NCBI GenBank assembly: GCA_020631355.1
Contig: JAHDHL010000007.1
Span: 1-64,000 of the forward strand
DNA from: Saprospiraceae bacterium
Lineage (GTDB): Bacteria > Bacteroidota > Bacteroidia > Chitinophagales > Saprospiraceae
Length of the DNA: 64,000 nucleotides
Direction of reading: 5' to 3'
This document shows positions 1 to 64,000 of the stretch, one piece after another. The translations under genes and the position numbers were made by a program. Position 1 is the stretch's first letter. Every line of letters begins with the position of its first letter. Under the pieces are notes generated by a model. The model searched no databases and was not told the DNA's origin. It was given only the letters and a program-made list of their open reading frames with translations.

Positions 1-5
1 AAGAC

Positions 6-1091
6 TTAGATGAACTTGAAGCTCTGGCCTTTTTTCACAACTTTCAACATCTCATACATCCACTTGATGGTATTCTCGATATCATCTATATGTGCCATTT
101 CGACAGTGGTATGCATGTACTTCAAAGGAAGGGACAACAACACAGAAGGTACACCACCCTTTGAATATGCGAATGCATCCGTATCCGTACCCGTACTCCT
201 ACTTGACGCTTCCCTTTGGAAAGGAATCTCATGGTCAATGGCAACATCCTCTGCCATTCTCACCACATTATTATGGCAAGCCGGCGCATAGGTGATACTC
301 GGTCCCAGGCCACACTTGACATCACCATAGACTTTCTTATCAATCATTGGTGTCGTGGTATCGTGTGTCACATCCGTTACGATGGCCAAATCCGGTGCAA
401 GGGTATGTGCAATCATGCCGGCCCCTTTCAATCCTACTTCTTCCTGTACGGAATTCACGATGTAAAGGGTATATGGTAATTTTACCTTATTTTCCTTAAG
501 AAGTCTGGCTACCTCTGCAATACATACACCTCCCATACGGTTATCCAGCGCACGACCACAGTAATATCGGTTATTCAACTTAATAACAGGATCAGGATAA
601 GTGATGACACAACCCACGTGGATACCCATTCCAAGAACTTCCTCCTTGGAACTGGCTCCCACATCAATGAAGATATTCTTCAGGGATGGTGCTAATTTTG
701 CATTCTCACCCTTTCTGGTATGGATGGCAGGCCAACCGAATACACCTGTGATGATTCCGTTGTGTCTCGTATGGATATTCACACGCTTGGACGGTGCAAT
801 CATATGGTCAGAACCGCCATTCCTGCATACGGTAATCATCCCGTCATCGGAAATGTAAGAAACAAACCAAGAGATTTCATCCGCATGCGCTTCGATAACT
901 ACCTTGTATTCCTGGCCCGGGTTGATGATACCGTAGACTGTTCCATAATTATCTGAACCCCAATCATCAATGTAAGGTTTGATATAATCCAACCATACCC
1001 TCTGGCCCGGTGATTCGAAGCCTACGGGAGATGCATTATTCAAGTAGGACTGAATGAATTCATCCGACTTCTTATTTAGTATATTAGCCAT
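6..1091 (-). CDS. M42 family metallopeptidase (tetrahedral aminopeptidase type)
   Basis: A 361-residue cytosolic protein with no signal peptide, matching the M42 glutamyl-aminopeptidase/endoglucanase-like family, which forms dodecameric cages that trim peptides. The two-metal site is recognisable in order: EAHADEIS (first His/Asp), ALDNRMGG (bridging Asp), VQEEVGLKGA (catalytic Glu pair), ATVTD-like IVTDVTHD, and a late His in KYMHTTVEMAH. Length is normal for the family. It starts with ATG and lies 43 bp downstream of pyrE on the same strand, so the two may be co-transcribed; no functional link to pyrimidine synthesis is obvious. The exact substrate specificity cannot be read from the sequence. 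The family call is firm. Confidence 0.9.
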   Translation of the reverse strand: MANILNKKSDEFIQSYLNNASPVGFESPGQRVWLDYIKPYIDDWGSDNYGTVYGIINPGQEYKVVIEAHADEISWFVSYISDDGMITVCRNGGSDHMIAPSKRVNIHTRHNGIITGVFGWPAIHTRKGENAKLAPSLKNIFIDVGASSKEEVLGMGIHVGCVITYPDPVIKLNNRYYCGRALDNRMGGVCIAEVARLLKENKVKLPYTLYIVNSVQEEVGLKGAGMIAHTLAPDLAIVTDVTHDTTTPMIDKKVYGDVKCGLGPSITYAPACHNNVVRMAEDVAIDHEIPFQREASSRSTGTDTDAFAYSKGGVPSVLLSLPLKYMHTTVEMAHIDDIENTIKWMYEMLKVVKKGQSFKFI

Positions 1092-1134
1092 TATAATTTC
1101 GATTTAGAGGTTATTCGGGTTTTATAAAAATGAA

Positions 1135-1767
1135 TTATGATGCGAATTGTTCAGCCCAAACTTGGGGATTATTCCTCCAACGAGCCAACAATTCCTTTTC
1201 CTCAGCTGTAAGGTAACCCATTTCGGAGGCTACTTCCAACATTACAGGATAATTACTTAGGGTTGCATATTTGCAATCAGCAGCTTCGAATGCCTCATCC
1301 GCCTTGGGAAATCCATAAGTGAAAAGGGCAAGAACGCCTACTACCTCTCCGCCATCTTCCCTGACGCCCTCAACGGCCTTGAGACAAGAACCTCCTGTGG
1401 AAATCAGGTCTTCCACCAATAAGACCTTGGAATCGGGTTTCATATCCCCCTCAATCAGATTCTGGCGACCATGTGCCTTTCTCTTACTTCTGACATAGAT
1501 GAACGGCTTACCCAATACATCGGCCAAAAGTGCCCCGTGTGCAATCCCGGCAGTAGCCACACCACCCACATAATCGAAGTCACCGAATTGGGCGGATGCT
1601 TCCTTGAGTCCTTTCTTGACCACTTCCCTGGCTTCAGGATAGGATAGTACAATTCTATTATCACAATAAATGGGAGACAACATACCTGATGCCCACTGAA
1701 AAGGATTTTGTGGATTCAGTCGGATTGCCTTTATTTGCAGGAGTTTTTGGGCGAGGATTTTTTCCAT
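1135..1767 (-). CDS. pyrE: orotate phosphoribosyltransferase
   Basis: Converts orotate and PRPP to orotidine 5'-phosphate, the fifth step of de novo pyrimidine synthesis. At 210 residues it has normal length. The PRPP-binding signature VLLVEDLISTGGS is at about residues 116-128, the N-terminal substrate segment AIRLNPQNPFQWASGMLSPI is conserved, and the flexible-loop basic stretch VRSKRKAHGR is present. The ATG start (MEKILAQK) is clear. It faces the NUDIX gene divergently across about 125 bp and is followed by the M42 peptidase 43 bp downstream. It is not next to pyrR-pyrB, which lie about 6 kb away on the same strand. Confidence 0.95.
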   Translation of the reverse strand: MEKILAQKLLQIKAIRLNPQNPFQWASGMLSPIYCDNRIVLSYPEAREVVKKGLKEASAQFGDFDYVGGVATAGIAHGALLADVLGKPFIYVRSKRKAHGRQNLIEGDMKPDSKVLLVEDLISTGGSCLKAVEGVREDGGEVVGVLALFTYGFPKADEAFEAADCKYATLSNYPVMLEVASEMGYLTAEEKELLARWRNNPQVWAEQFAS

Positions 1768-1893
1768 GGTTGCTGATTACAATGATTTCTAAAATGATGG
1801 AAAATATCTGAATTCCCAGTTGGAACGCATATCGATTCGTTGTTGTTTCATAATTACAAACATTAAATCGATACCAATCAAATATTCGTGCAA

Positions 1894-2520
1894 ATGTACA
1901 AAATATACATCAACGATAAACCCTTATTCTTGCAAGGTTTTGAGGAATATCAACCGGGTAATGCCGTACAGCTGTCAGCAGTGTACATGAACAAGCCTGT
2001 AACACTACTCCAATATATTGACAATCTGGAAAAAGAGAGCAAACTCGAATCCATACATATCTATTCAAGGGACATCGAAAGATTGAAGAAGGATTTTTTC
2101 GGGTTGTACGACATCAAGGATGCAGCCGGTGGCATCGTCATCAATGAAAAGGGTGAAATGCTGGTCATTTTCAGGCGAGGTAGCTGGGATATCGCCAAGG
2201 GGAAGGTGGATCCAGGAGAAACCATTGAGGAAGCTTCTGTCCGGGAAGTAATGGAAGAAACGGGTATCGATGGTATCACCCTACATGATTTGATGGGTAC
2301 GACGCTCCATACTTTCGTCAATAGGCATAAGAAACGGGTACTCAAAAGAACCTATTGGTTCGGAATGGATGCGCCTAAACAGGACTTAGTACCGCAGACC
2401 GAGGAAGACATCGAAAAAGCGGAATGGGTCATGCCCAATGAATTCCTAGCCAACTACTCCCCTATCTATACCAATATCAAGGAAATCGTGAGGCAATATA
2501 TCAAGGAGAGGGATTTATAA
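1894..2520 (+). CDS. NUDIX hydrolase
   Basis: A 208-residue cytosolic hydrolase of the NUDIX superfamily, which cleaves nucleoside diphosphates linked to another moiety. The NUDIX box is complete: GKVDPGETIEEASVREVMEE then TG, a match to GX5EX7REUXEEXGU, at about residues 106-128. The first ~75 residues lack a known motif and may set substrate choice. A GTG two codons upstream (1888) is also in frame, but the ATG at 1894 is the simpler start. It is divergent from pyrE and convergent with the PAS-AraC gene. The substrate is unknown; the partner PRPP enzyme does not settle it. Confidence 0.85.
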   Translation: MYKIYINDKPLFLQGFEEYQPGNAVQLSAVYMNKPVTLLQYIDNLEKESKLESIHIYSRDIERLKKDFFGLYDIKDAAGGIVINEKGEMLVIFRRGSWDIAKGKVDPGETIEEASVREVMEETGIDGITLHDLMGTTLHTFVNRHKKRVLKRTYWFGMDAPKQDLVPQTEEDIEKAEWVMPNEFLANYSPIYTNIKEIVRQYIKERDL

Positions 2521-2527
2521 CAAAAAA

Positions 2528-2554
2528 GGTGATACACTTGAATTGTGTACCACC
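2528..2554 (-). terminator. hairpin between convergent NUDIX and PAS-AraC genes
   Basis: GGTG-A-TACAC pairs with GTGTA-C-CACC around a 7-nt loop (9 pairs, one internal mismatch). A run of six A lies just to the left (2522-2527), which is a U-tract for leftward transcripts, so it should end the PAS-AraC mRNA. Confidence 0.55.
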
Positions 2555-2581
2555 CATTGTTTATAGTATAGAATATCTTGG

Positions 2582-3352
2582 TTAATCCTTTTTCCTGAGA
2601 TTCTTAATGAAATCCTTGGGTGTTACACCCTCGAATTCCTTGAATACCTTGTAAAAAGTGGACTTGTTCCTAAAACCGCATAATTGGGCAATTCCGTATG
2701 TGGTCAGATGGGAAAATTCCGGATTAATTATTTTCTTCTTGGCCGTCTCTATTCTGAACTTATTGATGAAATAAAGGATATTCTTTCCTGTCCTCTTGTT
2801 GACGACCTGCGACAGGTATCTGGTATTGGTCCCAAGCATATCGGCTAGATTCTTTAGCTTGAGATCGGGCTGAAGGTAAATTTGTTCGTTTTCGAACAAG
2901 GCATTCAACTTAACGAATATATCCAATGCCTTGACATTACTTAGGCTACTGGAGTGGTACCTCGGTTCAAGTTGTAATAGGGTAATGTCCGAGTCATCCG
3001 CAATCTTATCACCATCTATTTCGAAAGCGATGTAATTGGTATGTACTCCCTTTTCATCAAAAATAGGGTAAATGACCAATTTGCAGATATACTCCTCACC
3101 ATCCTTACGATAATTCGTAATTTCTGTCTTAATCGGAATGAGGTTATTCAGGGCATCTTTGATATCCTGAACGACCTGTGGTTCCGTATTCGCGCCTTGT
3201 AGGATACTTGGTTTGCGACCTTTCACATCACCTAGGGAATACCCGGTGATTGCAGTGAAATCCTCATTAACCCATTGGATATTCCTATCCTTATCGGTTA
3301 CGATGACCGCAATGTTAATCTTATCCTTAAGGTTTCCTTTGTTAGCAACCAT
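2582..3352 (-). CDS. PAS domain - AraC-type transcriptional regulator
   Basis: A 256-residue soluble one-component regulator. Residues about 12-115 form a PAS domain (INIAVIVTDKDRNIQWVNED, FTAITGYSLGDVKGR, then the PAC-like segment ending IAFEIDG). Residues about 160-256 form an AraC/XylS double helix-turn-helix, with LADMLGTNTRYLSQVVNK as the first HTH and YGIAQLCGFRNKSTFYKVFK as the second, ending in the family hallmark GVTPKDFIKNLR. The PAS domain presumably senses a small ligand, cofactor or redox state. An 11-bp inverted repeat with half-site GTATGAAAACA lies 46-91 bp upstream of the start; the same half-site recurs before the TonB receptor operon near 40.6 kb. Autoregulation is an inference. 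Confidence 0.85.
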   Translation of the reverse strand: MVANKGNLKDKINIAVIVTDKDRNIQWVNEDFTAITGYSLGDVKGRKPSILQGANTEPQVVQDIKDALNNLIPIKTEITNYRKDGEEYICKLVIYPIFDEKGVHTNYIAFEIDGDKIADDSDITLLQLEPRYHSSSLSNVKALDIFVKLNALFENEQIYLQPDLKLKNLADMLGTNTRYLSQVVNKRTGKNILYFINKFRIETAKKKIINPEFSHLTTYGIAQLCGFRNKSTFYKVFKEFEGVTPKDFIKNLRKKD

Positions 3353-3397
3353 TGTTTTTAGTCTAGGATTCCAAATTACAAAATCGAAAAGCTAAAA

Positions 3398-3443
3398 GTA
3401 TGAAAACATAAATCTTATTCTGCAAATCCTCGTGTTTTCATAC
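3398..3443. promoter_or_regulatory. inverted repeat GTATGAAAACA, possible operator
   Basis: GTATGAAAACA at 3398-3408 and its exact reverse complement TGTTTTCATAC at 3433-3443, separated by 24 nt. It lies 46-91 bp upstream of the PAS-AraC start codon. The first nine bases of the half-site are repeated in inverted form at 40611-40639. Confidence 0.5.
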
Positions 3444-3482
3444 CTATCTATTGATTGTCAATACATAAATGGCATTATCCGC

Positions 3483-3518
3483 AAAAAAATGGTGACCAAC
3501 TTTTCCAGTTGGTCACCA
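3483..3518 (-). terminator. intrinsic terminator of the coiled-coil gene
   Basis: A perfect 12-bp stem (TGGTGACCAACT at 3490-3501 with AGTTGGTCACCA at 3507-3518), 5-nt loop TTTCC, preceded on the plus strand by seven A (3483-3489), i.e. a U7 tract for leftward transcription. It sits 30 bp beyond the stop codon of the coiled-coil gene. Confidence 0.9.
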
Positions 3519-3547
3519 CATGTATCAAATGTAAAATCCGAGGAGAA

Positions 3548-6500
3548 TTAGTTGTTCCCTTCTTTCTCCTTTTCGGCTTTCAATCTTTCAATTTCGGCTT
3601 TCAATTCCTCTAATTCTTTCTGCTTCTCTGCTACGGATTCCGACAAACCATCCAATCGGGATTTTTCCTCGGCAATCTTTGCATCCGTATCTTCCTTGAT
3701 TTTTTTGATTTCATCGGCAGAAGTCTGCTTGGTTGCGTATACCTCATCAGAAGCATCCTTCTTTGCCTGGTTGATTTCCTCCTGAGAAATTTTCCTTGCT
3801 TCTTCTGCTTCCTTATTATATTGGTTCTTCTTTTCCAATGCATCTTCTCGAGCCTCGGCAATTTCCTGAGCTGTCTTTTCCTGTTCAGCCCTAATTTCTT
3901 CTACTGATTTCGCTTTCGCCTCGGCAATTTCCTGGGCAAAGCCCTCTTTCTTCTCATTCGCTTCGACCTTGGCCAACTGAACTTCCTCAGCTGCCTTGGA
4001 TTTGGTTTCTGCTACCTCCCTAGCAGCATTCTCCTTGGTTTTGGCGATTTCCTCAGCAGAACTTTGCTTGGCCTCCAATTCAGCCAGCTTGGCTGCCTCG
4101 ACAGCCTTAGCTGCAGATTCCTTGGCTAATTTCACCTGTTCAGCAGCAGCAGACTTGGTCTCATTGATTTCCAACATGGCCCTTTCTTTCGAAGCTGCCA
4201 CTTCTTCTGCCAATTTCTGCTTTTCATTCGCAGCTGCTTCCTTAGCAGACCTTACTTGCTCTGCCTCATCCTGTCTGATCTGGGAAATGGTTTCAGCAGC
4301 AGTCTTCTTGGCCTCAGCCACACTTTCAGCAGATGCCTGCTTGGCCTTAGCCGCTTCTTCCTGGGATGCAGCTACTTCCCTGGCAGCTGTCTCCCTGGCC
4401 ATTGCCACTTCCTCAGCAGCTCTTTCCTTGGCGGTCTTCACTTCCTCTGCAGACATTTGTTTGGTTTCAGCTTCCTTTTCCTTGATTTCCTTCAACTTGT
4501 TGGCCATTTCAGATTGGATATCCGTAATCTTGGTTTGGGCTGCACCCTGTGCAGATTGTACCTCAGTGGCATATTTCTTACGAGCTTCCTCGGCATTGCT
4601 CTTGGCATCCGTAACACTCTTTGCTGCTTCCTCATTTGCTTTCTGTACCTCAGTTGCTGCCTTTTCTCGTGCTTCCGCTACCTCCTTAGCTGAGTTTTCC
4701 TTTACCTCGGCCTCTTTCTTACGAGCTTCCTCGGCCGCAGCAGCGACTTCTTCCTGTATCTTCTTGATTTCAGCAGCAGCCCTATCCTTAGCAGCTTTCA
4801 CTTCCTCTGCTATCTTCACCTTTTCCTCCTCAGCCTTGGCTTTTGCTTCCTGTACTTTCGTAGCTTCTTCCTGATTGATTTCCTGAATGGCTGATGCTGC
4901 ATTCTGCTTGGCCTCAGCTACCTGCTGAGCCAATTCTGCCTTCTGTGCATCTCCCTCTTTCTTGGTATCAGCGATATCAGCAGCAACATCCTGCCTAGTG
5001 GAATCCACCTGCATCTTAGCCAATTGCTTTTCTTCAACCACTTGCTTCTTAGCCGCATTGATTTCCTCTGCAGCCCTTTGCTTGGAATCAGCTACTTCCT
5101 TGGCCGTCGTTTCCTTTTGCAAAGCTGCCTTTTCCTTGATATCGGCAATTTCTGCAGCTGTTGTTTCCTTGGCCAATGCTTTTTCCTCAGCACCCTTACG
5201 TTTTGCCTCAGCTACCTCAAATGCAATTTTTTCCTTTTCCAATACAGCATTCTCCTTCAATCTGGCAATTTCCTCTGCTGTCTCCTCCCTGACCTGAAGA
5301 ATCTGTTCAGTAGCAGTCTTCTTGCTATTGACTACATCTTCCGTAGTCTTATTCTTTTCTTCCTTGGCTTTTTGTCGGGCTTCTGCAATCATAGTTGCAG
5401 TTTCTTCCCGAATCTTCTGTAACTCGAGTGTCGAGTTCTCCCTAGCGGAAGCAACTTCGTCGGCATAATCCAATTTTGCTTTCTCTAGGCTTTCCTTGAC
5501 CACTTTCAATTCATCAGCAGCCTTAGCCCTTGCCTCAGCCACTTCTTCTGCTGATTTCAGTTTGGCTTGCTGTATTTCTTCACCAGCTTTCTGTCGAGCC
5601 TCTTGTACAGTGAGATTGATTTTCTCTATCTCGCCTCCGGCTTTTTCCTTGGCAGTTGCTATACCTTTGGCTTCTTCCTCCATGGCCTGTTTGATGGCTG
5701 CATCAGCTTTCTTCCGGGCCTCCAATACCTCTTGGGCTATATCATTTTTCTTGAGTGTCGCATTCTCTACGGATTTGGCAATTTCCTCTTGGAGTTGTTT
5801 TTTCATTGCCTCGCCACGTTCCCTTTCCTTGACGATTTCCTCCTTTAGCCTTGCTTTCAAATCCAATAACTCCTGTTGCAAATCCCTTACTTCTTGCTCA
5901 TCCTGAGGATTGACCTTACCGCCGCCACCTGATGATGAACCACCTGATTTAGCTCCGCCTTCACTCTTATTGGACTTTCCTGCGGAGCTATTGGTAATAC
6001 CACTATTCAATGAATTATCCCTCTTGGCATTAGAGGAAACCTTATTGGGATCCAGCGTCTTGTTGTAGCAACTGAACATACTCTGAATCTGGGATTGTCT
6101 ATTGGATGGAAATGTCAACATGGGCCCTTTCCCTGTCAATTGATCCAAAATGATAATTCTATTGATTTTGGAACTGGCCAACCACTTCACGAATCCTATA
6201 TCAACAGTAAGACTGTTGGTATAAGTCGGTACACCGCTCACATCCTTGACCAAATCAGCCATACTATCAAACTTATATACTTTCTTACGCTTCGAAACAT
6301 CCTCGAATACAACCCTATCATCCTGATTCAGCTGTGCTCCCCCCTTAGAATAGAATACCATATACAATCCTGTATTTGCATTCTCCAAGGTAAAATCATA
6401 ATTGGAGCCTGACCTTACGGCCAACTGTTCCCGTTCTGATTTAAGGATTTGGATACTTCCGGGCGTCTTATTCTCTGCTATAAGATTAGAACACTGGGCA

Positions 6501-6571
6501 TCGAGGTGAATTTGAAAAGAAAGTAGGGTGAGTATGGTTACAAACAAACTGGTTTGAAATTGTTTCTCCAT
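3548..6571 (-). CDS. giant exported coiled-coil protein with 40-residue superrepeats
   Basis: About 1007 residues from the ATG at 6571 (MEKQFQTSLFVT...), chosen because it opens a Sec signal peptide; an upstream in-frame start would add 27 residues with no clear role. After the signal peptide (ending near LDAQ) comes a unique domain to about residue 180, then a Ser/Gly-rich linker with GGSSSGGGGK, then an Ala/Glu/Lys-rich helix to the C-terminus. Residues about 291-970 divide into repeats of 11, 11 and 18 residues (e.g. EEVKTAKERAA, EEVAMARETAA, REVAASQEEAAKAKQASA): 14 units of exactly 40, two of 51, and one 18-residue remnant. The last 37 residues return to heptads (KELEELKAEIERLKAE). There is no lipobox, membrane anchor or T9SS tail, so a periplasmic location is most likely. 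The function is unknown; resemblance to LEA-type 11-mers is compositional only. It has its own terminator and no operon partner. Confidence 0.85.
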   Translation of the reverse strand: MEKQFQTSLFVTILTLLSFQIHLDAQCSNLIAENKTPGSIQILKSEREQLAVRSGSNYDFTLENANTGLYMVFYSKGGAQLNQDDRVVFEDVSKRKKVYKFDSMADLVKDVSGVPTYTNSLTVDIGFVKWLASSKINRIIILDQLTGKGPMLTFPSNRQSQIQSMFSCYNKTLDPNKVSSNAKRDNSLNSGITNSSAGKSNKSEGGAKSGGSSSGGGGKVNPQDEQEVRDLQQELLDLKARLKEEIVKERERGEAMKKQLQEEIAKSVENATLKKNDIAQEVLEARKKADAAIKQAMEEEAKGIATAKEKAGGEIEKINLTVQEARQKAGEEIQQAKLKSAEEVAEARAKAADELKVVKESLEKAKLDYADEVASARENSTLELQKIREETATMIAEARQKAKEEKNKTTEDVVNSKKTATEQILQVREETAEEIARLKENAVLEKEKIAFEVAEAKRKGAEEKALAKETTAAEIADIKEKAALQKETTAKEVADSKQRAAEEINAAKKQVVEEKQLAKMQVDSTRQDVAADIADTKKEGDAQKAELAQQVAEAKQNAASAIQEINQEEATKVQEAKAKAEEEKVKIAEEVKAAKDRAAAEIKKIQEEVAAAAEEARKKEAEVKENSAKEVAEAREKAATEVQKANEEAAKSVTDAKSNAEEARKKYATEVQSAQGAAQTKITDIQSEMANKLKEIKEKEAETKQMSAEEVKTAKERAAEEVAMARETAAREVAASQEEAAKAKQASAESVAEAKKTAAETISQIRQDEAEQVRSAKEAAANEKQKLAEEVAASKERAMLEINETKSAAAEQVKLAKESAAKAVEAAKLAELEAKQSSAEEIAKTKENAAREVAETKSKAAEEVQLAKVEANEKKEGFAQEIAEAKAKSVEEIRAEQEKTAQEIAEAREDALEKKNQYNKEAEEARKISQEEINQAKKDASDEVYATKQTSADEIKKIKEDTDAKIAEEKSRLDGLSESVAEKQKELEELKAEIERLKAEKEKEGNN
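3662..5701 (-). repeat. hendecad/heptad repeat array, about 120-bp period, degenerate
   Basis: Coding region for about 680 residues of the coiled-coil protein. Each 40-residue unit has [ED]-E-[VI]-x-x-A-[KR]-x-x-A-[AS] at its first two 11-mers and an 18-residue closing segment. The units are strongly diverged from each other at residue level, so this is an old, selected repeat and not a recent tandem duplication. Confidence 0.8.
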
Positions 6572-6635
6572 GATACATGGTTTATTTGTGACGTAAAAAA
6601 GCGGTACTATGCAATATAGTAAAAAAACGCTATCA

Positions 6636-6653
6636 ATTGAATAATTATTCAAT
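6636..6653. promoter_or_regulatory. 18-bp perfect palindrome upstream of the coiled-coil gene
   Basis: ATTGAATAATTATTCAAT reads the same on both strands. It lies 65-82 bp upstream of the coiled-coil start and about 67 bp past the pyrB stop. There is no T-tract and the stem is AT-only, which fits a dimeric repressor site better than a terminator. No regulator is assigned. Confidence 0.35.
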
Positions 6654-6719
6654 ATGTAAACGTTTCACAAAAGATAATTGTGATTATCAATAAAAAAACT
6701 AATTAAATTCCAATCGAGC

Positions 6720-7655
6720 TTAACTTCTCCTAGAGGCAAGCAAATAAAGAATGGCCATACGGGTTGCGACGCCATTTTCCACTTGTTCGAGGATGATGGA
6801 TTGTTCGGAATCCGCAGCATCACTGGTGAGTTCCACTCCCCTATTGATTGGCCCTGGATGCATGACAACCACCTCAGAATCAAGGCTATCCAATAATGCC
6901 TTACTGATTCCGAATGTTTGGTGATACTCCCTTAATGAGGGGAAATATTTGATGTCCTGTCTTTCTAGCTGTATCCTTAGTACATTGGCAACATCGCACC
7001 ATTCGAGTGTTTTTCTGACATCATAGGAGACCTCAACACCTAATTTAGAAATATGTTTAGGAATTAAGGTAGGTGGTCCACACAAACGGACATTCGCGCC
7101 CAATTTTTTCAAGCAATAAATGTTACTGACAGCCACCCTTGAATGTAGGATATCACCAAAAATTGCGATGTTCTTTCCTCCCAGGTCATCATTCAGTGCC
7201 TGTCTCATGGAAAAGGCATCCAAGAGTGCCTGGGTCGGATGTTCATGCGTACCATCCCCTGCATTGATGATATTAGCTGGAATCTTCCTTGAGAGGAATA
7301 ATGGTGCTCCCGGAGCGGGATGCCTCATGACTACCATGTCCACTTTCATGGATAGGATATTATTGACGGTATCCAGTAGGGTTTCTCCCTTTTTGACCGA
7401 TGATGATGAGGAGGAAAAATTGACCACATCTGCCGATAGTCGCTTCTCTGCCAATTCGAATGAAATACGAGTACGTGTAGAATTTTCGAAGAACAGGTTA
7501 GCTACGGTGATATCCCTAAGGGAGGGTACTTTCTTGATGGGTCTATTGATGACTTCCTTGAATTCCAAAGCCGTATCAAAGATCAGTTGGATATCATCGA
7601 CATTCAGGTATTTGATTCCTAAAACATGTTTGGTGCTCAGTTGGCGTTGTGACAC
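6720..7655 (-). CDS. pyrB: aspartate carbamoyltransferase catalytic subunit
   Basis: Condenses carbamoyl phosphate with aspartate in the committed step of pyrimidine synthesis. At 311 residues it is typical of the catalytic chain. Carbamoyl-phosphate loop FFENSTRTRISFE (residues about 55-67), the mobile 80s loop SSSSSVKKGE, GDGTHEHPTQALLD, and HPGPINRGVE are all intact. Translation appears to start at GTG, since no in-frame ATG occurs in the next 50 residues. It lies 57 bp downstream of pyrR on the same strand, so pyrR-pyrB form an operon. No regulatory chain pyrI is seen. Confidence 0.95.
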   Translation of the reverse strand: MSQRQLSTKHVLGIKYLNVDDIQLIFDTALEFKEVINRPIKKVPSLRDITVANLFFENSTRTRISFELAEKRLSADVVNFSSSSSSVKKGETLLDTVNNILSMKVDMVVMRHPAPGAPLFLSRKIPANIINAGDGTHEHPTQALLDAFSMRQALNDDLGGKNIAIFGDILHSRVAVSNIYCLKKLGANVRLCGPPTLIPKHISKLGVEVSYDVRKTLEWCDVANVLRIQLERQDIKYFPSLREYHQTFGISKALLDSLDSEVVVMHPGPINRGVELTSDAADSEQSIILEQVENGVATRMAILYLLASRRS

Positions 7656-7712
7656 GAATTTTCCGTTTTAATCAAAAAATCAACAACAAATCATACTCCT
7701 AGAACCTAGGAA

Positions 7713-8258
7713 TTATCTTTTGGGATATAGAATAATCTTATCCTCTCCTTGAACATCTTTCCATTCCACGCTCACATATGCTTCGTCCAAAGCATCCACT
7801 TTCATGCCGATATAATCGGATGTGATGGGTAAATGCCTATTGTAATGACGATCCACCATGGTTACCAATTCGATTTTCCTTGCTCTGCCATAATGTTCCA
7901 GGGCAGTGAGTGCGGCCCTGACGGTTCTTCCGGAGTACAGTACATCATCCGCAAGGATGACATTCTTATCCTCCACTAGGAAATCCATTTTCGTTTGGCT
8001 AGGGCTCAATGGCTTCAGTCGGGTTCTGAAATCATCCCTGTAAAAGGTTACATCCAGAATACCCATTTCTATACTATCCAGTCCTGTTAGTTCTAGTAAT
8101 TTGGCATGTAATCTTTGTGCGAGGAAAGTCCCTTTCGGTTGGATACCTATCAGGCAAGCATTACTGAAATCGTCATGGTTTTCGATCAGCTGATGAGACA
8201 GTCTGTCGATGGTGAGTTGGAATTGTTTATCCTTTAGTATGGTTCTCCCCTTTTCCAT
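7713..8258 (-). CDS. pyrR: bifunctional pyr operon regulator / uracil phosphoribosyltransferase
   Basis: A 181-residue PyrR-type type-I phosphoribosyltransferase. The PRPP motif VILADDVLYSGRTVRAAL is at about residues 91-108, and the N-terminal IGIQPKGTFLA and C-terminal YVSVEWKD segments are typical. In Firmicutes PyrR binds pyr mRNA; whether it does so here cannot be seen, and no pyr attenuator is apparent before pyrB. The ATG at 8258 is chosen over an in-frame TTG at 8267 because that TTG lies inside a perfect TACCTTTG promoter box (8265-8272). Only six bases separate the box from the ATG, which predicts a leaderless or nearly leaderless message. pyrB follows. Confidence 0.9.
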   Translation of the reverse strand: MEKGRTILKDKQFQLTIDRLSHQLIENHDDFSNACLIGIQPKGTFLAQRLHAKLLELTGLDSIEMGILDVTFYRDDFRTRLKPLSPSQTKMDFLVEDKNVILADDVLYSGRTVRAALTALEHYGRARKIELVTMVDRHYNRHLPITSDYIGMKVDALDEAYVSVEWKDVQGEDKIILYPKR

Positions 8259-8264
8259 GTGATG

Positions 8265-8272
8265 CAAAGGTA
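8265..8272 (-). promoter_or_regulatory. -7 promoter box of pyrR-pyrB
   Basis: TACCTTTG on the minus strand is a perfect match to the Bacteroidota TAnnTTTG box. It ends 6 nt before the pyrR ATG, so transcription should start at or next to the start codon. Confidence 0.6.
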
Positions 8273-8306
8273 GGGTTTTCGTTATTTATTCCATTCATTC
8301 CTAGAC

Positions 8307-8336
8307 AAAAAAAGAGGCTGCAAATTGCAGCCTCTT
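8307..8336 (-). terminator. intrinsic terminator of argS
   Basis: Stem AAGAGGCTGC / GCAGCCTCTT (10 bp, 5-nt loop AATTT on the minus strand) followed leftward by a run of T (plus-strand A at 8307-8313). It is placed 7 bp beyond the argS stop and upstream of the pyrR promoter. Confidence 0.9.
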
Positions 8337-8342
8337 ACTTTA

Positions 8343-10190
8343 TTACATTCTTTCAGGAATTTCAATTCCCAATAATCCCATTCCAGATGTCAGGACATTG
8401 AGGGTGCTGGTTGAGAGTGCTTTTCTGAAAGCCTTGGCTTCCTGGTTCTCAGCCCTTATGACGGATAAGCCTGAATTATAGAATTTATGATATCCCTTAG
8501 CTAGGGCATAACAGTAATTTGCCAGATGGGACGGATCATAATCCTGGGCTGCTTCCTTGATAATGCTTGGGAATGCATGCAACATCTGAAGCAATTCCTT
8601 TTCAGCCTCATGGATGGATTCATAGCCATTCAAATCATCAAAATCCACCTCATCCAATTTTCTTAGGATGGACTTAATCCTCACACCGGCATTCTGGATA
8701 TAAGGGCCCGTCTGTCCCTGCATATCCACGGATTCGCTCGGGTCAAAAATCATGGATTTCTTAGGATTCACCTTAATAATGAAGTACTTCAGTGCGGCAA
8801 GGCCGATCTGACCGAAGATTTTTTGTTTTTCTTCCTCAGATACTCCATCCAAAGTACCAATGGCTTCACCATTCTTAGCCGCTTCCTGTATGACTTCTTT
8901 CATCAGATCATCGGCATCAACAACAGTACCTTCCCTTGACTTCATTCTTCCTGAGGGCAGATTGACCATACCATAATTCAGGTGATAGCAACCATCCGCA
9001 AAGGATTCTCCCAGTCTTTTGAGAATCTCGAATAACACCTTGAAGTGGTGGTTCTGCTCATCCGCAACGACATAAATCATCTTTTCCATTCCAAAATCCT
9101 GGTATCTCAACTTGGCAGTACCGATATCCTGGGTCATGTAAACGGACGTCCCATCGCTCCTCAACACCAATTTATGATCTAGCTTGGCATCCTCAAGGTC
9201 AATCCAGACTGAATTATCATCCTTCTTATAGAAAATACCATTCTCGATTCCTTCCTCTATGATATCCTTACCCAATAGATAGGTATTGGATTCATAATAT
9301 AACTTATCAAAATGAACACCCAGATTCTCATAGGTTACATCAAACCCCTTGTAAACCCAACCATTCATCATCCTCCATAAATCCCTGACTTCCTTATCCC
9401 CGGCTTCCCATTTCAGAAGCATGTCCTTGGCTTCCGCACCTAATTCACTATACTCATTGAAATAATCATTCTTATATTTCTTGAAGAATGCCTCAACATT
9501 TTCCGGTTTCACTGCCTTGGACTCCAACAACTGTTGGGCAGCTGAGGACTTCTGCCATTCAGCATATTCTCCCCTTAACTGAGCATCAAATACCACATAC
9601 CAATGACCCACAAAGTGGTCACTTTTCACCCCTTCGGATTCGGGTGTCTTACCCTCTCCGAATTTTTTCCAGGCCAACATGGACTTACAAATAGCAATTC
9701 CCCTATCATTTATGATTTGTACCTTAACCACATCATGACCAGCCGCCTCAAGAATCCTTGAAGTGGACCAACCCAATAGGATATTCCTAACATGACCGAG
9801 GTGAAGCGGCTTATTCGTATTTGGAGAGGAAAATTCCACCATCGCTTTCTCTCCTGTCTTTGGTGATTCGCCATAGGAGGTATCCTCCTTGATTCTTGAA
9901 AGAAAATGCTTCCAATAATCATCACTGACCGTCAAATTAAGGAAACCCTTGATGACGTTATATGCCGTGAAGTCTTTGGTATTTTCTATCAGGTAAGCTC
10001 CTAGTTCTTCTGCAATTTGATCTGGTTTCTTGCGTGCATCCCTAGCGAATGGAAATGTAACAACTGTATAATCTCCCTCGAATTCCTTCTTGGTAGTATT
10101 AACAATCAATTTCTCCTTCGGCACATCAATATCGTATAATGATTTGAGCGCAGCAGGTACCTTTTCGTCTATGATTTGTAAAATATCCAT
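8343..10190 (-). CDS. argS: arginyl-tRNA synthetase
   Basis: Charges tRNA-Arg. A 615-residue class I synthetase with the N-terminal additional domain (residues 1-110), the HIGH-type motif in NKPLHLGHVRN (about 130), the KMSKS-region equivalent GRMKSREGTVVD (about 415-425, lacking the second Lys as is common in ArgRS), and the C-terminal anticodon-binding DALR domain ending GLLGIEIPERM. Length and gene boundaries are typical. It is divergent from the UbiA-like gene; a TTTG-N18-TAACTTTG promoter reads into it from 10265 to 10236. It ends in a clear intrinsic terminator. Confidence 0.97.
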   Translation of the reverse strand: MDILQIIDEKVPAALKSLYDIDVPKEKLIVNTTKKEFEGDYTVVTFPFARDARKKPDQIAEELGAYLIENTKDFTAYNVIKGFLNLTVSDDYWKHFLSRIKEDTSYGESPKTGEKAMVEFSSPNTNKPLHLGHVRNILLGWSTSRILEAAGHDVVKVQIINDRGIAICKSMLAWKKFGEGKTPESEGVKSDHFVGHWYVVFDAQLRGEYAEWQKSSAAQQLLESKAVKPENVEAFFKKYKNDYFNEYSELGAEAKDMLLKWEAGDKEVRDLWRMMNGWVYKGFDVTYENLGVHFDKLYYESNTYLLGKDIIEEGIENGIFYKKDDNSVWIDLEDAKLDHKLVLRSDGTSVYMTQDIGTAKLRYQDFGMEKMIYVVADEQNHHFKVLFEILKRLGESFADGCYHLNYGMVNLPSGRMKSREGTVVDADDLMKEVIQEAAKNGEAIGTLDGVSEEEKQKIFGQIGLAALKYFIIKVNPKKSMIFDPSESVDMQGQTGPYIQNAGVRIKSILRKLDEVDFDDLNGYESIHEAEKELLQMLHAFPSIIKEAAQDYDPSHLANYCYALAKGYHKFYNSGLSVIRAENQEAKAFRKALSTSTLNVLTSGMGLLGIEIPERM

Positions 10191-10235
10191 CAGATGCTTT
10201 ATGTTTTATGAAGAACTTGGTTCTTTATAGTGGCG

Positions 10236-10265
10236 CAAAGTTATTACATTTGGTGTATAACCAAA
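10236..10265 (-). promoter_or_regulatory. argS promoter
   Basis: Minus strand: TTTG (10262-10265), an 18-nt spacer, then TAACTTTG (10236-10243). Both elements match the Bacteroidota -33/-7 consensus. The predicted 5' leader is about 40 nt. Confidence 0.65.
10245..10252 (+). promoter_or_regulatory. -7 box toward the UbiA-like gene
   Basis: TACATTTG on the plus strand, one base away from the argS -7 box on the other strand. A -33 TTG at 10217-10219 is 25 nt upstream, longer than ideal, so this promoter would be weaker than that of argS. Confidence 0.4.
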
Positions 10266-10288
10266 TAATTTGTCCAAGGATTCCTCGG

Positions 10289-11206
10289 ATGTCCGATTTT
10301 TTCAGAAAAGTAGCCACAAATCTTCCCATAGATGCTTTCTTTAAAGGGTCTATCTTTTATCTATTGGGACAAACCCTAGGACTCCAGCATGGTGTAGGGT
10401 ATCACACCCACGTTGGACTGATCGGTTGGATGATTGTTATCGGGATGCTCTTTGCCTTTCATTTTACAGGCTTCATTATTTACCAAAGACAATACAGTAT
10501 ACTTTGTTCCTTATTCCCGAATCAGAATAAAAGTGGGGTTCCCTCCCTCTCCTTCAGTCGATGGGGACTTGGAGTTTCAATATTTCTAGTATTGGGAATG
10601 CTTGTGTTATTGTTTCAAACATCCAATGATCTTACACTATTTGGATACATTATGGCAGCCATTATACTTGGTATCCTATATTTCCCACCTGTTCATCTTA
10701 ATTTCAAAGGCGGAAGTGAAATCATCGAAGCATTGGGCTTGGCTGTACTGATTCCCTTATTCTCTGCCCATATACAATCAGGGGAATGGATATGGGAACG
10801 GAGTGGTTCTGTCATCACTCCTTTGTTCATGCTTACCTTGGCAGCACTGATAGCAGCTAATCTACCCATGAAAAGGCAACATCAATACATTGGGAAATCC
10901 ACCTTGGTAACGGTTTCTGGTATCATGGGCGGACAAAGGACATCCTTTATATTACAAATCCTATCCGCATTCTCATTTCTGATATTCATCGTGATGCAAA
11001 CGAGTCCCATATCCTGGACCTATGGTACCCTGGCCATTATTCCTATATTGGTTTCAGGTTGGAAAAGTTACCAAAGGATACAATTGGAAAACGTGAGGAA
11101 CCTTACTTTCCTCAACCTTTATCAGAATAGCATACGAAGTACCCTTTGGATTGTGATACTTATATCCTGTCTAGGATTGACCATGAATTATTGGACAGGG
11201 CCCTAG
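10289..11206 (+). CDS. UbiA-like polytopic membrane protein lacking Asp-rich motifs
   Basis: About 305 residues with 8-9 hydrophobic segments. The overall pattern resembles MenA/UbiA prenyltransferases: YFPPVHLNFKGGSEIIEALG matches the mid-protein PxxLxYxGxGE region of MenA, and NLPMKRQHQYIGKSTLV aligns with the second motif that normally reads NDxxDxxxDxxxGKRTL. The catalytic aspartates are absent at that position, and no NDxxDxxxD motif is visible at the first site. It may therefore be an inactive or repurposed family member. The ATG at 10289 is preferred over one at 10208, which would place 27 extra residues over the divergent promoter. It is convergent with hemE, 23 bp away. Confidence 0.55.
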   Translation: MSDFFRKVATNLPIDAFFKGSIFYLLGQTLGLQHGVGYHTHVGLIGWMIVIGMLFAFHFTGFIIYQRQYSILCSLFPNQNKSGVPSLSFSRWGLGVSIFLVLGMLVLLFQTSNDLTLFGYIMAAIILGILYFPPVHLNFKGGSEIIEALGLAVLIPLFSAHIQSGEWIWERSGSVITPLFMLTLAALIAANLPMKRQHQYIGKSTLVTVSGIMGGQRTSFILQILSAFSFLIFIVMQTSPISWTYGTLAIIPILVSGWKSYQRIQLENVRNLTFLNLYQNSIRSTLWIVILISCLGLTMNYWTGP

Positions 11207-11229
11207 AGACAGGATACTATCTTGACTTC

Positions 11230-12258
11230 CTAATAGCTGAAAGACTTAACGGTATTGACGAAGCACTTCACTCCATCCAAAGGCGTATCAGGATAAACAC
11301 CATGACCCAAGTTGACGATATGATGTCCATTGAATTTACGGATCATTTTCTTGGTCTCGGCCTCTATGTTCTCATGGGAGGAATAAAGCATACAAGGATC
11401 AAGATTTCCCTGAACAACCTGTTCATCACCGAGAATATTCCTCGCGTGGTGTGGGTCCGTATTCCAATCCAACCCAATAACATTACAATCCAAACTTCCC
11501 ATTGACGGCAATGCAAACCAAGCTCCCTTGGCAAATACCGTAATCGGAGCCTCATCTATGGCATCACAAATTTTCCTGATGTATCTCAAGGAGAATTCCT
11601 CATATTGCTTAGGAGAGAGGATACCTGCCCACGAATCGAAAATCTGTACCAAATCAGCCCCTGACTGGATCTTCAATTTGAGGTATTCAATGATGGTATC
11701 GGATAACTTATCCAACAATAAATGAGCTGCCTCAGGTTGGGTATAAAGGAATTTCTTAGCCTTGGAGAAAGTTTTACTTCCGCTTCCCTCAATCATATAT
11801 GAAAGCAATGTCCAAGGTGCACCTGAAAAACCGATTAATGGAATGCGGCCATTCAGTTCTTTCTTGGTAATCTCCAATGCCTTGAACACATAATCCAAAT
11901 CCGCAGCGGCTTCAGCTCCTGATTTCAACTTCCTTACATCATCCATACTCTGGATGGTCTTTGGAAACCAAGGTCCCTTTTTCTCTACCATCTGATATTC
12001 CAGCCCCATGGTTTCCGGAATCACCAGGATATCGGAGAAAATGATGGCTGCATCCACATCCAACTCGTCCACGGGTTGGATGGTCACTTCAGCTGCGAGA
12101 TGAGGTGTTTCCACCAACTCCTTGAATCCTGAAAGTTTCCCCCTCAGGGCTCTGTATTGAGGTAGAATCCTACCTGCCTGTCTCATCAGCCAAACCGGAG
12201 GACGCTCCGTCAACTCACCCTTGGCTGCCCTTAGAAATAGATCATTTTTTAATTCCAT
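11230..12258 (-). CDS. hemE: uroporphyrinogen decarboxylase
   Basis: Decarboxylates uroporphyrinogen III to coproporphyrinogen III in heme synthesis. 342 residues, the usual length. The signature [17 protein letters not shown] (residues about 20-36), the catalytic Asp region [31 protein letters not shown], and the C-terminal [11 protein letters not shown] are all present. ATG start. A near-consensus -7 box TAATATTG (one mismatch) ends 4 nt before the ATG, again suggesting a very short leader. No other heme genes are adjacent. Confidence 0.96.
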
Positions 12259-12262
12259 GCCG

Positions 12263-12270
12263 CAATATTA
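12263..12270 (-). promoter_or_regulatory. putative hemE -7 box
   Basis: TAATATTG on the minus strand differs from TAnnTTTG at one position and lies 4 nt before the hemE ATG. Weak evidence on its own; it fits the short-leader pattern seen at pyrR and the ankyrin gene. Confidence 0.3.
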
Positions 12271-12342
12271 TTGAAAAGTGGCTTGCGAAGTCTCACTTCT
12301 TCGTCAAATTTTCTCTATGTATATAAAAACTGGACAAACATC

Positions 12343-14463
12343 TTGAAAAATACCCTAAGAAGCATACCATTGATCAGGTTTTGTATTCCATTCATACTTG
12401 GAATTATCAGTTATGACCACTTCCAACTCCCCTACATCTATCCTACGCTAGGTTTAGGATTAGGGCTATCCATCCTGCTCCATATGTTCCAAAAACGCAA
12501 CCCCTTTGGTTTTGGAATCATGTTCTACCTAAATCTATTCTTACTTGGACAATCCGTATGTCACTATCATGCGGTGCCTTATTTATCCGATTCATCTGAC
12601 AAGGTCATTCCGAAGCAAGTGGAGGGATGGATTGGTACCATACGTTCAGTACCTAAGATTAAGAATCATATCGAGTTTGAAGTTCAGTTGGATGCCATAA
12701 AAATCAATGGTCAGTATCAGATTTCAGATGCTAAGATTTTATCAAGGGTTGAATTGGATAAAACATCTCTGGAACTCGGTTATGGAGAAAAAATACTTTC
12801 GAATGCAAGGATTCAGGACATTCCGACAGCAACGAATCCGAATAGTTTTGATTACAAGACTTTCCTTTACCGAAAAGGTATTCGTTACCAAACATTCATC
12901 AAGGAAGCCGAATATCGGGTATTATCCTATCCTGCTGAAACTTCCATATGGGAGTGGAGTCACCAATTACAAGGAAAAGGACTGGATATATTAAGAAAGC
13001 ATCTGGACAGTCCCAATGAATATGCTGTGGGTGCTGCCTTGATACTCGGAAGCAAATCCGAAATGGGAGAAGCCGTCAAGAATGCTTACGGAGATACGGG
13101 AGCAACACACGTCCTAGCTGTTTCTGGGCTTCATGTGGGTATCCTGATGATGATTGTGAATTTTCTATTCGGGCTTTTAGGCCGCCGTAATGGAAATGTC
13201 TTCCTTTGGATTAGATTGATGATTTCATTGGGTGTCCTATGGTCTTTTGCATTGGTCACAGGGGCTTCCCCTTCCGTTCTGAGAGCAACCACCATGTTTT
13301 CATTCGTAATGGTCGGCACCATCATGAACAAGGGTGGGAACATTTATAACACATTAGCTGCCTCAGCCATATTCTTGCTTTTCATCCAACCCAGTATGCT
13401 GTTCCAACCCGGATTCCAACTCTCCTACTTGGCTGTCATCGGAATTGTTTTTTTCCAGCCGATTATTTATAAGAAATGGTATGTAGAAAACAAATTCGGG
13501 GATTATATCTGGCAATTGATTTCTGTTTCATTGGCCGCACAATTGACAACCTTACCCATCAGCTTGTTTTATTTCCATCAATTCCCCAGTTACTTTCTCA
13601 TTTCAGGCATTATCGTAATACCTGCTGCAGGTATTATCATGAACTGCGGATTGGCTTTATTGGTATTGGAACAAATCCCTTTCCTTGCCTTTTTGGGCGA
13701 ATGGATTGGTCATTTATTATATGGCGTCATCTGGTTGATGAATTCTTTCATTTTCATGTTGAGTCACTTGCCTTTCAGTAAGATAGAACATATCAATATT
13801 TCCATCTTCGAAATGTTGATGCTGTATGCTAGTATAGGATGTCTTATGTTGGGAATATATCGTCTGAATCCTAAACTATACTTAGGTGCATTGACCTTGG
13901 CAATGGTTTTCAGCAGTAGCTATTGTGTAAGGAATATCCAACTTTATCATCAGTCCAAAACTGTCATATATGATGCTAAGGGATTGGCATTGGATTCTTG
14001 GTTCAATGGAAAGGTGTACCACCATAGTCCATTGAATGAAAAGGAACTTTTCTATGCCAGTAATGGCCAGAGAAACCGAGACAAGTACCATCATTATGAA
14101 AAAGATACCATATTCAAACATGAAGCTTTCATTCAATCAGGGCCACTTAAATTAATGATTATCAATTCCGAACACCCGCAAATATCAAGCACTCACAAAA
14201 TGAATATAGATGGGATTATCCTCGGGAAAGGAGCTTTTATTAATTTTGAGGCATTGATGGAGGATTATAACTTTGATTTTATTGTTGCAGACGGAAGTAA
14301 CAGTAGTTATAAAGTCAAAAAGTGGAAACAATATATCCCACCATCCATGGGCCATATCCCATTTTATCATACTAAGAATGGGGCCATTATCATCAAACAT
14401 CAACAGAATGAAACTGGATATCCCTCTCATGTCATATGCCAAAGTACTCAAAACCAAAACTGA
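12343..14463 (+). CDS. comEC: ComEC/Rec2 family DNA-uptake channel
   Basis: About 706 residues. N-terminal hydrophobic segments (LIRFCIPFILGIISYD), an OB-like DUF4131 region (residues about 95-200 of the product), then the Competence domain with ALILGSKSEMGEAVKNAYGD, GATHVLAVSGLHVGILMM and about eight further membrane spans. The last ~170 residues resemble a decayed metallo-beta-lactamase domain: no HxHxDH motif is visible, as is common in Bacteroidota ComEC. It transports single-stranded DNA across the inner membrane during transformation. No ATG is usable; a TTG at 12343 gives the family-like start LKNTLRSIPLIRF, while a TTG at 12271 would overlap the hemE promoter. The downstream HsdR_N gene overlaps its 3' end by 56 bp. 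Confidence 0.85.
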   Translation: MKNTLRSIPLIRFCIPFILGIISYDHFQLPYIYPTLGLGLGLSILLHMFQKRNPFGFGIMFYLNLFLLGQSVCHYHAVPYLSDSSDKVIPKQVEGWIGTIRSVPKIKNHIEFEVQLDAIKINGQYQISDAKILSRVELDKTSLELGYGEKILSNARIQDIPTATNPNSFDYKTFLYRKGIRYQTFIKEAEYRVLSYPAETSIWEWSHQLQGKGLDILRKHLDSPNEYAVGAALILGSKSEMGEAVKNAYGDTGATHVLAVSGLHVGILMMIVNFLFGLLGRRNGNVFLWIRLMISLGVLWSFALVTGASPSVLRATTMFSFVMVGTIMNKGGNIYNTLAASAIFLLFIQPSMLFQPGFQLSYLAVIGIVFFQPIIYKKWYVENKFGDYIWQLISVSLAAQLTTLPISLFYFHQFPSYFLISGIIVIPAAGIIMNCGLALLVLEQIPFLAFLGEWIGHLLYGVIWLMNSFIFMLSHLPFSKIEHINISIFEMLMLYASIGCLMLGIYRLNPKLYLGALTLAMVFSSSYCVRNIQLYHQSKTVIYDAKGLALDSWFNGKVYHHSPLNEKELFYASNGQRNRDKYHHYEKDTIFKHEAFIQSGPLKLMIINSEHPQISSTHKMNIDGIILGKGAFINFEALMEDYNFDFIVADGSNSSYKVKKWKQYIPPSMGHIPFYHTKNGAIIIKHQQNETGYPSHVICQSTQNQN

Positions 14464-14875
14464 GGACGGTAAAAGATATATCTGGGATGATATCCGGAAG
14501 AAATGGTATGTTCTCCAACCTGAAGAATTCGTAAGACAGCTCCTTGTCCAATATCTGATTCAAGACTGTGGATACAACAAGAATAAGATTCAGATAGAAA
14601 AAGGATTGGTAGTGAATGGTAAGGAGAAACGATTTGATATTCTGGTGTATGATGAGGATTTTCGACCTTACCTGTTGGTTGAATGCAAAAGACCGGAAAT
14701 TCCGGTTGACCAAAAGGTGTTCGACCAGATTTCTGTTTATAATATTGAATTACAAGTCCCTTATCTTTTGGTCAGTAACGGTCTCGACACTTATGCATGC
14801 TCCATTAATCAGGAGGAAAAATCCTATGCATTCCTTGATGCCATCCCCTTGCCGAATAAAAATGACAAAGCCTAA
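14408..14875 (+). CDS. HsdR N-terminal-type (PD-(D/E)xK fold) protein
   Basis: About 155 residues matching the stand-alone type I restriction enzyme R N-terminal domain found widely in Bacteroidota. The nuclease-fold residues are in order: Glu in LQPEEFVRQ, Asp in KRFDILVYDED, and the E-x-K of LLVECKRPEIP, followed by DQISVYN. There is no helicase domain and no HsdM/HsdS nearby, so it is not a restriction system as it stands. The ATG at 14408 lies inside comEC (56-bp overlap); a second ATG at 14429 is possible. Overlap implies co-transcription and perhaps translational coupling with comEC. The activity is not established. Confidence 0.75.
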   Translation: MKLDIPLMSYAKVLKTKTEDGKRYIWDDIRKKWYVLQPEEFVRQLLVQYLIQDCGYNKNKIQIEKGLVVNGKEKRFDILVYDEDFRPYLLVECKRPEIPVDQKVFDQISVYNIELQVPYLLVSNGLDTYACSINQEEKSYAFLDAIPLPNKNDKA

Positions 14876-14890
14876 GCATAGCTTAGGCTT
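14868..14890. terminator. hairpin between convergent HsdR_N and carboxyltransferase genes
   Basis: AAGCCTAAG / CTTAGGCTT, a 9-bp perfect stem with loop CATAG. The stop codon of the HsdR_N gene lies in the left arm. There is no strong T-tract on either side, so efficiency is uncertain. Confidence 0.45.
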
Positions 14891-14896
14891 ACATCT

Positions 14897-16441
14897 TTAT
14901 AAAGGTAGATTACCATGTTTTTTCTTGGGTAACTCCGCTACCTTATTCTCCAACATTGAAAATGCCTTGATGAGTTTTCTACGAGAATCCCTCGGTGCGA
15001 TAACCTCATCAATGAATCCTCTTGCAGCAGCACGATAAGGATGTGCGAACTTATCCGCATACTCTGCTTCTTTTTCCTTGAGTTTGGCTTCAGGGTCATC
15101 AGCTGCCTTGATTTCCCTGCGGAAAATAATTTCACTGGCTCCCTTAGCACCCATTACTGCAATTTCAGCATTGGGCCAAGCAAAATTCATATCTGCTCCG
15201 ATATGCTTTGAATTCATCACATCATATGCTCCTCCATAGGCTTTTCTGGTAATCAGTGTAATCCTAGGAACTGTAGCTTCACTGAAAGCATAGAGAAGTT
15301 TTGCTCCATTGGTGATGATGGCATTCCACTCCTGATCCGTACCCGGCAGGAATCCCGGTACATCCACCAATACCAATAAGGGAATATTGAAACAATCGCA
15401 GAAACGAACGAATCTGGCGCCCTTCTTCGAACTATCCACATCCAAGACACCCGCCATATTCATGGGTTGGTTGGCTACGATACCAATACTCCTACCTGCA
15501 AGTCTTGCAAAACCGACTACGATATTCTCAGCATAGTCAGGATGGATTTCGAAAAATGATGACTCATCAACAATACCTGCAATTACATCCTTTATTTCAT
15601 AAGGTTGGCTGGAACTATCAGGAATGATGGACGATAATTCATCCCGAAGTTCCTCCCCTATCGTATATGGCAACCGAGCTGGTTTCTCGTTACAATTCTG
15701 AGGCATATAACTCAATAATTGCTTGAGTTTTTCGATACAGTCAATATCATTGGCAGCTGTTAGATGGGTAACACCCGATTTGGTCGAGTGTGCAGAGGCA
15801 CCACCCAATTCTTCTGAACTCACTTCCTCATTCGTAACGGTCTTGACCACATTCGGCCCTGTAACGAACATATAGGAAGTATCCTGAACCATCATGATAA
15901 AATCAGTAATGGCAGGGGAATAAACAGCTCCACCCGCACATGGCCCCATGATAGCGGAAATCTGTGGAACCACTCCCGATGCCAAGGTATTCCTATAAAA
16001 AATATCAGCATATCCACCCAATGAACGGACCCCCTCTTGTATCCTAGCTCCTCCTGAATCATTCAGACCAATAACCGGTGCACCATTCTGCATGGCCAAA
16101 TCCATGATTTTGCAAATTTTCTCAGCATGTGTCTCTGAAAGAGAACCTCCGAATACCGTAAAATCCTGCGCAAAGACATAGACCAAACGACCTGAAATGG
16201 TTCCGTATCCCGTTACGACACCATCACCAAGGAATACCTGTTTATCCATTCCGAAATCAGTCGTACGATGGGTCACAAGCATCCCAATTTCTTCAAAAGA
16301 ACCCTCATCCATAAGGAAATGGATTCTTTCCCTGGCTGTGAGTTTCCCCTTTTGATGTTGTTTGGCAATACGGTCCTTTCCACCACCTAATTCGGCTGCT
16401 TCTTTCTTACTTTTGAGTAGGTTCAAATTATCTTCTAGCAT
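14897..16441 (-). CDS. acyl-CoA carboxylase carboxyltransferase (propionyl-/methylmalonyl-CoA type)
   Basis: About 514 residues, typical of PccB/MmdA/AccD5 beta subunits, which transfer carboxyl groups between carboxybiotin and acyl-CoA. N-terminal half: [50 protein letters not shown] and [16 protein letters not shown], i.e. the two oxyanion-forming Gly loops. C-terminal half: [24 protein letters not shown] and [14 protein letters not shown]. The ATG at 16441 gives the normal [14 protein letters not shown] start. No biotin carboxylase or biotin carrier gene is nearby. Substrate (propionyl- vs methylmalonyl-CoA) cannot be told from sequence alone; the AckA-PduL fusion at 23.5 kb would fit propionate metabolism. 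Confidence 0.9.
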
Positions 16442-16611
16442 CAGAATGGAATATTTTGGTATCAATTGATTAGAAATCGGATACAAATATTGTAAAAATT
16501 CGCTACTTATGCCCCCGAGAATTCAAGTTTAGTTTCGTTCGTCAATATCATGTTCCATTTCTTTAACAAATGATATTATTTCCTTACATTATTTTCTCAA
16601 AACAAAACAGA

Positions 16612-17502
16612 ATGAATAGTAGGTCAATCATCATTTTAATCCTATGTGCATTCAGCACATCACTATGGTCCCAGCTTCCCAAGACTGAGATTTTCCACTT
16701 CAACTTTGAATCGACAGGTAAGAAAAAGAAATGGACGATTTCCAATCCCAAATTATTGACATTCGATAATAAGAATGGATATAACAATCAGCCCTCTTTC
16801 ATCGGAGACGAAATCTATATCACACAATCCTCCTATTCCAATGGTGGTGACCAGACAGATATCGTAGCCCTGAATGTGAATAACAAAACCAAGAGTCGAG
16901 TGACGCAAACGGGTGACAACGAATATTCACCCACAGCCCATCCTGATGGCCAATCCTTTTCGGTCATCAAGCAATACAAAGATGGAAGACAGCATTTGGT
17001 CAAGTATGCAATGGATCGGAAAGGCAAAGGGAAAATCCTTTTTTCAAAACATTCCAATATTGGTTATCACTGTTGGCTCACATCCACCAAAGTGGCACTT
17101 TTCCTTGTAGATGAGGCCAAGGGCCACCGACTAGTCATTGGTGATACACAAACTGGGGCCATCAAGCATGTGGCATTCAATGTGGGCCGTTGTCTGAAGA
17201 AATCGCCCAATGGTAATCTCATCTATCTGGATAAGGAAATTGAGGGGAATTGGAGGTTGAAAACCTTGAAACCCGAAACAGGCCAGACCATTCTATTGGG
17301 CCAAACCCTAACGGACGAGGAGGATTTCGAGGTTCTACCCAATGGTTATATCATAACAGGACATATGGGAAATATTTATCGACTCGAACCAGAGAATGGT
17401 TCTGAATGGGTTCCGATAGTCAGTCTTAAGTCATTCATCAAGAATAAGAAAATTAGCCGCATAGCAGTCAAGGACAACCAATTGGCCTTGGTGGTAGAAT
17501 AG
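16612..17502 (+). CDS. secreted beta-propeller-like (TolB-like) protein
   Basis: About 296 residues. The ATG at 16612 opens a signal peptide (RSIIILILCAFSTSLWSQ, cleavage likely before LPKTE). The mature part has repeated WD/PD40-like blades: DNEYSPTAHPDGQSFSVIKQ, the alternating segments GYHCWLTSTKVALFLVD and FEVLPNGYIITGH, each with a polar turn followed by beta strands. It resembles TolB/DPP-like propellers but has no enzyme domain or T9SS tail. Likely a periplasmic binding or scaffold protein; function unknown. It is divergent from the carboxyltransferase gene and stands alone. Confidence 0.6.
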   Translation: MNSRSIIILILCAFSTSLWSQLPKTEIFHFNFESTGKKKKWTISNPKLLTFDNKNGYNNQPSFIGDEIYITQSSYSNGGDQTDIVALNVNNKTKSRVTQTGDNEYSPTAHPDGQSFSVIKQYKDGRQHLVKYAMDRKGKGKILFSKHSNIGYHCWLTSTKVALFLVDEAKGHRLVIGDTQTGAIKHVAFNVGRCLKKSPNGNLIYLDKEIEGNWRLKTLKPETGQTILLGQTLTDEEDFEVLPNGYIITGHMGNIYRLEPENGSEWVPIVSLKSFIKNKKISRIAVKDNQLALVVE

Positions 17503-17575
17503 TGGCTCATTTTATGCAGTGGATTCCCTTGTATATGTAAAGTTCCGGCATTTCTCTTATTCGGTTGATTTAGGA

Positions 17576-17606
17576 TTTGAAAAGTGTCACCAAGCCTTAT
17601 ATTTGC
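17576..17606 (+). promoter_or_regulatory. promoter of the CtlX-type hydrolase gene
   Basis: TTTG (17576-17579), 19-nt spacer, TATATTTG (17599-17606), a full match to the Bacteroidota consensus. The start codon is 22 nt further on. Confidence 0.7.
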
Positions 17607-17628
17607 ATCGCAAAACTAACCAAGTACG

Positions 17629-18555
17629 ATGAAGTCGCAAACCACTAGTACCATTATGATGGTTCGTCCATCACATTTTGGGTACAATGCCCAGACGGCC
17701 GAGAATAATGCTTTCCAAACCAAGGAAACCCAACTCAGCGTCAATGAAATCAAAGAAAAGGCCAAATCTGAATTTGATGCATTCGTTCAGAAACTCAGGG
17801 ATAATGGAATGAGGATATTGGTAATGGAAGAAAAGGATGATATCATTCGTCCGGATTCTGTTTTTCCTAATAACTGGATTACTTTCCATCACAATGGCAC
17901 CATCATTACCTATCCGATGTACGCCCCCAGTAGAAGGGTCGAACGGCGCGAGGATATCATTGCTTCCATCAAGGAACAATTCGAAGTAAAACGAATGGTT
18001 CGATTCGAGGAATATGAAAATTCCAATCAGTTTCTTGAGGGTACGGGAAGTATGATATTGGATCGAGTCAATAGGATTGTATATGCTTGTCTGAGTCCTA
18101 GGACAGATGCCAAATTATTGGACGAATTTTGTCATTGGGCTGATTATAAGAAAGTGGAATTCCGTTCGGTCGATGGTGATGGTGTGGATATTTACCACAC
18201 CAATGTCATGATGGCACTGGGAGATGCGTTTGTAGTCATTTGTATGGGTACCATTCAGGATAAGGCGGATAGGAAAAAACTAGAAAAGGTATTCAAGAAA
18301 ACCGGAAAGGAAATCATTGATATTTCATTGGAACAGATGGGTTCTTTTGCAGGCAATATGTTGCAGGTCCAAAATACTGACGGCAAGACGTTCTTGGTCA
18401 TGTCCCAACAAGCCTATGAATCACTGAGAACCGACCAAATTAATCAGATTGAAAAGCATACCCATATCCTACATTCGGATATCAGTACGATTGAGAAATT
18501 CGGTGGGGGAAGTGCCAGATGTATGATGGCTGAGATTTTCTTACCAGAAAAATAA
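17629..18555 (+). CDS. ctlX: CtlX-type guanidino/ureido hydrolase (arginine deiminase superfamily)
   Basis: A 308-residue amidinotransferase-fold protein of the family named for citrulline utilisation. Fold landmarks: MMVRPSHFGYNAQTAENN at the start, SVFPNNWITFHHNGTIITYP (substrate-guanidino region), FLEGTGSMILDRVN (acidic catalytic residue), DIYHTNVMMALGD (catalytic His), and FGGGSARCMMAEIF (nucleophile Cys near the C-terminus). All core residues of the superfamily are in place, so it should be active. The exact substrate, citrulline or another ureido compound, is inferred from family membership. It has its own promoter and is convergent with the 18.6 kb membrane protein. Confidence 0.8.
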   Translation: MKSQTTSTIMMVRPSHFGYNAQTAENNAFQTKETQLSVNEIKEKAKSEFDAFVQKLRDNGMRILVMEEKDDIIRPDSVFPNNWITFHHNGTIITYPMYAPSRRVERREDIIASIKEQFEVKRMVRFEEYENSNQFLEGTGSMILDRVNRIVYACLSPRTDAKLLDEFCHWADYKKVEFRSVDGDGVDIYHTNVMMALGDAFVVICMGTIQDKADRKKLEKVFKKTGKEIIDISLEQMGSFAGNMLQVQNTDGKTFLVMSQQAYESLRTDQINQIEKHTHILHSDISTIEKFGGGSARCMMAEIFLPEK

Positions 18556-18569
18556 AGTTGAAACCTTTT

Positions 18570-18604
18570 ATCGGAGCGCTATGGCATACCAATGGCGCTC
18601 CGAT
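18570..18604. terminator. GC-rich hairpin between convergent genes
   Basis: ATCGGAGCGC (18570-18579) pairs perfectly with GCGCTCCGAT (18595-18604) around a 15-nt loop. It is the strongest structure in the convergent gap, yet has no T-tract on either strand. It is probably a transcription end or mRNA-protecting structure. Confidence 0.4.
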
Positions 18605-18635
18605 TCATATTGGGAAATCCTATCGAGTTCAATGT

Positions 18636-19373
18636 TTATTCTTCCGGAGTGGATTCTGCGGATGATCTATTCTTTCGAATTAGGCGGATAAAGAAACGAA
18701 TCGAGAAATACAGGCCTGTTATTATACCAGCAAATCCAAAAGTCAATAACAAAACCGCTGCCACTCCCTTGCCCATACAGGCCAATTCGCAATATCCGAA
18801 TGCAACCAGATACCCTAGGAAAGAAGCCAGTGCCAATGCCAGCAGAATACCGACAACAGCCAACCAAATCATTCGTTTTCTCTTTTTTCGCTGATGCTTT
18901 AATTGCTTAACTATATCCCTGACTTTCTGCTTCACTTTGGACTTTCCCCTTTTGCGAGGTGTCTCATTCACATTGGAATTCCTTTTCTCATCCGATTCAT
19001 ACTTTTTGAAAACAATACTATGGCTTCTAGGAATTTGATTCTCAATTTGTGTGCTGGTCAATGCATCCAATTTCATAGGTAATCGGTTGGCACCTGCAGC
19101 GATGGCTAATATGATACAAAACTGAAGTATGAGCCCATGCTTCCTAAAGCTAACGAAAGTATCCCTATTGGAACGCCCCTTGGGAAATAGTAATATAGAT
19201 AATGCCATAAGACCTACCAATCCATACTCCAACCAAGTAGGAATATCAATTCCAATTAGGTATAAAATAATACCAATAAAGCACAAGGCTATAATCTGGA
19301 TGAATTGGGCCATGATGATTAGAACAGCAGTCGATTTGGGAAATTGGGCTGCTAGGTAAGAGATTTTTTTCAT
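18636..19373 (-). CDS. hypothetical membrane protein with basic central loop
   Basis: 245 residues, family not recognised. Two N-terminal hydrophobic helices (AVLIIMAQFIQIIALCFIGI and WLEYGLVGLMALSILLF) and a third weaker one (LILQFCIILAIAAGA) are followed by a long Lys/Arg-rich region (residues about 105-165, with PRKRGKSKVKQKVRD) and two C-terminal helices (IWLAVVGILLALALASFLGY and AAVLLLTFGFAGIITGL). The basic loop could bind nucleic acid or acidic lipid head groups, which is speculation. It is convergent with ctlX, and the upstream 211-bp gap holds no clear promoter. Confidence 0.6.
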   Translation of the reverse strand: MKKISYLAAQFPKSTAVLIIMAQFIQIIALCFIGIILYLIGIDIPTWLEYGLVGLMALSILLFPKGRSNRDTFVSFRKHGLILQFCIILAIAAGANRLPMKLDALTSTQIENQIPRSHSIVFKKYESDEKRNSNVNETPRKRGKSKVKQKVRDIVKQLKHQRKKRKRMIWLAVVGILLALALASFLGYLVAFGYCELACMGKGVAAVLLLTFGFAGIITGLYFSIRFFIRLIRKNRSSAESTPEE

Positions 19374-19484
19374 GATGTTTTAGTTTTCGAATGACCACAA
19401 CTCATTGCACATAAACAGTCAATTTAATATAAAAACACTAATTCAATTAATGAAAATCATTACAACCCACTGGTATGGAAGCAA

Positions 19485-19520
19485 GAATTGCCAATCCGTA
19501 GTCAAACGAACTGGCAATTC
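19485..19520 (-). terminator. possible hairpin downstream of the CBS-like gene
   Basis: GAATTGCCA (19485-19493) pairs with TGGCAATTC (19512-19520), loop 18 nt. It lies 65 bp beyond the CBS-like stop codon. The loop is long and no T-tract follows, so the call is weak. The rest of the gap 19374-19584 is AT-rich without further structure. Confidence 0.3.
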
Positions 19521-19584
19521 CTGAATTATTGCAAAAATACCACTATCGGTACGCAGAATTAATGAAATCTATCAAACATTATTA

Positions 19585-20562
19585 TTACATAAAGTCATTT
19601 TTCTTCATCCATTCATCATTATAAACCTTACCTACATACCTACTTCCATGATCATGGAAAATAATGACTACCACATCATCCTCTGTTAATTGATCTTTCA
19701 TTTGTACCAAACCTGCAGCTGCAGAACCACAAGAATAGCCCAGGAACAAACCTTCTTCCTTAGCCAATCTTCTTGCCATTACAGCTCCGTCCTTATCCGT
19801 CACCTTTTCGAAATAATCAATCAGGCTAAAATCCACATTCTCAGGTAGGATATCCTCCCCTATTCCCTCTGTGATGTAGGAATAGATTTCCTTTTCATCA
19901 AACTCACCCGTTTCGTGATATTTTTTGAAGACTGAACCATAGGTATCCACTCCCCATATCTTGATATTAGGATTTTGTTCCTTGAGATATTTTGCTGTAC
20001 CCGAAATGGTTCCACCTGTTCCAACTCCCACGATCAAATGTGTGATTTTACCATCTGTCTGCTTCCAGATTTCCGGTCCGGTACTTTCATAATGTGCTTG
20101 GGTATTGGATTTGTTGTCATACTGGTTACACCAAAACGAATTAGGGATTTCCTTACTCAATTTTTCTGCAACAGAATAATAGGACTCAGGGTCATCAGGT
20201 GCCACATTCGTAGGACAAACAACCACTTCTGCTCCTACGGCCCTCAGTATGTCCACTTTTTCTTGGGATTGTTTATCCGTCGTAGTGAAAATACACTTGT
20301 ATCCCTTAACAGCAGCTGCAATGGCAATACCCATTCCTGTATTTCCCGATGTACACTCGATGATGGTTCCTCCGGGTTTCAAATCTCCCCTTGCTTCTGC
20401 ATCCTCTACCATTTTCAATGCCATGCGGTCCTTGATGGAGTTTCCCGGATTCATGAATTCTACCTTGGCGAGTACAAGGGCAGGAACTTCCTCCATTGTC
20501 TTATTCAATTTGACCAATGGTGTATTCCCAATTGTGCCTAAAATATTCTCGAAATATTGCAT
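19585..20562 (-). CDS. cystathionine beta-synthase-like PLP enzyme (catalytic domain only)
   Basis: 325 residues of the cysteine synthase/cystathionine beta-synthase fold-type II family. The PLP lysine is in NPGNSIKDRMALKM (about residue 43), the phosphate-binding loop is VGVGTGGTISG, and the substrate loop is ECTSGNTGMG. The pattern of the middle (QYDNKSNTQAHYESTGPEIW) and the GIGEDILPENVD segment are closer to cystathionine beta-synthase than to CysK. The C-terminal tandem CBS regulatory domain and N-terminal heme region of the human enzyme are absent. It should make cystathionine from serine and homocysteine, or cysteine from an activated serine. It is divergent from glpK. Confidence 0.8.
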   Translation of the reverse strand: MQYFENILGTIGNTPLVKLNKTMEEVPALVLAKVEFMNPGNSIKDRMALKMVEDAEARGDLKPGGTIIECTSGNTGMGIAIAAAVKGYKCIFTTTDKQSQEKVDILRAVGAEVVVCPTNVAPDDPESYYSVAEKLSKEIPNSFWCNQYDNKSNTQAHYESTGPEIWKQTDGKITHLIVGVGTGGTISGTAKYLKEQNPNIKIWGVDTYGSVFKKYHETGEFDEKEIYSYITEGIGEDILPENVDFSLIDYFEKVTDKDGAVMARRLAKEEGLFLGYSCGSAAAGLVQMKDQLTEDDVVVIIFHDHGSRYVGKVYNDEWMKKNDFM

Positions 20563-20719
20563 ACGGTTAGGTTTTGAGCTGCAAAGATGCTAAAATTTCA
20601 GCTTCCATTTATGCTTGGAATTCAGTTTTTAGTACAGACTCCGCCATCTCAATTCAGAAATAACTAGCATATTTTGATGTTTTCGAACAATTATATTTTA
20701 TTGCAATTTTGAAACTTGA

Positions 20720-22237
<1,518 letters not shown>

Positions 22238-22295
22238 TAGTACACCATCCAACAACTTCAAATTGGGAATTTAATCACATCTAGGAGCACAATAC

Positions 22296-22892
22296 ATGTT
22301 GAAAGTAGGAATTACAGGAGGGATTGGAAGTGGTAAGACCACCGTTTGTAAGATATTCGAATTATTAGGTATTCCCGTTTACTATGCTGATGATCGGGCA
22401 AAATGGCTCATGAAAAATGACAAGGAACTTGTTTCAGGTATCAAGGAACTTATCGGTCAGGAAGCCTATACCGATGATGGCCACCTCAATAGACCATTCA
22501 TTGCTTCCATCATATTCAATGATAAGGATAAGCTGACAAAGATGAATGCCCTCGTACATCCTGCCGTATGGAAAGATGGGGAAATATGGAATAGCCAACA
22601 TACTGATGCGCCCTACACCCTCAAGGAAGCTGCCCTACTTTACGAAACAGGAGGGTATCACTTGATGGATAAGATGATTACGGTATTTGCCAATAAGGAA
22701 ATCAGGCTCAAAAGGGTCATGGGTAGGGACCAGGCTACAAGAAAGGAAGTATTGGCCCGAATGGACAAACAGATGCCAAACTTGGAAAAAGCGAGGCTAG
22801 CCGATTATGTAATCAAGAATGATGGGCAGCACCCTATTATCCGCCAGACGTTAAAAGTACACCAAGAATTACTGAAACTATCTGGTAAGTAG
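22296..22892 (+). CDS. coaE: dephospho-CoA kinase
   Basis: Last step of coenzyme A synthesis. 198 residues with the P-loop GITGGIGSGKTTVCKIF at the N-terminus, the lid/CoA-binding AALLYETGGYHLMDKMITV, RVMGRDQATRKEVLARMDKQ, and ADYVIKNDG near the C-terminus. It lies 58 bp after glpK on the same strand and directly before the FKBP lipoprotein, with an internal promoter box just after its stop codon. Confidence 0.95.
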   Translation: MLKVGITGGIGSGKTTVCKIFELLGIPVYYADDRAKWLMKNDKELVSGIKELIGQEAYTDDGHLNRPFIASIIFNDKDKLTKMNALVHPAVWKDGEIWNSQHTDAPYTLKEAALLYETGGYHLMDKMITVFANKEIRLKRVMGRDQATRKEVLARMDKQMPNLEKARLADYVIKNDGQHPIIRQTLKVHQELLKLSGK

Positions 22893-22904
22893 TCCTTGGT
22901 TTTA

Positions 22905-22912
22905 TATTTTTG
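22905..22912 (+). promoter_or_regulatory. -7 box of the FKBP lipoprotein gene
   Basis: TATTTTTG, a perfect TAnnTTTG match, 28 nt before the start codon at 22941. The -33 region has no clear TTG at the best distance. Confidence 0.45.
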
Positions 22913-22940
22913 CACTCTCAATTATATAATTACAATCATA

Positions 22941-23432
22941 ATGAAGAAGTATTTTTTGTTTTTCATCGTCATTTCCCTATCCCTTACCCAATTTTCATGT
23001 GAAAATGATACGCTCAAAGATCATAGAGAAGAAATCAGAGCCTATCTTGAAGCCAGTGGAAAAATAGACAATTCAGTAGAAACCGAGTCAGGGGTTTTCG
23101 TCTATTTCTTAGAAGAAGGTAATCAAGGTAATGATACGCCATCTGCATCTTCTACCGTAAATATCAAGTATAGAGGATACCTTTTCCCAGATGGTGAAAC
23201 CTTTGATGATTCTTTCAATAACACGGTACAATTCACTCAAATCGGTAACGGTGGACTCATCGCAGGATTCAGTATCGGTCTTCAAGAAATGAAGCGTGGT
23301 GATAAGGCGGAAATTTATATTCCATCCGTATTGGGTTATGGTAATTTGGTGGACCAACCTACCAGTTCGGGTGTCACCATCGAAGCAGGTTCCATCCTTA
23401 CCTTTAATGTTGAAATGGTGGATTTCTTCTAA
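22941..23432 (+). CDS. FKBP-type peptidyl-prolyl isomerase, lipoprotein
   Basis: About 163 residues from the ATG at 22941. A type II signal peptide ends in the lipobox LTQFSC, so the mature protein is lipid-anchored by Cys (about residue 20). After a short linker, residues about 75-163 form an FKBP domain: VNIKYRGYLFPDGETFDDSF, then LIAGFSIGLQEMKRGDKAEI, then PSVLGYGN and GSILTFNVEMVDFF. It catalyses prolyl isomerisation of exported proteins at a membrane surface. Upstream in-frame starts would spoil the signal peptide. Between coaE and the acetate kinase fusion. Confidence 0.92.
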   Translation: MKKYFLFFIVISLSLTQFSCENDTLKDHREEIRAYLEASGKIDNSVETESGVFVYFLEEGNQGNDTPSASSTVNIKYRGYLFPDGETFDDSFNNTVQFTQIGNGGLIAGFSIGLQEMKRGDKAEIYIPSVLGYGNLVDQPTSSGVTIEAGSILTFNVEMVDFF

Positions 23433-23476
23433 TTCCTACATCAGAACATCACTACTTACCATCATAAAACCAGCAT

Positions 23477-25282
23477 ATGAATATTCTTGTCATTAATTGC
23501 GGAAGCTCCTCTGTAAAGAGTGAAATCATTGACACCATCACAGGAGAACGACTTCTCGAAATGAATATCCAAAGGGTCAATGAATCTCCTGAGATTCAGA
23601 TTGACGGGGGCGAGCTTATCAGTTGCAAGAAAACGGGACATAAAGCTGCATTGGATAAAGCTTTCCCTCTCTTGATTGAAAAATCAAGAGACCTGAATAT
23701 CAGTGCTGTTGGACATAGGGTAGCGCATGGTGGTAAGGATTTTGACGAACCCATCGAAATCAATGATGAGATAGAAAATATCATTGACAATCTGAGTAGT
23801 TTGGCTCCCCTACATAATCCCATTAATTTATTGGGAATTCGTAAGGCCAAGGAATATTTCAAGGAAATACCCCATCTAGCCGTATTTGATACGGCTTTCC
23901 ATTCCACCTTGCCCAGGCGGGCCAAGACCTATGCCATTTCCAACGAATTGGCATCCAAGTATGATATCCAACGGTATGGATTCCACGGAACCAGTCATGA
24001 ATATGTAGCCAAGGAAGCCGCAAAGTTTTTCCATACGGATATCCAGGAACAGCGTATCATTACCTGTCATCTTGGGAATGGATGCAGTATTGCTGCCATT
24101 GAATATGGGAGAAGTGTCGAAACCTCCATGGGGATGACGCCATTGGAAGGTTTGGCAATGGGTACGCGAAGTGGGGATATCGATCCAGGGATACTCACAT
24201 TCCTGATGAAGAAAGAAGGATGGAGCCCTGAGGAATTGGATCAGATTCTGAATAAGAAAAGCGGCCTACTGGGCATCAGTGGTTCCAGTAATGACATGCG
24301 GGATATCATCCAAAGGGCCGGTAATGGGGATGACAATGCCCGATTGGCCATTCAGGTCTTTGCACATAGAATCAGGAAATATATTGGTGCATATGCTGCC
24401 GTAATGGGTGGTGTGGACATGATAGTTTTCACTGGAGGTATAGGTGAGAACAGTCCTATGATTCGCCATCGGGTTTGCCAACGGCTTGACTTCCTTGGTG
24501 CCATTATCAACGACGATAAGAACCATGACCTGAAACTGAGCAAGACCCAACCCAATGCCGAATTCTCATGGAATCACAGTAAGGTCAAATTATTGGCCTG
24601 CAAAACAGACGAACAACTTTCCATAGCAAGGCAAAGTGCCAAATTGGTAGAGAAGACCAAGGTCAATTCCATTCCTCCCATACCCGTTGCCATTTCGGCA
24701 AGACATATCCATTTATGTAAGGAAACATTCGAGGAACTCTTTGGTAAGGGAGCTACATTGACCGAAAAGAAGTCCCTTTCCCAACCCGGACAATTCGCAG
24801 CCAATGAAACAGTGAAAGTTATCGGGCCCAAGAATAGCTTTGAAACTGTAAGAATTCTCGGCCCCCTACGTTCCAAGAATCAATTGGAAATATCAAGAAC
24901 GGATGAATTCTTCCTTGGTATTGATGCTCCCATAAGGGAATCAGGTAAGACCGGGAACTCTCCGGGTTGTATCCTTGAGGGCCCCAAGGGTAAGGTTCAG
25001 ATTCGTGATGGGGTTATCTGTGCATGGAGACACATCCATATGACACCTCAGGATGCCGAAATTTTCGGTGTCAAGGATAGGGATGTCGTGGATGTGAAAA
25101 TCAATTCCAAGGAAAGGAGCCTTACCTTTGGTAATGTCCTGATTAGGGTTTCACCCAAGTATAAATTAGAAATGCACATAGATACAGACGAAGGTAATGC
25201 TGCTGAAATCAGTAGGGGTGCCACTGGTGCATTAGTCGATACGGATGGTGAAGCCAGGCTGACCAAGAAGAAATTGAGGTAA
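23477..25282 (+). CDS. acetate kinase - PduL phosphotransacylase fusion
   Basis: 601 residues combining two enzymes of substrate-level phosphorylation. Residues 1 to about 395 are a full acetate/propionate kinase: ILVINCGSSSVKSEI, HRVAHGGKDF, RYGFHGTSHEYVAKEA, THLGNGCS-type CHLGNGCSIAAIEYGRS, TRSGDIDPGI and FTGGIGENSPMIRHRV. After a short linker (TKVNSIPP), residues about 402-600 are a PduL-type phosphate acyltransferase: VAISARHIHLCKETFEELFG, LEISRTDEFFLGIDAPIRES, CAWRHIHMTPQDAEIFGV and KLEMHIDTDEGNAAEI, holding the conserved His residues that bind zinc. The frame is continuous with no stop or shift. Both halves look active. Predicted reaction: acyl-CoA + Pi to acyl-phosphate, then ATP + carboxylate. 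Acetyl vs propionyl preference is unknown. No separate Pta is in the window. Confidence 0.93.
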   Translation: MNILVINCGSSSVKSEIIDTITGERLLEMNIQRVNESPEIQIDGGELISCKKTGHKAALDKAFPLLIEKSRDLNISAVGHRVAHGGKDFDEPIEINDEIENIIDNLSSLAPLHNPINLLGIRKAKEYFKEIPHLAVFDTAFHSTLPRRAKTYAISNELASKYDIQRYGFHGTSHEYVAKEAAKFFHTDIQEQRIITCHLGNGCSIAAIEYGRSVETSMGMTPLEGLAMGTRSGDIDPGILTFLMKKEGWSPEELDQILNKKSGLLGISGSSNDMRDIIQRAGNGDDNARLAIQVFAHRIRKYIGAYAAVMGGVDMIVFTGGIGENSPMIRHRVCQRLDFLGAIINDDKNHDLKLSKTQPNAEFSWNHSKVKLLACKTDEQLSIARQSAKLVEKTKVNSIPPIPVAISARHIHLCKETFEELFGKGATLTEKKSLSQPGQFAANETVKVIGPKNSFETVRILGPLRSKNQLEISRTDEFFLGIDAPIRESGKTGNSPGCILEGPKGKVQIRDGVICAWRHIHMTPQDAEIFGVKDRDVVDVKINSKERSLTFGNVLIRVSPKYKLEMHIDTDEGNAAEISRGATGALVDTDGEARLTKKKLR

Positions 25283-25313
25283 TTCCTCTCAGTTCTACCA
25301 TTTTAAAATTCCC

Positions 25314-25321
25314 TATCTTTG
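25314..25321 (+). promoter_or_regulatory. -7 box of the acyltransferase gene
   Basis: TATCTTTG, perfect match, ending 14 nt before the proposed TTG start at 25336. Leader would be about 10 nt. Confidence 0.45.
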
Positions 25322-25335
25322 GCAAAAATTTTCCA

Positions 25336-26088
25336 TTGAGGATACTTACAAGAATATTAAGGACCATTTGGGGAGCTTGGCACTTATTGTGGTTTGTCAT
25401 TACAGTCATTTTATTTGCCCCTGTTCATATACTACTCGCTCCGATCTTCGGAGAGAAGGCAGCCAAGTTTCTTCTATTCATGACCTATAGGTTTGCAGCT
25501 TATTTCATCCTGATTCCATCACTACATTTCATTAAGAATCATGGTAGGGAAAAGATTGACAAAAACCGTTCGTATATGGTGGTAGGAAATCATGTTTCCA
25601 ATCTGGATTTTTATGTCAATCCTCATACTGCCCCGGTTTATATCAGGGTCTTGGTCAAGCAAGAATTAGCCAAACTACCTTTGTTCGGATCTGTGATGAA
25701 GTCCATTGCCGTGCCTGTGGAACGGGGCAATAAGCAATCCGGTAAGAAAGGCCTGGCAAAACTCAAGGAAAAATTAGATTTGGGTTATTCTATATTCATA
25801 TACCCTGAGGGAACCCGCAATCTGACTGAGAATCATTTAAGGGAATTCAAGGCCGGAGCTTTTAAGATGGCTATTGAATGTCAGATTCCAATCCTTGTCA
25901 CGACCATAGCTAATGCCCGTCAATTGAATGACTTGCGTGTAAGTCTTTTTGATTGCAGGCCGGGAATCGTTCATGTATATTGGGACGAAGCTATCGAAAC
26001 CAAAGGAATGACCCTGGATGATGTTCCAAGGCTCATGGAAATGACCAAGGAAATCATGACTAAGAACATACTGAAACACCAATCCTAA
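25336..26088 (+). CDS. 1-acyl-glycerol-3-phosphate acyltransferase-like protein
   Basis: About 250 residues, PlsC/LPLAT family, which acylates lysophosphatidic acid in phospholipid synthesis. Two N-terminal membrane segments (HLLWFVITVILFAPVHILL and FLLFMTYRFAAYFILI), then the catalytic HX4D box NHVSNLDFY, the glycerophosphate-binding PVERGNKQSGKKG, and IYPEGTRNLTENHLREFKAG with the family EGTR motif. The start is TTG at 25336; no in-frame ATG precedes the first membrane segment. Its stop codon overlaps the ATG of the next gene by one base (TAATG), so the two are translationally linked. Confidence 0.85.
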   Translation: MRILTRILRTIWGAWHLLWFVITVILFAPVHILLAPIFGEKAAKFLLFMTYRFAAYFILIPSLHFIKNHGREKIDKNRSYMVVGNHVSNLDFYVNPHTAPVYIRVLVKQELAKLPLFGSVMKSIAVPVERGNKQSGKKGLAKLKEKLDLGYSIFIYPEGTRNLTENHLREFKAGAFKMAIECQIPILVTTIANARQLNDLRVSLFDCRPGIVHVYWDEAIETKGMTLDDVPRLMEMTKEIMTKNILKHQS

Positions 26089-26753
26089 TGGATTTATCTT
26101 CTATCGAACATTTCTCCCAATCGGCTTATTTCATTGATTCCGACCATCCGAATGTCAAGGCATATGCAAATCAGGTGATTCAAGGCATTGACAATCCTAG
26201 GGATCGAGCAGTTGCCTTATATAATGATGTTAGGGATAGTTATTTATATAATCCTTATGAGATTTCATTACAACCCAGACATTCCAAAGCATCGGGTATA
26301 TTGGCTCGTGAGAAAAAATCCGGACATTGTATTGACAAGGCTATTATTCTATGTGCATTGGGGCGTGCAGTAGATATTCCTACCCGCTTGCACTTTGCGA
26401 ACGTGAAGAATCATATCGCTACCGAAAAACTAGAGGAATACCTAGGGACGGATATCCTTGTCTTTCATGGATATATGGAATTCTATTTGGATGGACAATG
26501 GGTGAAATGTACTCCAGCATTCAATAAGAGTCTTTGTGATAAGTTGAATGTTGCTACGCTTGAATTCGATGGTGTCAATGATTCCATTTTTCAGGAGTAT
26601 GACCGCAGTGGAGCTGACTTCATGGAATACCTCCATGACTATGGTGTTTTCCATGATTTCCCTTTAGACATGTTCGAAAAGGAAATAAGAATCCATTATA
26701 GAAAGGTTTTTGAGAGACTTGAGAAAGAGGATGTGGTCAAGGTTAGGGAGTAA
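26088..26753 (+). CDS. transglutaminase-like cysteine protease-fold protein
   Basis: 221 residues, cytosolic, transglutaminase-core superfamily. The nucleophile region is KSGHCIDKAIILCALGRAVD (Cys in GHC) preceded by the helix NPRDRAVALYNDVRDSYLYN, and the His region is HGYMEFYLDGQWVKCTPAFN. The third residue of the triad is usually an Asp after WxxxD; here it reads KCTPAFN, so it may be replaced. This small bacterial group is often annotated only as transglutaminase-like. It starts on the stop codon of the acyltransferase gene, so a role in lipid or envelope metabolism is possible but unproven. Confidence 0.75.
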   Translation: MDLSSIEHFSQSAYFIDSDHPNVKAYANQVIQGIDNPRDRAVALYNDVRDSYLYNPYEISLQPRHSKASGILAREKKSGHCIDKAIILCALGRAVDIPTRLHFANVKNHIATEKLEEYLGTDILVFHGYMEFYLDGQWVKCTPAFNKSLCDKLNVATLEFDGVNDSIFQEYDRSGADFMEYLHDYGVFHDFPLDMFEKEIRIHYRKVFERLEKEDVVKVRE

Positions 26754-26804
26754 ATCTTATCATATACAACATTCGGATAATAACATCTAAGAACCAATCA
26801 ATCC

Positions 26805-27413
26805 CTAATGCAAACCGAAAACATTCCTTTCCAGATAATCTTCTAATTGATTGAAAATGCTTAGAATAGACTGAACACTCTTGGTTAGCATTCCTATCAT
26901 GATAGCCCCCTCGAATGTTGCAGTTAGATAAAGTGCAGTTTCCTTAGGATTCAGTTTTTCGGGAAACATTCCTTGTTGTTGGCCATCATTCAATATTTCC
27001 TCCACCTTATCAATCAATTCGTTCAGGCAATTCCTAGCCAACTTTGAAAATTCCTTATCCGTATCATCTACCTCGGTGGCTGTATTCAATAATGGACAGC
27101 CTCCGGGAATAGCCGGACTCAATACCATTCTCTTATAATTCTTCAATAAAAGTCGTAGCTTTTCCTTGGGATTCGTCACATCCCCAAAATCCCAATTGCT
27201 TCTCACCAATTGGTCCACATTGTAATCGAAAGCCGCTTTCGCTAATGCTTTCTTACTCCCAAAATGACGATAAATACCTCCCATTTGGTATCCTGTCGCC
27301 TCCACTAGCATTTGCATGGAAGTACCCGAATAACCATGAACATTAAAAATAGGTGCGGATTTCTCTATGATTTCCTGCTTGGTCCTTACCGCATTTCTGG
27401 TTGTTCTTTTCAT
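26805..27413 (-). CDS. TetR/AcrR family repressor
   Basis: 202 residues. N-terminal HTH: IIEKSAPIFNVHGYSGTSMQ, MLVEATGYQMGGIYRHFGSK, the classic TetR three-helix pattern. The C-terminal ligand-binding half (residues about 80-202) includes a Pro/Gly-Gly-Cys-Pro loop (AIPGGCPLLNTATEVDD) often seen in the YcdC/AcrR-like C-terminal subfamily. It is divergent from the DUF7009-oxidoreductase pair; an inverted repeat GAGAGTG-TC-CACTCTC lies on the -7 box of that operon and is the likely operator. Its own -7 box is at 27454-27461. The inducer is unknown. Confidence 0.88.
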   Translation of the reverse strand: MKRTTRNAVRTKQEIIEKSAPIFNVHGYSGTSMQMLVEATGYQMGGIYRHFGSKKALAKAAFDYNVDQLVRSNWDFGDVTNPKEKLRLLLKNYKRMVLSPAIPGGCPLLNTATEVDDTDKEFSKLARNCLNELIDKVEEILNDGQQQGMFPEKLNPKETALYLTATFEGAIMIGMLTKSVQSILSIFNQLEDYLERNVFGLH

Positions 27414-27453
27414 ATTGAAACGTTATGGGTATGTGTCATCCCGTCCATTCCTA

Positions 27454-27461
27454 CAAATCTA
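27454..27461 (-). promoter_or_regulatory. -7 box of the tetR-family gene
   Basis: TAGATTTG on the minus strand, a perfect TAnnTTTG match, 40 nt before the start codon at 27413. The operator at 27501-27516 is about 40 bp upstream of it, so autorepression would need a second site or looping. Confidence 0.4.
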
Positions 27462-27469
27462 AGAAAGTA

Positions 27470-27516
27470 TTTGCTCTCTTAAAAGGAATTAAGTACATTT
27501 GAGAGTGTCCACTCTC
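27470..27516 (+). promoter_or_regulatory. promoter and operator of the DUF7009-oxidoreductase operon
   Basis: TTTG (27470-27473), 20-nt spacer, TACATTTG (27494-27501) form a consensus promoter. The inverted repeat GAGAGTG (27501-27507) TC CACTCTC (27510-27516) starts on the last base of the -7 box and covers the transcription start. Repressor binding there would block initiation. The divergent TetR-family gene is the obvious candidate. Confidence 0.65.
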
Positions 27517-27538
27517 TTATTCATATAGTAATCAAGTC

Positions 27539-27922
27539 ATGAAACTTCGTACCACCCATAATAGTATCAGAATCAGAATCAGAAAATCGGAATTAGTCAC
27601 TCTACAAAACGAGCAAAGAGTTGAGGAAAGCATACAATTCCCCAATGGCGTTTGCCTTAAGTTTGCATTGGTAACGAAACCGAACATTCCTACTACACAT
27701 GCACATTTGGAAAACAATGAGTTGATTCTGAGTATTCCTACTGAAGAAGCCCAAAAGTGGATGAATACCAACCAAGTTGGTATTGAAACCCACAGTGATT
27801 TAGGGGGAGGAGAACAACTCCATCTCCTAATTGAAAAGGATTTCCCCTGTCTGGATAGACCAGAGGAAGATAAATCAGATACGTTCTGGGAATTGGCTCC
27901 TGATACACCTGATGCCTGTTAA
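27539..27922 (+). CDS. DUF7009 family protein
   Basis: 127 residues, cytosolic, matching the small family DUF7009 as I recall it: start MKLRTTHNSIRIRIRKSEL, central beta-rich ENNELILSIPTEEAQKWMNT, NQVGIETH, and the ending LLIEKDFPCLDRPEEDKSDT followed by FWELAP. The fold is unknown. The C-terminal Cys/Asp/Glu-rich tail could bind metal or an iron-sulfur partner (speculation). It sits 41 bp before the molybdopterin oxidoreductase and shares its TetR-controlled promoter, so it may be an accessory or maturation factor for that enzyme. Confidence 0.7.
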   Translation: MKLRTTHNSIRIRIRKSELVTLQNEQRVEESIQFPNGVCLKFALVTKPNIPTTHAHLENNELILSIPTEEAQKWMNTNQVGIETHSDLGGGEQLHLLIEKDFPCLDRPEEDKSDTFWELAPDTPDAC

Positions 27923-27963
27923 TCCGCGTCATTCATTTTCCAATCATTCAATCGTCAATCATC

Positions 27964-30264
27964 ATGTCAGAAAATGCAAAACCCACCGCCTGCATTCTTT
28001 GCAACCAGAATTGTGGTATTCTAGTCCATCAGGACCAAGAGGGGAATTATACCAAAATCATTGGAGATAAGGAACATCCCATTTCCAAGGGGTATCTCTG
28101 CCAAAAAGCTACAAGGCTTAATTTCTATCAGAAACAAAATCGCCTTACAAGTCCACTCAAAAGAAAGGATGATGGAACTTTCGAAGCCATATCATGGGAT
28201 GTAGCCATACAAGAAATTGCTGATGAACTGGTTCGGATTCGGGATACGCACGGAGGACATACCATTGCCTATGCAGGTGGTGGTGGACAAGGTAACCATA
28301 TGGGTGGTGTGTATGGTTCCATGTTGAGAGCTGCTTGTGACACCCCTTATCTCTACTCCGCTTTGGCGCAGGAAAAAACGGGTAATTTTTGGGTGAATGG
28401 CCACCTTTTTGGTAGGCATAATACCAATTATTGCGAAGCATTGCATGATGCAGAATATGTCATGATTATCGGGGCTAATCCTATCCAAGCCCACGGATTT
28501 CCACAGGCAAGACCGACCATCAACGAGATATCGAGGAATAAGGAAAAAACAATGGTCGTTGTTGATGTGCGTAAGACTGAAACTGCCAAGAAAGCTGATA
28601 TTTTCATGCAGGTCAAACCGGGTAAGGATGCTTTTTTATTGGCAGCCATGTTGGGATATTTGATCCAAAACGGAATGGAAAATAAGGACTTCATTGCTAA
28701 GCATACTGTAGGATTCGAGCAAATCAAGCCTCATTTCCAACAGGTTCCCATTGCTGAATATGCCACTATCGCAGGTATTGATGAAAACACCATTAAGGAA
28801 GTGGCAAATGGCATTGTTAATGCGAATACATTCGCACTTCGTTCTGATTTGGGTATTGAACAAAGTCATAATAGTACGCTGAATGCTTATCTCGCCAGAT
28901 TACTATTCCTGATTACGGGACATTTCAATAGAAAAGGGACCAATTGCCTACACAATTTCCTTTTCCCTCTTATCGGGCACTCCAAATCAGCAGCAGAAAG
29001 TGGTGTGGTAACCCGAGTTACCAAAATGCAGGGTATTGGGAAGTTATTCCCTCCGAATATATTACCACAAGAAATCAATACAGACCATCCAGAGCGACTT
29101 AGGGCGCTGATTGTGGATAGTACGAATCCAGTTGCTACCTATGCCAATACCCAGGCCCAAAGGGAAGCCATTGAAATGTTGGAGTTGTCCGTTGTCATAG
29201 ATGTAGCAATGACAGAAACGGCACAGGCAGCCAAGTATGTGCTACCTGCACAAACCCAATTCGAAAAGATGGAATCCACCTTTTTCAATCTCGAATTTCC
29301 TAGGAATTTCTATCATCTTAGGCATCCCATCAGCAAACCTTTGGAGAATACCCTTGATGAGCCTGAAATTTATCATCGCATCGTAACGGCAATGGGTGAG
29401 ATTCCAAAGTCATTTCCTATCCTTGCTACCATTGCAAAGATGGATCGTCGTTTTCCGAAACTTAAATTACTACCGCTAGCATTGGGAATGGCAACCAAAG
29501 TCAATCCGAAATGGAACAAATACCAATTGTTAATCCTTAAGGAAACACTAGGGAAAGCACTACCCTATTCCTATGCCAAAGCGCCCGGTGCATTCATATG
29601 GGTTGCCTGTCAGATTTTCACGAAAAAGTATGAAAAGCAAATCCGAAGATTGGGATACAAGGAAAAAGGATATGCATTAGCCGAAAAACTATTTGATAAG
29701 ATACTCAATAGTAAATCCGGTACGCTTATCAGTGAACATACCTATGAAGAAAGTTGGGATTTGGTCAGGCACAAGGATAAGAAAGTGCATTTGGAAATCC
29801 CAGAGATGCTCCAGTGGCTCGACGACTTGCCGAATAAGCAATTCGTAGCAGAAAAAAGAGCCCGAAAATATCCATTCAATCTCTTAGCTGGTGAACGTCG
29901 TTCCTATAATGCAAATGCATTGTTCAGGAATCCTGAATGGAGAAAAAAGGATGTGGAAGGTGCATTAAAAATACATCCTGATGATGCTGCCGAATATCAT
30001 ATTGAAAAGGGTGATTGGGTCGTATGTTCCTCCAACGTGGGGTCAATTACCATCAAGACCCTGATTACGGACGAGGTTCCCAGAGGAATGCTTTCCATGC
30101 CCCACGGATATGGGTTTTCTTATGAGGGACATGGTGTCAGAACAACCGGGGCCATTGTGAATGAGCTTACATCCTTAGAAGAATGTGATCCCTTAGCCAA
30201 AACACCCTATCACAAGAATGTGAGGGTCAGAATAGAGAAAATTGAGGAACCTGTTTCTATTTAA
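27964..30264 (+). CDS. molybdopterin (bis-MGD) oxidoreductase
   Basis: 766 residues of the DMSO reductase/formate dehydrogenase superfamily. N-terminal 4Fe-4S motif C-x2-C-x3-C-x28-C (Cys10, 13, 17, 46). Then KRKDDGTFEAISWDVAIQEI, the Mo-cofactor regions with GGGGQGNHMGG and IIGANPIQAHGFPQARP, and DVRKTETAKKADIFMQVKPG-like pterin contacts. The C-terminal molydop-binding domain begins near PFNLLAGERRSYNANALFRN and includes VCSSNVGSITIKT and MPHGYGFSYEG. No Tat signal peptide is seen, so it is cytosolic. The Mo ligand cannot be assigned by eye. No partner iron-sulfur or NAD-binding subunit is adjacent, so the electron donor or acceptor is unknown. Controlled with DUF7009 by the TetR regulator (inference). 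Confidence 0.88.
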   Translation: MSENAKPTACILCNQNCGILVHQDQEGNYTKIIGDKEHPISKGYLCQKATRLNFYQKQNRLTSPLKRKDDGTFEAISWDVAIQEIADELVRIRDTHGGHTIAYAGGGGQGNHMGGVYGSMLRAACDTPYLYSALAQEKTGNFWVNGHLFGRHNTNYCEALHDAEYVMIIGANPIQAHGFPQARPTINEISRNKEKTMVVVDVRKTETAKKADIFMQVKPGKDAFLLAAMLGYLIQNGMENKDFIAKHTVGFEQIKPHFQQVPIAEYATIAGIDENTIKEVANGIVNANTFALRSDLGIEQSHNSTLNAYLARLLFLITGHFNRKGTNCLHNFLFPLIGHSKSAAESGVVTRVTKMQGIGKLFPPNILPQEINTDHPERLRALIVDSTNPVATYANTQAQREAIEMLELSVVIDVAMTETAQAAKYVLPAQTQFEKMESTFFNLEFPRNFYHLRHPISKPLENTLDEPEIYHRIVTAMGEIPKSFPILATIAKMDRRFPKLKLLPLALGMATKVNPKWNKYQLLILKETLGKALPYSYAKAPGAFIWVACQIFTKKYEKQIRRLGYKEKGYALAEKLFDKILNSKSGTLISEHTYEESWDLVRHKDKKVHLEIPEMLQWLDDLPNKQFVAEKRARKYPFNLLAGERRSYNANALFRNPEWRKKDVEGALKIHPDDAAEYHIEKGDWVVCSSNVGSITIKTLITDEVPRGMLSMPHGYGFSYEGHGVRTTGAIVNELTSLEECDPLAKTPYHKNVRVRIEKIEEPVSI

Positions 30265-30272
30265 TTAAATAA

Positions 30273-30324
30273 AAAAGAGGCATACCGGATTTCCTTTACA
30301 CAGAAAATCAAGTATGCCCCTTTT
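30273..30324. terminator. bidirectional terminator
   Basis: AAAAG.GGCATAC pairs with GTATGCC.CTTTT across a 26-nt loop, with A-run on the left and T-run on the right. It lies between the convergent oxidoreductase and T9SS genes and can serve both. Confidence 0.75.
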
Positions 30325-30345
30325 GTATTATCAGTTCGCTCTGAA

Positions 30346-31656
30346 CTATCGTTTCAGAATGGTGCGGTATCCCTCGCCCTCATTCGTGGTCATCCTAAGG
30401 AAATAAGTCCCTGAAGATAGATGGGATAGATCAAATTGCTTCTTGTCATTCTTCACTTCTTCCGCGTATACTTCCTGTCCTAGGGTATTGAAAAACTGGA
30501 TGGAAAGTATGTTTTCTTCCAATTCCAAATTCAGTACATCAACTACGGGATTCGGATATGCTGAGAATTCAATGGTTTCCAAATCATTCTGACTGGTATT
30601 GAATATGAACTCCACATCATCCCAATAATATACAGTCTCGCCTGTTGCAGCTCCTTCTATTCCAAAATTGAAGAAAATGGCCAGTAGGTCATAATTGACT
30701 GTAAAATCCAAGGATGGTGTATTGGGTTGTTGTTGAAGAAAATTCCATTCGATGGTTTCCCATTCGTTGGCCGTAGTGGTGAATTGTAGAGTCTCTACAT
30801 AAATCCCCGGATTGGAAGATACCTCAGCCTTGAGCAAGATGGGGGTATTAGCCGCAGGGGAATAGACCCTCATCCTTACCTTGGCAGCATTCGGAGTAAA
30901 CGGAATCGGATTTACAAAACCATTTCTTGTACCTACGATAGTCCCGGACCAAGGAGATGCATTAGCTGGCTTGGTCGTAATAGCTACTGTACCTGAAGCA
31001 CCCGTAGGGTCAGTACCCAGAACACTTGAATTGTTTTCGAAATCAACCAGTGCATAACTAATACCAGGTAATTCGAATGTCACCGGCAAATCCAACATAT
31101 CCAATGTGGTACTGGTTCCTCCCATGATGACATCATCCCAATAAAAATCCTGAGCCCCGGCTTCGCTACCCGGTGTTCCAAAATCAAAGAATACTGATAA
31201 TTTAGAATAAGATACTCCCAGATTCAGTATTGGTGATTCAAAAATGGGATCAGCAAAATCAAAGACGATGGTTTCCCATTCGTTAGCCTTGGTCGTATAC
31301 ATTCTTGTTTCAACAAATATACTGGTGTCATCCAAGTCTTCCGCTTTCAGATGGATTGGTGTTCCGGGATATGCGGAATACACTCGTAAGGAAATCTTAG
31401 TGTCAGAAGCTGAAAATGGTATCGGGCTCGAAAAAGCAGGGTCACCAATCGTAGTACCAGCCCATGCCTGGGAAGCTACGGTCTTGGTAGAGATGGCCAC
31501 CATATTACTGGGATTGGTAGGATCAGCTACCACAGCACTTGCATTGCCCTCAAAATCAACAAAATAACTTGCTGCCGAAGATTCAAAATCCACAGGTAAG
31601 GTTACCTGAGCCTGTACTTGTACAACGAATAGGATAAAAATCCAACAATAACGCAT
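30346..31656 (-). CDS. T9SS-exported protein with two jelly-roll-like modules
   Basis: About 436 residues from the ATG at 31656 (signal peptide YCWIFILFVVQVQA, cleaved near AQVT). Two tandem modules of about 165 residues share PIPF-x-K-x-RVYS, PI-LKAE, TT-ANEWETI and YYWDD/FYWDD; this pattern occurs as a carbohydrate-binding-like repeat beside laminarinase-type enzymes in marine Flavobacteriia, as far as I recall. The last ~75 residues are a type IX secretion sorting domain: SAYPNPVVDVLNLE, FFNTLGQEVY, LSSGTYFLRM, ending YRTILKR. So it is exported by the T9SS to the cell surface. It has no catalytic domain and may bind glycans. No partner gene is adjacent. Confidence 0.88.
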   Translation of the reverse strand: MRYCWIFILFVVQVQAQVTLPVDFESSAASYFVDFEGNASAVVADPTNPSNMVAISTKTVASQAWAGTTIGDPAFSSPIPFSASDTKISLRVYSAYPGTPIHLKAEDLDDTSIFVETRMYTTKANEWETIVFDFADPIFESPILNLGVSYSKLSVFFDFGTPGSEAGAQDFYWDDVIMGGTSTTLDMLDLPVTFELPGISYALVDFENNSSVLGTDPTGASGTVAITTKPANASPWSGTIVGTRNGFVNPIPFTPNAAKVRMRVYSPAANTPILLKAEVSSNPGIYVETLQFTTTANEWETIEWNFLQQQPNTPSLDFTVNYDLLAIFFNFGIEGAATGETVYYWDDVEFIFNTSQNDLETIEFSAYPNPVVDVLNLELEENILSIQFFNTLGQEVYAEEVKNDKKQFDLSHLSSGTYFLRMTTNEGEGYRTILKR

Positions 31657-31772
31657 AGATAAAGGATTGGTTCCAATACAATTGGAAAATGATAGGAATA
31701 AGAATTCCAAAAGAATGGCTCAAAATGGTAGGACGAAACTAATTTCAATCCAAGTTAGCTAAAATATGGCAA

Positions 31773-32231
31773 TCAACGGAGGAAATTTGCTATTTCCCAT
31801 ACTCCTTGCATCATGGCATGTTCATAGGCTGTCATTTCTCGATGACACCGAAGTTCCTTATTGGCATTGTAATCCATTAACAAACGAACAACATGCTCCC
31901 TATTGAATGATGCTGCAATCATCAGGGCCGTAACACGCTTTCTATTAACGGTGTCGATTGGTGTTCCTGCTTCTAAAAGTATTCTTACGATATCTGTGAA
32001 TCCCATCATGCAGGTTCCCATCAGTGCAGTGTATCCAAAATTATCCTTGGCATTGAGGTCGGGTTGAAAATCAAGGATGGAGGCTACCAGTTCAGGATTA
32101 CCCATGTAGACAGCATAAATCAGCGGAGTGGCTCCCCTATCATTCAGCTCATGAATGGCAGTAGGGTTTTCTTCCAATATCTGAATTACCAAGGTTATAT
32201 CCCGTTTCTTTATGGCCTGAAATATCGTCAT
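31773..32231 (-). CDS. ankyrin repeat protein
   Basis: 152 residues, no signal peptide, with four ankyrin repeats: NDRGATPLIYAVYMGNPELV, DNFGYTALMGTCMMGFTDIV, NRKRVTALMIAASFNREHVV and a terminal HREMTAYEHAMMQGVWEIA. The TALM/TPLI tetrads and GNPELV-type helices are clear. It is a protein-binding scaffold without enzymatic motif. It is divergent from the OxyR-type gene, 102 bp away; in Pseudomonas an ankyrin protein (AnkB) works with an OxyR-regulated catalase, so a role in peroxide response is possible here. A perfect -7 box ends 5 nt before its ATG, predicting a leaderless mRNA. Confidence 0.88.
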   Translation of the reverse strand: MTIFQAIKKRDITLVIQILEENPTAIHELNDRGATPLIYAVYMGNPELVASILDFQPDLNAKDNFGYTALMGTCMMGFTDIVRILLEAGTPIDTVNRKRVTALMIAASFNREHVVRLLMDYNANKELRCHREMTAYEHAMMQGVWEIANFLR

Positions 32232-32236
32232 GGATA

Positions 32237-32244
32237 CAAATTTA
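32237..32244 (-). promoter_or_regulatory. -7 box of the ankyrin gene
   Basis: TAAATTTG on the minus strand, perfect match, 5 nt before the ATG at 32231. The start of transcription should fall on or beside the start codon. Confidence 0.55.
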
Positions 32245-32333
32245 GCATTTCATTCCTAAGAAAATCATTGATATCAATTGCATTCTTTATTTTTATAAAA
32301 ACGATTTTCTTCATTCCATCATTGACATTATCA

Positions 32334-33272
32334 ATGAATATTCAACAAATACGATACATCATTGCGGTAGCAGAATACAAGCACTTCGGTATGGCTGCCG
32401 AAAAATGCTTCATTACCCAATCCACGCTGAGTACGATGATTGCCAAGTTTGAGAAAGAAGTGGAAATACGGATTTTTGATCGTAAGACCAAGCCTGTTAC
32501 TACCACACAGGAGGGAGAGGTCATCATACAGAAACTGAGGAATATTCTGAGGGAAGTGGATTATCTGAATGAGAGTATCCGCGAACTCAAGGGTGAGGTC
32601 AGTGGTAATATCCGAATAGGAATCATTCCCACAGTTGCTCCATTTTTGCTGCCTCGGTTTTTGAGTTCCTTTGCACGGAGACATCCCGGGATACAGTTCT
32701 CTGTTTCCGAATTAACTACGGATGTCATCCTGGAAAAGCTAAAGAGTCGGGAACTGGACTTGGGTATTGCCGCCCTACCCCTTGAAGATGATGACATACA
32801 GGAGTTCCCACTGTACAATGAGGAATTTGTCCTATATGATTGTTATAAGAAAGATATCAAGGAAAGGGTCAAGATTGAGGAAATCAATAAGAATAAACTA
32901 TGCCTCCTAGCGGATGGCCACTGCCTGAATCATCAGATTGTGAATATATGTGATTTGGATATCCGAAAATACAATGCCGGTATCAATTTCGATTTCAAGG
33001 CAGGTTCTATTGATAGTCTTATCCGTTTTGTCAGGCAAAGTCACGGGGTTACATTGCTTCCTTATCTGGCTATTCTGGATTTTGAGGAAAAGGATAGAAC
33101 GAAAATCAGTATGTTCCAAGACCGTGTTCCGGTTCGGAATATCGGTATCGTAACACACAAGCACTTCGTTAAGAAACAGGTCCTAGAATTATTACAAAAA
33201 GAAATCCAACGAAAGATAAATCCACTTTTGAAAAAGAATAAGCATCAAATCCTAATGGCGCCCACCAGATGA
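32334..33272 (+). CDS. oxyR: OxyR-type LysR-family peroxide sensor
   Basis: 312 residues from the ATG at 32334 (MNIQQIRYIIAVAEYKHFG), the standard LysR start; an open frame continues 90 codons upstream over the ankyrin gene and is not coding. HTH: FGMAAEKCFITQSTLSTMIA. The effector domain has the two redox cysteines of OxyR in ADGHCLNHQIVNIC: Cys197 and Cys206, with the same nine-residue spacing as Cys199/Cys208 of E. coli OxyR. The RQSHGVTLLPYLA segment also matches. It should sense hydrogen peroxide by disulfide formation and regulate defence genes. The divergent ankyrin gene is a likely target. Confidence 0.9.
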   Translation: MNIQQIRYIIAVAEYKHFGMAAEKCFITQSTLSTMIAKFEKEVEIRIFDRKTKPVTTTQEGEVIIQKLRNILREVDYLNESIRELKGEVSGNIRIGIIPTVAPFLLPRFLSSFARRHPGIQFSVSELTTDVILEKLKSRELDLGIAALPLEDDDIQEFPLYNEEFVLYDCYKKDIKERVKIEEINKNKLCLLADGHCLNHQIVNICDLDIRKYNAGINFDFKAGSIDSLIRFVRQSHGVTLLPYLAILDFEEKDRTKISMFQDRVPVRNIGIVTHKHFVKKQVLELLQKEIQRKINPLLKKNKHQILMAPTR

Positions 33273-33326
33273 TTTGATATTTAGAGTGCGTCCAAATTTT
33301 GGAAAATTAATATAATCGGATAAACG

Positions 33327-34160
33327 ATGGAAGAAATAACCATACCTGATGATTTTATGTCTTTTGATCATCGTATTGTCAGATTGTATGATTATCAAAC
33401 ATATAAGCATACCGACAAGCAACTCATTAACCTAACAAAAAATACATTCAGTTTTTTAGCTGAGGGAAAGAAAGAGGTCATCACGGAAAATGGATCCATC
33501 TCAATTAATCATTCACATTTCTTATTGATGCAATCCGGTCGTTGTTTGATGACTGAAAAATTATCTCCACAAAATAAGAGCTATAGGAGTACCCTCTTAT
33601 TTTTTTCGAATGATGCCTTGTTCCAATTCATCAGAAAATTCAAATTAAAATCCAATAAAGTCACTCCACAACATTCGGTTCATGCTTTCGAATATGACGA
33701 TTTCATTCGGAATTATGTCAAGAGTCTACTTGAAATCTCAAAGTTGTCAAAGCAATATCAAAAAGCATTATTCGCCTTGAAATTTGAAGAAATCATGCTT
33801 TATCTGATTGAACGAGAGGGCATTGATTTCCTATACTCCATACTTTCCGAAAACAATCAGCAAAGTCAAAAATTCATATCCGTAATAGAAAGCAACAAAT
33901 ACAATAAACTAAGTCTGAAAGAATTAGCATTTCTTTCCAATATGAGTATTTCCACATTCAAGAGAGAATTCGTAAAACATTACGGTACATCTCCCATAAA
34001 ATGGTTTCAGGACCAAAGGCTTGAATATGCATCCATCCTTTTGAAACAGGAACAAAAGAGAGCTTCTGATATTTATCTGGAAATCGGTTATGAAAGTCTT
34101 TCGAGTTTCATTCATGCTTTCAAATCAAAATATGGCGTAACGCCCAAACAATACCGATGA
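33327..34160 (+). CDS. AraC-family transcriptional regulator
   Basis: 277 residues. The N-terminal ~170 residues form a cupin-like sensing domain as in ExsA/YtdP-like regulators (FSFLAEGKKEVITENGSISI, HFLLMQSGRCLMTEKL). The C-terminal AraC domain has both HTHs: LSLKELAFLSNMSISTFKRE and ASDIYLEIGYESLSSFIHAF, ending KSKYGVTPKQYR. The arrangement fits regulators of stress or virulence genes, target unknown. It lies 54 bp after oxyR on the same strand and is followed by a 180-bp gap and the PEBP gene. Confidence 0.85.
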   Translation: MEEITIPDDFMSFDHRIVRLYDYQTYKHTDKQLINLTKNTFSFLAEGKKEVITENGSISINHSHFLLMQSGRCLMTEKLSPQNKSYRSTLLFFSNDALFQFIRKFKLKSNKVTPQHSVHAFEYDDFIRNYVKSLLEISKLSKQYQKALFALKFEEIMLYLIEREGIDFLYSILSENNQQSQKFISVIESNKYNKLSLKELAFLSNMSISTFKREFVKHYGTSPIKWFQDQRLEYASILLKQEQKRASDIYLEIGYESLSSFIHAFKSKYGVTPKQYR

Positions 34161-34221
34161 CTTTGAGCTTTTAGCCATACTTTTTGAGCTGAATCCAATT
34201 TTACCACACTCCTATCTCCTA

Positions 34222-34229
34222 TACTTTTG
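34222..34229 (+). promoter_or_regulatory. possible -7 box before the PEBP gene
   Basis: TACTTTTG matches TAnnTTTG but lies 111 nt before the start codon and lacks a good -33 TTG. The rest of the 180-bp gap (34161-34340) is AT-rich without clear structure. Confidence 0.3.
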
Positions 34230-34340
34230 TGATCATTATTTATCTGGAATTATTGTAATAATCTAAAGTGATGGATTTCATTCGGTATTACACATACTTC
34301 TTAATCGAATGTCTTAGAATAATTCCCCTAAAATTATTTA

Positions 34341-34901
34341 ATGATGAAAAAAGTGAATTTAATCATTTCATTCCTACTGCTTTCAATATTATCCTTACAT
34401 GGACAAGCAACTTTCAGCCTTTCTAGCGAGGATATTGGTGGACAGGCAACGAAAACAGAGGAATTTAATGGATTTGGTTGTACTGGAAAAAACCAATCCC
34501 CCCAACTATCATGGAAAAATGCACCTGATGGTACCAAAAGTTTTGCCATAACAATGTACGACCCTGATGCACCGACAGGTAGTGGATGGTGGCATTGGGT
34601 GGTCTTTGATATACCTTCGGATATCGAGCAAATTGTATCAGGTGCCGGTGATATCGAATCGGGTCTCATGCCTAAGGAAGCCATCCAAAGCATTACGAAT
34701 TATGGCGTAGCTGGCTACGGCGGTCCCTGTCCTCCAGAAAACCATGGATTGCATCAATATATCATTACCATTCATGCCTTGAAAACGGAACAACTCGGAC
34801 TGGATGAAAGTAATAATCCTGCGACTGTCGGATATTATATCTGGAATAATACCATTGCCAAGGCGAGTATCGTCATGTATTATCAGAGAATCAAAGAATA
34901 G
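34341..34901 (+). CDS. YbhB/YbcL-type PEBP (Raf kinase inhibitor-like) protein
   Basis: 186 residues. Signal peptide (LIISFLLLSILSLHGQ) then a phosphatidylethanolamine-binding fold: NQSPQLSWKNAPDGTKSFAI, MYDPDAPTGSGWWHWVVFDI (the DPDAP ligand-site motif), and the later GYGGPCPPENHGLHQYIITI with the conserved GxCPPxxxxH. All ligand-site residues are kept. The role of bacterial PEBPs is not settled; this one is exported. The 7-bp gap to the VOC gene suggests co-transcription. Confidence 0.9.
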   Translation: MMKKVNLIISFLLLSILSLHGQATFSLSSEDIGGQATKTEEFNGFGCTGKNQSPQLSWKNAPDGTKSFAITMYDPDAPTGSGWWHWVVFDIPSDIEQIVSGAGDIESGLMPKEAIQSITNYGVAGYGGPCPPENHGLHQYIITIHALKTEQLGLDESNNPATVGYYIWNNTIAKASIVMYYQRIKE

Positions 34902-34907
34902 TGTAAT

Positions 34908-35288
34908 ATGCAAATTGACCGTATTGACCACCTCGTTCTGACTGTTAGGGATATGGACAAGACCATTCGTTTTTATACGAAAATATTGGGAATGGAAGCC
35001 ATTACCTTTGGTAAGAAACGAAAGGCATTGACCTTTGGTAATCAGAAAATCAATCTACATGAAAAGGGTAATGAACTCGAACCCAAAGCGAAGTTTCCTG
35101 TTTGTGGTTCGGCTGATCTCTGTCTCATTACCGTTACGGATATTGGAATCGTGCTGTCAGAATTGGAAAACAAGGGAATCGAAATTCTTGATGGCATTGT
35201 CAGCAGAACCGGAGCGATAGGAAAAATACGGTCAATTTATATCAGGGACCCTGATGAGAATCTCATCGAACTGAGTCAATATGAATAA
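34908..35288 (+). CDS. VOC family (glyoxalase-like) protein
   Basis: 126 residues with the two beta-alpha-beta-beta-beta modules of vicinal oxygen chelate proteins: IDRIDHLVLTVRDMDKTIRF, YTKILGMEAITFGKKR and the C-terminal IRSIYIRDPDENLIELSQYE. Metal ligand candidates are His in DHLVL, a His in INLHEKG and Glu in LIELS. It resembles the virulence-protein-like dioxygenase/glyoxalase subgroup; the substrate is unknown. Follows the PEBP gene by 6 nt. Confidence 0.85.
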   Translation: MQIDRIDHLVLTVRDMDKTIRFYTKILGMEAITFGKKRKALTFGNQKINLHEKGNELEPKAKFPVCGSADLCLITVTDIGIVLSELENKGIEILDGIVSRTGAIGKIRSIYIRDPDENLIELSQYE

Positions 35289-35335
35289 ACGTCCATTTTT
35301 TCTGTGATATCAATGTAGGATTAAGGGCGAATACT

Positions 35336-35343
35336 TACTTTTG
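35336..35343 (+). promoter_or_regulatory. -7 box of dapB
   Basis: TACTTTTG, perfect match, 37 nt before the dapB start codon; -33 element not clear. Confidence 0.4.
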
Positions 35344-35380
35344 GTTTTCTATTGCAGAAGGCCATAATAAAGTTGAAAGT

Positions 35381-36097
35381 ATGAGAATTGCATTATTGGG
35401 TTATGGAAGGATGGGACAATCCATCGAGGGTTTCGCTATTGAAAAGGGATACGAAATCGTACTCAGAATCACCAAGGAAAATCTGAATGAATTAACGATT
35501 GAGCATCTTCAATCAGCGGATGTCGCAATAGATTTTTCGTTACCCAGTTCTGCTTTCGAGAATATAAAGTTATGTTTGGATGCAGGTATTCCTGTGGTTT
35601 CGGGTACAACCGGTTGGACTGACCGCCTTGAAGAAATGCAGGATTACTGTAGAAAAGTGAATGGTGCATTTTTATATGCTTCCAATTTCAGTGTGGGTGT
35701 AAATATCTTTTTCGAAATCAATAAATTATTGGCCAAATTGATGAATTCCCATGCGCAATATGATATTTCCATGGAGGAAATCCATCATATCCATAAATTG
35801 GATTCACCCAGTGGTACCGGCATCACACTGGCCAATCAAATCATTGGGCAAGTAGAAAGAAAATCCAAGTGGGAAGAAACTGAAAATGCAGCTCATGATA
35901 CCATTGGTATTCATTCGAAAAGAATCGACCTAACGCCCGGCACCCATGCCATCCGATACCGTTCTTCCATCGACACCATAGATATCGTGCATACGGCTCA
36001 TTCAAGGGATGGATTTGCGCAGGGAGCTTTATCTGCTGCAGAATGGATCAAAGGGAAAAAGGGCGTATTCAGCATGAAGGATGTCCTTGGTCTTTAG
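35381..36097 (+). CDS. dapB: 4-hydroxy-tetrahydrodipicolinate reductase
   Basis: Lysine/meso-diaminopimelate pathway. 238 residues, as usual for Bacteroidota DapB, shorter than the E. coli enzyme. Nucleotide-binding start MRIALLGYGRMGQSIEG, then ADVAIDFSLPSSAFENIKLC, VVSGTTGWTDRL, and the substrate motif EEIHHIHKLDSPSGTGITLA with catalytic His and Lys in the HH-HK-DSPSGT stretch. ATG start. Convergent with the LytTR gene only 9 bp away. Confidence 0.96.
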   Translation: MRIALLGYGRMGQSIEGFAIEKGYEIVLRITKENLNELTIEHLQSADVAIDFSLPSSAFENIKLCLDAGIPVVSGTTGWTDRLEEMQDYCRKVNGAFLYASNFSVGVNIFFEINKLLAKLMNSHAQYDISMEEIHHIHKLDSPSGTGITLANQIIGQVERKSKWEETENAAHDTIGIHSKRIDLTPGTHAIRYRSSIDTIDIVHTAHSRDGFAQGALSAAEWIKGKKGVFSMKDVLGL

Positions 36098-36106
36098 GGA
36101 TATTCC

Positions 36107-36868
36107 TTATCCACCCATCCAAGTCTTAAACTCCTTGACATTATCCCTACTCACGATAAAATCCTGTGATGCCGGGGTTTTTAATTCCAATTTAATCCTA
36201 TTATTAAAATAATTATGAATTTTGGAAATGGATTGGATATGTACGATTTGTTTCCTGTTAATCCTAAAGAATTTATTCGGGTTCAATGCTTCATTGATAT
36301 GATTCAATGAAGCATCATACACATAACTCTTACCTGCATTAGTAACAATAAATGTAAGGCTATCCTCAGAATAGAAATATGCAATTTCCTCTGACAAAAG
36401 GAAATAATATTTATCCCTACTTTTCAATAGGAATCTTTCCTTGTAGGTCTTATGAATATTCATATTCTGAATCAGATGTCCTAGGGATTGGATATCAGGC
36501 TGTAATTCTTTTTTATTGATTTTATGATATTTTTCCAATGCCTGCACCAATTCTTTTTCATCAATGGGTTTCAATAAATAATCAATACTATTCACCTTAA
36601 ATGCCTTGAGGGAATACTGGTCAAAGGCCGTTGTAAAAATAATCGGAGCATTCACTTCTACCTGTTGGAATATGGAAAAGCTAATTCCATCCGCTAATTG
36701 GATATCCATGAATATCAAATCCGGATGTTCATTCTCCTTGAACCAAGCTACTGCATCCTCTACGGAATCCAGAACGGCTAGTATTTCCGATTGTTCCAAA
36801 TGACTCAAAATCAATGATTCCAATCTCTTTGCCGCATGATATTCATCCTCAACGATTAATATCCTCAT
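36107..36868 (-). CDS. LytTR-family response regulator
   Basis: 253 residues. Receiver domain 1-120: acidic pocket IVEDEYHAAKRLE, phospho-acceptor Asp in DLIFMDIQLADG, Thr in IIFTTAFDQYSLKAFKVNSI, Lys in DYLLKPIDE. LytTR DNA-binding domain about 145-250: FLLKSRDKYYFLLSEEIAYF, FFRINRKQIVHIQSI, IKLELKTPASQDFIVSRDNV. It overlaps the upstream histidine kinase gene by four bases (ATGA), indicating translational coupling. Its partner kinase and the TonB receptor form one operon. Confidence 0.92.
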   Translation of the reverse strand: MRILIVEDEYHAAKRLESLILSHLEQSEILAVLDSVEDAVAWFKENEHPDLIFMDIQLADGISFSIFQQVEVNAPIIFTTAFDQYSLKAFKVNSIDYLLKPIDEKELVQALEKYHKINKKELQPDIQSLGHLIQNMNIHKTYKERFLLKSRDKYYFLLSEEIAYFYSEDSLTFIVTNAGKSYVYDASLNHINEALNPNKFFRINRKQIVHIQSISKIHNYFNNRIKLELKTPASQDFIVSRDNVKEFKTWMGG

Positions 36869-38004
36869 TCTGATTTCATTTCTGGTGATTCAATTAATGG
36901 AATAGCTACCTTGAATTCGTTTTCCGTCTCTACCACATCCACACTTTGGTTCGTAAAAAAAGCATATCTGGAAATGATATTCTTCAACCCCACCCCTGTG
37001 GATGGCATGGATTGGGATTTGATTTGCAGGTTGTTCCTTACCACTAATTTTTTGTCGGAATCCACGAAAACATTTATTTGCAAAGGATATTTCCCTGAAA
37101 TGATGTTATGCTTTATTGCATTCTCAAATAATATCTGCAATGATAATGGCACTACACATTTTTCAAGGAAATAATCACTGACCTCTATGGTTACTTCCAG
37201 ATTATTCTTGAATCTTTCCTTTTGTAAAAAGACATAGGATTCGATGAATTGAATCTCATCTTTCAATGGTATTAATTGCTCATCTCTTTTTTCCAGAATA
37301 TAGCGATATACATCCGACATATTCTTAAGAAATGAAGTGGCTAATGTCTTATCCTCATGAATTATATTCGTCAAAGTGTTCAGACTATTGAACAGGAAAT
37401 GAGGATTGACCTGGTCTCTTAATCCTTGGAGTTGTGATTGGATATGTGCCCTCTTGAATTGTTCCTGCTTGAGGATATTTTCCTTATTCTGATGATACAA
37501 ATACAAACCCTCATAAATGGATAACACAAAAATCGAAGAAAAATAAGTCGCAATAAATCCCTTGTACGGTGCTACATCCGCAGGAAAACCACAATAATCC
37601 TTTAGGAGATATTTCAATACCGTAGACATGATTCCTCCATAAAAAAGAATAAATATGAATTCATACATTATTCTTTTTCTGGTATGCCCGAAACCCTCAT
37701 ATTTTTTCCTTACATAAATCACAAAGGTTCGGAAACCCACCCAGTATACCATTACATGAATCATGGATTCTATGTAATTCATGAGAAAGTTTTGTCCCTT
37801 GAAAATATCAACCCCATAATCAAAGAAAGCAATCGGTACAAATAATGCCAGTACCGGAATACCCAATATCAGGAAAAGGGTATCATCGAACCCGATGTAA
37901 CGCAGTCGCTCTTGTTTATTTAATATGAGTAGGGACATGTACGGAATATTTAGATCATCAGAAGCCAGATGTTTAGATACATCCAACTTCTGATTATCTG
38001 ACAT
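36865..38004 (-). CDS. LytS-like sensor histidine kinase
   Basis: 379 residues. Four membrane segments in residues about 40-190 (e.g. LILGIPVLALFVPIAFFDYG, EFIFILFYGGIMSTVLKYLL, YFSSIFVLSIYEGLYLYHQN), then the His_kinase domain with the phospho-acceptor in RDQVNPHFLFNSLNTLTNII and an ATPase region with SLQILFENAIKHNI (N-box) and STGVGLKNIISRY (G-box). No extracellular sensor domain is visible, so the signal is probably sensed through the membrane part or a partner protein. Starts 19 bp after the TonB receptor stop and is coupled to the LytTR gene. Confidence 0.9.
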   Translation of the reverse strand: MSDNQKLDVSKHLASDDLNIPYMSLLILNKQERLRYIGFDDTLFLILGIPVLALFVPIAFFDYGVDIFKGQNFLMNYIESMIHVMVYWVGFRTFVIYVRKKYEGFGHTRKRIMYEFIFILFYGGIMSTVLKYLLKDYCGFPADVAPYKGFIATYFSSIFVLSIYEGLYLYHQNKENILKQEQFKRAHIQSQLQGLRDQVNPHFLFNSLNTLTNIIHEDKTLATSFLKNMSDVYRYILEKRDEQLIPLKDEIQFIESYVFLQKERFKNNLEVTIEVSDYFLEKCVVPLSLQILFENAIKHNIISGKYPLQINVFVDSDKKLVVRNNLQIKSQSMPSTGVGLKNIISRYAFFTNQSVDVVETENEFKVAIPLIESPEMKSE

Positions 38005-38023
38005 CTATCAGTCTAATATCTAT

Positions 38024-40402
38024 CTAAAAAGTCAATCTGTACATAAAATCGGGGAAGAATCCCAGTTGGTATACATCATTTATCTCATTCGTCAATCTAT
38101 TGTACCTCCTTTGGAAAAGATTCTGGTTGTTTGTTACATTCTGTACATCGAAATAAAAATGTTGTGACAACTTCCTTTTCTTGGCATTCAATTTTACACC
38201 GAACTTCACATCCCATCGGAAATATGGAGCATATTGTTCGCTGTAAGCATTTTCCGTATCCAGTATCTCTTGTCCGGCCATCTGCGATGCCATCAGGTCT
38301 ACCGGAGTATAGAATCGACCTCCTGCTGTGGTCAGCTTGGTATCGAATGTAAGTGCATTGCGTTTCTCCTTGCCAATTTTCAACTCCTTTCCTGCCAGGA
38401 TATTAAGGACATATTGATTATTGAATGCTGAATTCCTCCTGATACCATCACTCCCCTTGTAGCTGGAATCGTAGACGGAGGCTGTCACCAATCCATAATA
38501 TCCCTTGCTGAAGAATTTCTCTACCGTCAATTCCAGGCCATAGTTCATACCTGTCCCCTCATTCACCAAACCGACCTTATCCGATGGAAAACCGAAATCC
38601 TCACCTAGGTTCAATAGGGAAAAACTGGATGGGTCGGACTCTACCGGAACCTTGTCTACATATTGGAAGTAGGCTTCGGTCTTTATCCTCCATTCAGGTG
38701 CCAGTTTGGTATCGTATCCCAATACGAAATGCTGACTTCTCGTACCATCCAGATTGATATTGGTCTCCTCGAATGCACCATCAGCCATTTGTTCCCTAGC
38801 AAGAAGAATCGGCAATGGTGCTACTTGGGTATGCATTCCATACCCCAGACTCAACATATGCTTTTCACTGATATTATAATTCAGTGCAGCCCTCGGTTCC
38901 AATGCCCAGTCGTTATTCAGTGTAAGCAATTGGCTGTGCAATCCCAGATTCAGTGTCAATTTGGTATTGAACTTATACTGTGTTTGGATATAGGCCTGCG
39001 CCAATAGGCTATTATCATTGAATTGGTAAGTTTCTATCCATTCCGGTGTGAATTCACGGGTTCTATTATTCAAATCATAATAATAATTTTCCAATAGGAT
39101 ACCCGCCCTGGCAGTCAGCTTGGAATTGAATTTCTTATTCACGAATGAAGACAAGGACAAACGGGATTGTGCATCATCCACCTCCGTAATCCGGTTGATT
39201 TCCTCATTTTCCTGCCCTAGGTTGGAATACCTATCCACATCAAATGTATTGGCTGACAAGGAACCTGATATCACCGTTCGTAGGTAGGTATTCTGATCCA
39301 GAATCACATTGTGTTTCAAGCCAATGACTCCGAATCTTGATCTGGCGTAACTATCCTCATCCACTGCTGCGAACAGGTCGCCTTCTTCCACTTCGTCATG
39401 TAGGAAATCGATATCGCTATTCCCTCCTATTCCGAAAATGGAAAACTTACCCGCCTTGGATTTTCCCAGATTGATATTGAAGGCCACATCCTGATAATTC
39501 GGTGTTGCATTGGTTCCTATGGGCAAATTCAAATCAGATGCTATACCTATGAATGAATAACGGGCCGCTACCAAATAGGACGAATTATTCTTCTTACTTA
39601 TGGGGCCTTCGGCCATTGCTTCCACTCCACTCACAGCACCCAATTGTACCATGAATTCATGCTTGTCCCGATTACCTGTCCTCAATCCCAAATCGAATAC
39701 CCCTGCCAAGGCATTGCCATATTCTGCAGGAAATGCCGAGGTAATGAAATCCGAGTTCTTAATCAGGTTGGGATTCAGTGCACTCACCGGCCCTCCCGTA
39801 GTACCGACGGTAGAAAAATGATTGGGATTCGGAATGGGGATTCCCTCCATTCTCCATAATACCCCTGTCGGGGAATTTCCACGTATAACGATATCATTCC
39901 TTGCATCATCCGCTGTAGAAACACCTGCAAAATTGGCAGCCAATCGTCCTACATCACTCCTACCGCCTGAATAGCGGTTGACTTCCTCCACACTGAATGT
40001 CCTTGCCGATATCGTAGCCAGTTCGTTCTGTGCCTTGTCTTTCTCTACCTTGGCCGTCACCACTACCTCATTCAAAATCTCCACCGATTCCTCTATTCCT
40101 ATTTCCAAGAATACTTCCTTACCTGCGGTAACCTCTACATTCGGTATCGTAATGCTTTCATATCCGAGGTAGGCAATCTCGATATCATATCTCCCTATGG
40201 GTAAATTCTCCAAAATAAAATCACCATCTATTTCTGTCATCGTCCCTATGACCGGGTCACTGTTCTTTACAATGACCGTGGCTCCGATTACAGGCATCTC
40301 AGATTGCTTATCTGTAACAATGCCCTTGACATTCTGTGTGTTCTGGGCTAGTGCTGCAAATCCGATAAAGGATAAGATGAATATCGTTATGTATTTTTTC
40401 AT
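38024..40402 (-). CDS. TonB-dependent receptor with CarboxypepD_reg-like domain
   Basis: 792 residues. Signal peptide YITIFILSFIGFAALAQ; residues about 24-105 a carboxypeptidase regulatory-like domain (VKGIVTDKQSEMPVIGATVI, IGRYDIEIAYLGYE); 110-235 a plug (LNEVVVTAKVEKDKAQNEL, DIVIRGNSPTGVLWRMEGIP); the rest a 22-stranded-type barrel ending FFPDFMYRLTF, whose final aromatic is the outer-membrane targeting signal. It is not SusC-like and no SusD follows. Instead a histidine kinase and LytTR regulator follow in the same operon, which suggests that the receptor or its ligand is monitored by them. The ~98-nt leader carries a hairpin followed by T-rich sequence (40430-40468). Confidence 0.92.
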   Translation of the reverse strand: MKKYITIFILSFIGFAALAQNTQNVKGIVTDKQSEMPVIGATVIVKNSDPVIGTMTEIDGDFILENLPIGRYDIEIAYLGYESITIPNVEVTAGKEVFLEIGIEESVEILNEVVVTAKVEKDKAQNELATISARTFSVEEVNRYSGGRSDVGRLAANFAGVSTADDARNDIVIRGNSPTGVLWRMEGIPIPNPNHFSTVGTTGGPVSALNPNLIKNSDFITSAFPAEYGNALAGVFDLGLRTGNRDKHEFMVQLGAVSGVEAMAEGPISKKNNSSYLVAARYSFIGIASDLNLPIGTNATPNYQDVAFNINLGKSKAGKFSIFGIGGNSDIDFLHDEVEEGDLFAAVDEDSYARSRFGVIGLKHNVILDQNTYLRTVISGSLSANTFDVDRYSNLGQENEEINRITEVDDAQSRLSLSSFVNKKFNSKLTARAGILLENYYYDLNNRTREFTPEWIETYQFNDNSLLAQAYIQTQYKFNTKLTLNLGLHSQLLTLNNDWALEPRAALNYNISEKHMLSLGYGMHTQVAPLPILLAREQMADGAFEETNINLDGTRSQHFVLGYDTKLAPEWRIKTEAYFQYVDKVPVESDPSSFSLLNLGEDFGFPSDKVGLVNEGTGMNYGLELTVEKFFSKGYYGLVTASVYDSSYKGSDGIRRNSAFNNQYVLNILAGKELKIGKEKRNALTFDTKLTTAGGRFYTPVDLMASQMAGQEILDTENAYSEQYAPYFRWDVKFGVKLNAKKRKLSQHFYFDVQNVTNNQNLFQRRYNRLTNEINDVYQLGFFPDFMYRLTF

Positions 40403-40429
40403 GATGCTATTTTTTCATCAAAAAGGAAA

Positions 40430-40468
40430 CCCAATGCCCCATTCCTTGTTCGGAAAATGGACATTGGG
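40430..40468 (-). promoter_or_regulatory. leader hairpin, possible attenuator of the TonB receptor operon
   Basis: On the minus strand CCCAATG-T-CCATTTTCC pairs with GGAATGGGG-CATTGGG (imperfect in the middle), followed at once by TTTCCTTTTT and, 27 nt after the stem, the ATG. The shape resembles an intrinsic terminator in the 5' leader. A regulator or ribosome could decide read-through. Confidence 0.4.
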
Positions 40469-40505
40469 CGTGTCCTCATTTAAGAATTATTGTTCATTTC
40501 GATTT

Positions 40506-40536
40506 CAAAACTAGGGATGAAACACAAGCATGGCAA
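40506..40536 (-). promoter_or_regulatory. promoter of the TonB receptor-kinase-regulator operon
   Basis: Minus strand: TTG (40534-40536), 20-nt spacer, TAGTTTTG (40506-40513), a full consensus match. The leader would be about 98 nt. Confidence 0.6.
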
Positions 40537-40610
40537 TCGATTCCTGCTGAACCGTCATATTTTGGGTTGAATTGTAATATTATGGGTTTGGATGACTTCA
40601 CCTTTCTCAG

Positions 40611-40639
40611 GTATGAAAAGAGGATTTACCTTTTCATAC
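40611..40639. promoter_or_regulatory. inverted repeat GTATGAAAAG, possible operator
   Basis: GTATGAAAAG (40611-40620), 9 nt, CTTTTCATAC (40630-40639), perfect 10-bp arms. It lies 75-105 bp upstream of the -33 element. A further GTATGAAAA at 40658-40666 overlaps the terminator T-tract and may be chance. The half-site equals that at 3398-3443. Confidence 0.45.
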
Positions 40640-40668
40640 TGAAAATGAATAAGATATGTATGAAAAAA

Positions 40669-40692
40669 GGGATGCGATTATAATCGCATCCC
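40669..40692 (-). terminator. transketolase terminator
   Basis: A 24-bp perfect palindrome (arm GGGATGCGATTA), with six A immediately to the left (40663-40668) that become a U-tract for leftward transcription. It is 95 bp beyond the transketolase stop codon. Confidence 0.85.
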
Positions 40693-40786
40693 TTTCAATA
40701 TTCTAGGAATAAGGACGTGTTCAGAATTCGCTTTCGAAGATAATTCTAGGTCATAGCGTTAAATTCGAATACGTTCTCAGTATCTC

Positions 40787-42835
40787 TTATTTCCTTATTC
40801 GAAGCATGGTATTCACCTGTTTGAATACATTCTCACCAGTGAATCCGAACTGTTCATCCAAAACCGTATAAGGTGCGGAATAACCGAAGTGTGTCATACC
40901 AAATACGATTCCATCTGCTCCTACCAGGCTCTCCAATGTAACGGGTAAACCTGCGGTAAGACCAAATTTGGGTACTCCTGCAGGCAAGACCTTTTGTTGG
41001 TATCCCCTGGTTTGGTTTCTGAACAAGCCCTCAGATGGTGCAGAAACGATTCGTACTTTCATTTTCTTTTTCTTCGTCAGCATAGCTGCTCCCTCTACCA
41101 AGGTGGATACTTCCGAACCATTCGCTACAAGGATAATATCAGGGGTCCCCTCACAATCCTGAACGATGTATGCTCCTTTCTTGGCATTTTGAGCTTCTCT
41201 GTACCTACTTCTTCCCATAGGTTCCAAATCATTCACATCCTGACGAGACAGAATCAATCCCGAGGGTGAATTCCTATTCTCAAGTGCCAATTTCCAAGCT
41301 ACTGCAGTTTCTTCGGCATCAGCAGGTCTCAGGGCAAGGAAACTATTATTACCTGAATGATTCTTCATTTTTTCCAACAAACGAATCTGAGCTTCCTGCT
41401 CAATTGGTTGGTGTGTAGGCCCATCTTCCCCTACCCTGAACGCATCATGCGTCCAAATGAAAATGACTTGTTGTTCCATCAAGGAAGCCACACGAATAGC
41501 CGGTTTCATGTAATCAGAGAATGTGAAGAATGTGGCACATGCTGGTATGACACCTCCATGCAATCCCATTCCTGTCATTACAGCTGCCATAGTGAGTTCC
41601 GCCACACCTGCCTGTAGGAATGCCCCACTGAAATCACCTTTTCTGAAATCACCGGTCTTTTTCAAGTAAGCCTCGGTCTTATCACTATTACAAAGGTCAG
41701 CAGAAGAAATAACCAAATTCTCTACCTTTCCTGCCAAATATGACATCACAGCTGCAGATGAATTACGAGTTGCCGTATTCGCCTTATGCTCGACACCTTT
41801 CCAATCTATCTCCGGTAATTCACCGGATAAGAACAACTTCAACTTAGCTGCCTTTTCCTTATTTTTCTTGGACCAGTCCTTGAACTTTGCTTTTCTGGCC
41901 TTGGCGTCTTTCTTCTTCTCGGCAATAACTTTCTTATAGAATGCCTTTACTTCCGGAAATACCTTGAATGGATTCTTTACATTACCACCTAATCCCTCTA
42001 TGGTCTTTTCAAAAGATGCAGCAGACTTACTCAATGGCTTTCCATGCAACTCCACTTCTCCTTCGTATCCACTGCCATCTTCCTTGACAACACCCTTACC
42101 CATTTTTGTCTTACCAATGATAAGCGTCGGACGGTCATTTTCAGAAATACCGGACTTGATGGCATTACGGATAGCATCATGGTCATTGCCATCTATGGTC
42201 AATACATGCCAATTCCATGATTCGTATTTCTTAGCGGTGTCCTCACCTGTTACATCGTCCACTACGGTAGACAATTGTATGTCATTCGCATCATAGAACA
42301 TAACGATTTGGCCCAATCCCAAGTGACCAGCAATACGACCTGCTCCCTGTGAGATTTCCTCTTGGATTCCTCCATCAGAAATGTAGATGTAAGTCTTATG
42401 CTCTACTACCTTACCAAAACGGGCATGTAGGAATCGTTCTGCAATTGCCGAACCGATACCAAACGCATGACCCAAACCCAATGGACCGGATGTATTTTCC
42501 ACACCTCTTTTGATATCCACCTCAGGGTGTCCCGGAGTACAGCTTCCCCATTGCCTGAAATTCTTAATATCTGTGAGGCTATAATTACCCAAAAGGGTAT
42601 GTATTCCATACAACATAGGAGACATGTGGCCTGCATCCAGATAGAATCTATCCCTCATGGCCCATGTCATATCACTAGGATCATAATTCATGAATTCGGA
42701 ATACAATACATGTACGAAATCAGCACCACCCATCGGTCCTCCGGGGTGTCCTGACTTCGCTTTTTCCACCATAGCTGCGGCTAGGATACGGACATTGTCC
42801 GCAGCCTTCATACTCAATTCTTTGTTGGCTTTCAC
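40787..42835 (-). CDS. tkt: transketolase
   Basis: Transfers two-carbon units in the pentose phosphate pathway. About 682 residues as one chain, unlike the split form common in some Bacteroidetes. Thiamine-diphosphate site: EKAKSGHPGGPMGGADFVH near the N-terminus, SDGGIQEEISQGAGRIAG, then the pyrimidine domain HDAFRVGEDGPTHQPIEQEA, and C-terminal GMTHFGYSAPYTVLDEQFGF. A Lys-rich helix (EKKKDAKARKAKFKDWSKKN) joins the first two domains. Starts are unclear: GTG at 42835 gives MKANKELSMKAADNVRILAA; a GTG at 42889 or ATG at 42811 are alternatives. Ends in a strong terminator. Confidence 0.93.
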   Translation of the reverse strand: MKANKELSMKAADNVRILAAAMVEKAKSGHPGGPMGGADFVHVLYSEFMNYDPSDMTWAMRDRFYLDAGHMSPMLYGIHTLLGNYSLTDIKNFRQWGSCTPGHPEVDIKRGVENTSGPLGLGHAFGIGSAIAERFLHARFGKVVEHKTYIYISDGGIQEEISQGAGRIAGHLGLGQIVMFYDANDIQLSTVVDDVTGEDTAKKYESWNWHVLTIDGNDHDAIRNAIKSGISENDRPTLIIGKTKMGKGVVKEDGSGYEGEVELHGKPLSKSAASFEKTIEGLGGNVKNPFKVFPEVKAFYKKVIAEKKKDAKARKAKFKDWSKKNKEKAAKLKLFLSGELPEIDWKGVEHKANTATRNSSAAVMSYLAGKVENLVISSADLCNSDKTEAYLKKTGDFRKGDFSGAFLQAGVAELTMAAVMTGMGLHGGVIPACATFFTFSDYMKPAIRVASLMEQQVIFIWTHDAFRVGEDGPTHQPIEQEAQIRLLEKMKNHSGNNSFLALRPADAEETAVAWKLALENRNSPSGLILSRQDVNDLEPMGRSRYREAQNAKKGAYIVQDCEGTPDIILVANGSEVSTLVEGAAMLTKKKKMKVRIVSAPSEGLFRNQTRGYQQKVLPAGVPKFGLTAGLPVTLESLVGADGIVFGMTHFGYSAPYTVLDEQFGFTGENVFKQVNTMLRIRK

Positions 42836-43003
42836 AGATTTAGAATTTGAAAGATTAACTAAAAAAGGGGTTTCGTCTAAAAATGCCACAAGATAAGTAT
42901 TGATGTAGGATATTAGGCTATCTATGGTATTAAATTGGGTGGCGATGAATGTAAGAGTGTGAATAACTGGGAGTGAATGGACTAAACCTACTCAATCGCC
43001 CTA

Positions 43004-43777
43004 CTAAATCCACCCCAATCCCAATGCAATGGAAAGCACAATCAGCATGACTGCCACGACTCGCTGGAGGGCCAATAGTGTTACTTTCTTCAATAACTTA
43101 TTTCCGAGGAAAGCACCCAGAATGGCTGATAAAGTGGCACAGGTCACTAAGAAAAGGTTATCTATTAATCCCGCATCAGTAAAACGAGTTGCATATACAC
43201 CTAATCGAGTAAAATCCACCATGGTAGAAAGCACCACAGCTGTTCCAATAAATGCTTCCTTTCTGAGTCCTGCCTTGATGAGAAAAGCGGTTCTCAATGC
43301 ACCTTGGTTACCTGATAATCCCCCAAAGAATCCACTTAGGAAACCACCTATGGACAATTTGTTCTTATCAAATTGCATATTACTGAAATATGGGATGAGG
43401 TCCATCAGTGCAAATATGATCAGTATAATGGAAATCAATAATTTGACAGGATAAATCTCGAAAGTCCTGCCCCATAACTGATAATCCATCAAGGGTTGGC
43501 TATCCGGAATTTCTAGCAGGAGCCATGCACCTATAAAAGCTGCAATGACCGCAGGAATCCCGAATCGAAGTAACACCGTCCTATCTGCTTTCTTTCCTAC
43601 CAGTATTATCTTGAATAGATTATTGAAAAAATGCACCACTCCCGTGAGGGCTATCGCCAAATCAACAGGAAAAAAAATCATGAATACAGGCGTAAGGATG
43701 GTACCTAATCCGAATCCGGAAAAGAATGTGAGTATCGCTACAAGGAATGCAATGATTGATATGATGAAAATTTCCAA
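43004..43777 (-). CDS. TauE/SafE family sulfite or anion exporter
   Basis: 257 residues with about eight membrane spans, matching the TauE/SafE family (formerly DUF81). The twin-motif pattern is seen: FFSGFGLGTILTPVFMIFF in the first half and GGFLSGFFGGLSGNQGALRT in the second, both with the Gly-rich GFGLG/GxxSGxxG loops. The family exports sulfite, sulfonates or related anions; substrate here is unknown. It starts 11 bp after the Hsp15-like gene, so they form a small operon. Confidence 0.88.
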   Translation of the reverse strand: MEIFIISIIAFLVAILTFFSGFGLGTILTPVFMIFFPVDLAIALTGVVHFFNNLFKIILVGKKADRTVLLRFGIPAVIAAFIGAWLLLEIPDSQPLMDYQLWGRTFEIYPVKLLISIILIIFALMDLIPYFSNMQFDKNKLSIGGFLSGFFGGLSGNQGALRTAFLIKAGLRKEAFIGTAVVLSTMVDFTRLGVYATRFTDAGLIDNLFLVTCATLSAILGAFLGNKLLKKVTLLALQRVVAVMLIVLSIALGLGWI

Positions 43778-43788
43778 TAGAATGAATA

Positions 43789-44184
43789 TTAGAACTTATC
43801 CTTGAACTTATCCTTGTACTTATCCAAATCCCTACGTTCTCGTTTTGTCGGACGACCTGCTCCTTTTTCCCTACGTTCGGAAGCGGCCTTACCGATATAC
43901 CAATTCTTATACTTATTCAATTCCTCCTCCGGAGTCAAATCCTCGTAACATTCCACTGCTATGGGTGCCCCTACCCTCTTGTCTATGAGTTTTAGGGATT
44001 TGAATGTCATGTTGAAACCATTCTTCTTGACTTCAATGATTTCATTCACCTCTATCATTTGTGAGGGTTTCACATTCAATTCGTTGATTTTGACCTTACC
44101 TGACTTGCACGCATCCGTTGCCATCGTTCTGGACTTGAATATACGGACGCTCCATAACCACTTATCAATTCTTACCTTTTCCAT
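43789..44184 (-). CDS. S4-domain RNA-binding heat-shock protein (Hsp15-like)
   Basis: 131 residues. The S4 RNA-binding domain covers residues about 1-65: VRIDKWLWSVRIFKSRTMAT, DACKSGKVKINELNVKPSQM. The tail (RREKGAGRPTKRERRDLDKY) is Lys/Arg rich and ends with an imperfect KYKDKFKDKF repeat. In E. coli Hsp15 (HslR) rescues stalled 50S subunits with nascent chains; that role is inferred by family. It leads the TauE/SafE gene. Confidence 0.9.
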   Translation of the reverse strand: MEKVRIDKWLWSVRIFKSRTMATDACKSGKVKINELNVKPSQMIEVNEIIEVKKNGFNMTFKSLKLIDKRVGAPIAVECYEDLTPEEELNKYKNWYIGKAASERREKGAGRPTKRERRDLDKYKDKFKDKF

Positions 44185-44292
44185 AATGGTACGTTTCTAC
44201 TTTACAGTATTAGAATGGTCTTTCTATCAAAATTAGTTCTGATTTTTTGGAATATTATCACGAACAATCACTTTCCAACCCAATATAAAAGA

Positions 44293-44336
44293 AAAGCGGC
44301 ACAAGGTTTTATCCAAGCGCCGCTTTGTTTTTTTGG
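44293..44336 (-). terminator. HU gene terminator
   Basis: AAAGCGGC (44293-44300) pairs with GCCGCTTT (44329-44336); T-rich sequence follows on both strands (plus GTTTTTTT; minus TCTTTTATATT). It lies 12 bp beyond the HU stop. Confidence 0.7.
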
Positions 44337-44347
44337 TAAAGTTCTGA

Positions 44348-44620
44348 TTACTCTACAGCTCTTTTCAATTCAGCACCGGGCTTGAACTTAACAACTTTCT
44401 TCGCAGGTATTTGGATCTTCTTACCGGTTGCAGGGTTATGGCCCTCACGAGCGGCTCTCTCTGTAACTGAGTATGTTCCAAATCCAATTAAAGAAACTTT
44501 GTCGCCTGACTTCAATGCGTCAGTAATGGCGTCAAGAACAGCATCCAATGCTGCACCAGCCTTTGCTTTTGAGATGTCAGCATCCTCAGCAATCTTGTTG
44601 ATCAAATCTCCTTTGTTCAT
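44348..44620 (-). CDS. HU family DNA-binding protein
   Basis: 90 residues, a nucleoid protein that bends DNA as a dimer. [20 protein letters not shown] at the start, the dimer helix [20 protein letters not shown], the sheet [20 protein letters not shown], and the arm [20 protein letters not shown] with the proline-tipped DNA-intercalating loop. Length and sequence are fully typical. Monocistronic with its own promoter and terminator. Confidence 0.97.
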
Positions 44621-44656
44621 GATTTAGGTTTTTAATATAAATGAACTTAAGTGTGG

Positions 44657-44687
44657 CAAATTTAACTGCATCATACTGTAAAATCAA
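44657..44687 (-). promoter_or_regulatory. HU gene promoter
   Basis: Minus strand: TTG (44685-44687), 20-nt spacer, TAAATTTG (44657-44664). Perfect consensus; leader of about 30 nt. Confidence 0.65.
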
Positions 44688-44818
44688 GTTTTTATGCTCT
44701 TAAATCCCTTTATTTATAGGCATTTCAGGGGTTTTTTAGCATTTCATACTCTATTTCATAATTGAATATGATACAATTTCGTCTTAACTTACCGTTGAGT
44801 TAATAAATATTCTATAAA

Positions 44819-45004
44819 ATGAGAAAATATTTCGTACGCTTTTCCATCCTTTTCTTCCTTACGGCATTCACTTTGACATCCTATTCTTGCTCAAAGAAAA
44901 CAGGTTGCCCCATTAATGAAAAGGCTCATGTCAAACCTGATAAGAAAGGGAATTTTGGAAAGAAAAGGGGTAAGTCCAATCTTTTCCCTAAGAATATGCG
45001 ATAG
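44819..45004 (+). CDS. small basic lipoprotein
   Basis: 61 residues. Signal peptide II with lipobox LTSYSC (Cys at about residue 24), then a 37-residue mature part that is strongly basic: KKTGCPINEKAHVKPDKKGN, FGKKRGKSNLFPKNMR. The frame is complete, with ATG start and sensible lipoprotein N-terminus, so it looks real even though short. Family not recognised. A basic lipid-anchored peptide could contact LPS or peptidoglycan, but that is speculation. It is divergent from HU. Confidence 0.65.
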   Translation: MRKYFVRFSILFFLTAFTLTSYSCSKKTGCPINEKAHVKPDKKGNFGKKRGKSNLFPKNMR

Positions 45005-45060
45005 GTCAAAGATATAACTTTTTTTATTACAAAAAGTAATTTTATCACCAAAATGATAAA

Positions 45061-45100
45061 ACAACAAAAGCCTTATGGAATCCCATAAGGCTTTTGTTGT
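45061..45100. terminator. long perfect hairpin between convergent genes
   Basis: An 18-bp perfect stem (arm ACAACAAAAGCCTTATGG) with loop AATC, lying between the small lipoprotein and oppC. Each arm ends in CTTTTGTTGT, T-rich in both directions, so it can serve both genes. Confidence 0.8.
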
Positions 45101-45120
45101 CACGCATTAATCTGTGAATA

Positions 45121-46395
45121 TTACTGCTTCAGTCTCGGGTCAATCGCATCCGTAAGGCCTTCTCCAATCAAATTGAATAGGGTCACAGTAATAAAGATGG
45201 CGAACCCCGGGAATATGGCCAACCACCATGCCTTAGGAGCAGAACGTGATTGGGTCAGGAGTTGCCCCCAAGTATTCAATTCGATAGGAATACCGAATCC
45301 TAGGAATGACAGGAATGATTCCGTAAGGATTGCAGCCGCAATACCAAAAGCAACTGCAATAAATACAGGAGCCAAGGCATTGGGAATCGCATGTCTCAGC
45401 AATATCTTCCATCTCGGATATCCTAGTGCATATGCAGCTTCCACATATTCCAAGCTTCTAACCCTCAACAATTCAGCCCGTATGAAGCGTGCGATTCCTG
45501 TCCACCGAACCAATCCGATGACTCCCATCACCAAGAAGATTGAGGGAGGGAATACTGCCACAACGGACAATACCAATATCAGTACCGGAACAGAAACCAC
45601 GATTTCTATGAATCGTGTGATAATAATATCCATTGGAACCTTGACCTTATTATTCAACCAAGGAACAAAATCCATTGCCTTACCTAGTAAATTAGCCAGT
45701 ACAAATACGGCTAAGAATCCAAGTACTCCTGCAATGATGGACCATTCAAAGAATACCGAGAAATAGAATATTGCCAGAGGGAATGCTAAGATATTCATCA
45801 ATATACGCCCACGGGTCATCTTGAGTTGGTCATCTCCGAAAAAACCAGCCAGTGCCCCAAAGAATATTCCTATGAAAAATGCAATTCCCATGGATACGAT
45901 ACCAACCAGAAACGCAATTCTGGTTCCGTGAATCATACAAGCCAATACATCATTCCCTAATTTGTTCGTACCGAGCCAATGCCTCCATTGGGTAGAGCGA
46001 ACCTCTTGTTTATCGAATGGTCCCGCATAATTGGAATTATCATAATCCAATGTGGTATTCTTGTAGGGAACGGGTGGAAAAATAGCCCAATCGTATTCTA
46101 GGTCATTCCAAAGCGCATTATTGAATTCCTCCTGCCAATTCGCCAGTCCTAAATCAACGGCATACTCACGGAAAACCGGAAAATATATTCCGCTCTCATA
46201 CTTGCATACCAAGGGTTTATCATTGGATAGGAAATCAGCAAAAATGGCAATGAATGCCAGGAATATCACAATATATAGCGAATATAAAGCTCTCTTGTTC
46301 TTCATGAACTGTCGCTTTACATAAGACCAATAAGTCTGAGGAGCATCCTTACTATCCTCTGTTACTTCCTTTTCCTTTTTATTGAACAGCTTCAT
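45121..46395 (-). CDS. oligopeptide ABC transporter permease (OppC/DppC type), enlarged
   Basis: 424 residues against about 300 for typical OppC. N-terminal TM (ALYSLYIVIFLAFIAIFADF), a ~90-residue periplasmic insert rich in Trp and Tyr (residues about 60-150), HWLGTNKLGNDVLACMIHGT (the usual OppC post-insert motif), and the membrane domain with the EAA loop VEAAYALGYPRWKILLRHAI-PNALAP. A further stretch (ILAFPLAIFYFSVFFEWSII, GVLGFLAVFVLANLLGKAMD) adds hydrophobic spans not present in the E. coli protein. Third gene of the SBP-oppB-oppC operon; the ATPases OppD/F are not encoded here. Confidence 0.88.
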   Translation of the reverse strand: MKLFNKKEKEVTEDSKDAPQTYWSYVKRQFMKNKRALYSLYIVIFLAFIAIFADFLSNDKPLVCKYESGIYFPVFREYAVDLGLANWQEEFNNALWNDLEYDWAIFPPVPYKNTTLDYDNSNYAGPFDKQEVRSTQWRHWLGTNKLGNDVLACMIHGTRIAFLVGIVSMGIAFFIGIFFGALAGFFGDDQLKMTRGRILMNILAFPLAIFYFSVFFEWSIIAGVLGFLAVFVLANLLGKAMDFVPWLNNKVKVPMDIIITRFIEIVVSVPVLILVLSVVAVFPPSIFLVMGVIGLVRWTGIARFIRAELLRVRSLEYVEAAYALGYPRWKILLRHAIPNALAPVFIAVAFGIAAAILTESFLSFLGFGIPIELNTWGQLLTQSRSAPKAWWLAIFPGFAIFITVTLFNLIGEGLTDAIDPRLKQ

Positions 46396-46429
46396 CTTCT
46401 TCTTTCTGTTTCTTGTTTAGTTGGAAAGA

Positions 46430-47860
46430 TTACTTCTTACTGGAGTAAGTAATCCTTGGATCAACAAATGCATAAAGAATATCTGCAATTAGATAACCAA
46501 TCATTGTCAGTGTGGCTACCATCATTACAATGGTGAATACGACAGGAAAATCCTGCGCAACCATTGCATCCACTAACATCTTACCCATTCCCGGAATGGT
46601 AAAGATGACCTCAATCACTACCGATCCCGATATCATCAATGGGAAGATATTCGCAAAGATGGTAATGACGGGAAGTAATGAATTCCTAAATGCATGCTTC
46701 CAGATTACCTTGCTTTCTGGTAATCCTTTCGCTCTGGCTGTTCTGATGTAATCTTGTCTCAAAACGCCCAACATTCCACCTCTCATCTGTCTGGAGAGGA
46801 ATGCCAATGATCCATATGTCCAACAGAACAATGGAAGTATCAGGTGATGTATCCTTATACCCAATGCGGAGAAGAACGATTGTCCCTCAGCGGCCTCCGT
46901 ACCTACACCAAAAGCAGGAAACATCTGGATATATTGCGGATTACACAAAAAGATAATCAATAATGTAGCAATCCAGAAGTTAGGCAGGGAGTACAATATG
47001 AATAAGAATGTGGTCGTAATACCGTCTGCCATCGTTCCTTTCCGTATGGCAGAAAAGACCCCAAGGGGTACGGCTATGATATAGGTAAGAATAATGGATA
47101 TGATACTAATCAGCATCGTCCAGAAGATGTTATCACCAATTTTCTTGGCGATGGGCTTCCTATCCTGATAGGAAATACCAAAATCAAAACGGACGAATCT
47201 CGTTATCCATTGGTGATACCTATTATTGAAACCATACCAATTGAAACTCGGTATATATTTCTTCCAAGTAGTAGCATTCGACTTGACATTCTGGTAGCTG
47301 GATTTCAAGTCCGTTAGTGCAGGTACCAATACATTGAGTGTATCGTTGATTTTCGCAGTGGACTTATCCATCCTTTCCATTGCCAATTCCGTAAAAGAGG
47401 ACTCTCCTCCCCTCAAGTATAACTGACTTACATTATCCCTCAATCGGCTCCACGATCTGGAACTCACGGAATCGGGTTTGAATGTTAGGACGGTATTCTC
47501 GAATTGTTGTAATTGCTTGTAATACAAATCCACTTCATTCCAATTCCCGTATTCATTGGTCATGGCCTCCAGGGTTTCCCTATGGGCTTTTCTGTGGATT
47601 CTATAAATGGTATCGCAACTCGCTTGGGAAGAAATCGTGAAATAGAAAACCGGAAGGTTCATTCCCAGTTCTTTCCACTTCTTGATATATGCTTCTTCAC
47701 CGGATTTCTTATCATCCATACTTTCACCTCCAGACTGTTGGGTCAGAAGATTCAGTACGGGATCTCCCGGTGCATAGACTCCGAGCATAAAGACTACCAA
47801 GGAAATAACCAGTAGTGTCGGAACGAAAATGAAAAGCCGTTTGAGTATGTATCTAAACAT
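46430..47860 (-). CDS. oligopeptide ABC transporter permease (OppB/DppB type) with large periplasmic insert
   Basis: 476 residues against about 310 for typical OppB. N-terminal start MFRYILKRLFIFVPTLLVIS and the post-TM motif APGDPVLNLLTQQSGGES are normal. Residues about 55-225 form an extra, mostly helical, soluble segment (EEAYIKKWKELGMNLPVFYF, LYYKQLQQFENTVLTF, ELAMERMDKSTAKIND), placed after TM1 in the periplasm. The remaining membrane core has the EAA motif YIRTARAKGLPESKVIWKHA-FRNSLLPVI. The insert could contact substrate or the binding lipoprotein. A 17-bp hairpin separates it from the upstream binding-protein gene. Confidence 0.88.
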   Translation of the reverse strand: MFRYILKRLFIFVPTLLVISLVVFMLGVYAPGDPVLNLLTQQSGGESMDDKKSGEEAYIKKWKELGMNLPVFYFTISSQASCDTIYRIHRKAHRETLEAMTNEYGNWNEVDLYYKQLQQFENTVLTFKPDSVSSRSWSRLRDNVSQLYLRGGESSFTELAMERMDKSTAKINDTLNVLVPALTDLKSSYQNVKSNATTWKKYIPSFNWYGFNNRYHQWITRFVRFDFGISYQDRKPIAKKIGDNIFWTMLISIISIILTYIIAVPLGVFSAIRKGTMADGITTTFLFILYSLPNFWIATLLIIFLCNPQYIQMFPAFGVGTEAAEGQSFFSALGIRIHHLILPLFCWTYGSLAFLSRQMRGGMLGVLRQDYIRTARAKGLPESKVIWKHAFRNSLLPVITIFANIFPLMISGSVVIEVIFTIPGMGKMLVDAMVAQDFPVVFTIVMMVATLTMIGYLIADILYAFVDPRITYSSKK

Positions 47861-47882
47861 ATCTTAGGTATCAGTCAAACAC

Positions 47883-47917
47883 TCAACCGACCCAAGGAAA
47901 TTCCTTGGGTCGGTTGA
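47883..47917 (-). terminator. intercistronic hairpin between the binding protein and oppB
   Basis: A 17-bp perfect stem (arm TCAACCGACCCAAGGAA) with a minimal loop. It lacks a T-tract on the minus side, so it is more likely a partial terminator or an mRNA-stabilising structure that lets the binding protein be made in excess over the permeases. Confidence 0.55.
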
Positions 47918-47932
47918 ATGCGAATCAATAAA

Positions 47933-49840
47933 TTAGTCTTGTGTAATGGATGATACGGCATTGAAACCGTTAGGGTGGAAACCTTGTCGCAGACCCGTAC
48001 CATAGACATTGTCATATTTACGAGAAGCGGCTACCCTATTCCTTTGTACCACCAAAAAGATATAAGGGACCTCATCGTGAATCATCTTCTGAAGTTCCTT
48101 GTACATTCCGAAGCGAGTTTCATTATCAACGGTTTCCCTCAACTTATCAATCAATGCATCTGATTCAGGTGAGCCGAATCCTACATAATTGGAACCATCA
48201 GCATAGGACTTGGAGTGCCAGATTTGTGCAGGATCACTCTCTACCGGAGATGCTGCCCATCCACCGACATACAAATCGAAGTCTTTCTTATGAATCTTAT
48301 CAAGGAATGTAGCCCATTCCAAGATTCTGATATCTATCTCCACACCTATCTTGGATAGACCATCCTTGAAGATGATTGCGGATGACTTCCTACGATCATT
48401 ACCGTTATTGACATAAATCTTGAAGCTCAATTCCTCCAATTCTCCATCAATCTCCTTATCCAAGATACCATTACCATCAGAATCAGTCCATCCTGCTTCT
48501 TCCAATAAAGTCTTAGCTTGTTGAAGATTGTAGGCATATGGTTTGATATCACTATTGAATCTATTCTTGAATAATGGGTGAATGATATTGACCATTTGTT
48601 GTCCCAAACCGTACAATTCAGTCTTCACCACCTGCTTCACGTTCATTGCATGGGCCATGGCCTTACGAACCTTAACATCCGTTAGACGTGGGTCACGAGT
48701 ATTGATACCAATGTAATCATATGCGAACAATGGCGGAGCATCCATATCATACTTACCCAAGAAATCATTATCCAATTTCAATTCCTCAACAAACTGCTTA
48801 TTCGGAACTGCCTGCATCGCATCGATACTTTGTCCTCTCAATGCCACTACAGCAGTGGTCAAATCCGTAATCGTAGTATAAATCACCTCATCAGGATAAG
48901 CTTGGAACCAAGGATGGTCTGGATCATTTCCGTGAACTGCATCACCCCACCAATTTTCCTTTTTCTTCAAAACCAATCGCTCATTGGTATCCCATTTCAC
49001 GAACTCATATGGTCCTGAGCCAGAAATCTTTTCGAACTTGAATTCATCAGAATTGAAGAACTTGGCAAATTCCTTAAGGTTTGCATCGTTTTGTAATTCC
49101 TTGTTCTTTTCCTCATCCAAAAGGTCTTTCAAGGAGTAATTATCAAGGATATTCTGTGGGTCGTACACATAATCCGGAACAATCAATAGATTGTTACTGA
49201 TGGATGTCTCGGCACTCATGTACGGACGCTTACATACAACAGTGAATTTCTTAGGATTACTAGCATCCACTTCGATATCCTCAATATAATCCAGATATGG
49301 CTTCAAACGATCCACTGTCTCAATATCCGGGCTAAAGATAATTTTCAAGGAGAAAATCACATCCTCCGCAGTGATTGAACGTCCATTGTCCCACTTGGCT
49401 TCGGGACGAATTTCGAATACCATTCTGACCTTACCATCCTCTCCCTCGCTTATCGTAGCTCTTTCCTTTACCAATACGGGCACATATTCGTAAGTCTTAG
49501 GATCTAAATTATACAAGTACTGATGAGTAAGGAAACCCATGATGGTACTTTGGTTATCTGTCGCAGTTACAAAATTGATATGTTGTACATCTCCCAACTG
49601 GTGAATCCTCACCTTATTGGCAGTTTGCAATTCATCATCGCTCAGGGTGCGTTCAGGCAAATCCACATTGAACTCAAAATCGTCTCCATTGGAAGTCGAA
49701 CTTGGATCCGGATCACCTCCCTCATTCGTAGTGTCACCAGCACAACCTGTGAAAATAATACCTGCAGAGAGGCTCATCACAAGGGCAAGGAATAGGTTGC
49801 CCAGACGCCTGTATGGATTCGTTAATCTTGTTTCCTGCAT
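47933..49840 (-). CDS. peptide/oligopeptide-binding lipoprotein of ABC transporter
   Basis: 635 residues of the bacterial SBP family 5 (OppA/DppA). Lipobox IIFTGC (Cys about residue 33) anchors it; an acidic Ser/Gly linker follows. SBP_5 landmarks: VFEIRPEAKWDNGRSITAED, VIFSLKII, GSGPYEFVKWDTNERLVLKK, KVRKAMAHAMNVKQVVKTEL, LLEEAGWTDSDGNGILDKEI. Because of the lipid anchor and the diderm envelope it probably sits in the periplasm on the inner membrane or the outer membrane inner leaflet. It heads the operon with the two permeases. No ATPase genes follow, so these must be elsewhere. The 281-bp upstream gap is AT-rich and I find no consensus promoter. Confidence 0.9.
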   Translation of the reverse strand: MQETRLTNPYRRLGNLFLALVMSLSAGIIFTGCAGDTTNEGGDPDPSSTSNGDDFEFNVDLPERTLSDDELQTANKVRIHQLGDVQHINFVTATDNQSTIMGFLTHQYLYNLDPKTYEYVPVLVKERATISEGEDGKVRMVFEIRPEAKWDNGRSITAEDVIFSLKIIFSPDIETVDRLKPYLDYIEDIEVDASNPKKFTVVCKRPYMSAETSISNNLLIVPDYVYDPQNILDNYSLKDLLDEEKNKELQNDANLKEFAKFFNSDEFKFEKISGSGPYEFVKWDTNERLVLKKKENWWGDAVHGNDPDHPWFQAYPDEVIYTTITDLTTAVVALRGQSIDAMQAVPNKQFVEELKLDNDFLGKYDMDAPPLFAYDYIGINTRDPRLTDVKVRKAMAHAMNVKQVVKTELYGLGQQMVNIIHPLFKNRFNSDIKPYAYNLQQAKTLLEEAGWTDSDGNGILDKEIDGELEELSFKIYVNNGNDRRKSSAIIFKDGLSKIGVEIDIRILEWATFLDKIHKKDFDLYVGGWAASPVESDPAQIWHSKSYADGSNYVGFGSPESDALIDKLRETVDNETRFGMYKELQKMIHDEVPYIFLVVQRNRVAASRKYDNVYGTGLRQGFHPNGFNAVSSITQD

Positions 49841-50121
49841 ACTCTTATAATGGTTTTTATTGATTGAATTAAATGAGTGTGATTACTTAAATTAAAGATA
49901 AGTGTAATAATAGCGAGAATTCATCACTATTCGAAAATTTTACAGTTGATTTAAGGATTCCTCAACTAAAACGTCCAAATTCCATTTTCTATTTGATGGC
50001 TTCATATTCTGGTCAATTAGGTTAATATCCTATATGTTACTGATACAGATATGGATTATGGCAAGTAGATGATTCATCCATCAACTATAATCGCTAATTT
50101 GCACACTAAATCGAAATTTTC

Positions 50122-51030
50122 ATGGCTAACATTCTAATTGCCGGAGGTACAGGTTTAATCGGGAAAGTCCTTAGTCGTAAACTTAAGGACAAGGGACATG
50201 ATGTTTCGTTGCTTAGCCGCAGGGCCAATCCTGATGCTGAATTCCCTACCTACAAGTGGAATCTTCATACAGGTGAAATTGACTTGGATGCCCTTAAGAA
50301 TGTTGATCATATCATCAATCTCGCAGGTGCAGGCATCGCTGACCAACGATGGACCAATAAGAGAAAGAAAGCCCTGATTGATAGCCGAATTCATGGTGTA
50401 ACCGCATTCGCAAAGTACATTGTTGAGGGTGAACTACAACCCAAGTCCTACATATCAGCATCTGCCATAGGATTTTATGGACATCGTGAAAATGAAATCC
50501 TTACGGAGGATTCTCCCAGGGGTGAGGGATTCCTATCGGATTGTACCGTAGCATGGGAGAATGCGCTGGAAAAGTTATCCAAGACGGGTACACCAGTCGC
50601 TGCACTGAGAATCGGCATTGTTCTGACCGTTAAGGGAGGTGCATTGGAAAAAATGCTCCTACCTTTCAAATTCGGAACAGGCAATTGGTTCGGGAATGGA
50701 CAGCAAATCTATTCCTGGATACATGTTGATGATTTGTGTGATATGTTTGTCCATGTGCTTGAAAATAACCTAACGGGAACCTACAATGCCGTTGCACCCA
50801 ATCCTGTCTCCAACAAAGCAATGGCCTATGCCATAAAGGAAGCTAAAGATAAGCCATTCATCATGTTGCCTGTTCCTCAATTCACCCTGAGATTGGCCTT
50901 GGGTGAGATGGCTGACGTCGTCTTGCATGGCAATCATGTTTCAGCTAAGAAAATCATGGATTCGGGTTTTAGTTTCTCATTCCCTGATATTGTTCCTGCA
51001 TTGAAAGACTTATTCAATAATGAGAAATAA
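50122..51030 (+). CDS. TIGR01777 family NAD(P)-binding epimerase
   Basis: 302 residues, extended SDR (YfcH-like). N-terminal dinucleotide fold: ILIAGGTGLIGKVLSRKLKD, then NLAGAGIADQRWTNKRKKAL, the catalytic region SASAIGFYGHRENEILTEDS with Tyr and following GEGFLSDCTVAWE, LRIGIVLTVKGGALEKMLLP and YSWIHVDDLCDMF. The last ~45 residues form the DUF1731 C-terminal domain (LPVPQFTLRLALGEMADVVL). Substrate unknown. It has a near-consensus box (TAATTTG) shortly upstream. Monocistronic. Confidence 0.88.
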   Translation: MANILIAGGTGLIGKVLSRKLKDKGHDVSLLSRRANPDAEFPTYKWNLHTGEIDLDALKNVDHIINLAGAGIADQRWTNKRKKALIDSRIHGVTAFAKYIVEGELQPKSYISASAIGFYGHRENEILTEDSPRGEGFLSDCTVAWENALEKLSKTGTPVAALRIGIVLTVKGGALEKMLLPFKFGTGNWFGNGQQIYSWIHVDDLCDMFVHVLENNLTGTYNAVAPNPVSNKAMAYAIKEAKDKPFIMLPVPQFTLRLALGEMADVVLHGNHVSAKKIMDSGFSFSFPDIVPALKDLFNNEK

Positions 51031-51193
51031 CTTTTTTTATAAAAATATATTATTGATAGTAATCACCTATTAATCAAGTATTTACCAAACCAATACTACT
51101 TAACAATTTTCGTCCTCTCCAAATCCGTTCACAACCATATCCACATCGTCAGCATCAAAGGAAGTATATTATCATTTGGAAAAATAAACGACG

Positions 51194-54100
51194 ATGAAGC
51201 AGATTATTACACTTCTAATTGTAAGTCTAACTACCACTTTCCTTTTTTCCCAGAACGGCAAGGCTCAATTACAGAAAGCCTATCAGTCCTATGATGAAGC
51301 CGTCCCCCAAGAAAAGCTGTACCTACATACGGATAGGAGTTTGTACAAACCAGGAGAAACCATCTGGTTCAAAGCGTATCTGACAGATGCGAAACATTTA
51401 CCTAGTGAAACAAGTCCAATTGTCTACGCCCAACTCCTTAGTCCCAAAGGGAGTGTGGTACAGGAAATCAGGTTGATTCGTAAGAATGGAATCATTCATG
51501 GCGAATTCCCCCTTGGAGCCAATATTGCAGGTGGATTGTACAAAATCAGGGCCCATACCAACTGGATGAAAAACCAAGGTGAGCGTTTCTTTTTCGAAAA
51601 AGAAATCACCGTACAGGGGGTTGTACTACCCAGATTACTCATGAAACTCGATTTTGAAAAGGATGCCTACGGCCCTAATGACGAAGTAACTGCAGAATTG
51701 GATGTCAGGAGTTTGGATGATTTGCCCCTAGCCAGAAAATCGTTCAATGCTACTGTAGATTTAGACGGAAGCCGTTTCAAATCAATCGAGGGCCTAACCG
51801 ATAAGGAAGGAAAGGCAAAGATTACTTTCCAACTTCCCAAAACACTCAAGACCAATGATGCATTACTCAATATCCGATTCTTCCATGATGGCCAACAAGA
51901 ATCCATCAGTCGCTCCGTACCGATTGTACTGAATGATATTGATATCCAATTCTTTGCAGAAGGTGGCGATGTCATTTTGGGTATGGAGAATAAAATCGCT
52001 TTCAAGGCTTTGAATGAATTCGGTATGGCTGCTGATATTGCAGGTGAACTCATAAATGATAAGGGAACTGTCCTTACATCATTCGAATCATTCCATAAGG
52101 GAATGGGTGCATTCACATTCACTCCTGAAAAAGGACAGGATTATCGTCTCAGAATTACCCGCCCAGCCGGAATCGAAGATACCTATGCCCTACCCAAAAT
52201 CCTGGATCATGCTTTCGGATTAAGGGTGCTGAATCAGGATGAGGAAAAATTATACCTTAATGTCTATTCTCCGGAGCAACAGAGTGCCTATATCACCGGT
52301 TTCATTGCCGGCCAACTTCAGCAAGTATTTCCTATTACCCTAGAAGCCGGGAATAATAAAATCAACATACCTACCTCATCCATGCCTGTAGGTATTCTCC
52401 AACTGACCCTATTTGACAATCAACTAATGAATCATGCAGAGCGATTGGTTTTTGTGAATAAACACCGTAAAATCAGTGTTGACATCAAAACGGATAAGGA
52501 CAAGTACCTACCAAGGGAAAGTGTAAGCCTAAGTGTGTCCGTCAAGGATGAGGATGGAAAAGGTATTCCAGGAGATTTCTCCCTGGCTGTCATTGATGAC
52601 CAAATCCATACTTTCGCTGATGATAAGCAGGATAATATCCTTTCCTATCTTTTGATGAGTTCCGAACTGAAAGGTCAGGTGGAAGAACCGAACTTCTATT
52701 TCGACCCCAAGGAAGAAAAAGCTGATGATGCCATCGAATTGGTTATGATGACTCATGGCTGGAGAAGATTCCAATGGAGGGATATCCTAGAATTCAATGA
52801 TAAGAAACTAGACCAATTCGTTGTTCATCAACCGGATGAACTCGTAGCCAGTGGTCGTTTGCTTGTGGACGGAGCACCTGTATCCGGTGCAAGGGTCTGG
52901 CTTCAGGACCATTCCCAATTCTCAAGAACGGATAAGAATGGTTATTTCTCTTTCACGAATGTTTCCTTACCCGCCCAAGTAGAAACCAGGTATAGGGGCT
53001 TAAAAGCGAATACAACCATTTATTACTACTCATCCAGCAGGGTGAAAGCCAAGCCTAAGAAAAACAACCAGATTTATGCCAATGGTGTCTACAAGGGCAG
53101 ACTCATTGATGAGACCGGCGAACCGATGATTGGTGCCAATATCAATATTAAGGGAACCGACAAGGGAACCGTATCCGATATAGATGGTAATTATTCCATA
53201 GAGGCCAATCCCGGTGATGTATTGGTGGTGAATTACATCGGATACAAACCCATGGAATTCACCATAGAGAATGTCAAGAATCAGCCCATCGCCTTGGTCG
53301 AAAAGGAAGAAGCACTCAAGATGGATGATTTTGTAGAGGAAGTTGCCGAGGTTGAAGTAGAGGATGAGGAAGCCATTTTGGAACCCGCGCCTGCGGATGA
53401 ACCTATCTTTGCCGTAGCGGATGAAAAAGAACAATTGGCTCAAAGAATGGATGGTAAGGACAAAAAATTCAAAGCTGAGAATAAACGAGTGGCAGAAAAA
53501 CCTGCTGCCATGGTCATGCAAGCGGATGCCATAGCATTGAATGAGGTTGTGGTAGCAGGTGTGGCAAGCGGAAAAGCCAATATGGCGGCCAATGCATTAC
53601 AAGGTAGAGTCGCCGGGGTACAGATTCAATCTGCCCCCAATGCTCCCGGATACTTCTTTGAAACGGCTCCGGGATTCAATATGCCCAATTTATACTTTAC
53701 CAATGTAGGTCGTACGCAAGTACAATTCCACAATGCGAGGCAGTTTTATGCTCCCGTTTACAACCAGCAGCAAATCAAGGCAACCAATGGTACTGATAGA
53801 AGAAAAACACTATTCTGGGTTCCTAATGTCAAAACGGACAACAAGGGTAAGTATGAATGTACCTTTTCCAATAGTGATGAGGAAAGCACTTTCAGAATCG
53901 TCATGGAGGGGATTTCTGACAAGGGACAGGTCATTAGGCATGAGAGTACCTACTCCACCCAGAAAGCAGTATCCATGATTTCCAAGATGCCTGTGGCTGT
54001 AACACATGGAGACACCTTATTGGTACCTGTTGCGATTAAGAATAACTTAGAAAGCACCCTTGCGGGAACATTCTTCGCCACCAATATTTATGGTATGATT

Positions 54101-55855
54101 CCATTAGACCATACATCTAATACCCAAGTAAGCATTCCGGCAGGTGAAACCCATACGGAGTATTACAAAATGGTGGTGGATAATAGATTGAAAGGACCCC
54201 AAACGGCTACTTTCACATTCAATTCTGAAAAGGGAAGTGAATTCAAGGTTTTCAACTTTACCATTAATCCCAAGGGATTCCCTAGGAAAGCTGCTTTTTC
54301 CAGCAAGGAATTGCAAAGGACTTTCACATTTGATGTGAATGACCATTTGGATAACACCCTGGACGGACAGATTAGTTTTTATCCCAATATCATGGAAGAA
54401 TTATTCTCTGGTGCAGAATCCATCCTCAGGGAACCACATGGTTGTTTTGAGCAGACATCATCCAGTAATTATCCCAATATCATGGCCTTGCAATACATGC
54501 AGTCCTCCGGTGAGATTGACCCGAATAAGAAAGCTCAAGCCATAGGTTATCTGAAGCGAGGTTATGCCAAACTTGCAGGATACGAATGTAGCCGCGGTGG
54601 TTTTGAATGGTGGGGCAATGATCCCGCACACGAAACACTGACAGCTTATGGACTCATCCAATTCACCGATATGAAAAAGGTGTACAAAGGCGTGGATGAG
54701 GGAATGATTGCCCGTACCGCAAAATGGCTGATGGACAGGAGAGACGGAAAAGGAGGCTTCGAACAAAGAGGTAACGGATTGGACCGTTTCAGAGGGTCTT
54801 CCTATACCGTAGGTAATGCCTATATCTGTTATGCATTGTCCGAGTCAGGATTCACGGATATTGAAAAGGAAGTAAGGGTTACAACAGAAAAGGCCCTTTC
54901 ATCCAACGATGCTTATCTATTGTCCTTGATGGCGCTTTCCAATTTCAATCTCGGGAATAAGGAAACAGCTCTGAAATGCCTGAGTGCAGTAGGAAGCACC
55001 CTTGGTTTTGAGGGAGACAAGATGCAGGTAGCTGAAACTGTGACCAGAAGTTATGGTAACAACAGATACACCGAAGCAGCGAGTCTTTACGCACAAGGTC
55101 TGATGAGAAAGGATAAGGTAGACCAAATGTTATTGGACAAGGTCATCATGTATATTGCGGGTAAGCGGAATTATGGTGGTTTCGGTTCTACTCAATCTAC
55201 CGTACTTGCACTGAAAGCGATGGTCGACTACGCTAACTTTGTTGGCAAAACAGACAAGGCCGGAAAGATACAAGTGTATTGTAATGGTGAGAAAATCTAT
55301 GATTTCCAATACCAAAAGGGACATAGGGGCAAACTCAATGTGGATTTGAAAAAATACCTGCAAAGCGGTGAGAATACCATTACGGTTGCCTTTGACGAAA
55401 CGGATGAGGCCCTACCCTACAGTGCCCAGGTGGAATGGACATCCCTTACGCCTGCCAGCTCCGAGGATTGTCGTGTGGACCTGATTACGAAGTTGGCAAG
55501 TAAGCGTGTACAGGTTGGTGAGACGGTCCGCCTAACTGCGACCATCAAGAATATGCACAACGATGCCTTACCGACTCCTATCGCATTGATCGGAATTCCT
55601 GCGGGTTTGAGTCTTCAGCCTTGGCAACTCAAGGAACTGAAGGAAAAGAAAGTATTCGATTATTATGAGATTCAAGGCAATTATCTCGTAGCCTATTTCA
55701 CCAGTATGGACAATGGCGAGAACAAGGTCATCCATCTGGATCTCAAAGCTGACATTCCCGGTTCGTACAAGGCTCCGGCCAGTACTGCTTATCTCTACTA
55801 CGACAAGCAGGATAAGGATTGGGATGCCGGTACTTTCGTTTCCATTATTCCTTAA
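51194..55855 (+). CDS. alpha-2-macroglobulin family protein with embedded CarboxypepD_reg and TonB-plug-like segment
   Basis: 1553 residues. Signal peptide (ITLLIVSLTTTFLFSQ), then an MG2 domain at about 35-145 (EKLYLHTDRSLYKPGETIWF) and further MG-type beta domains. Residues about 632-700 are a carboxypeptidase regulatory-like domain (VYKGRLIDETGEPMIGANIN, GTVSDIDGNYSIEANPGDVL). Residues about 780-850 look like the start of a TonB receptor plug (ALNEVVVAGVASGKANMAAN, ALQGRVAGVQIQSAPNAPG). The A2M domain follows (LFWVPNVKTDNKGKYECTF at about 870), then the alpha-alpha toroid with a thioester motif Cys1084-Phe-Glu-Gln1087 in HGCFEQTSSSNYP and the C-terminal receptor-like beta domain. CxEQ is retained, so covalent trapping of proteases is possible. 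Probably periplasmic or outer-membrane-linked. A terminator holding the next gene's promoter follows. Confidence 0.88.
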   Translation: MKQIITLLIVSLTTTFLFSQNGKAQLQKAYQSYDEAVPQEKLYLHTDRSLYKPGETIWFKAYLTDAKHLPSETSPIVYAQLLSPKGSVVQEIRLIRKNGIIHGEFPLGANIAGGLYKIRAHTNWMKNQGERFFFEKEITVQGVVLPRLLMKLDFEKDAYGPNDEVTAELDVRSLDDLPLARKSFNATVDLDGSRFKSIEGLTDKEGKAKITFQLPKTLKTNDALLNIRFFHDGQQESISRSVPIVLNDIDIQFFAEGGDVILGMENKIAFKALNEFGMAADIAGELINDKGTVLTSFESFHKGMGAFTFTPEKGQDYRLRITRPAGIEDTYALPKILDHAFGLRVLNQDEEKLYLNVYSPEQQSAYITGFIAGQLQQVFPITLEAGNNKINIPTSSMPVGILQLTLFDNQLMNHAERLVFVNKHRKISVDIKTDKDKYLPRESVSLSVSVKDEDGKGIPGDFSLAVIDDQIHTFADDKQDNILSYLLMSSELKGQVEEPNFYFDPKEEKADDAIELVMMTHGWRRFQWRDILEFNDKKLDQFVVHQPDELVASGRLLVDGAPVSGARVWLQDHSQFSRTDKNGYFSFTNVSLPAQVETRYRGLKANTTIYYYSSSRVKAKPKKNNQIYANGVYKGRLIDETGEPMIGANINIKGTDKGTVSDIDGNYSIEANPGDVLVVNYIGYKPMEFTIENVKNQPIALVEKEEALKMDDFVEEVAEVEVEDEEAILEPAPADEPIFAVADEKEQLAQRMDGKDKKFKAENKRVAEKPAAMVMQADAIALNEVVVAGVASGKANMAANALQGRVAGVQIQSAPNAPGYFFETAPGFNMPNLYFTNVGRTQVQFHNARQFYAPVYNQQQIKATNGTDRRKTLFWVPNVKTDNKGKYECTFSNSDEESTFRIVMEGISDKGQVIRHESTYSTQKAVSMISKMPVAVTHGDTLLVPVAIKNNLESTLAGTFFATNIYGMIPLDHTSNTQVSIPAGETHTEYYKMVVDNRLKGPQTATFTFNSEKGSEFKVFNFTINPKGFPRKAAFSSKELQRTFTFDVNDHLDNTLDGQISFYPNIMEELFSGAESILREPHGCFEQTSSSNYPNIMALQYMQSSGEIDPNKKAQAIGYLKRGYAKLAGYECSRGGFEWWGNDPAHETLTAYGLIQFTDMKKVYKGVDEGMIARTAKWLMDRRDGKGGFEQRGNGLDRFRGSSYTVGNAYICYALSESGFTDIEKEVRVTTEKALSSNDAYLLSLMALSNFNLGNKETALKCLSAVGSTLGFEGDKMQVAETVTRSYGNNRYTEAASLYAQGLMRKDKVDQMLLDKVIMYIAGKRNYGGFGSTQSTVLALKAMVDYANFVGKTDKAGKIQVYCNGEKIYDFQYQKGHRGKLNVDLKKYLQSGENTITVAFDETDEALPYSAQVEWTSLTPASSEDCRVDLITKLASKRVQVGETVRLTATIKNMHNDALPTPIALIGIPAGLSLQPWQLKELKEKKVFDYYEIQGNYLVAYFTSMDNGENKVIHLDLKADIPGSYKAPASTAYLYYDKQDKDWDAGTFVSIIP

Positions 55856-55868
55856 TGTTCATAGCCCA

Positions 55869-55913
55869 GAACCGGACATCGCCTATCTTTGTAGAAGATT
55901 CGATGTCCGGTTC
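55869..55913 (+). terminator. terminator with a promoter box in its loop
   Basis: GAACCGGACATCG (55869-55881) pairs with CGATGTCCGGTTC (55901-55913), 13-bp perfect stem, 19-nt loop, followed by TTATTTGATTTTT. It is 14 bp beyond the A2M stop. The loop contains TATCTTTG, listed separately. Confidence 0.75.
55884..55891 (+). promoter_or_regulatory. -7 box inside the terminator loop, upstream of the barrel gene
   Basis: TATCTTTG, a perfect TAnnTTTG box, in the loop of the A2M terminator and 64 nt upstream of the barrel ATG. No convincing -33 TTG precedes it. Confidence 0.35.
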
Positions 55914-55954
55914 CCATTATTTGATTTTTAGAAAATGAAGAACTACCACCTATC

Positions 55955-57796
55955 ATGAAAAGAATCATTACCATTATCATATTCGTCTTACCTATTTCCA
56001 TTTTCTCCCAATCCCTCAACGAAAATCCCTACCTCAGCTATTATCTGGGCCCCAACATCCAAGAAAGTTCCGTGGGTACCATACTCGGACGTACCTATGA
56101 CGGAGTCGCCAAGATGCCATTATCCCGCAACATCCCATCTACCTGGATTTACTATTATACGCTGAATCACTTGCCGGTTACGGCCCGTTACTCTGATTTC
56201 ATTACGCCATTCGGTCGGTCCTATATGAGCATCAATGGCGGAACCTATGGTAGTTCCATAGGCTTTTTGGGGAGTTTCAACGGTGAGATGGATATGACCC
56301 TCAATGGGAGATACGCCATGAACCAAAAGAAAAGTATAGATACGAGTATCCAACTGAATTATCATCATAACAATAGTAACATTGATAGAAATCAGGATGG
56401 TTTCCTTGACTTGGACAGGAAGAAGAAATTCATGGGTATCAATCATTGGTCATTCAAGCGGAAGAATTATCGTGGAAGTCTGACAGGTTACCACCTTTAT
56501 CTTGATCAGGCAGGCGGGGAAGTCCAATTTGATAAAAAGACGGATTATCTCAGTCAGAATGCATACGGCAAGGGAATTCTTATGAATCATTCGGGTATTG
56601 CCACGCAGCACAGCTGGAAATTCATGGATGATAATGATGACCAGATTAAGGGAGAATTATTTGCAGACGGAGAAGTTCGCATTACGGATATGACCCGATT
56701 CTATGGATTGAATGAATATAAGGCCGATGAGCTATTACTGAATGCATATACGGGATATAAGTTCAAGAAGAATCTTACTGATTGGGAATTCGGCCTCCAT
56801 TTTAGGAATGAAAACCTGAAAGAAAGTTATGCGGACTCCCAAATCACCCAATTCAATGTATCCATTCCAGGTATATATGCCAGAAGTGAAACCCAATTGG
56901 GATATAGGCTAAAGCTCTATACCGATTTGAGGGTCAATTATCATAGTGATCAGAAAGAAGTCCTCATCCATCCCGGCCTGAGGCTTACCTATGTACCTGC
57001 GGACAGGATGGCGCTGAGTATATTCGCAGGGAATGGAACCCGCTATGCAAGGGCTTTATCAGAACATCATCGCTTCCTATACAGCAATAGGGAATTGAAC
57101 ATGAATGAATCCCTGCTTCCTGAAAGGGCCTGGCATTATGGATTGAGTTACAGATGGTCCTACAATAAATTTTTCGAGCCGGTTTATGATTGGTCTATTG
57201 GTAATTTCAAGTATTTCTTTCTTTTTTATCATAATATTTATCAGAATCTCAATGTTGCTGATATTTCGGAAGACAATATGCTCATATTCAGGAATCATGA
57301 TGAAAAGGCTTATAAGACTTCATTGAATAATCGTTTATTCTTTTCTCCTTACCGCCATGTCGATGTCACTTTCATGCACCGTTATGATGTATTCAAAATG
57401 GAAAATAATGGCATATTGGAAAATAGATTATATCACCCAAGGAATAGCTTCATGTTTTCCCTGGATTTCAGATTCAGGTCTTATGTAGAAATGAATACCC
57501 AAATCCATGTCATAGGAAAAACGCCTGCCAGTGCATTGGCTTATGCTGATGGTTATGCACCTAAAAGAAAGAGGTGGGATGTATCGTTTGTTGTTCCCAT
57601 CAATGCCTATTTAGGAAATTTTAATGCATTCAAAAAATTCGACATCATCCTTGGTTTTGATAACATTACAGGTAATAAATTGAATGAGGCCGTCATTGGT
57701 TCCGAAAATCCTTTTTCTAATGAATTCGAGGGAGGTCTAACGGAAGGAAGTCCTATGGGTAGTAGAATTTATGGTGGAGTTAAGATTGACTTTTAG
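55955..57796 (+). CDS. TonB-receptor-like outer-membrane beta-barrel without plug
   Basis: 613 residues. Signal peptide (IITIIIFVLPISIFSQ). The mature protein opens with SLNENPYLSYYLGPNIQESS and then is made of alternating amphipathic strands rich in aromatic ends up to the terminal IYGGVKIDF, with C-terminal Phe as in outer-membrane barrels. Strand pattern and turns (e.g. YKFKKNLTDWEFGLHFRNEN, GYRLKLYTDLRVNYHS) resemble the barrel part of TonB-dependent receptors, but the N-terminal plug and TonB box are not visible. It follows the A2M gene by about 100 bp. A role as partner to that protein is an inference from position and from the plug-like segment there. Confidence 0.75.
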   Translation: MKRIITIIIFVLPISIFSQSLNENPYLSYYLGPNIQESSVGTILGRTYDGVAKMPLSRNIPSTWIYYYTLNHLPVTARYSDFITPFGRSYMSINGGTYGSSIGFLGSFNGEMDMTLNGRYAMNQKKSIDTSIQLNYHHNNSNIDRNQDGFLDLDRKKKFMGINHWSFKRKNYRGSLTGYHLYLDQAGGEVQFDKKTDYLSQNAYGKGILMNHSGIATQHSWKFMDDNDDQIKGELFADGEVRITDMTRFYGLNEYKADELLLNAYTGYKFKKNLTDWEFGLHFRNENLKESYADSQITQFNVSIPGIYARSETQLGYRLKLYTDLRVNYHSDQKEVLIHPGLRLTYVPADRMALSIFAGNGTRYARALSEHHRFLYSNRELNMNESLLPERAWHYGLSYRWSYNKFFEPVYDWSIGNFKYFFLFYHNIYQNLNVADISEDNMLIFRNHDEKAYKTSLNNRLFFSPYRHVDVTFMHRYDVFKMENNGILENRLYHPRNSFMFSLDFRFRSYVEMNTQIHVIGKTPASALAYADGYAPKRKRWDVSFVVPINAYLGNFNAFKKFDIILGFDNITGNKLNEAVIGSENPFSNEFEGGLTEGSPMGSRIYGGVKIDF

Positions 57797-57888
57797 TCCA
57801 TTTGATTCTGAGTACATTCTGCTTCGAATCGATTCGATTATTTTAAGATATAAAACAAATAATTTTTCAAGAATTAGTGTATAAATAT

Positions 57889-57929
57889 CGATATCAAGAA
57901 AAAGGGAATTTTCCTTTTTCTTGATATCG
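57889..57929. terminator. bidirectional terminator
   Basis: A 17-bp perfect stem with arm CGATATCAAGAAAAAGG and a 7-nt loop. The right arm holds CCTTTTTCTTG and AT-rich sequence follows on both sides. It sits between the convergent barrel gene and the 58 kb membrane protein. Confidence 0.8.
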
Positions 57930-57984
57930 TATAAATTATTCATAGAATAATAAAATAGGTATTCCTTTATCTTCGTGGGATTCA

Positions 57985-58539
57985 TCATATGCTTTCCAAT
58001 GCATTATATTCTCCGAATTTTTCTTCTCCCATAAATTCGCAATTCCTTAATGAATCCATTAAGGAAATACCTACCTCCTTATTTATATTTTCTGCAAATC
58101 TGACAATAATACCCTCATAATAAAATTGAATACATCCGCCTTTTCCTGATATATTATTTTCATCAATGGAATGTCTCATATAATGAATACATTTTATCTT
58201 ACTCAATTTATAAATCCTCTTTCTTCCTATACCAAAAATGGTTCTTTGAAGCCATAATTCATCCTTATTAACTGTGACTATCTCCCTACCCCATAAACTA
58301 ATGATTAACACAGACATGAACACCATTAAAAACACTATCGAACCCAATAAATGAAGTAAAATCCCATAGTCTTCCAGACCATTCATGACTTCCTTACAAA
58401 TCGAATAAAAACCTACAAAACCCACCACTAGTCCAAATACAACAAAATACCTGAATTCTATTTTTGATTTCAAGATAATATTCAATTCTCCCTGATTCGT
58501 AACAATATCAATAATCCTATCTAAGTTGCTATTTGACAT
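57985..58539 (-). CDS. hypothetical protein with two membrane segments
   Basis: About 184 residues from the ATG at 58539 (MSNSNLDRIIDIVTNQGELN); an upstream in-frame start at 58641 adds 34 residues of low quality. Two membrane helices (FRYFVVFGLVVGFVGFYSIC and LHLLGSIVFLMVFMSVLIIS) in residues about 27-80, then a soluble domain of beta character (ELWLQRTIFGIGRKRIYKLS, GGCIQFYYEGIIVRFAENIN) that resembles bPH2-like membrane-associated domains. Family not recognised. Base composition is more AT-rich than its neighbours. Convergent with the barrel gene. Confidence 0.55.
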   Translation of the reverse strand: MSNSNLDRIIDIVTNQGELNIILKSKIEFRYFVVFGLVVGFVGFYSICKEVMNGLEDYGILLHLLGSIVFLMVFMSVLIISLWGREIVTVNKDELWLQRTIFGIGRKRIYKLSKIKCIHYMRHSIDENNISGKGGCIQFYYEGIIVRFAENINKEVGISLMDSLRNCEFMGEEKFGEYNALESI

Positions 58540-58757
58540 ACCATTATTATTTGTCCAAGGGCAAGTAATATGTAAATTTATCTTCAGAAAGAAAACCTGA
58601 TAATTGCAATTCAGACAATATCTTTTCCACCGGAACCTCAACTACGAATGGATTCAGATGTCTATGCATTCCATCTTTTCAAATGAATCTATTACACTTC
58701 AGTCTGCTTGCAAGTATCATTAAATTGGAATAATTTACAATCCATAATAATGATACC

Positions 58758-59138
58758 ATGATACAACTACGTCTTATTTTTTTCTTTGTAATATCGTTAT
58801 CCCTTTTGTCCTGTATCAAGGAACAACCTACCCGATATTATATAGGTGACAATTTTTCTTTCCTCAAGATTACACCCAATGCCACGATGCAGGAATTGAG
58901 TCTTATCAAGGATGAATTCTACGAAAAAGCGGATATATACATTGACTATAAAGGCACCATTTTCAACGACCATGATAGAATTGAAAGAATTCAAATCAAG
59001 GTATTCATGCCATCAGGAGCCAGCGGGAGTACTTTCAGCGATCCATTTGACCGTAGCATCGGGTTTACAATCAGAAACAACTCTCTTTCTGTCGGTAGTA
59101 TGGAAGATTTTCCAGCCAGCCACAGGGATGACGATTAA
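58758..59138 (+). CDS. small lipoprotein, unknown function
   Basis: 126 residues. Signal peptide II with lipobox SLLSC (Cys about residue 19); the mature part has a few predicted beta strands (ADIYIDYKGTIFNDHDRIER, IQIKVFMPSGASGSTF) and no known motif. ATG start. Its last codon overlaps the 3' end of the PI-PLC-like gene (59135-59138), so the two transcripts are complementary at their ends. I do not recognise it. Confidence 0.6.
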   Translation: MIQLRLIFFFVISLSLLSCIKEQPTRYYIGDNFSFLKITPNATMQELSLIKDEFYEKADIYIDYKGTIFNDHDRIERIQIKVFMPSGASGSTFSDPFDRSIGFTIRNNSLSVGSMEDFPASHRDDD

Positions 59139-60157
59139 TCCAGACTTAGGGCATTCAAACGGATACAAACATCCGTTACGAACTCATCCGCAAAATCCAC
59201 ATTGATGACATTCGGTATCTTATCCTTGGTAATGGTTCCGTTATCCATCCATGCATCCATATTGGTACCCAACTGACCATTGGCTCCCAATGCGAATGAC
59301 TGGATGGATGGACCATCAGGATTGATGAAGCAATTCACGGATGCCTCAACATCCAATGTCATTGTCCATGACATTTCAAAAAGGGCATTTCCATTCGGAT
59401 CATAATCATTGAACTTCGAGAGTTGGTCATTATGCATCTGGTCGAAGTCATAGGTATTCGAATAGGATCCCGTCATCGGCAGATAGGAATAATCAAAGAC
59501 ACCATTGCCTCTCATTGCAGCATCATTCGGTGCCCCCTCATAAAGAATGACCAATTTACCCTTGGCTCCTTCCTTATCCAAAATCCTATCCAAAGGTGTA
59601 TTGATGAATGTTCCGGTTAAGCTACCGTCATCCTTATACAATCGGTCTCCCATTGTACTATTCACCAATTCCAATAGATTATTATCATCATAGTTCGTAT
59701 TACACCAATGCGAGAATAGGAACACAACCAATTCAGAGTGCTCGTCTAGGAATCCCTTGGTCTGTTGTAGTATATTCTCCAAGGCATCTCCCCTACAACC
59801 CAATCCCCCACACTCGGTTACATGTTCCGTGTAGTAGGTATCATCCACCAATACGGGACGGACATCAAACACTCGGATTCCATAATTGAGCATATTGGTC
59901 ATATCCTCATCCTGGGTTTGTGTGTTACATTCATTACCTCCTACCGTACAATTCGTCAGGGTATAAATTCCTGCATCATGAGCCTCAGGCATTGAAATAC
60001 TCCTCAATACCGCCTCATCGCCATGGTCCACAATCAGCTGGGTCATCCAATCCGCATGCGTATTCAGATTCCTACCCAAGCCCTCCTCATCCTTCTTACA
60101 AGATGAGACCAACAATAAGCACATTAATAACAAAGAAGATCCAATTATTCTATTCAT
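59135..60157 (-). CDS. PI-PLC X-domain-like lipoprotein
   Basis: About 340 residues from the ATG at 60157. Type II signal peptide (IIGSSLLLMCLLLVSSC) with lipobox LVSSC. The fold of phosphatidylinositol-specific phospholipase C is suggested by SMPEAHDAGIYTLTN (first catalytic His region, HDxG), ILNYGIRVFDVRPVLVDD-type text NYGIRVFDVRPVLV (ligand-contact Arg/Asp), and LVVFLFSHW. The His-Asp pair of the X domain is in place; the second His is not certain. A possible cell-surface phospholipase or phosphodiesterase; substrate unknown. Stop codon overlaps the small lipoprotein gene on the other strand. Confidence 0.75.
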   Translation of the reverse strand: MNRIIGSSLLLMCLLLVSSCKKDEEGLGRNLNTHADWMTQLIVDHGDEAVLRSISMPEAHDAGIYTLTNCTVGGNECNTQTQDEDMTNMLNYGIRVFDVRPVLVDDTYYTEHVTECGGLGCRGDALENILQQTKGFLDEHSELVVFLFSHWCNTNYDDNNLLELVNSTMGDRLYKDDGSLTGTFINTPLDRILDKEGAKGKLVILYEGAPNDAAMRGNGVFDYSYLPMTGSYSNTYDFDQMHNDQLSKFNDYDPNGNALFEMSWTMTLDVEASVNCFINPDGPSIQSFALGANGQLGTNMDAWMDNGTITKDKIPNVINVDFADEFVTDVCIRLNALSLD

Positions 60158-60267
60158 GATTAAGTCGTTTGTACGAAAATACAGCCTGTCATTATATTTA
60201 TGGGTCACTTGGATTATAATTATTCATCATCCATTCAAATTGCGACATTTATTCCTAACTTCACTAT

Positions 60268-60957
60268 ATGTCCAAGGATAGAGACATACAAGCATACTAT
60301 GACGAATCGGCCAAGGATTACGACCAATCTCGTTTTGCCAATTCCTATGGTCAGTTCCTACAAAAACAAGAAGAAAGATATCTTCTCCCCCTACTCCGTT
60401 TATTCAATCCCATGAAAATCCTCAACCTCGGTTGTGGTACGGGAAGATTCATGGAACACTGTCATTTCGGAGTGGATTTCAGCCCCAAGATGTTGGAACA
60501 AGCGGAGAAAAAATATCCCAATAAGAGTTTCACCCTCTCTGATGCCGCACATACGGACTTCCCTGATACTTCATTCGATTTGGTTCTGTCCATGCATATG
60601 TTCATGCATCTGGACAAGGAAAAATCCAAGGAGATTTTCGATGAGGTATACCGTTTGCTTCGACCCGGAGGACGATTCATCTTTGATGTCCCCTCCTTGG
60701 TCAGACGGGAGCTATTCAAGGGACATTCCGGTAAGTCATGGCATGGTAGTAATGCCTACACGATGGAGGAAATCAAGCTGACATTAGGAGATGATTGGGA
60801 TTACATTGATCATAAAGGCATTCTCTTTCTGCCTATTCACAGACTTCCGTCAGCAATTCGTCCCTATTTTTTTGGGATAGACACATTTCTTTGTCGTAAT
60901 TTAACAGCAGAATACTCCTCCTACATGCTTATCATTATGCAAAAAGAGGATTTCTAA
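60268..60957 (+). CDS. class I SAM-dependent methyltransferase
   Basis: 229 residues. SAM motif I: MKILNLGCGTGRFMEHC; motif post-I HFGVDFSPKMLEQAEKKYPN; motif II TDFPDTSFDLVLSMHMFMHL; motif III LRPGGRFIFDVPSL, a standard methyltransferase-11 layout. The N-terminal YYDESAKDYDQSRFANSYGQ helix and the C-terminal ~60 residues set the substrate, which cannot be told. It is followed by VanW-like and DinB-like genes in the same direction with small gaps. Confidence 0.85.
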   Translation: MSKDRDIQAYYDESAKDYDQSRFANSYGQFLQKQEERYLLPLLRLFNPMKILNLGCGTGRFMEHCHFGVDFSPKMLEQAEKKYPNKSFTLSDAAHTDFPDTSFDLVLSMHMFMHLDKEKSKEIFDEVYRLLRPGGRFIFDVPSLVRRELFKGHSGKSWHGSNAYTMEEIKLTLGDDWDYIDHKGILFLPIHRLPSAIRPYFFGIDTFLCRNLTAEYSSYMLIIMQKEDF

Positions 60958-61006
60958 GGCAATAATCATACAAGTCAGAACGAAACAAAACTAACCGGTT
61001 ACACTC

Positions 61007-61723
61007 ATGAAGCGTTTGATTCCTAAAGTCATTCGGTTGAATTACCGACTGATGACCCGTTATTCCAGTGATTTGTTCAAGGGCAATTTATCCAAATTTG
61101 CAAAGCCTGACCGTTTCAAGATTCCCTACAACGGAATGATTGAAACCCAACAACCCATCCATCATTCGGATTTTGTTGAGAACAAGATTCATAATATCAA
61201 ACTGGCCAGTAGCCAGATTGCGCCCTTGCAGGTACTCCCCGGAGAAATATTCTCTTTTTGGAAAGCCGTAGGCAAACCCTCTAAGGGAAAGGGTTATAAA
61301 ACAGGAAGGAACCTGGTCAATGGAGCATTGACCGAAGACATCGGTGGCGGCCTGTGCCAACTGGCTGGCATCATTTATCATACCTCTCTCAAATCCGGGC
61401 TTGAGATATTGGAACGCCATCCTCATTCCTTGGATATCTATGAGGAAAACGAAAGGTATACTCCCCTTGGTGCCGATGCTGCCGTAGTCTATGGATATAA
61501 GGATTTGAGAATCCGCAATACCAGAGGCTTCCCTATCAAGTACACATTCATCATCAAGAACGAATCCATTGCTTGTAGGGTTTTCCTTGAGGATAATGTA
61601 GAACAGAATAAGGTAGAGTTCAAAAGGGTTAAGAATGGGAATTCCGAGGTTGTAGCTACTGTCGTAACGGATTATGATGGAAACCACCATGAAGTGGGTG
61701 TCAGCGAATATTTGAAATCCTGA
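61007..61723 (+). CDS. VanW family protein
   Basis: 238 residues, no signal peptide. Core VanW-domain features: PLQVLPGEIFSFWKAVGKPS, GYKTGRNLVNGALTEDIGGG, LCQLAGIIYHTSLKSGLEIL, and HPHSLDIYEENERYTPLGAD, AAVVYGYKDLRIRN. Named after a gene of the VanB glycopeptide-resistance cluster, but VanW-like proteins are widespread and their function is unknown; no van genes are here, so resistance is not implied. It is 49 bp after the methyltransferase and 25 bp before the DinB gene, likely one transcription unit. Confidence 0.85.
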   Translation: MKRLIPKVIRLNYRLMTRYSSDLFKGNLSKFAKPDRFKIPYNGMIETQQPIHHSDFVENKIHNIKLASSQIAPLQVLPGEIFSFWKAVGKPSKGKGYKTGRNLVNGALTEDIGGGLCQLAGIIYHTSLKSGLEILERHPHSLDIYEENERYTPLGADAAVVYGYKDLRIRNTRGFPIKYTFIIKNESIACRVFLEDNVEQNKVEFKRVKNGNSEVVATVVTDYDGNHHEVGVSEYLKS

Positions 61724-61747
61724 TGGGTAACCAATAAGCATATTAAA

Positions 61748-62275
61748 ATGACCAAAGCGGAAATCATTTCGGGCCTGGAGGCCCAATATGGGGAATTGAC
61801 CTTGTGGTTGACCCAACAACCCTATGACCTTTTCGAGGTGAATATAGAGGGAAAATGGTCTCCCGGGCAACATGCTGACCATCTGGTCAAGAGTACGGCT
61901 CCTATCAACCAAGCCATGCGGATGCCTAAGCTAGGCTTAAGAACCATGTTCGGAAAGAACAATCGGGAGGAACGGAATTATGACCAGGTCGTTGACAAGT
62001 ATACCCAGGCCATCCAGAATGGCGGTAAGGCTATGGGGCAATTCGTTCCCAAAGCCATCGAGAACAAACAGAAATCCGAATTGATTGAAAAGCTCAACAA
62101 GGAAGTTTCCAAACTGACAAGCATCATCAACAAATGGGATGATAAGGACTTGAGTACTTATCTGCTACCTCATCCGTTAATTGGCAAGATGACCCTCAAC
62201 GAGATACTTTATTTCACTATTTTCCATACGGAATACCACATCAAAATTCTCAAGCGGGACTATGGAGACAATTAA
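61748..62275 (+). CDS. DinB-family (DinB_2) putative metal-binding protein
   Basis: 175 residues with a four-helix-bundle DinB/YfiT layout. Metal-ligand candidates: His in SPGQHADHLVKSTAPINQAM and His in IFHTEYHIKILKRD, the usual H-x3-H and late His arrangement. The central insert has a Lys/Gln-rich helix. In the superfamily members are thiol-dependent transferases or hydrolases; function here is unknown. End of the methyltransferase-VanW-DinB unit; its stop lies 7 bp before the umuC stop, convergent. Confidence 0.8.
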   Translation: MTKAEIISGLEAQYGELTLWLTQQPYDLFEVNIEGKWSPGQHADHLVKSTAPINQAMRMPKLGLRTMFGKNNREERNYDQVVDKYTQAIQNGGKAMGQFVPKAIENKQKSELIEKLNKEVSKLTSIINKWDDKDLSTYLLPHPLIGKMTLNEILYFTIFHTEYHIKILKRDYGDN

Positions 62276-62282
62276 TCCATTG

Positions 62283-63545
62283 TCATTTCACTTCCAATAA
62301 TTCGTTCCAGTCCGTAGTGTATTCAGGTGATTGGCGTTCTTTTCTGTACAGTTTATGAATATCCTCATCATAACTTGCCATTCGGAGTGTTCCCTTTCCG
62401 AACTTAGAATTGATTTCATCCATTGTATCCATCAGGTCATTCCGTCTTGGGATATGGGATGTCGATTCGAATAAATGGGTCTGTATAGGATTCCGAGGGC
62501 GCAAATCAAAGAGCCCAATACCTAATTTTTTGTAGGATGCACTATGGTCATAAATGGAATCCAATACATCCTTTGCTGCACGGATGAGTAGTGACGTATC
62601 AGAGGAAGCAACAGGCAAACTACAAACGCCCGACAGCTTGAGTTGCCGTACATTGTCCTTGAATGGATTCGTACGGATGAATACACTCAATCCCAGGGCC
62701 ACCTGGTTATAATTCCTCAATTTCTCCCCAGCTCTGGCAGCATGCTTGCTTACGGCTTCCATCAATACGTCCTTTCCTTTCAAATCAGATTTGAATGTTC
62801 TGGAAACCAGAATGTGCTTTCTCGAAGTACGGGGTTCTATCAGGTCATTACAGGGAATACCATTCAATTCCAATAGCATTCGTTGGCCCAATACACCCAA
62901 ACGTTTCCGTATCGCTTGCTCATTCGCCTTTGTGAATTCCCTAATCGTATGGATTCCCATTTGATTCAATCGGTGTTGCAATCCCTTGCTGATACCCCAA
63001 ACCTTATTCACAGGTAGTTCATCCATTATCTTGTCATTCGGTTCTATGACATATACCCCACTCCCTGAATAATTATTAGCCTTAGCCATTTTATTAGCGA
63101 GCTTGGCCAGTGTCTTAGTAGGACCAAAACCAATGGATACAGGAATGCCTGTCGAACGCAGAATCCATGCCCTTGTCCTCAGACCATGCTCCATCAGTTG
63201 CTTTCGCTCGAAACCATTGGCACGAATGAATGCCTCATCTATCGAGTAAACCTCAATCTCTGCAAATGCCTGTTCCAAAATATCCATTACCCTATCCGAC
63301 ATATCTCCATACAATCGGTAGTTCGATGATAATATGGCCGTATTATGTCGACTCAGTATCTCCTTGCATTTCCAATAAGGAATAGCCATCGGAATATCCA
63401 AGGCTTTCAGTTCCTTACTCCTAGCTACGATACAACCATCATTGTTCGATAGAATGGCAACGGGCCTATCCTTCAATCTTGGATTGAAAGCCCGTTCACA
63501 GGATGCATAAAAATTATTACAATCCGCTAATCCATAATAATTCAT
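62283..63545 (-). CDS. umuC: Y-family DNA polymerase (UmuC)
   Basis: 420 residues from the ATG at 63545 (MNYYGLADCNNFYASCERAF). Polymerase domain: YYGLADCNNFYASCE, VAILSNNDGCIVARSKELKA, and the catalytic Asp/Glu pair in VYSIDEAFI; the little finger follows from about 240. Y-family translesion enzymes copy damaged DNA. No umuD-like gene is adjacent, although UmuC usually needs processed UmuD; it may use a distant UmuD or act alone. An imperfect inverted repeat (63569-63595) lies 24-50 bp upstream and may be a damage-response operator. A GTG at 63551 is an alternative start. Confidence 0.93.
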   Translation of the reverse strand: MNYYGLADCNNFYASCERAFNPRLKDRPVAILSNNDGCIVARSKELKALDIPMAIPYWKCKEILSRHNTAILSSNYRLYGDMSDRVMDILEQAFAEIEVYSIDEAFIRANGFERKQLMEHGLRTRAWILRSTGIPVSIGFGPTKTLAKLANKMAKANNYSGSGVYVIEPNDKIMDELPVNKVWGISKGLQHRLNQMGIHTIREFTKANEQAIRKRLGVLGQRMLLELNGIPCNDLIEPRTSRKHILVSRTFKSDLKGKDVLMEAVSKHAARAGEKLRNYNQVALGLSVFIRTNPFKDNVRQLKLSGVCSLPVASSDTSLLIRAAKDVLDSIYDHSASYKKLGIGLFDLRPRNPIQTHLFESTSHIPRRNDLMDTMDEINSKFGKGTLRMASYDEDIHKLYRKERQSPEYTTDWNELLEVK

Positions 63546-63568
63546 CTCCACTTTATTTTCTCATAGAA

Positions 63569-63595
63569 CCCTATCATGGAATACCCATCATAGGG
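63569..63595. promoter_or_regulatory. inverted repeat upstream of umuC
   Basis: CCCTATCATGG (63569-63579), 5 nt, CCATCATAGGG (63585-63595); ten of eleven positions pair. It is 24-50 bp before the umuC ATG. The remainder of the 63552-63831 gap has no other structure except the terminal -7 box. Confidence 0.4.
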
Positions 63596-63819
63596 AAGCC
63601 ATTGTATGACTTCGAAGCTATTCAGTCCTTGATGTACCCATCAGAGATGATGAAGTTTCTTTGGAGAGGGAGGTACAATGACAACAGGAAGAACCATCCT
63701 CTAGTTCCTTAACAAGCATTTTATGCCAAAAAAAGTCATAAAGAATTCGTCAGGACTCAATTCTAAAAAGATATGGCAGATACGGCAATTCATCATTTGC
63801 TATGGCAAGCTAATTTCAG

Positions 63820-63827
63820 TAACTTTG
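63820..63827 (+). promoter_or_regulatory. -7 box of the terminal gene
   Basis: TAACTTTG, perfect match, 4 nt before the ATG at 63832. The message would be leaderless. Confidence 0.5.
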
Positions 63828-63831
63828 AAGT

Positions 63832-64000
63832 ATGAAAAAATTAATGGGACTAATCACTGGATGTTGTCTTTTCACAACCCTTTCCTTTGCACAAACGGTC
63901 AAGGGTACCGTGGTGGATGAAGATATGGGAATTCTCATCGGTGCTACGGTCTATTGGGTGGATACTACCATAGGTGATGCAACGGATGAATGGGGGGAAT
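63832..64000 (+). CDS. N-terminus of a secreted CarboxypepD_reg-containing protein (partial, probable TonB receptor)
   Basis: Only 56 codons fit before the window edge. Signal peptide (LMGLITGCCLFTTLSFAQ), then the start of a carboxypeptidase regulatory-like domain: VKGTVVDEDMGILIGATVYW. This layout is typical of Bacteroidota TonB-dependent receptors and of some other secreted proteins, so the receptor call is a guess from the domain. Start ATG 63832 follows a TAnnTTTG box closely. Confidence 0.6.
   Translation, partial: MKKLMGLITGCCLFTTLSFAQTVKGTVVDEDMGILIGATVYWVDTTIGDATDEWGE

Follow-up and report, generated by a model that had tools for sequence, protein, structure and literature searches.

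A family of exported Saprospiraceae proteins with a 40-residue (11+11+18) helical superperiod

A long protein with an unusual register

Coiled coils are customarily described through heptads or hendecads. In a 64,000-nucleotide stretch of a Saprospiraceae genome (the whole stretch analysed, hereafter the window), one gene encodes a long protein that an initial annotation, made from the sequence alone, had read as an exported coiled coil with a 40-residue superperiod. What holds such a register over hundreds of residues, and what kind of structure would it build?

Gene and domain layout

The gene spans positions 3548-6571 of the window on the minus strand. Translation from the ATG at 6571 gives a 1007-residue product, here called the rod protein. 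Its regions and nearest features are as follows:

7713..8267, minus strand: pyrR-like gene, upstream of pyrB
6720..7655, minus strand: pyrB-like gene, directly upstream of the rod gene
6497..6571, minus strand: Sec-type leader, residues 1-25 (translation; judged by eye)
6053..6496, minus strand: head domain, mature residues 1-148 (alignments; AlphaFold)
5900..6052, minus strand: variable Ser/Gly-rich linker, residues 174-224 (low conservation and low pLDDT)
5735..5899, minus strand: lead-in coil, residues 225-279 (predicted helix starting at mature residue 200)
3683..5734, minus strand: 40-residue (11+11+18) superperiod coil, residues 280-963 (Fourier, autocorrelation, segmentation, helical map)
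5462..5614, minus strand: first 51-residue unit (11+11+11+18), residues 320-370 (segmentation)
4928..5101, minus strand: two 29-residue units (11+18, 11+18), residues 491-548 (segmentation, orthologue indels)
3935..4087, minus strand: second 51-residue unit, residues 829-879 (segmentation)
3551..3682, minus strand: C-terminal heptad-like zipper and polar tail, residues 964-1007 (segmentation, orthologue C-termini)
3489..3519, minus strand: intrinsic-terminator-like hairpin, 13-pair stem followed by a T run (about 28 bases past the stop codon)

The proposed export agrees with the orthologues, in which a Sec-type leader is recognizable by eye: a hydrophobic leader, mostly with an A-Q or similar ending, precedes a conserved Cys. 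In the window protein, we saw by eye no lipobox before the Cys that follows the leader and no second hydrophobic stretch beyond it. The linker is poorly conserved (0.14 at mature residues 161-180 and 0.23 at 181-200), and pLDDT falls below 50 at mature 157-202 in the whole-chain AlphaFold model. Profile-Viterbi segmentation divides the lead-in coil into segments of 18, 11, 11 and 14, counted from residue 226, and residues 964-1000 (the segmentation ended at 1000) into heptad-like segments of 14, 14 and 9. The C-terminus of most orthologues is a Leu-containing helix followed by a polar N/K/G tail.

The superperiod is 40 residues

The hydropathy spectrum of residues 291-970 (window 5701-3662, minus strand) peaks at 0.2750 per residue with a power of 49.3, which is the 11/40 peak predicted by the initial annotation. 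The maximum at any frequency in 2000 shuffles was 12.9. Identity at lag 40 is 0.297, compared with a shuffle mean of 0.132 (sd 0.013, maximum 0.181), and the excess recurs at lags 80, 120, 160 and 200. Glu and net charge likewise peak at 0.275. For Ala alone the maximum is at 0.175 (7/40) and for Lys+Arg it is at 0.45 (18/40), again multiples of 1/40. The local period stays at 3.62-3.66 across eleven 120-residue windows. The 0.275 peak is absent, within the scanned range of 0.24-0.32, from the E. coli controls TolA, MukB (two arms) and AtpF.

Two simpler registers were considered and rejected. A canonical heptad coiled coil is at odds with a power of 0.0 at 2/7 versus 49.3 at 11/40, and heptad-like segments occur only at the C-terminal end. 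A uniform hendecad coiled coil is at odds with a power of 4.4 at 3/11 and with 16 steps of 18 residues in residues 280-963. Power at 5/18 is 0.3. Neither outcome that the initial annotation named as refuting (no excess at lag 40, or a uniform heptad or hendecad register) is seen. Each 11+11+18 unit comprises three hendecads and a heptad.

For segmentation, we trained a cyclic 40-column profile on 24 relatives together with the window protein. It resolves residues 280-963 into units of 40, 51, three of 40, 29, 29, seven of 40, 51, 40 and four 11s (12 of 40, two of 51, two of 29 and four of 11 residues). The unit structure originally described stands; its count (14 units of 40, two of 51 and an 18-residue remnant) does not. 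The two 29-residue units may be regrouped as 40+18. Tandem Repeats Finder returns just two short rows in window 3000-7000, so any repeats at the DNA level have decayed.

Axis-parallel stripes along the helix

The unit consensus is EEVAEAREKAA EEIAKIKEEAA EEIAEAREKAAEEKEKIA. Core-type positions are 3, 6, 10, 14, 17, 21, 25, 28, 32, 36 and 39, with 3-4-4 spacing three times and 3-4 spacing once. Position 36, although core-type, is Lys/Arg in a fraction of 0.75, and many other core-type positions are merely Ala. Because Lys36 aligns with Arg7, Lys18 and Arg29, the heptad matches the last seven residues of a hendecad, and it may be a hendecad that lacks its first four.

On a helical map with 11 turns per 40 residues, acidic, Ala, apolar and basic stripes run parallel to the axis. 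The acidic stripe lies at -104 to -77 degrees, an Ala/Ile stripe at -68 to -14 degrees, a V/I/I stripe at -5 to +13 degrees, a Lys/Arg stripe at +22 to +49 degrees (0.75, 0.86, 0.55 and 0.78) and a second Ala stripe at +58 to +112 degrees. The V/I/I stripe consists of positions 3, 14 and 25, which are large apolar residues in fractions of 0.92, 0.91 and 0.97 and all fall within 13 degrees of the apolar centre.

The register corresponds to 40/11 = 3.636 residues per turn, for which the computed supercoil pitch is about 2,070 residues (about 308 nm), versus about 98 residues for heptads. The coil would accordingly be close to straight in three dimensions. This straightness hinges on the intrinsic residues-per-turn value of the helix, because a value of 3.60 would cut the pitch to 360 residues (53 nm).

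A conserved family in Saprospiraceae

A head-domain profile matches 129 of the 248 genomes of the window's family (65 of 111 genera). Because just 102 of its 197 good genomes carry the head, the head-domain family is not essential to an envelope of this kind. At the order level, 28 of 248 genomes match, and one of them (G057) is the sole match outside the window's family; the single second genome examined from G057's family (n=1) has no match. At the phylum level, 4 of 345 genomes match, all in the window's family. The named loci (at least 56) are mostly Saprospiraceae MAGs and include two named strains, Phaeodactylibacter xiamenensis KD52 and P. luteus KCTC 42180. The initial annotation's reference to Bacteroidota is correct, and most named relatives belong to Saprospiraceae. 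The loci analysed represent part of the 129 genomes, and the remaining genomes are known from open-frame length alone.

Length statistics for named loci use closed ORFs of more than 600 mature residues (48 of the 56 listed loci). The extra-11 survey and the 49-sequence indel set described below use closed ORFs above 800 residues, and a larger set adds closed ORFs above 700 residues from loci L029-L054 and L174-L213. These sets exclude L034 (a CHAT fusion), the closed ORF of 650 residues at L039 and all ORFs that are open-ended. Removal of 11 identical sequences reduced 107 to 96, and L032 is also left out of the 95-sequence alignment.

Mature length is 981 ± 28 residues in the 48 named closed ORFs and 974 ± 32 in the 96 distinct ORFs. 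The hydropathy peak falls at 0.2745-0.2755 in 94 of 96 full-length coils; the exceptions are L123, at 0.175 (7/40), and L032, at 0.0555 (1/18). The best identity lag is 40 in 80 coils, 80 in eight and another value in the remaining eight. L032 comes from G057, outside the window's family. It is an 877-residue ORF with a coil at residues ~206-830 built on an 18-residue repeat (lags 18, 72, 36 and 54; amphipathic peak 0.2775, about 5/18).

Among 68,866 coil residues, we counted 3 Pro and 486 Gly. Mean identity between orthologues (0.39) exceeds lag-40 identity within proteins (0.27), which indicates that the units are old and diverged before the family did. The most conserved 20-residue blocks of the coil, at mature 341-360 (0.54) and 421-440 (0.59), are perhaps docking sites. 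A 265-residue coil query against ten genomes identified no coil paralogue outside the rod ORF: six genomes match, all within that ORF. The query has no match in head-less G010, G014 and G026, nor in G057 with its differing coil.

Most length changes keep the helical phase

The layout of the coil is largely fixed. All 48 named orthologues have an extra 11 within mature 299-336 and, close to where the coil ends, a step of 22 residues. A second extra 11 (mature 723-840) is present in 43 of them and absent from L122, L127, L128, L129 and L130. The profile used to score these steps was trained on a different set that shares some genomes.

In the 49-sequence set, all 34 coil indels (mature 212-925 of the window protein) have a length of 11, 18, 22, 29, 40 or 58 residues. 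The same lengths account for 89 of 106 coil indels in the 95-sequence set; the 17 that do not fit occur in L050, L053, L183-L185, L194, L195, L197, L203 and L208. The main hot spot for length change in the family is residues 491-548 (window 4928-5101).

A single parsimony reconstruction on a midpoint-rooted FastTree tree yields 28 length changes, of which 24 have a phase error of at most 27 degrees from whole turns at 3.636 residues per turn. By chance, 7 of 40 lengths would fall within that limit. The four out-of-phase changes are -94, -8, -4 and +15. No net change is exactly 40, and a 40 contributes to the -98 of L135 and the -94 of L197.

An uncharacterized head domain

The head is predicted by AlphaFold, from 38 sequences, as a beta-sandwich with a C-terminal helix (mean pLDDT 89.2). 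Cysteines at mature positions 2 and 143 are invariant in 24 of 24 and 38 of 38 aligned heads and probably form a disulfide. Foldseek returned no match at E<=0.001. The best VIA-align match is IalB of Bartonella (3dtd; Z 7.5, rmsd 4.7 over 135 residues) at 7% identity, a Z below 8 that, according to the tool, may mean a common arrangement; its other matches are of mixed folds, further beta-sandwiches among them. No IalB-type sequence match was found among the 24 heads scanned. Searched against PDB sequences, the head profile gave nothing convincing (seven chains, best E 0.075). We regard the weak Pfam matches of individual heads (best E 0.0013, DUF7189, in 2 of 24 members) as chance.

The head also occurs outside rod proteins. 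Two copies are present in a TPR-CHAT protein of G029 (L034:6855-10784, minus strand; CHAT Pfam E 3.4e-57), and further long ORFs of G105, G156, G225 and G265 (L214-L218) contain one to four copies. By eye these long ORFs resemble exported TPR-CHAT (caspase-like) proteins; Pfam confirms CHAT for L034, the one scanned. A 185-residue ORF at L219 (G120) has one head domain, and the match contains one stop codon.

Structure prediction and database searches

The whole-chain AlphaFold model is weak (pLDDT 63.5, pTM 0.27). It places helices at mature 200-381, 395-678 and 684-981, with breaks at 382-394 and 679-683; pLDDT is below 50 also at 525-555 and 783-818. Charges covary beyond the profile at i+3 and i+4 only (opposite 1.28-1.37, like 0.43-0.64). 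Covariation at i+5, expected for interchain g-e' pairs, is absent (0.99, 1.01). The coil thus shows no interchain signal of the g-e' type, which fits a helix stabilized within a single chain.

No Pfam family matches the mature window protein at E<=10, and the search thus yields no barrel, autotransporter, SLH or anchor domain. Since there is also no NCBIfam match at E<=0.01, no T9SS sorting domain is recognized; we take NCBIfam to include models of T9SS C-terminal sorting domains. AlphaFold predicts a helix at the C terminus. The coil has no match among PDB sequences at E<=0.001, PADLOC reports nothing for the rod protein, and an Rfam gathering scan of window 3000-10400 is empty. Among the best-ranked literature matches (titles and abstract openings), we found no paper on the family. 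These searches bear out the earlier remark that no described family was recognized. The rod protein family is real, conserved and unannotated, and its register is unusual.

Genomic neighborhood

The two genes upstream (window 6720..7655 and 7713..8267) are presumably pyrB-like and pyrR-like. Among 50 loci with more than 1.5 kb of upstream sequence, 34 have a member of the pyrB-like cluster within 600 bases upstream and 32 have a pyrR-like gene upstream. The pyrR-pyrB order is kept in many loci, an odd partner for an envelope protein. The rod gene may be co-expressed with these pyrimidine genes, an association that gives no function.

Downstream in the window, on the same strand, lies a gene for a PAS/AraC-type regulator. 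The terminator-like hairpin comes from a consensus scan that found 14 such sites in 3200-8500 versus 5.7 expected. In 18 of 48 loci, the window not among them, a TlpA-like thioredoxin gene (named by eye) is directly 3' of the rod gene. TlpA-like genes at L089, L101, L104 and L121 contain a CGHCKK motif, and this thioredoxin might serve the two cysteines of the head.

A proposed envelope rod and its alternatives

We propose, with a probability of roughly 0.5, that the protein is an exported structural rod of the envelope, oligomeric, nearly unsupercoiled and fixed in length at about 115 nm. The proposal builds on the observed periodicity, the family and its largely fixed layout, the stripes and the predicted head fold; a parallel oligomer, its straightness in three dimensions, its location and its role are inferred. 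Once exported by Sec and freed of its leader, the chain would begin with the beta-sandwich head, continue through a flexible linker and then run as a largely unbroken alpha helix for about 780 residues. At 3.636 residues per turn, the 11+11+18 register would align the V/I and Ala stripes with the axis, so that two or more chains could lie alongside one another and hardly supercoil. Together they would form a stiff rod whose length is fixed (computed with a rise of 1.485 A per residue) and which the C-terminal heptad zipper closes. The periplasm of Gram-negative bacteria is usually narrower than about 115 nm, so the rod would lie along the envelope, or protrude from the surface if carried across the outer membrane. 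Most likely it would serve as a scaffold or spacer of set length, with the head domain holding one end. Several results count against this proposal: the silence of charge covariation at i+5, Lys/Arg at core-type position 36 and Ala at many other core-type positions, the weak whole-chain model, the lack of any anchor, barrel, SLH or sorting domain in the searches, the 17 of 106 indels and 4 of 28 length changes that do not fit, and the presence of the head in just 102 of 197 good genomes.

The chain might instead act as a monomer, a single alpha helix of the ER/K type that forms an extended, semi-rigid arm or spacer with no coiled coil. The pairing of opposite charges at i+3/i+4, the avoidance of like charges there, the silence at i+5 and the composition (A 0.215, E 0.174, K 0.12, R 0.062) are all consistent with this. 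We nevertheless consider it unlikely, given three positions per unit that are 91-97% large apolar on one face (within 13 degrees) and flanked by Ala/Ile, as well as the zipper-like C terminus. A surface fibre or adhesin carried over the outer membrane would suit the predicted length of about 115 nm and the exported head domain, but is doubtful when NCBIfam gives no match at E<=0.01 (T9SS sorting) and Pfam no barrel or autotransporter at E<=10. A hydration or desiccation protein of the LEA group 3 type, with 11-mers disordered in solution, hardly comes into consideration: the Ala/Glu/Lys-rich hendecads resemble LEA 11-mers, yet the family conserves its length, its irregularities and the residues specific to individual units, as a disordered chain would not, and in the genome scan and Pfam scans the rod gene is unmatched by LEA_4 (PF02987) at E<=10. 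LEA_4 has four sub-cut-off matches elsewhere in the window's genome.

Two further alternatives concern the 40-residue period itself. Tandem duplication or unequal exchange could leave the superperiod and the indel lengths as by-products with no structural constraint, since similar segments would likewise yield unit-length indels. This is improbable, because the DNA repeats have decayed and orthologues are more alike than units within a protein. Slippage should also favour lag 40, the most similar, yet no net change is exactly 40, and the distant relative L032 has an 18/5 coil instead. Alternatively, the 40-residue period (about 5.9 nm) could match sites on a periodic partner, as in a tropomyosin-like ruler. 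The charge, Ala and Lys/Arg patterns do peak at multiples of 1/40. Against such a ruler, which we regard as very unlikely, steps of 51, 29 and 11 residues interrupt the axial period, every one of the 48 named orthologues carries the extra-11 and 22-residue steps, and the length changes that are tolerated mostly preserve angular phase rather than 40-residue spacing. We know of no partner polymer.

We put at about even odds the more specific view that this is a natural, roughly 100 nm unsupercoiled coiled coil made by adding one heptad per three hendecads. Evolution would then have kept the azimuth of the stripes and largely ignored their axial spacing, and the distant relative would be nearly as straight with plain 18-residue repeats (18/5).

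Relation to known long helices

The b2 and E/G peripheral stalks of rotary ATPases share helices with 11-residue repeats with the rod. In PMC6131620, these stalks are described as stiff, the A-ATPase subunits as rich in Ala, Leu, Glu and Arg, and the coils as right-handed and short (140 A for E/G). The rod differs in adding a heptad per three hendecads, which gives the period of 40/11.

SlpA of Deinococcus and Omp-alpha of Thermotoga are, like the rod, exported long coiled coils with a proposed spacer role, according to PMC9388160 and PMC5082667. The lengths given there are 28 nm and 45-50 nm, which the rod coil would exceed two- to fourfold. As described there, SlpA and Omp-alpha carry an SLH domain and an outer membrane barrel or membrane anchor, whereas none was found in the rod. 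The rod also recalls length-conserved spacer coiled coils, for which PMC5082667 describes coil length kept across species and a molecular ruler idea. Unlike those proteins as presented there, the rod has a periodicity other than the heptad, and its indels are mostly sums of 11 and 18.

Because many genera keep a 40/11 register for hundreds of residues, the family is a natural test of the use of straight, unsupercoiled rods. Its mostly phase-keeping indels amount to a natural experiment on what long helices must conserve. The analysis also defines an unannotated, putative envelope protein with an uncharacterized head in a large family of environmental bacteria.
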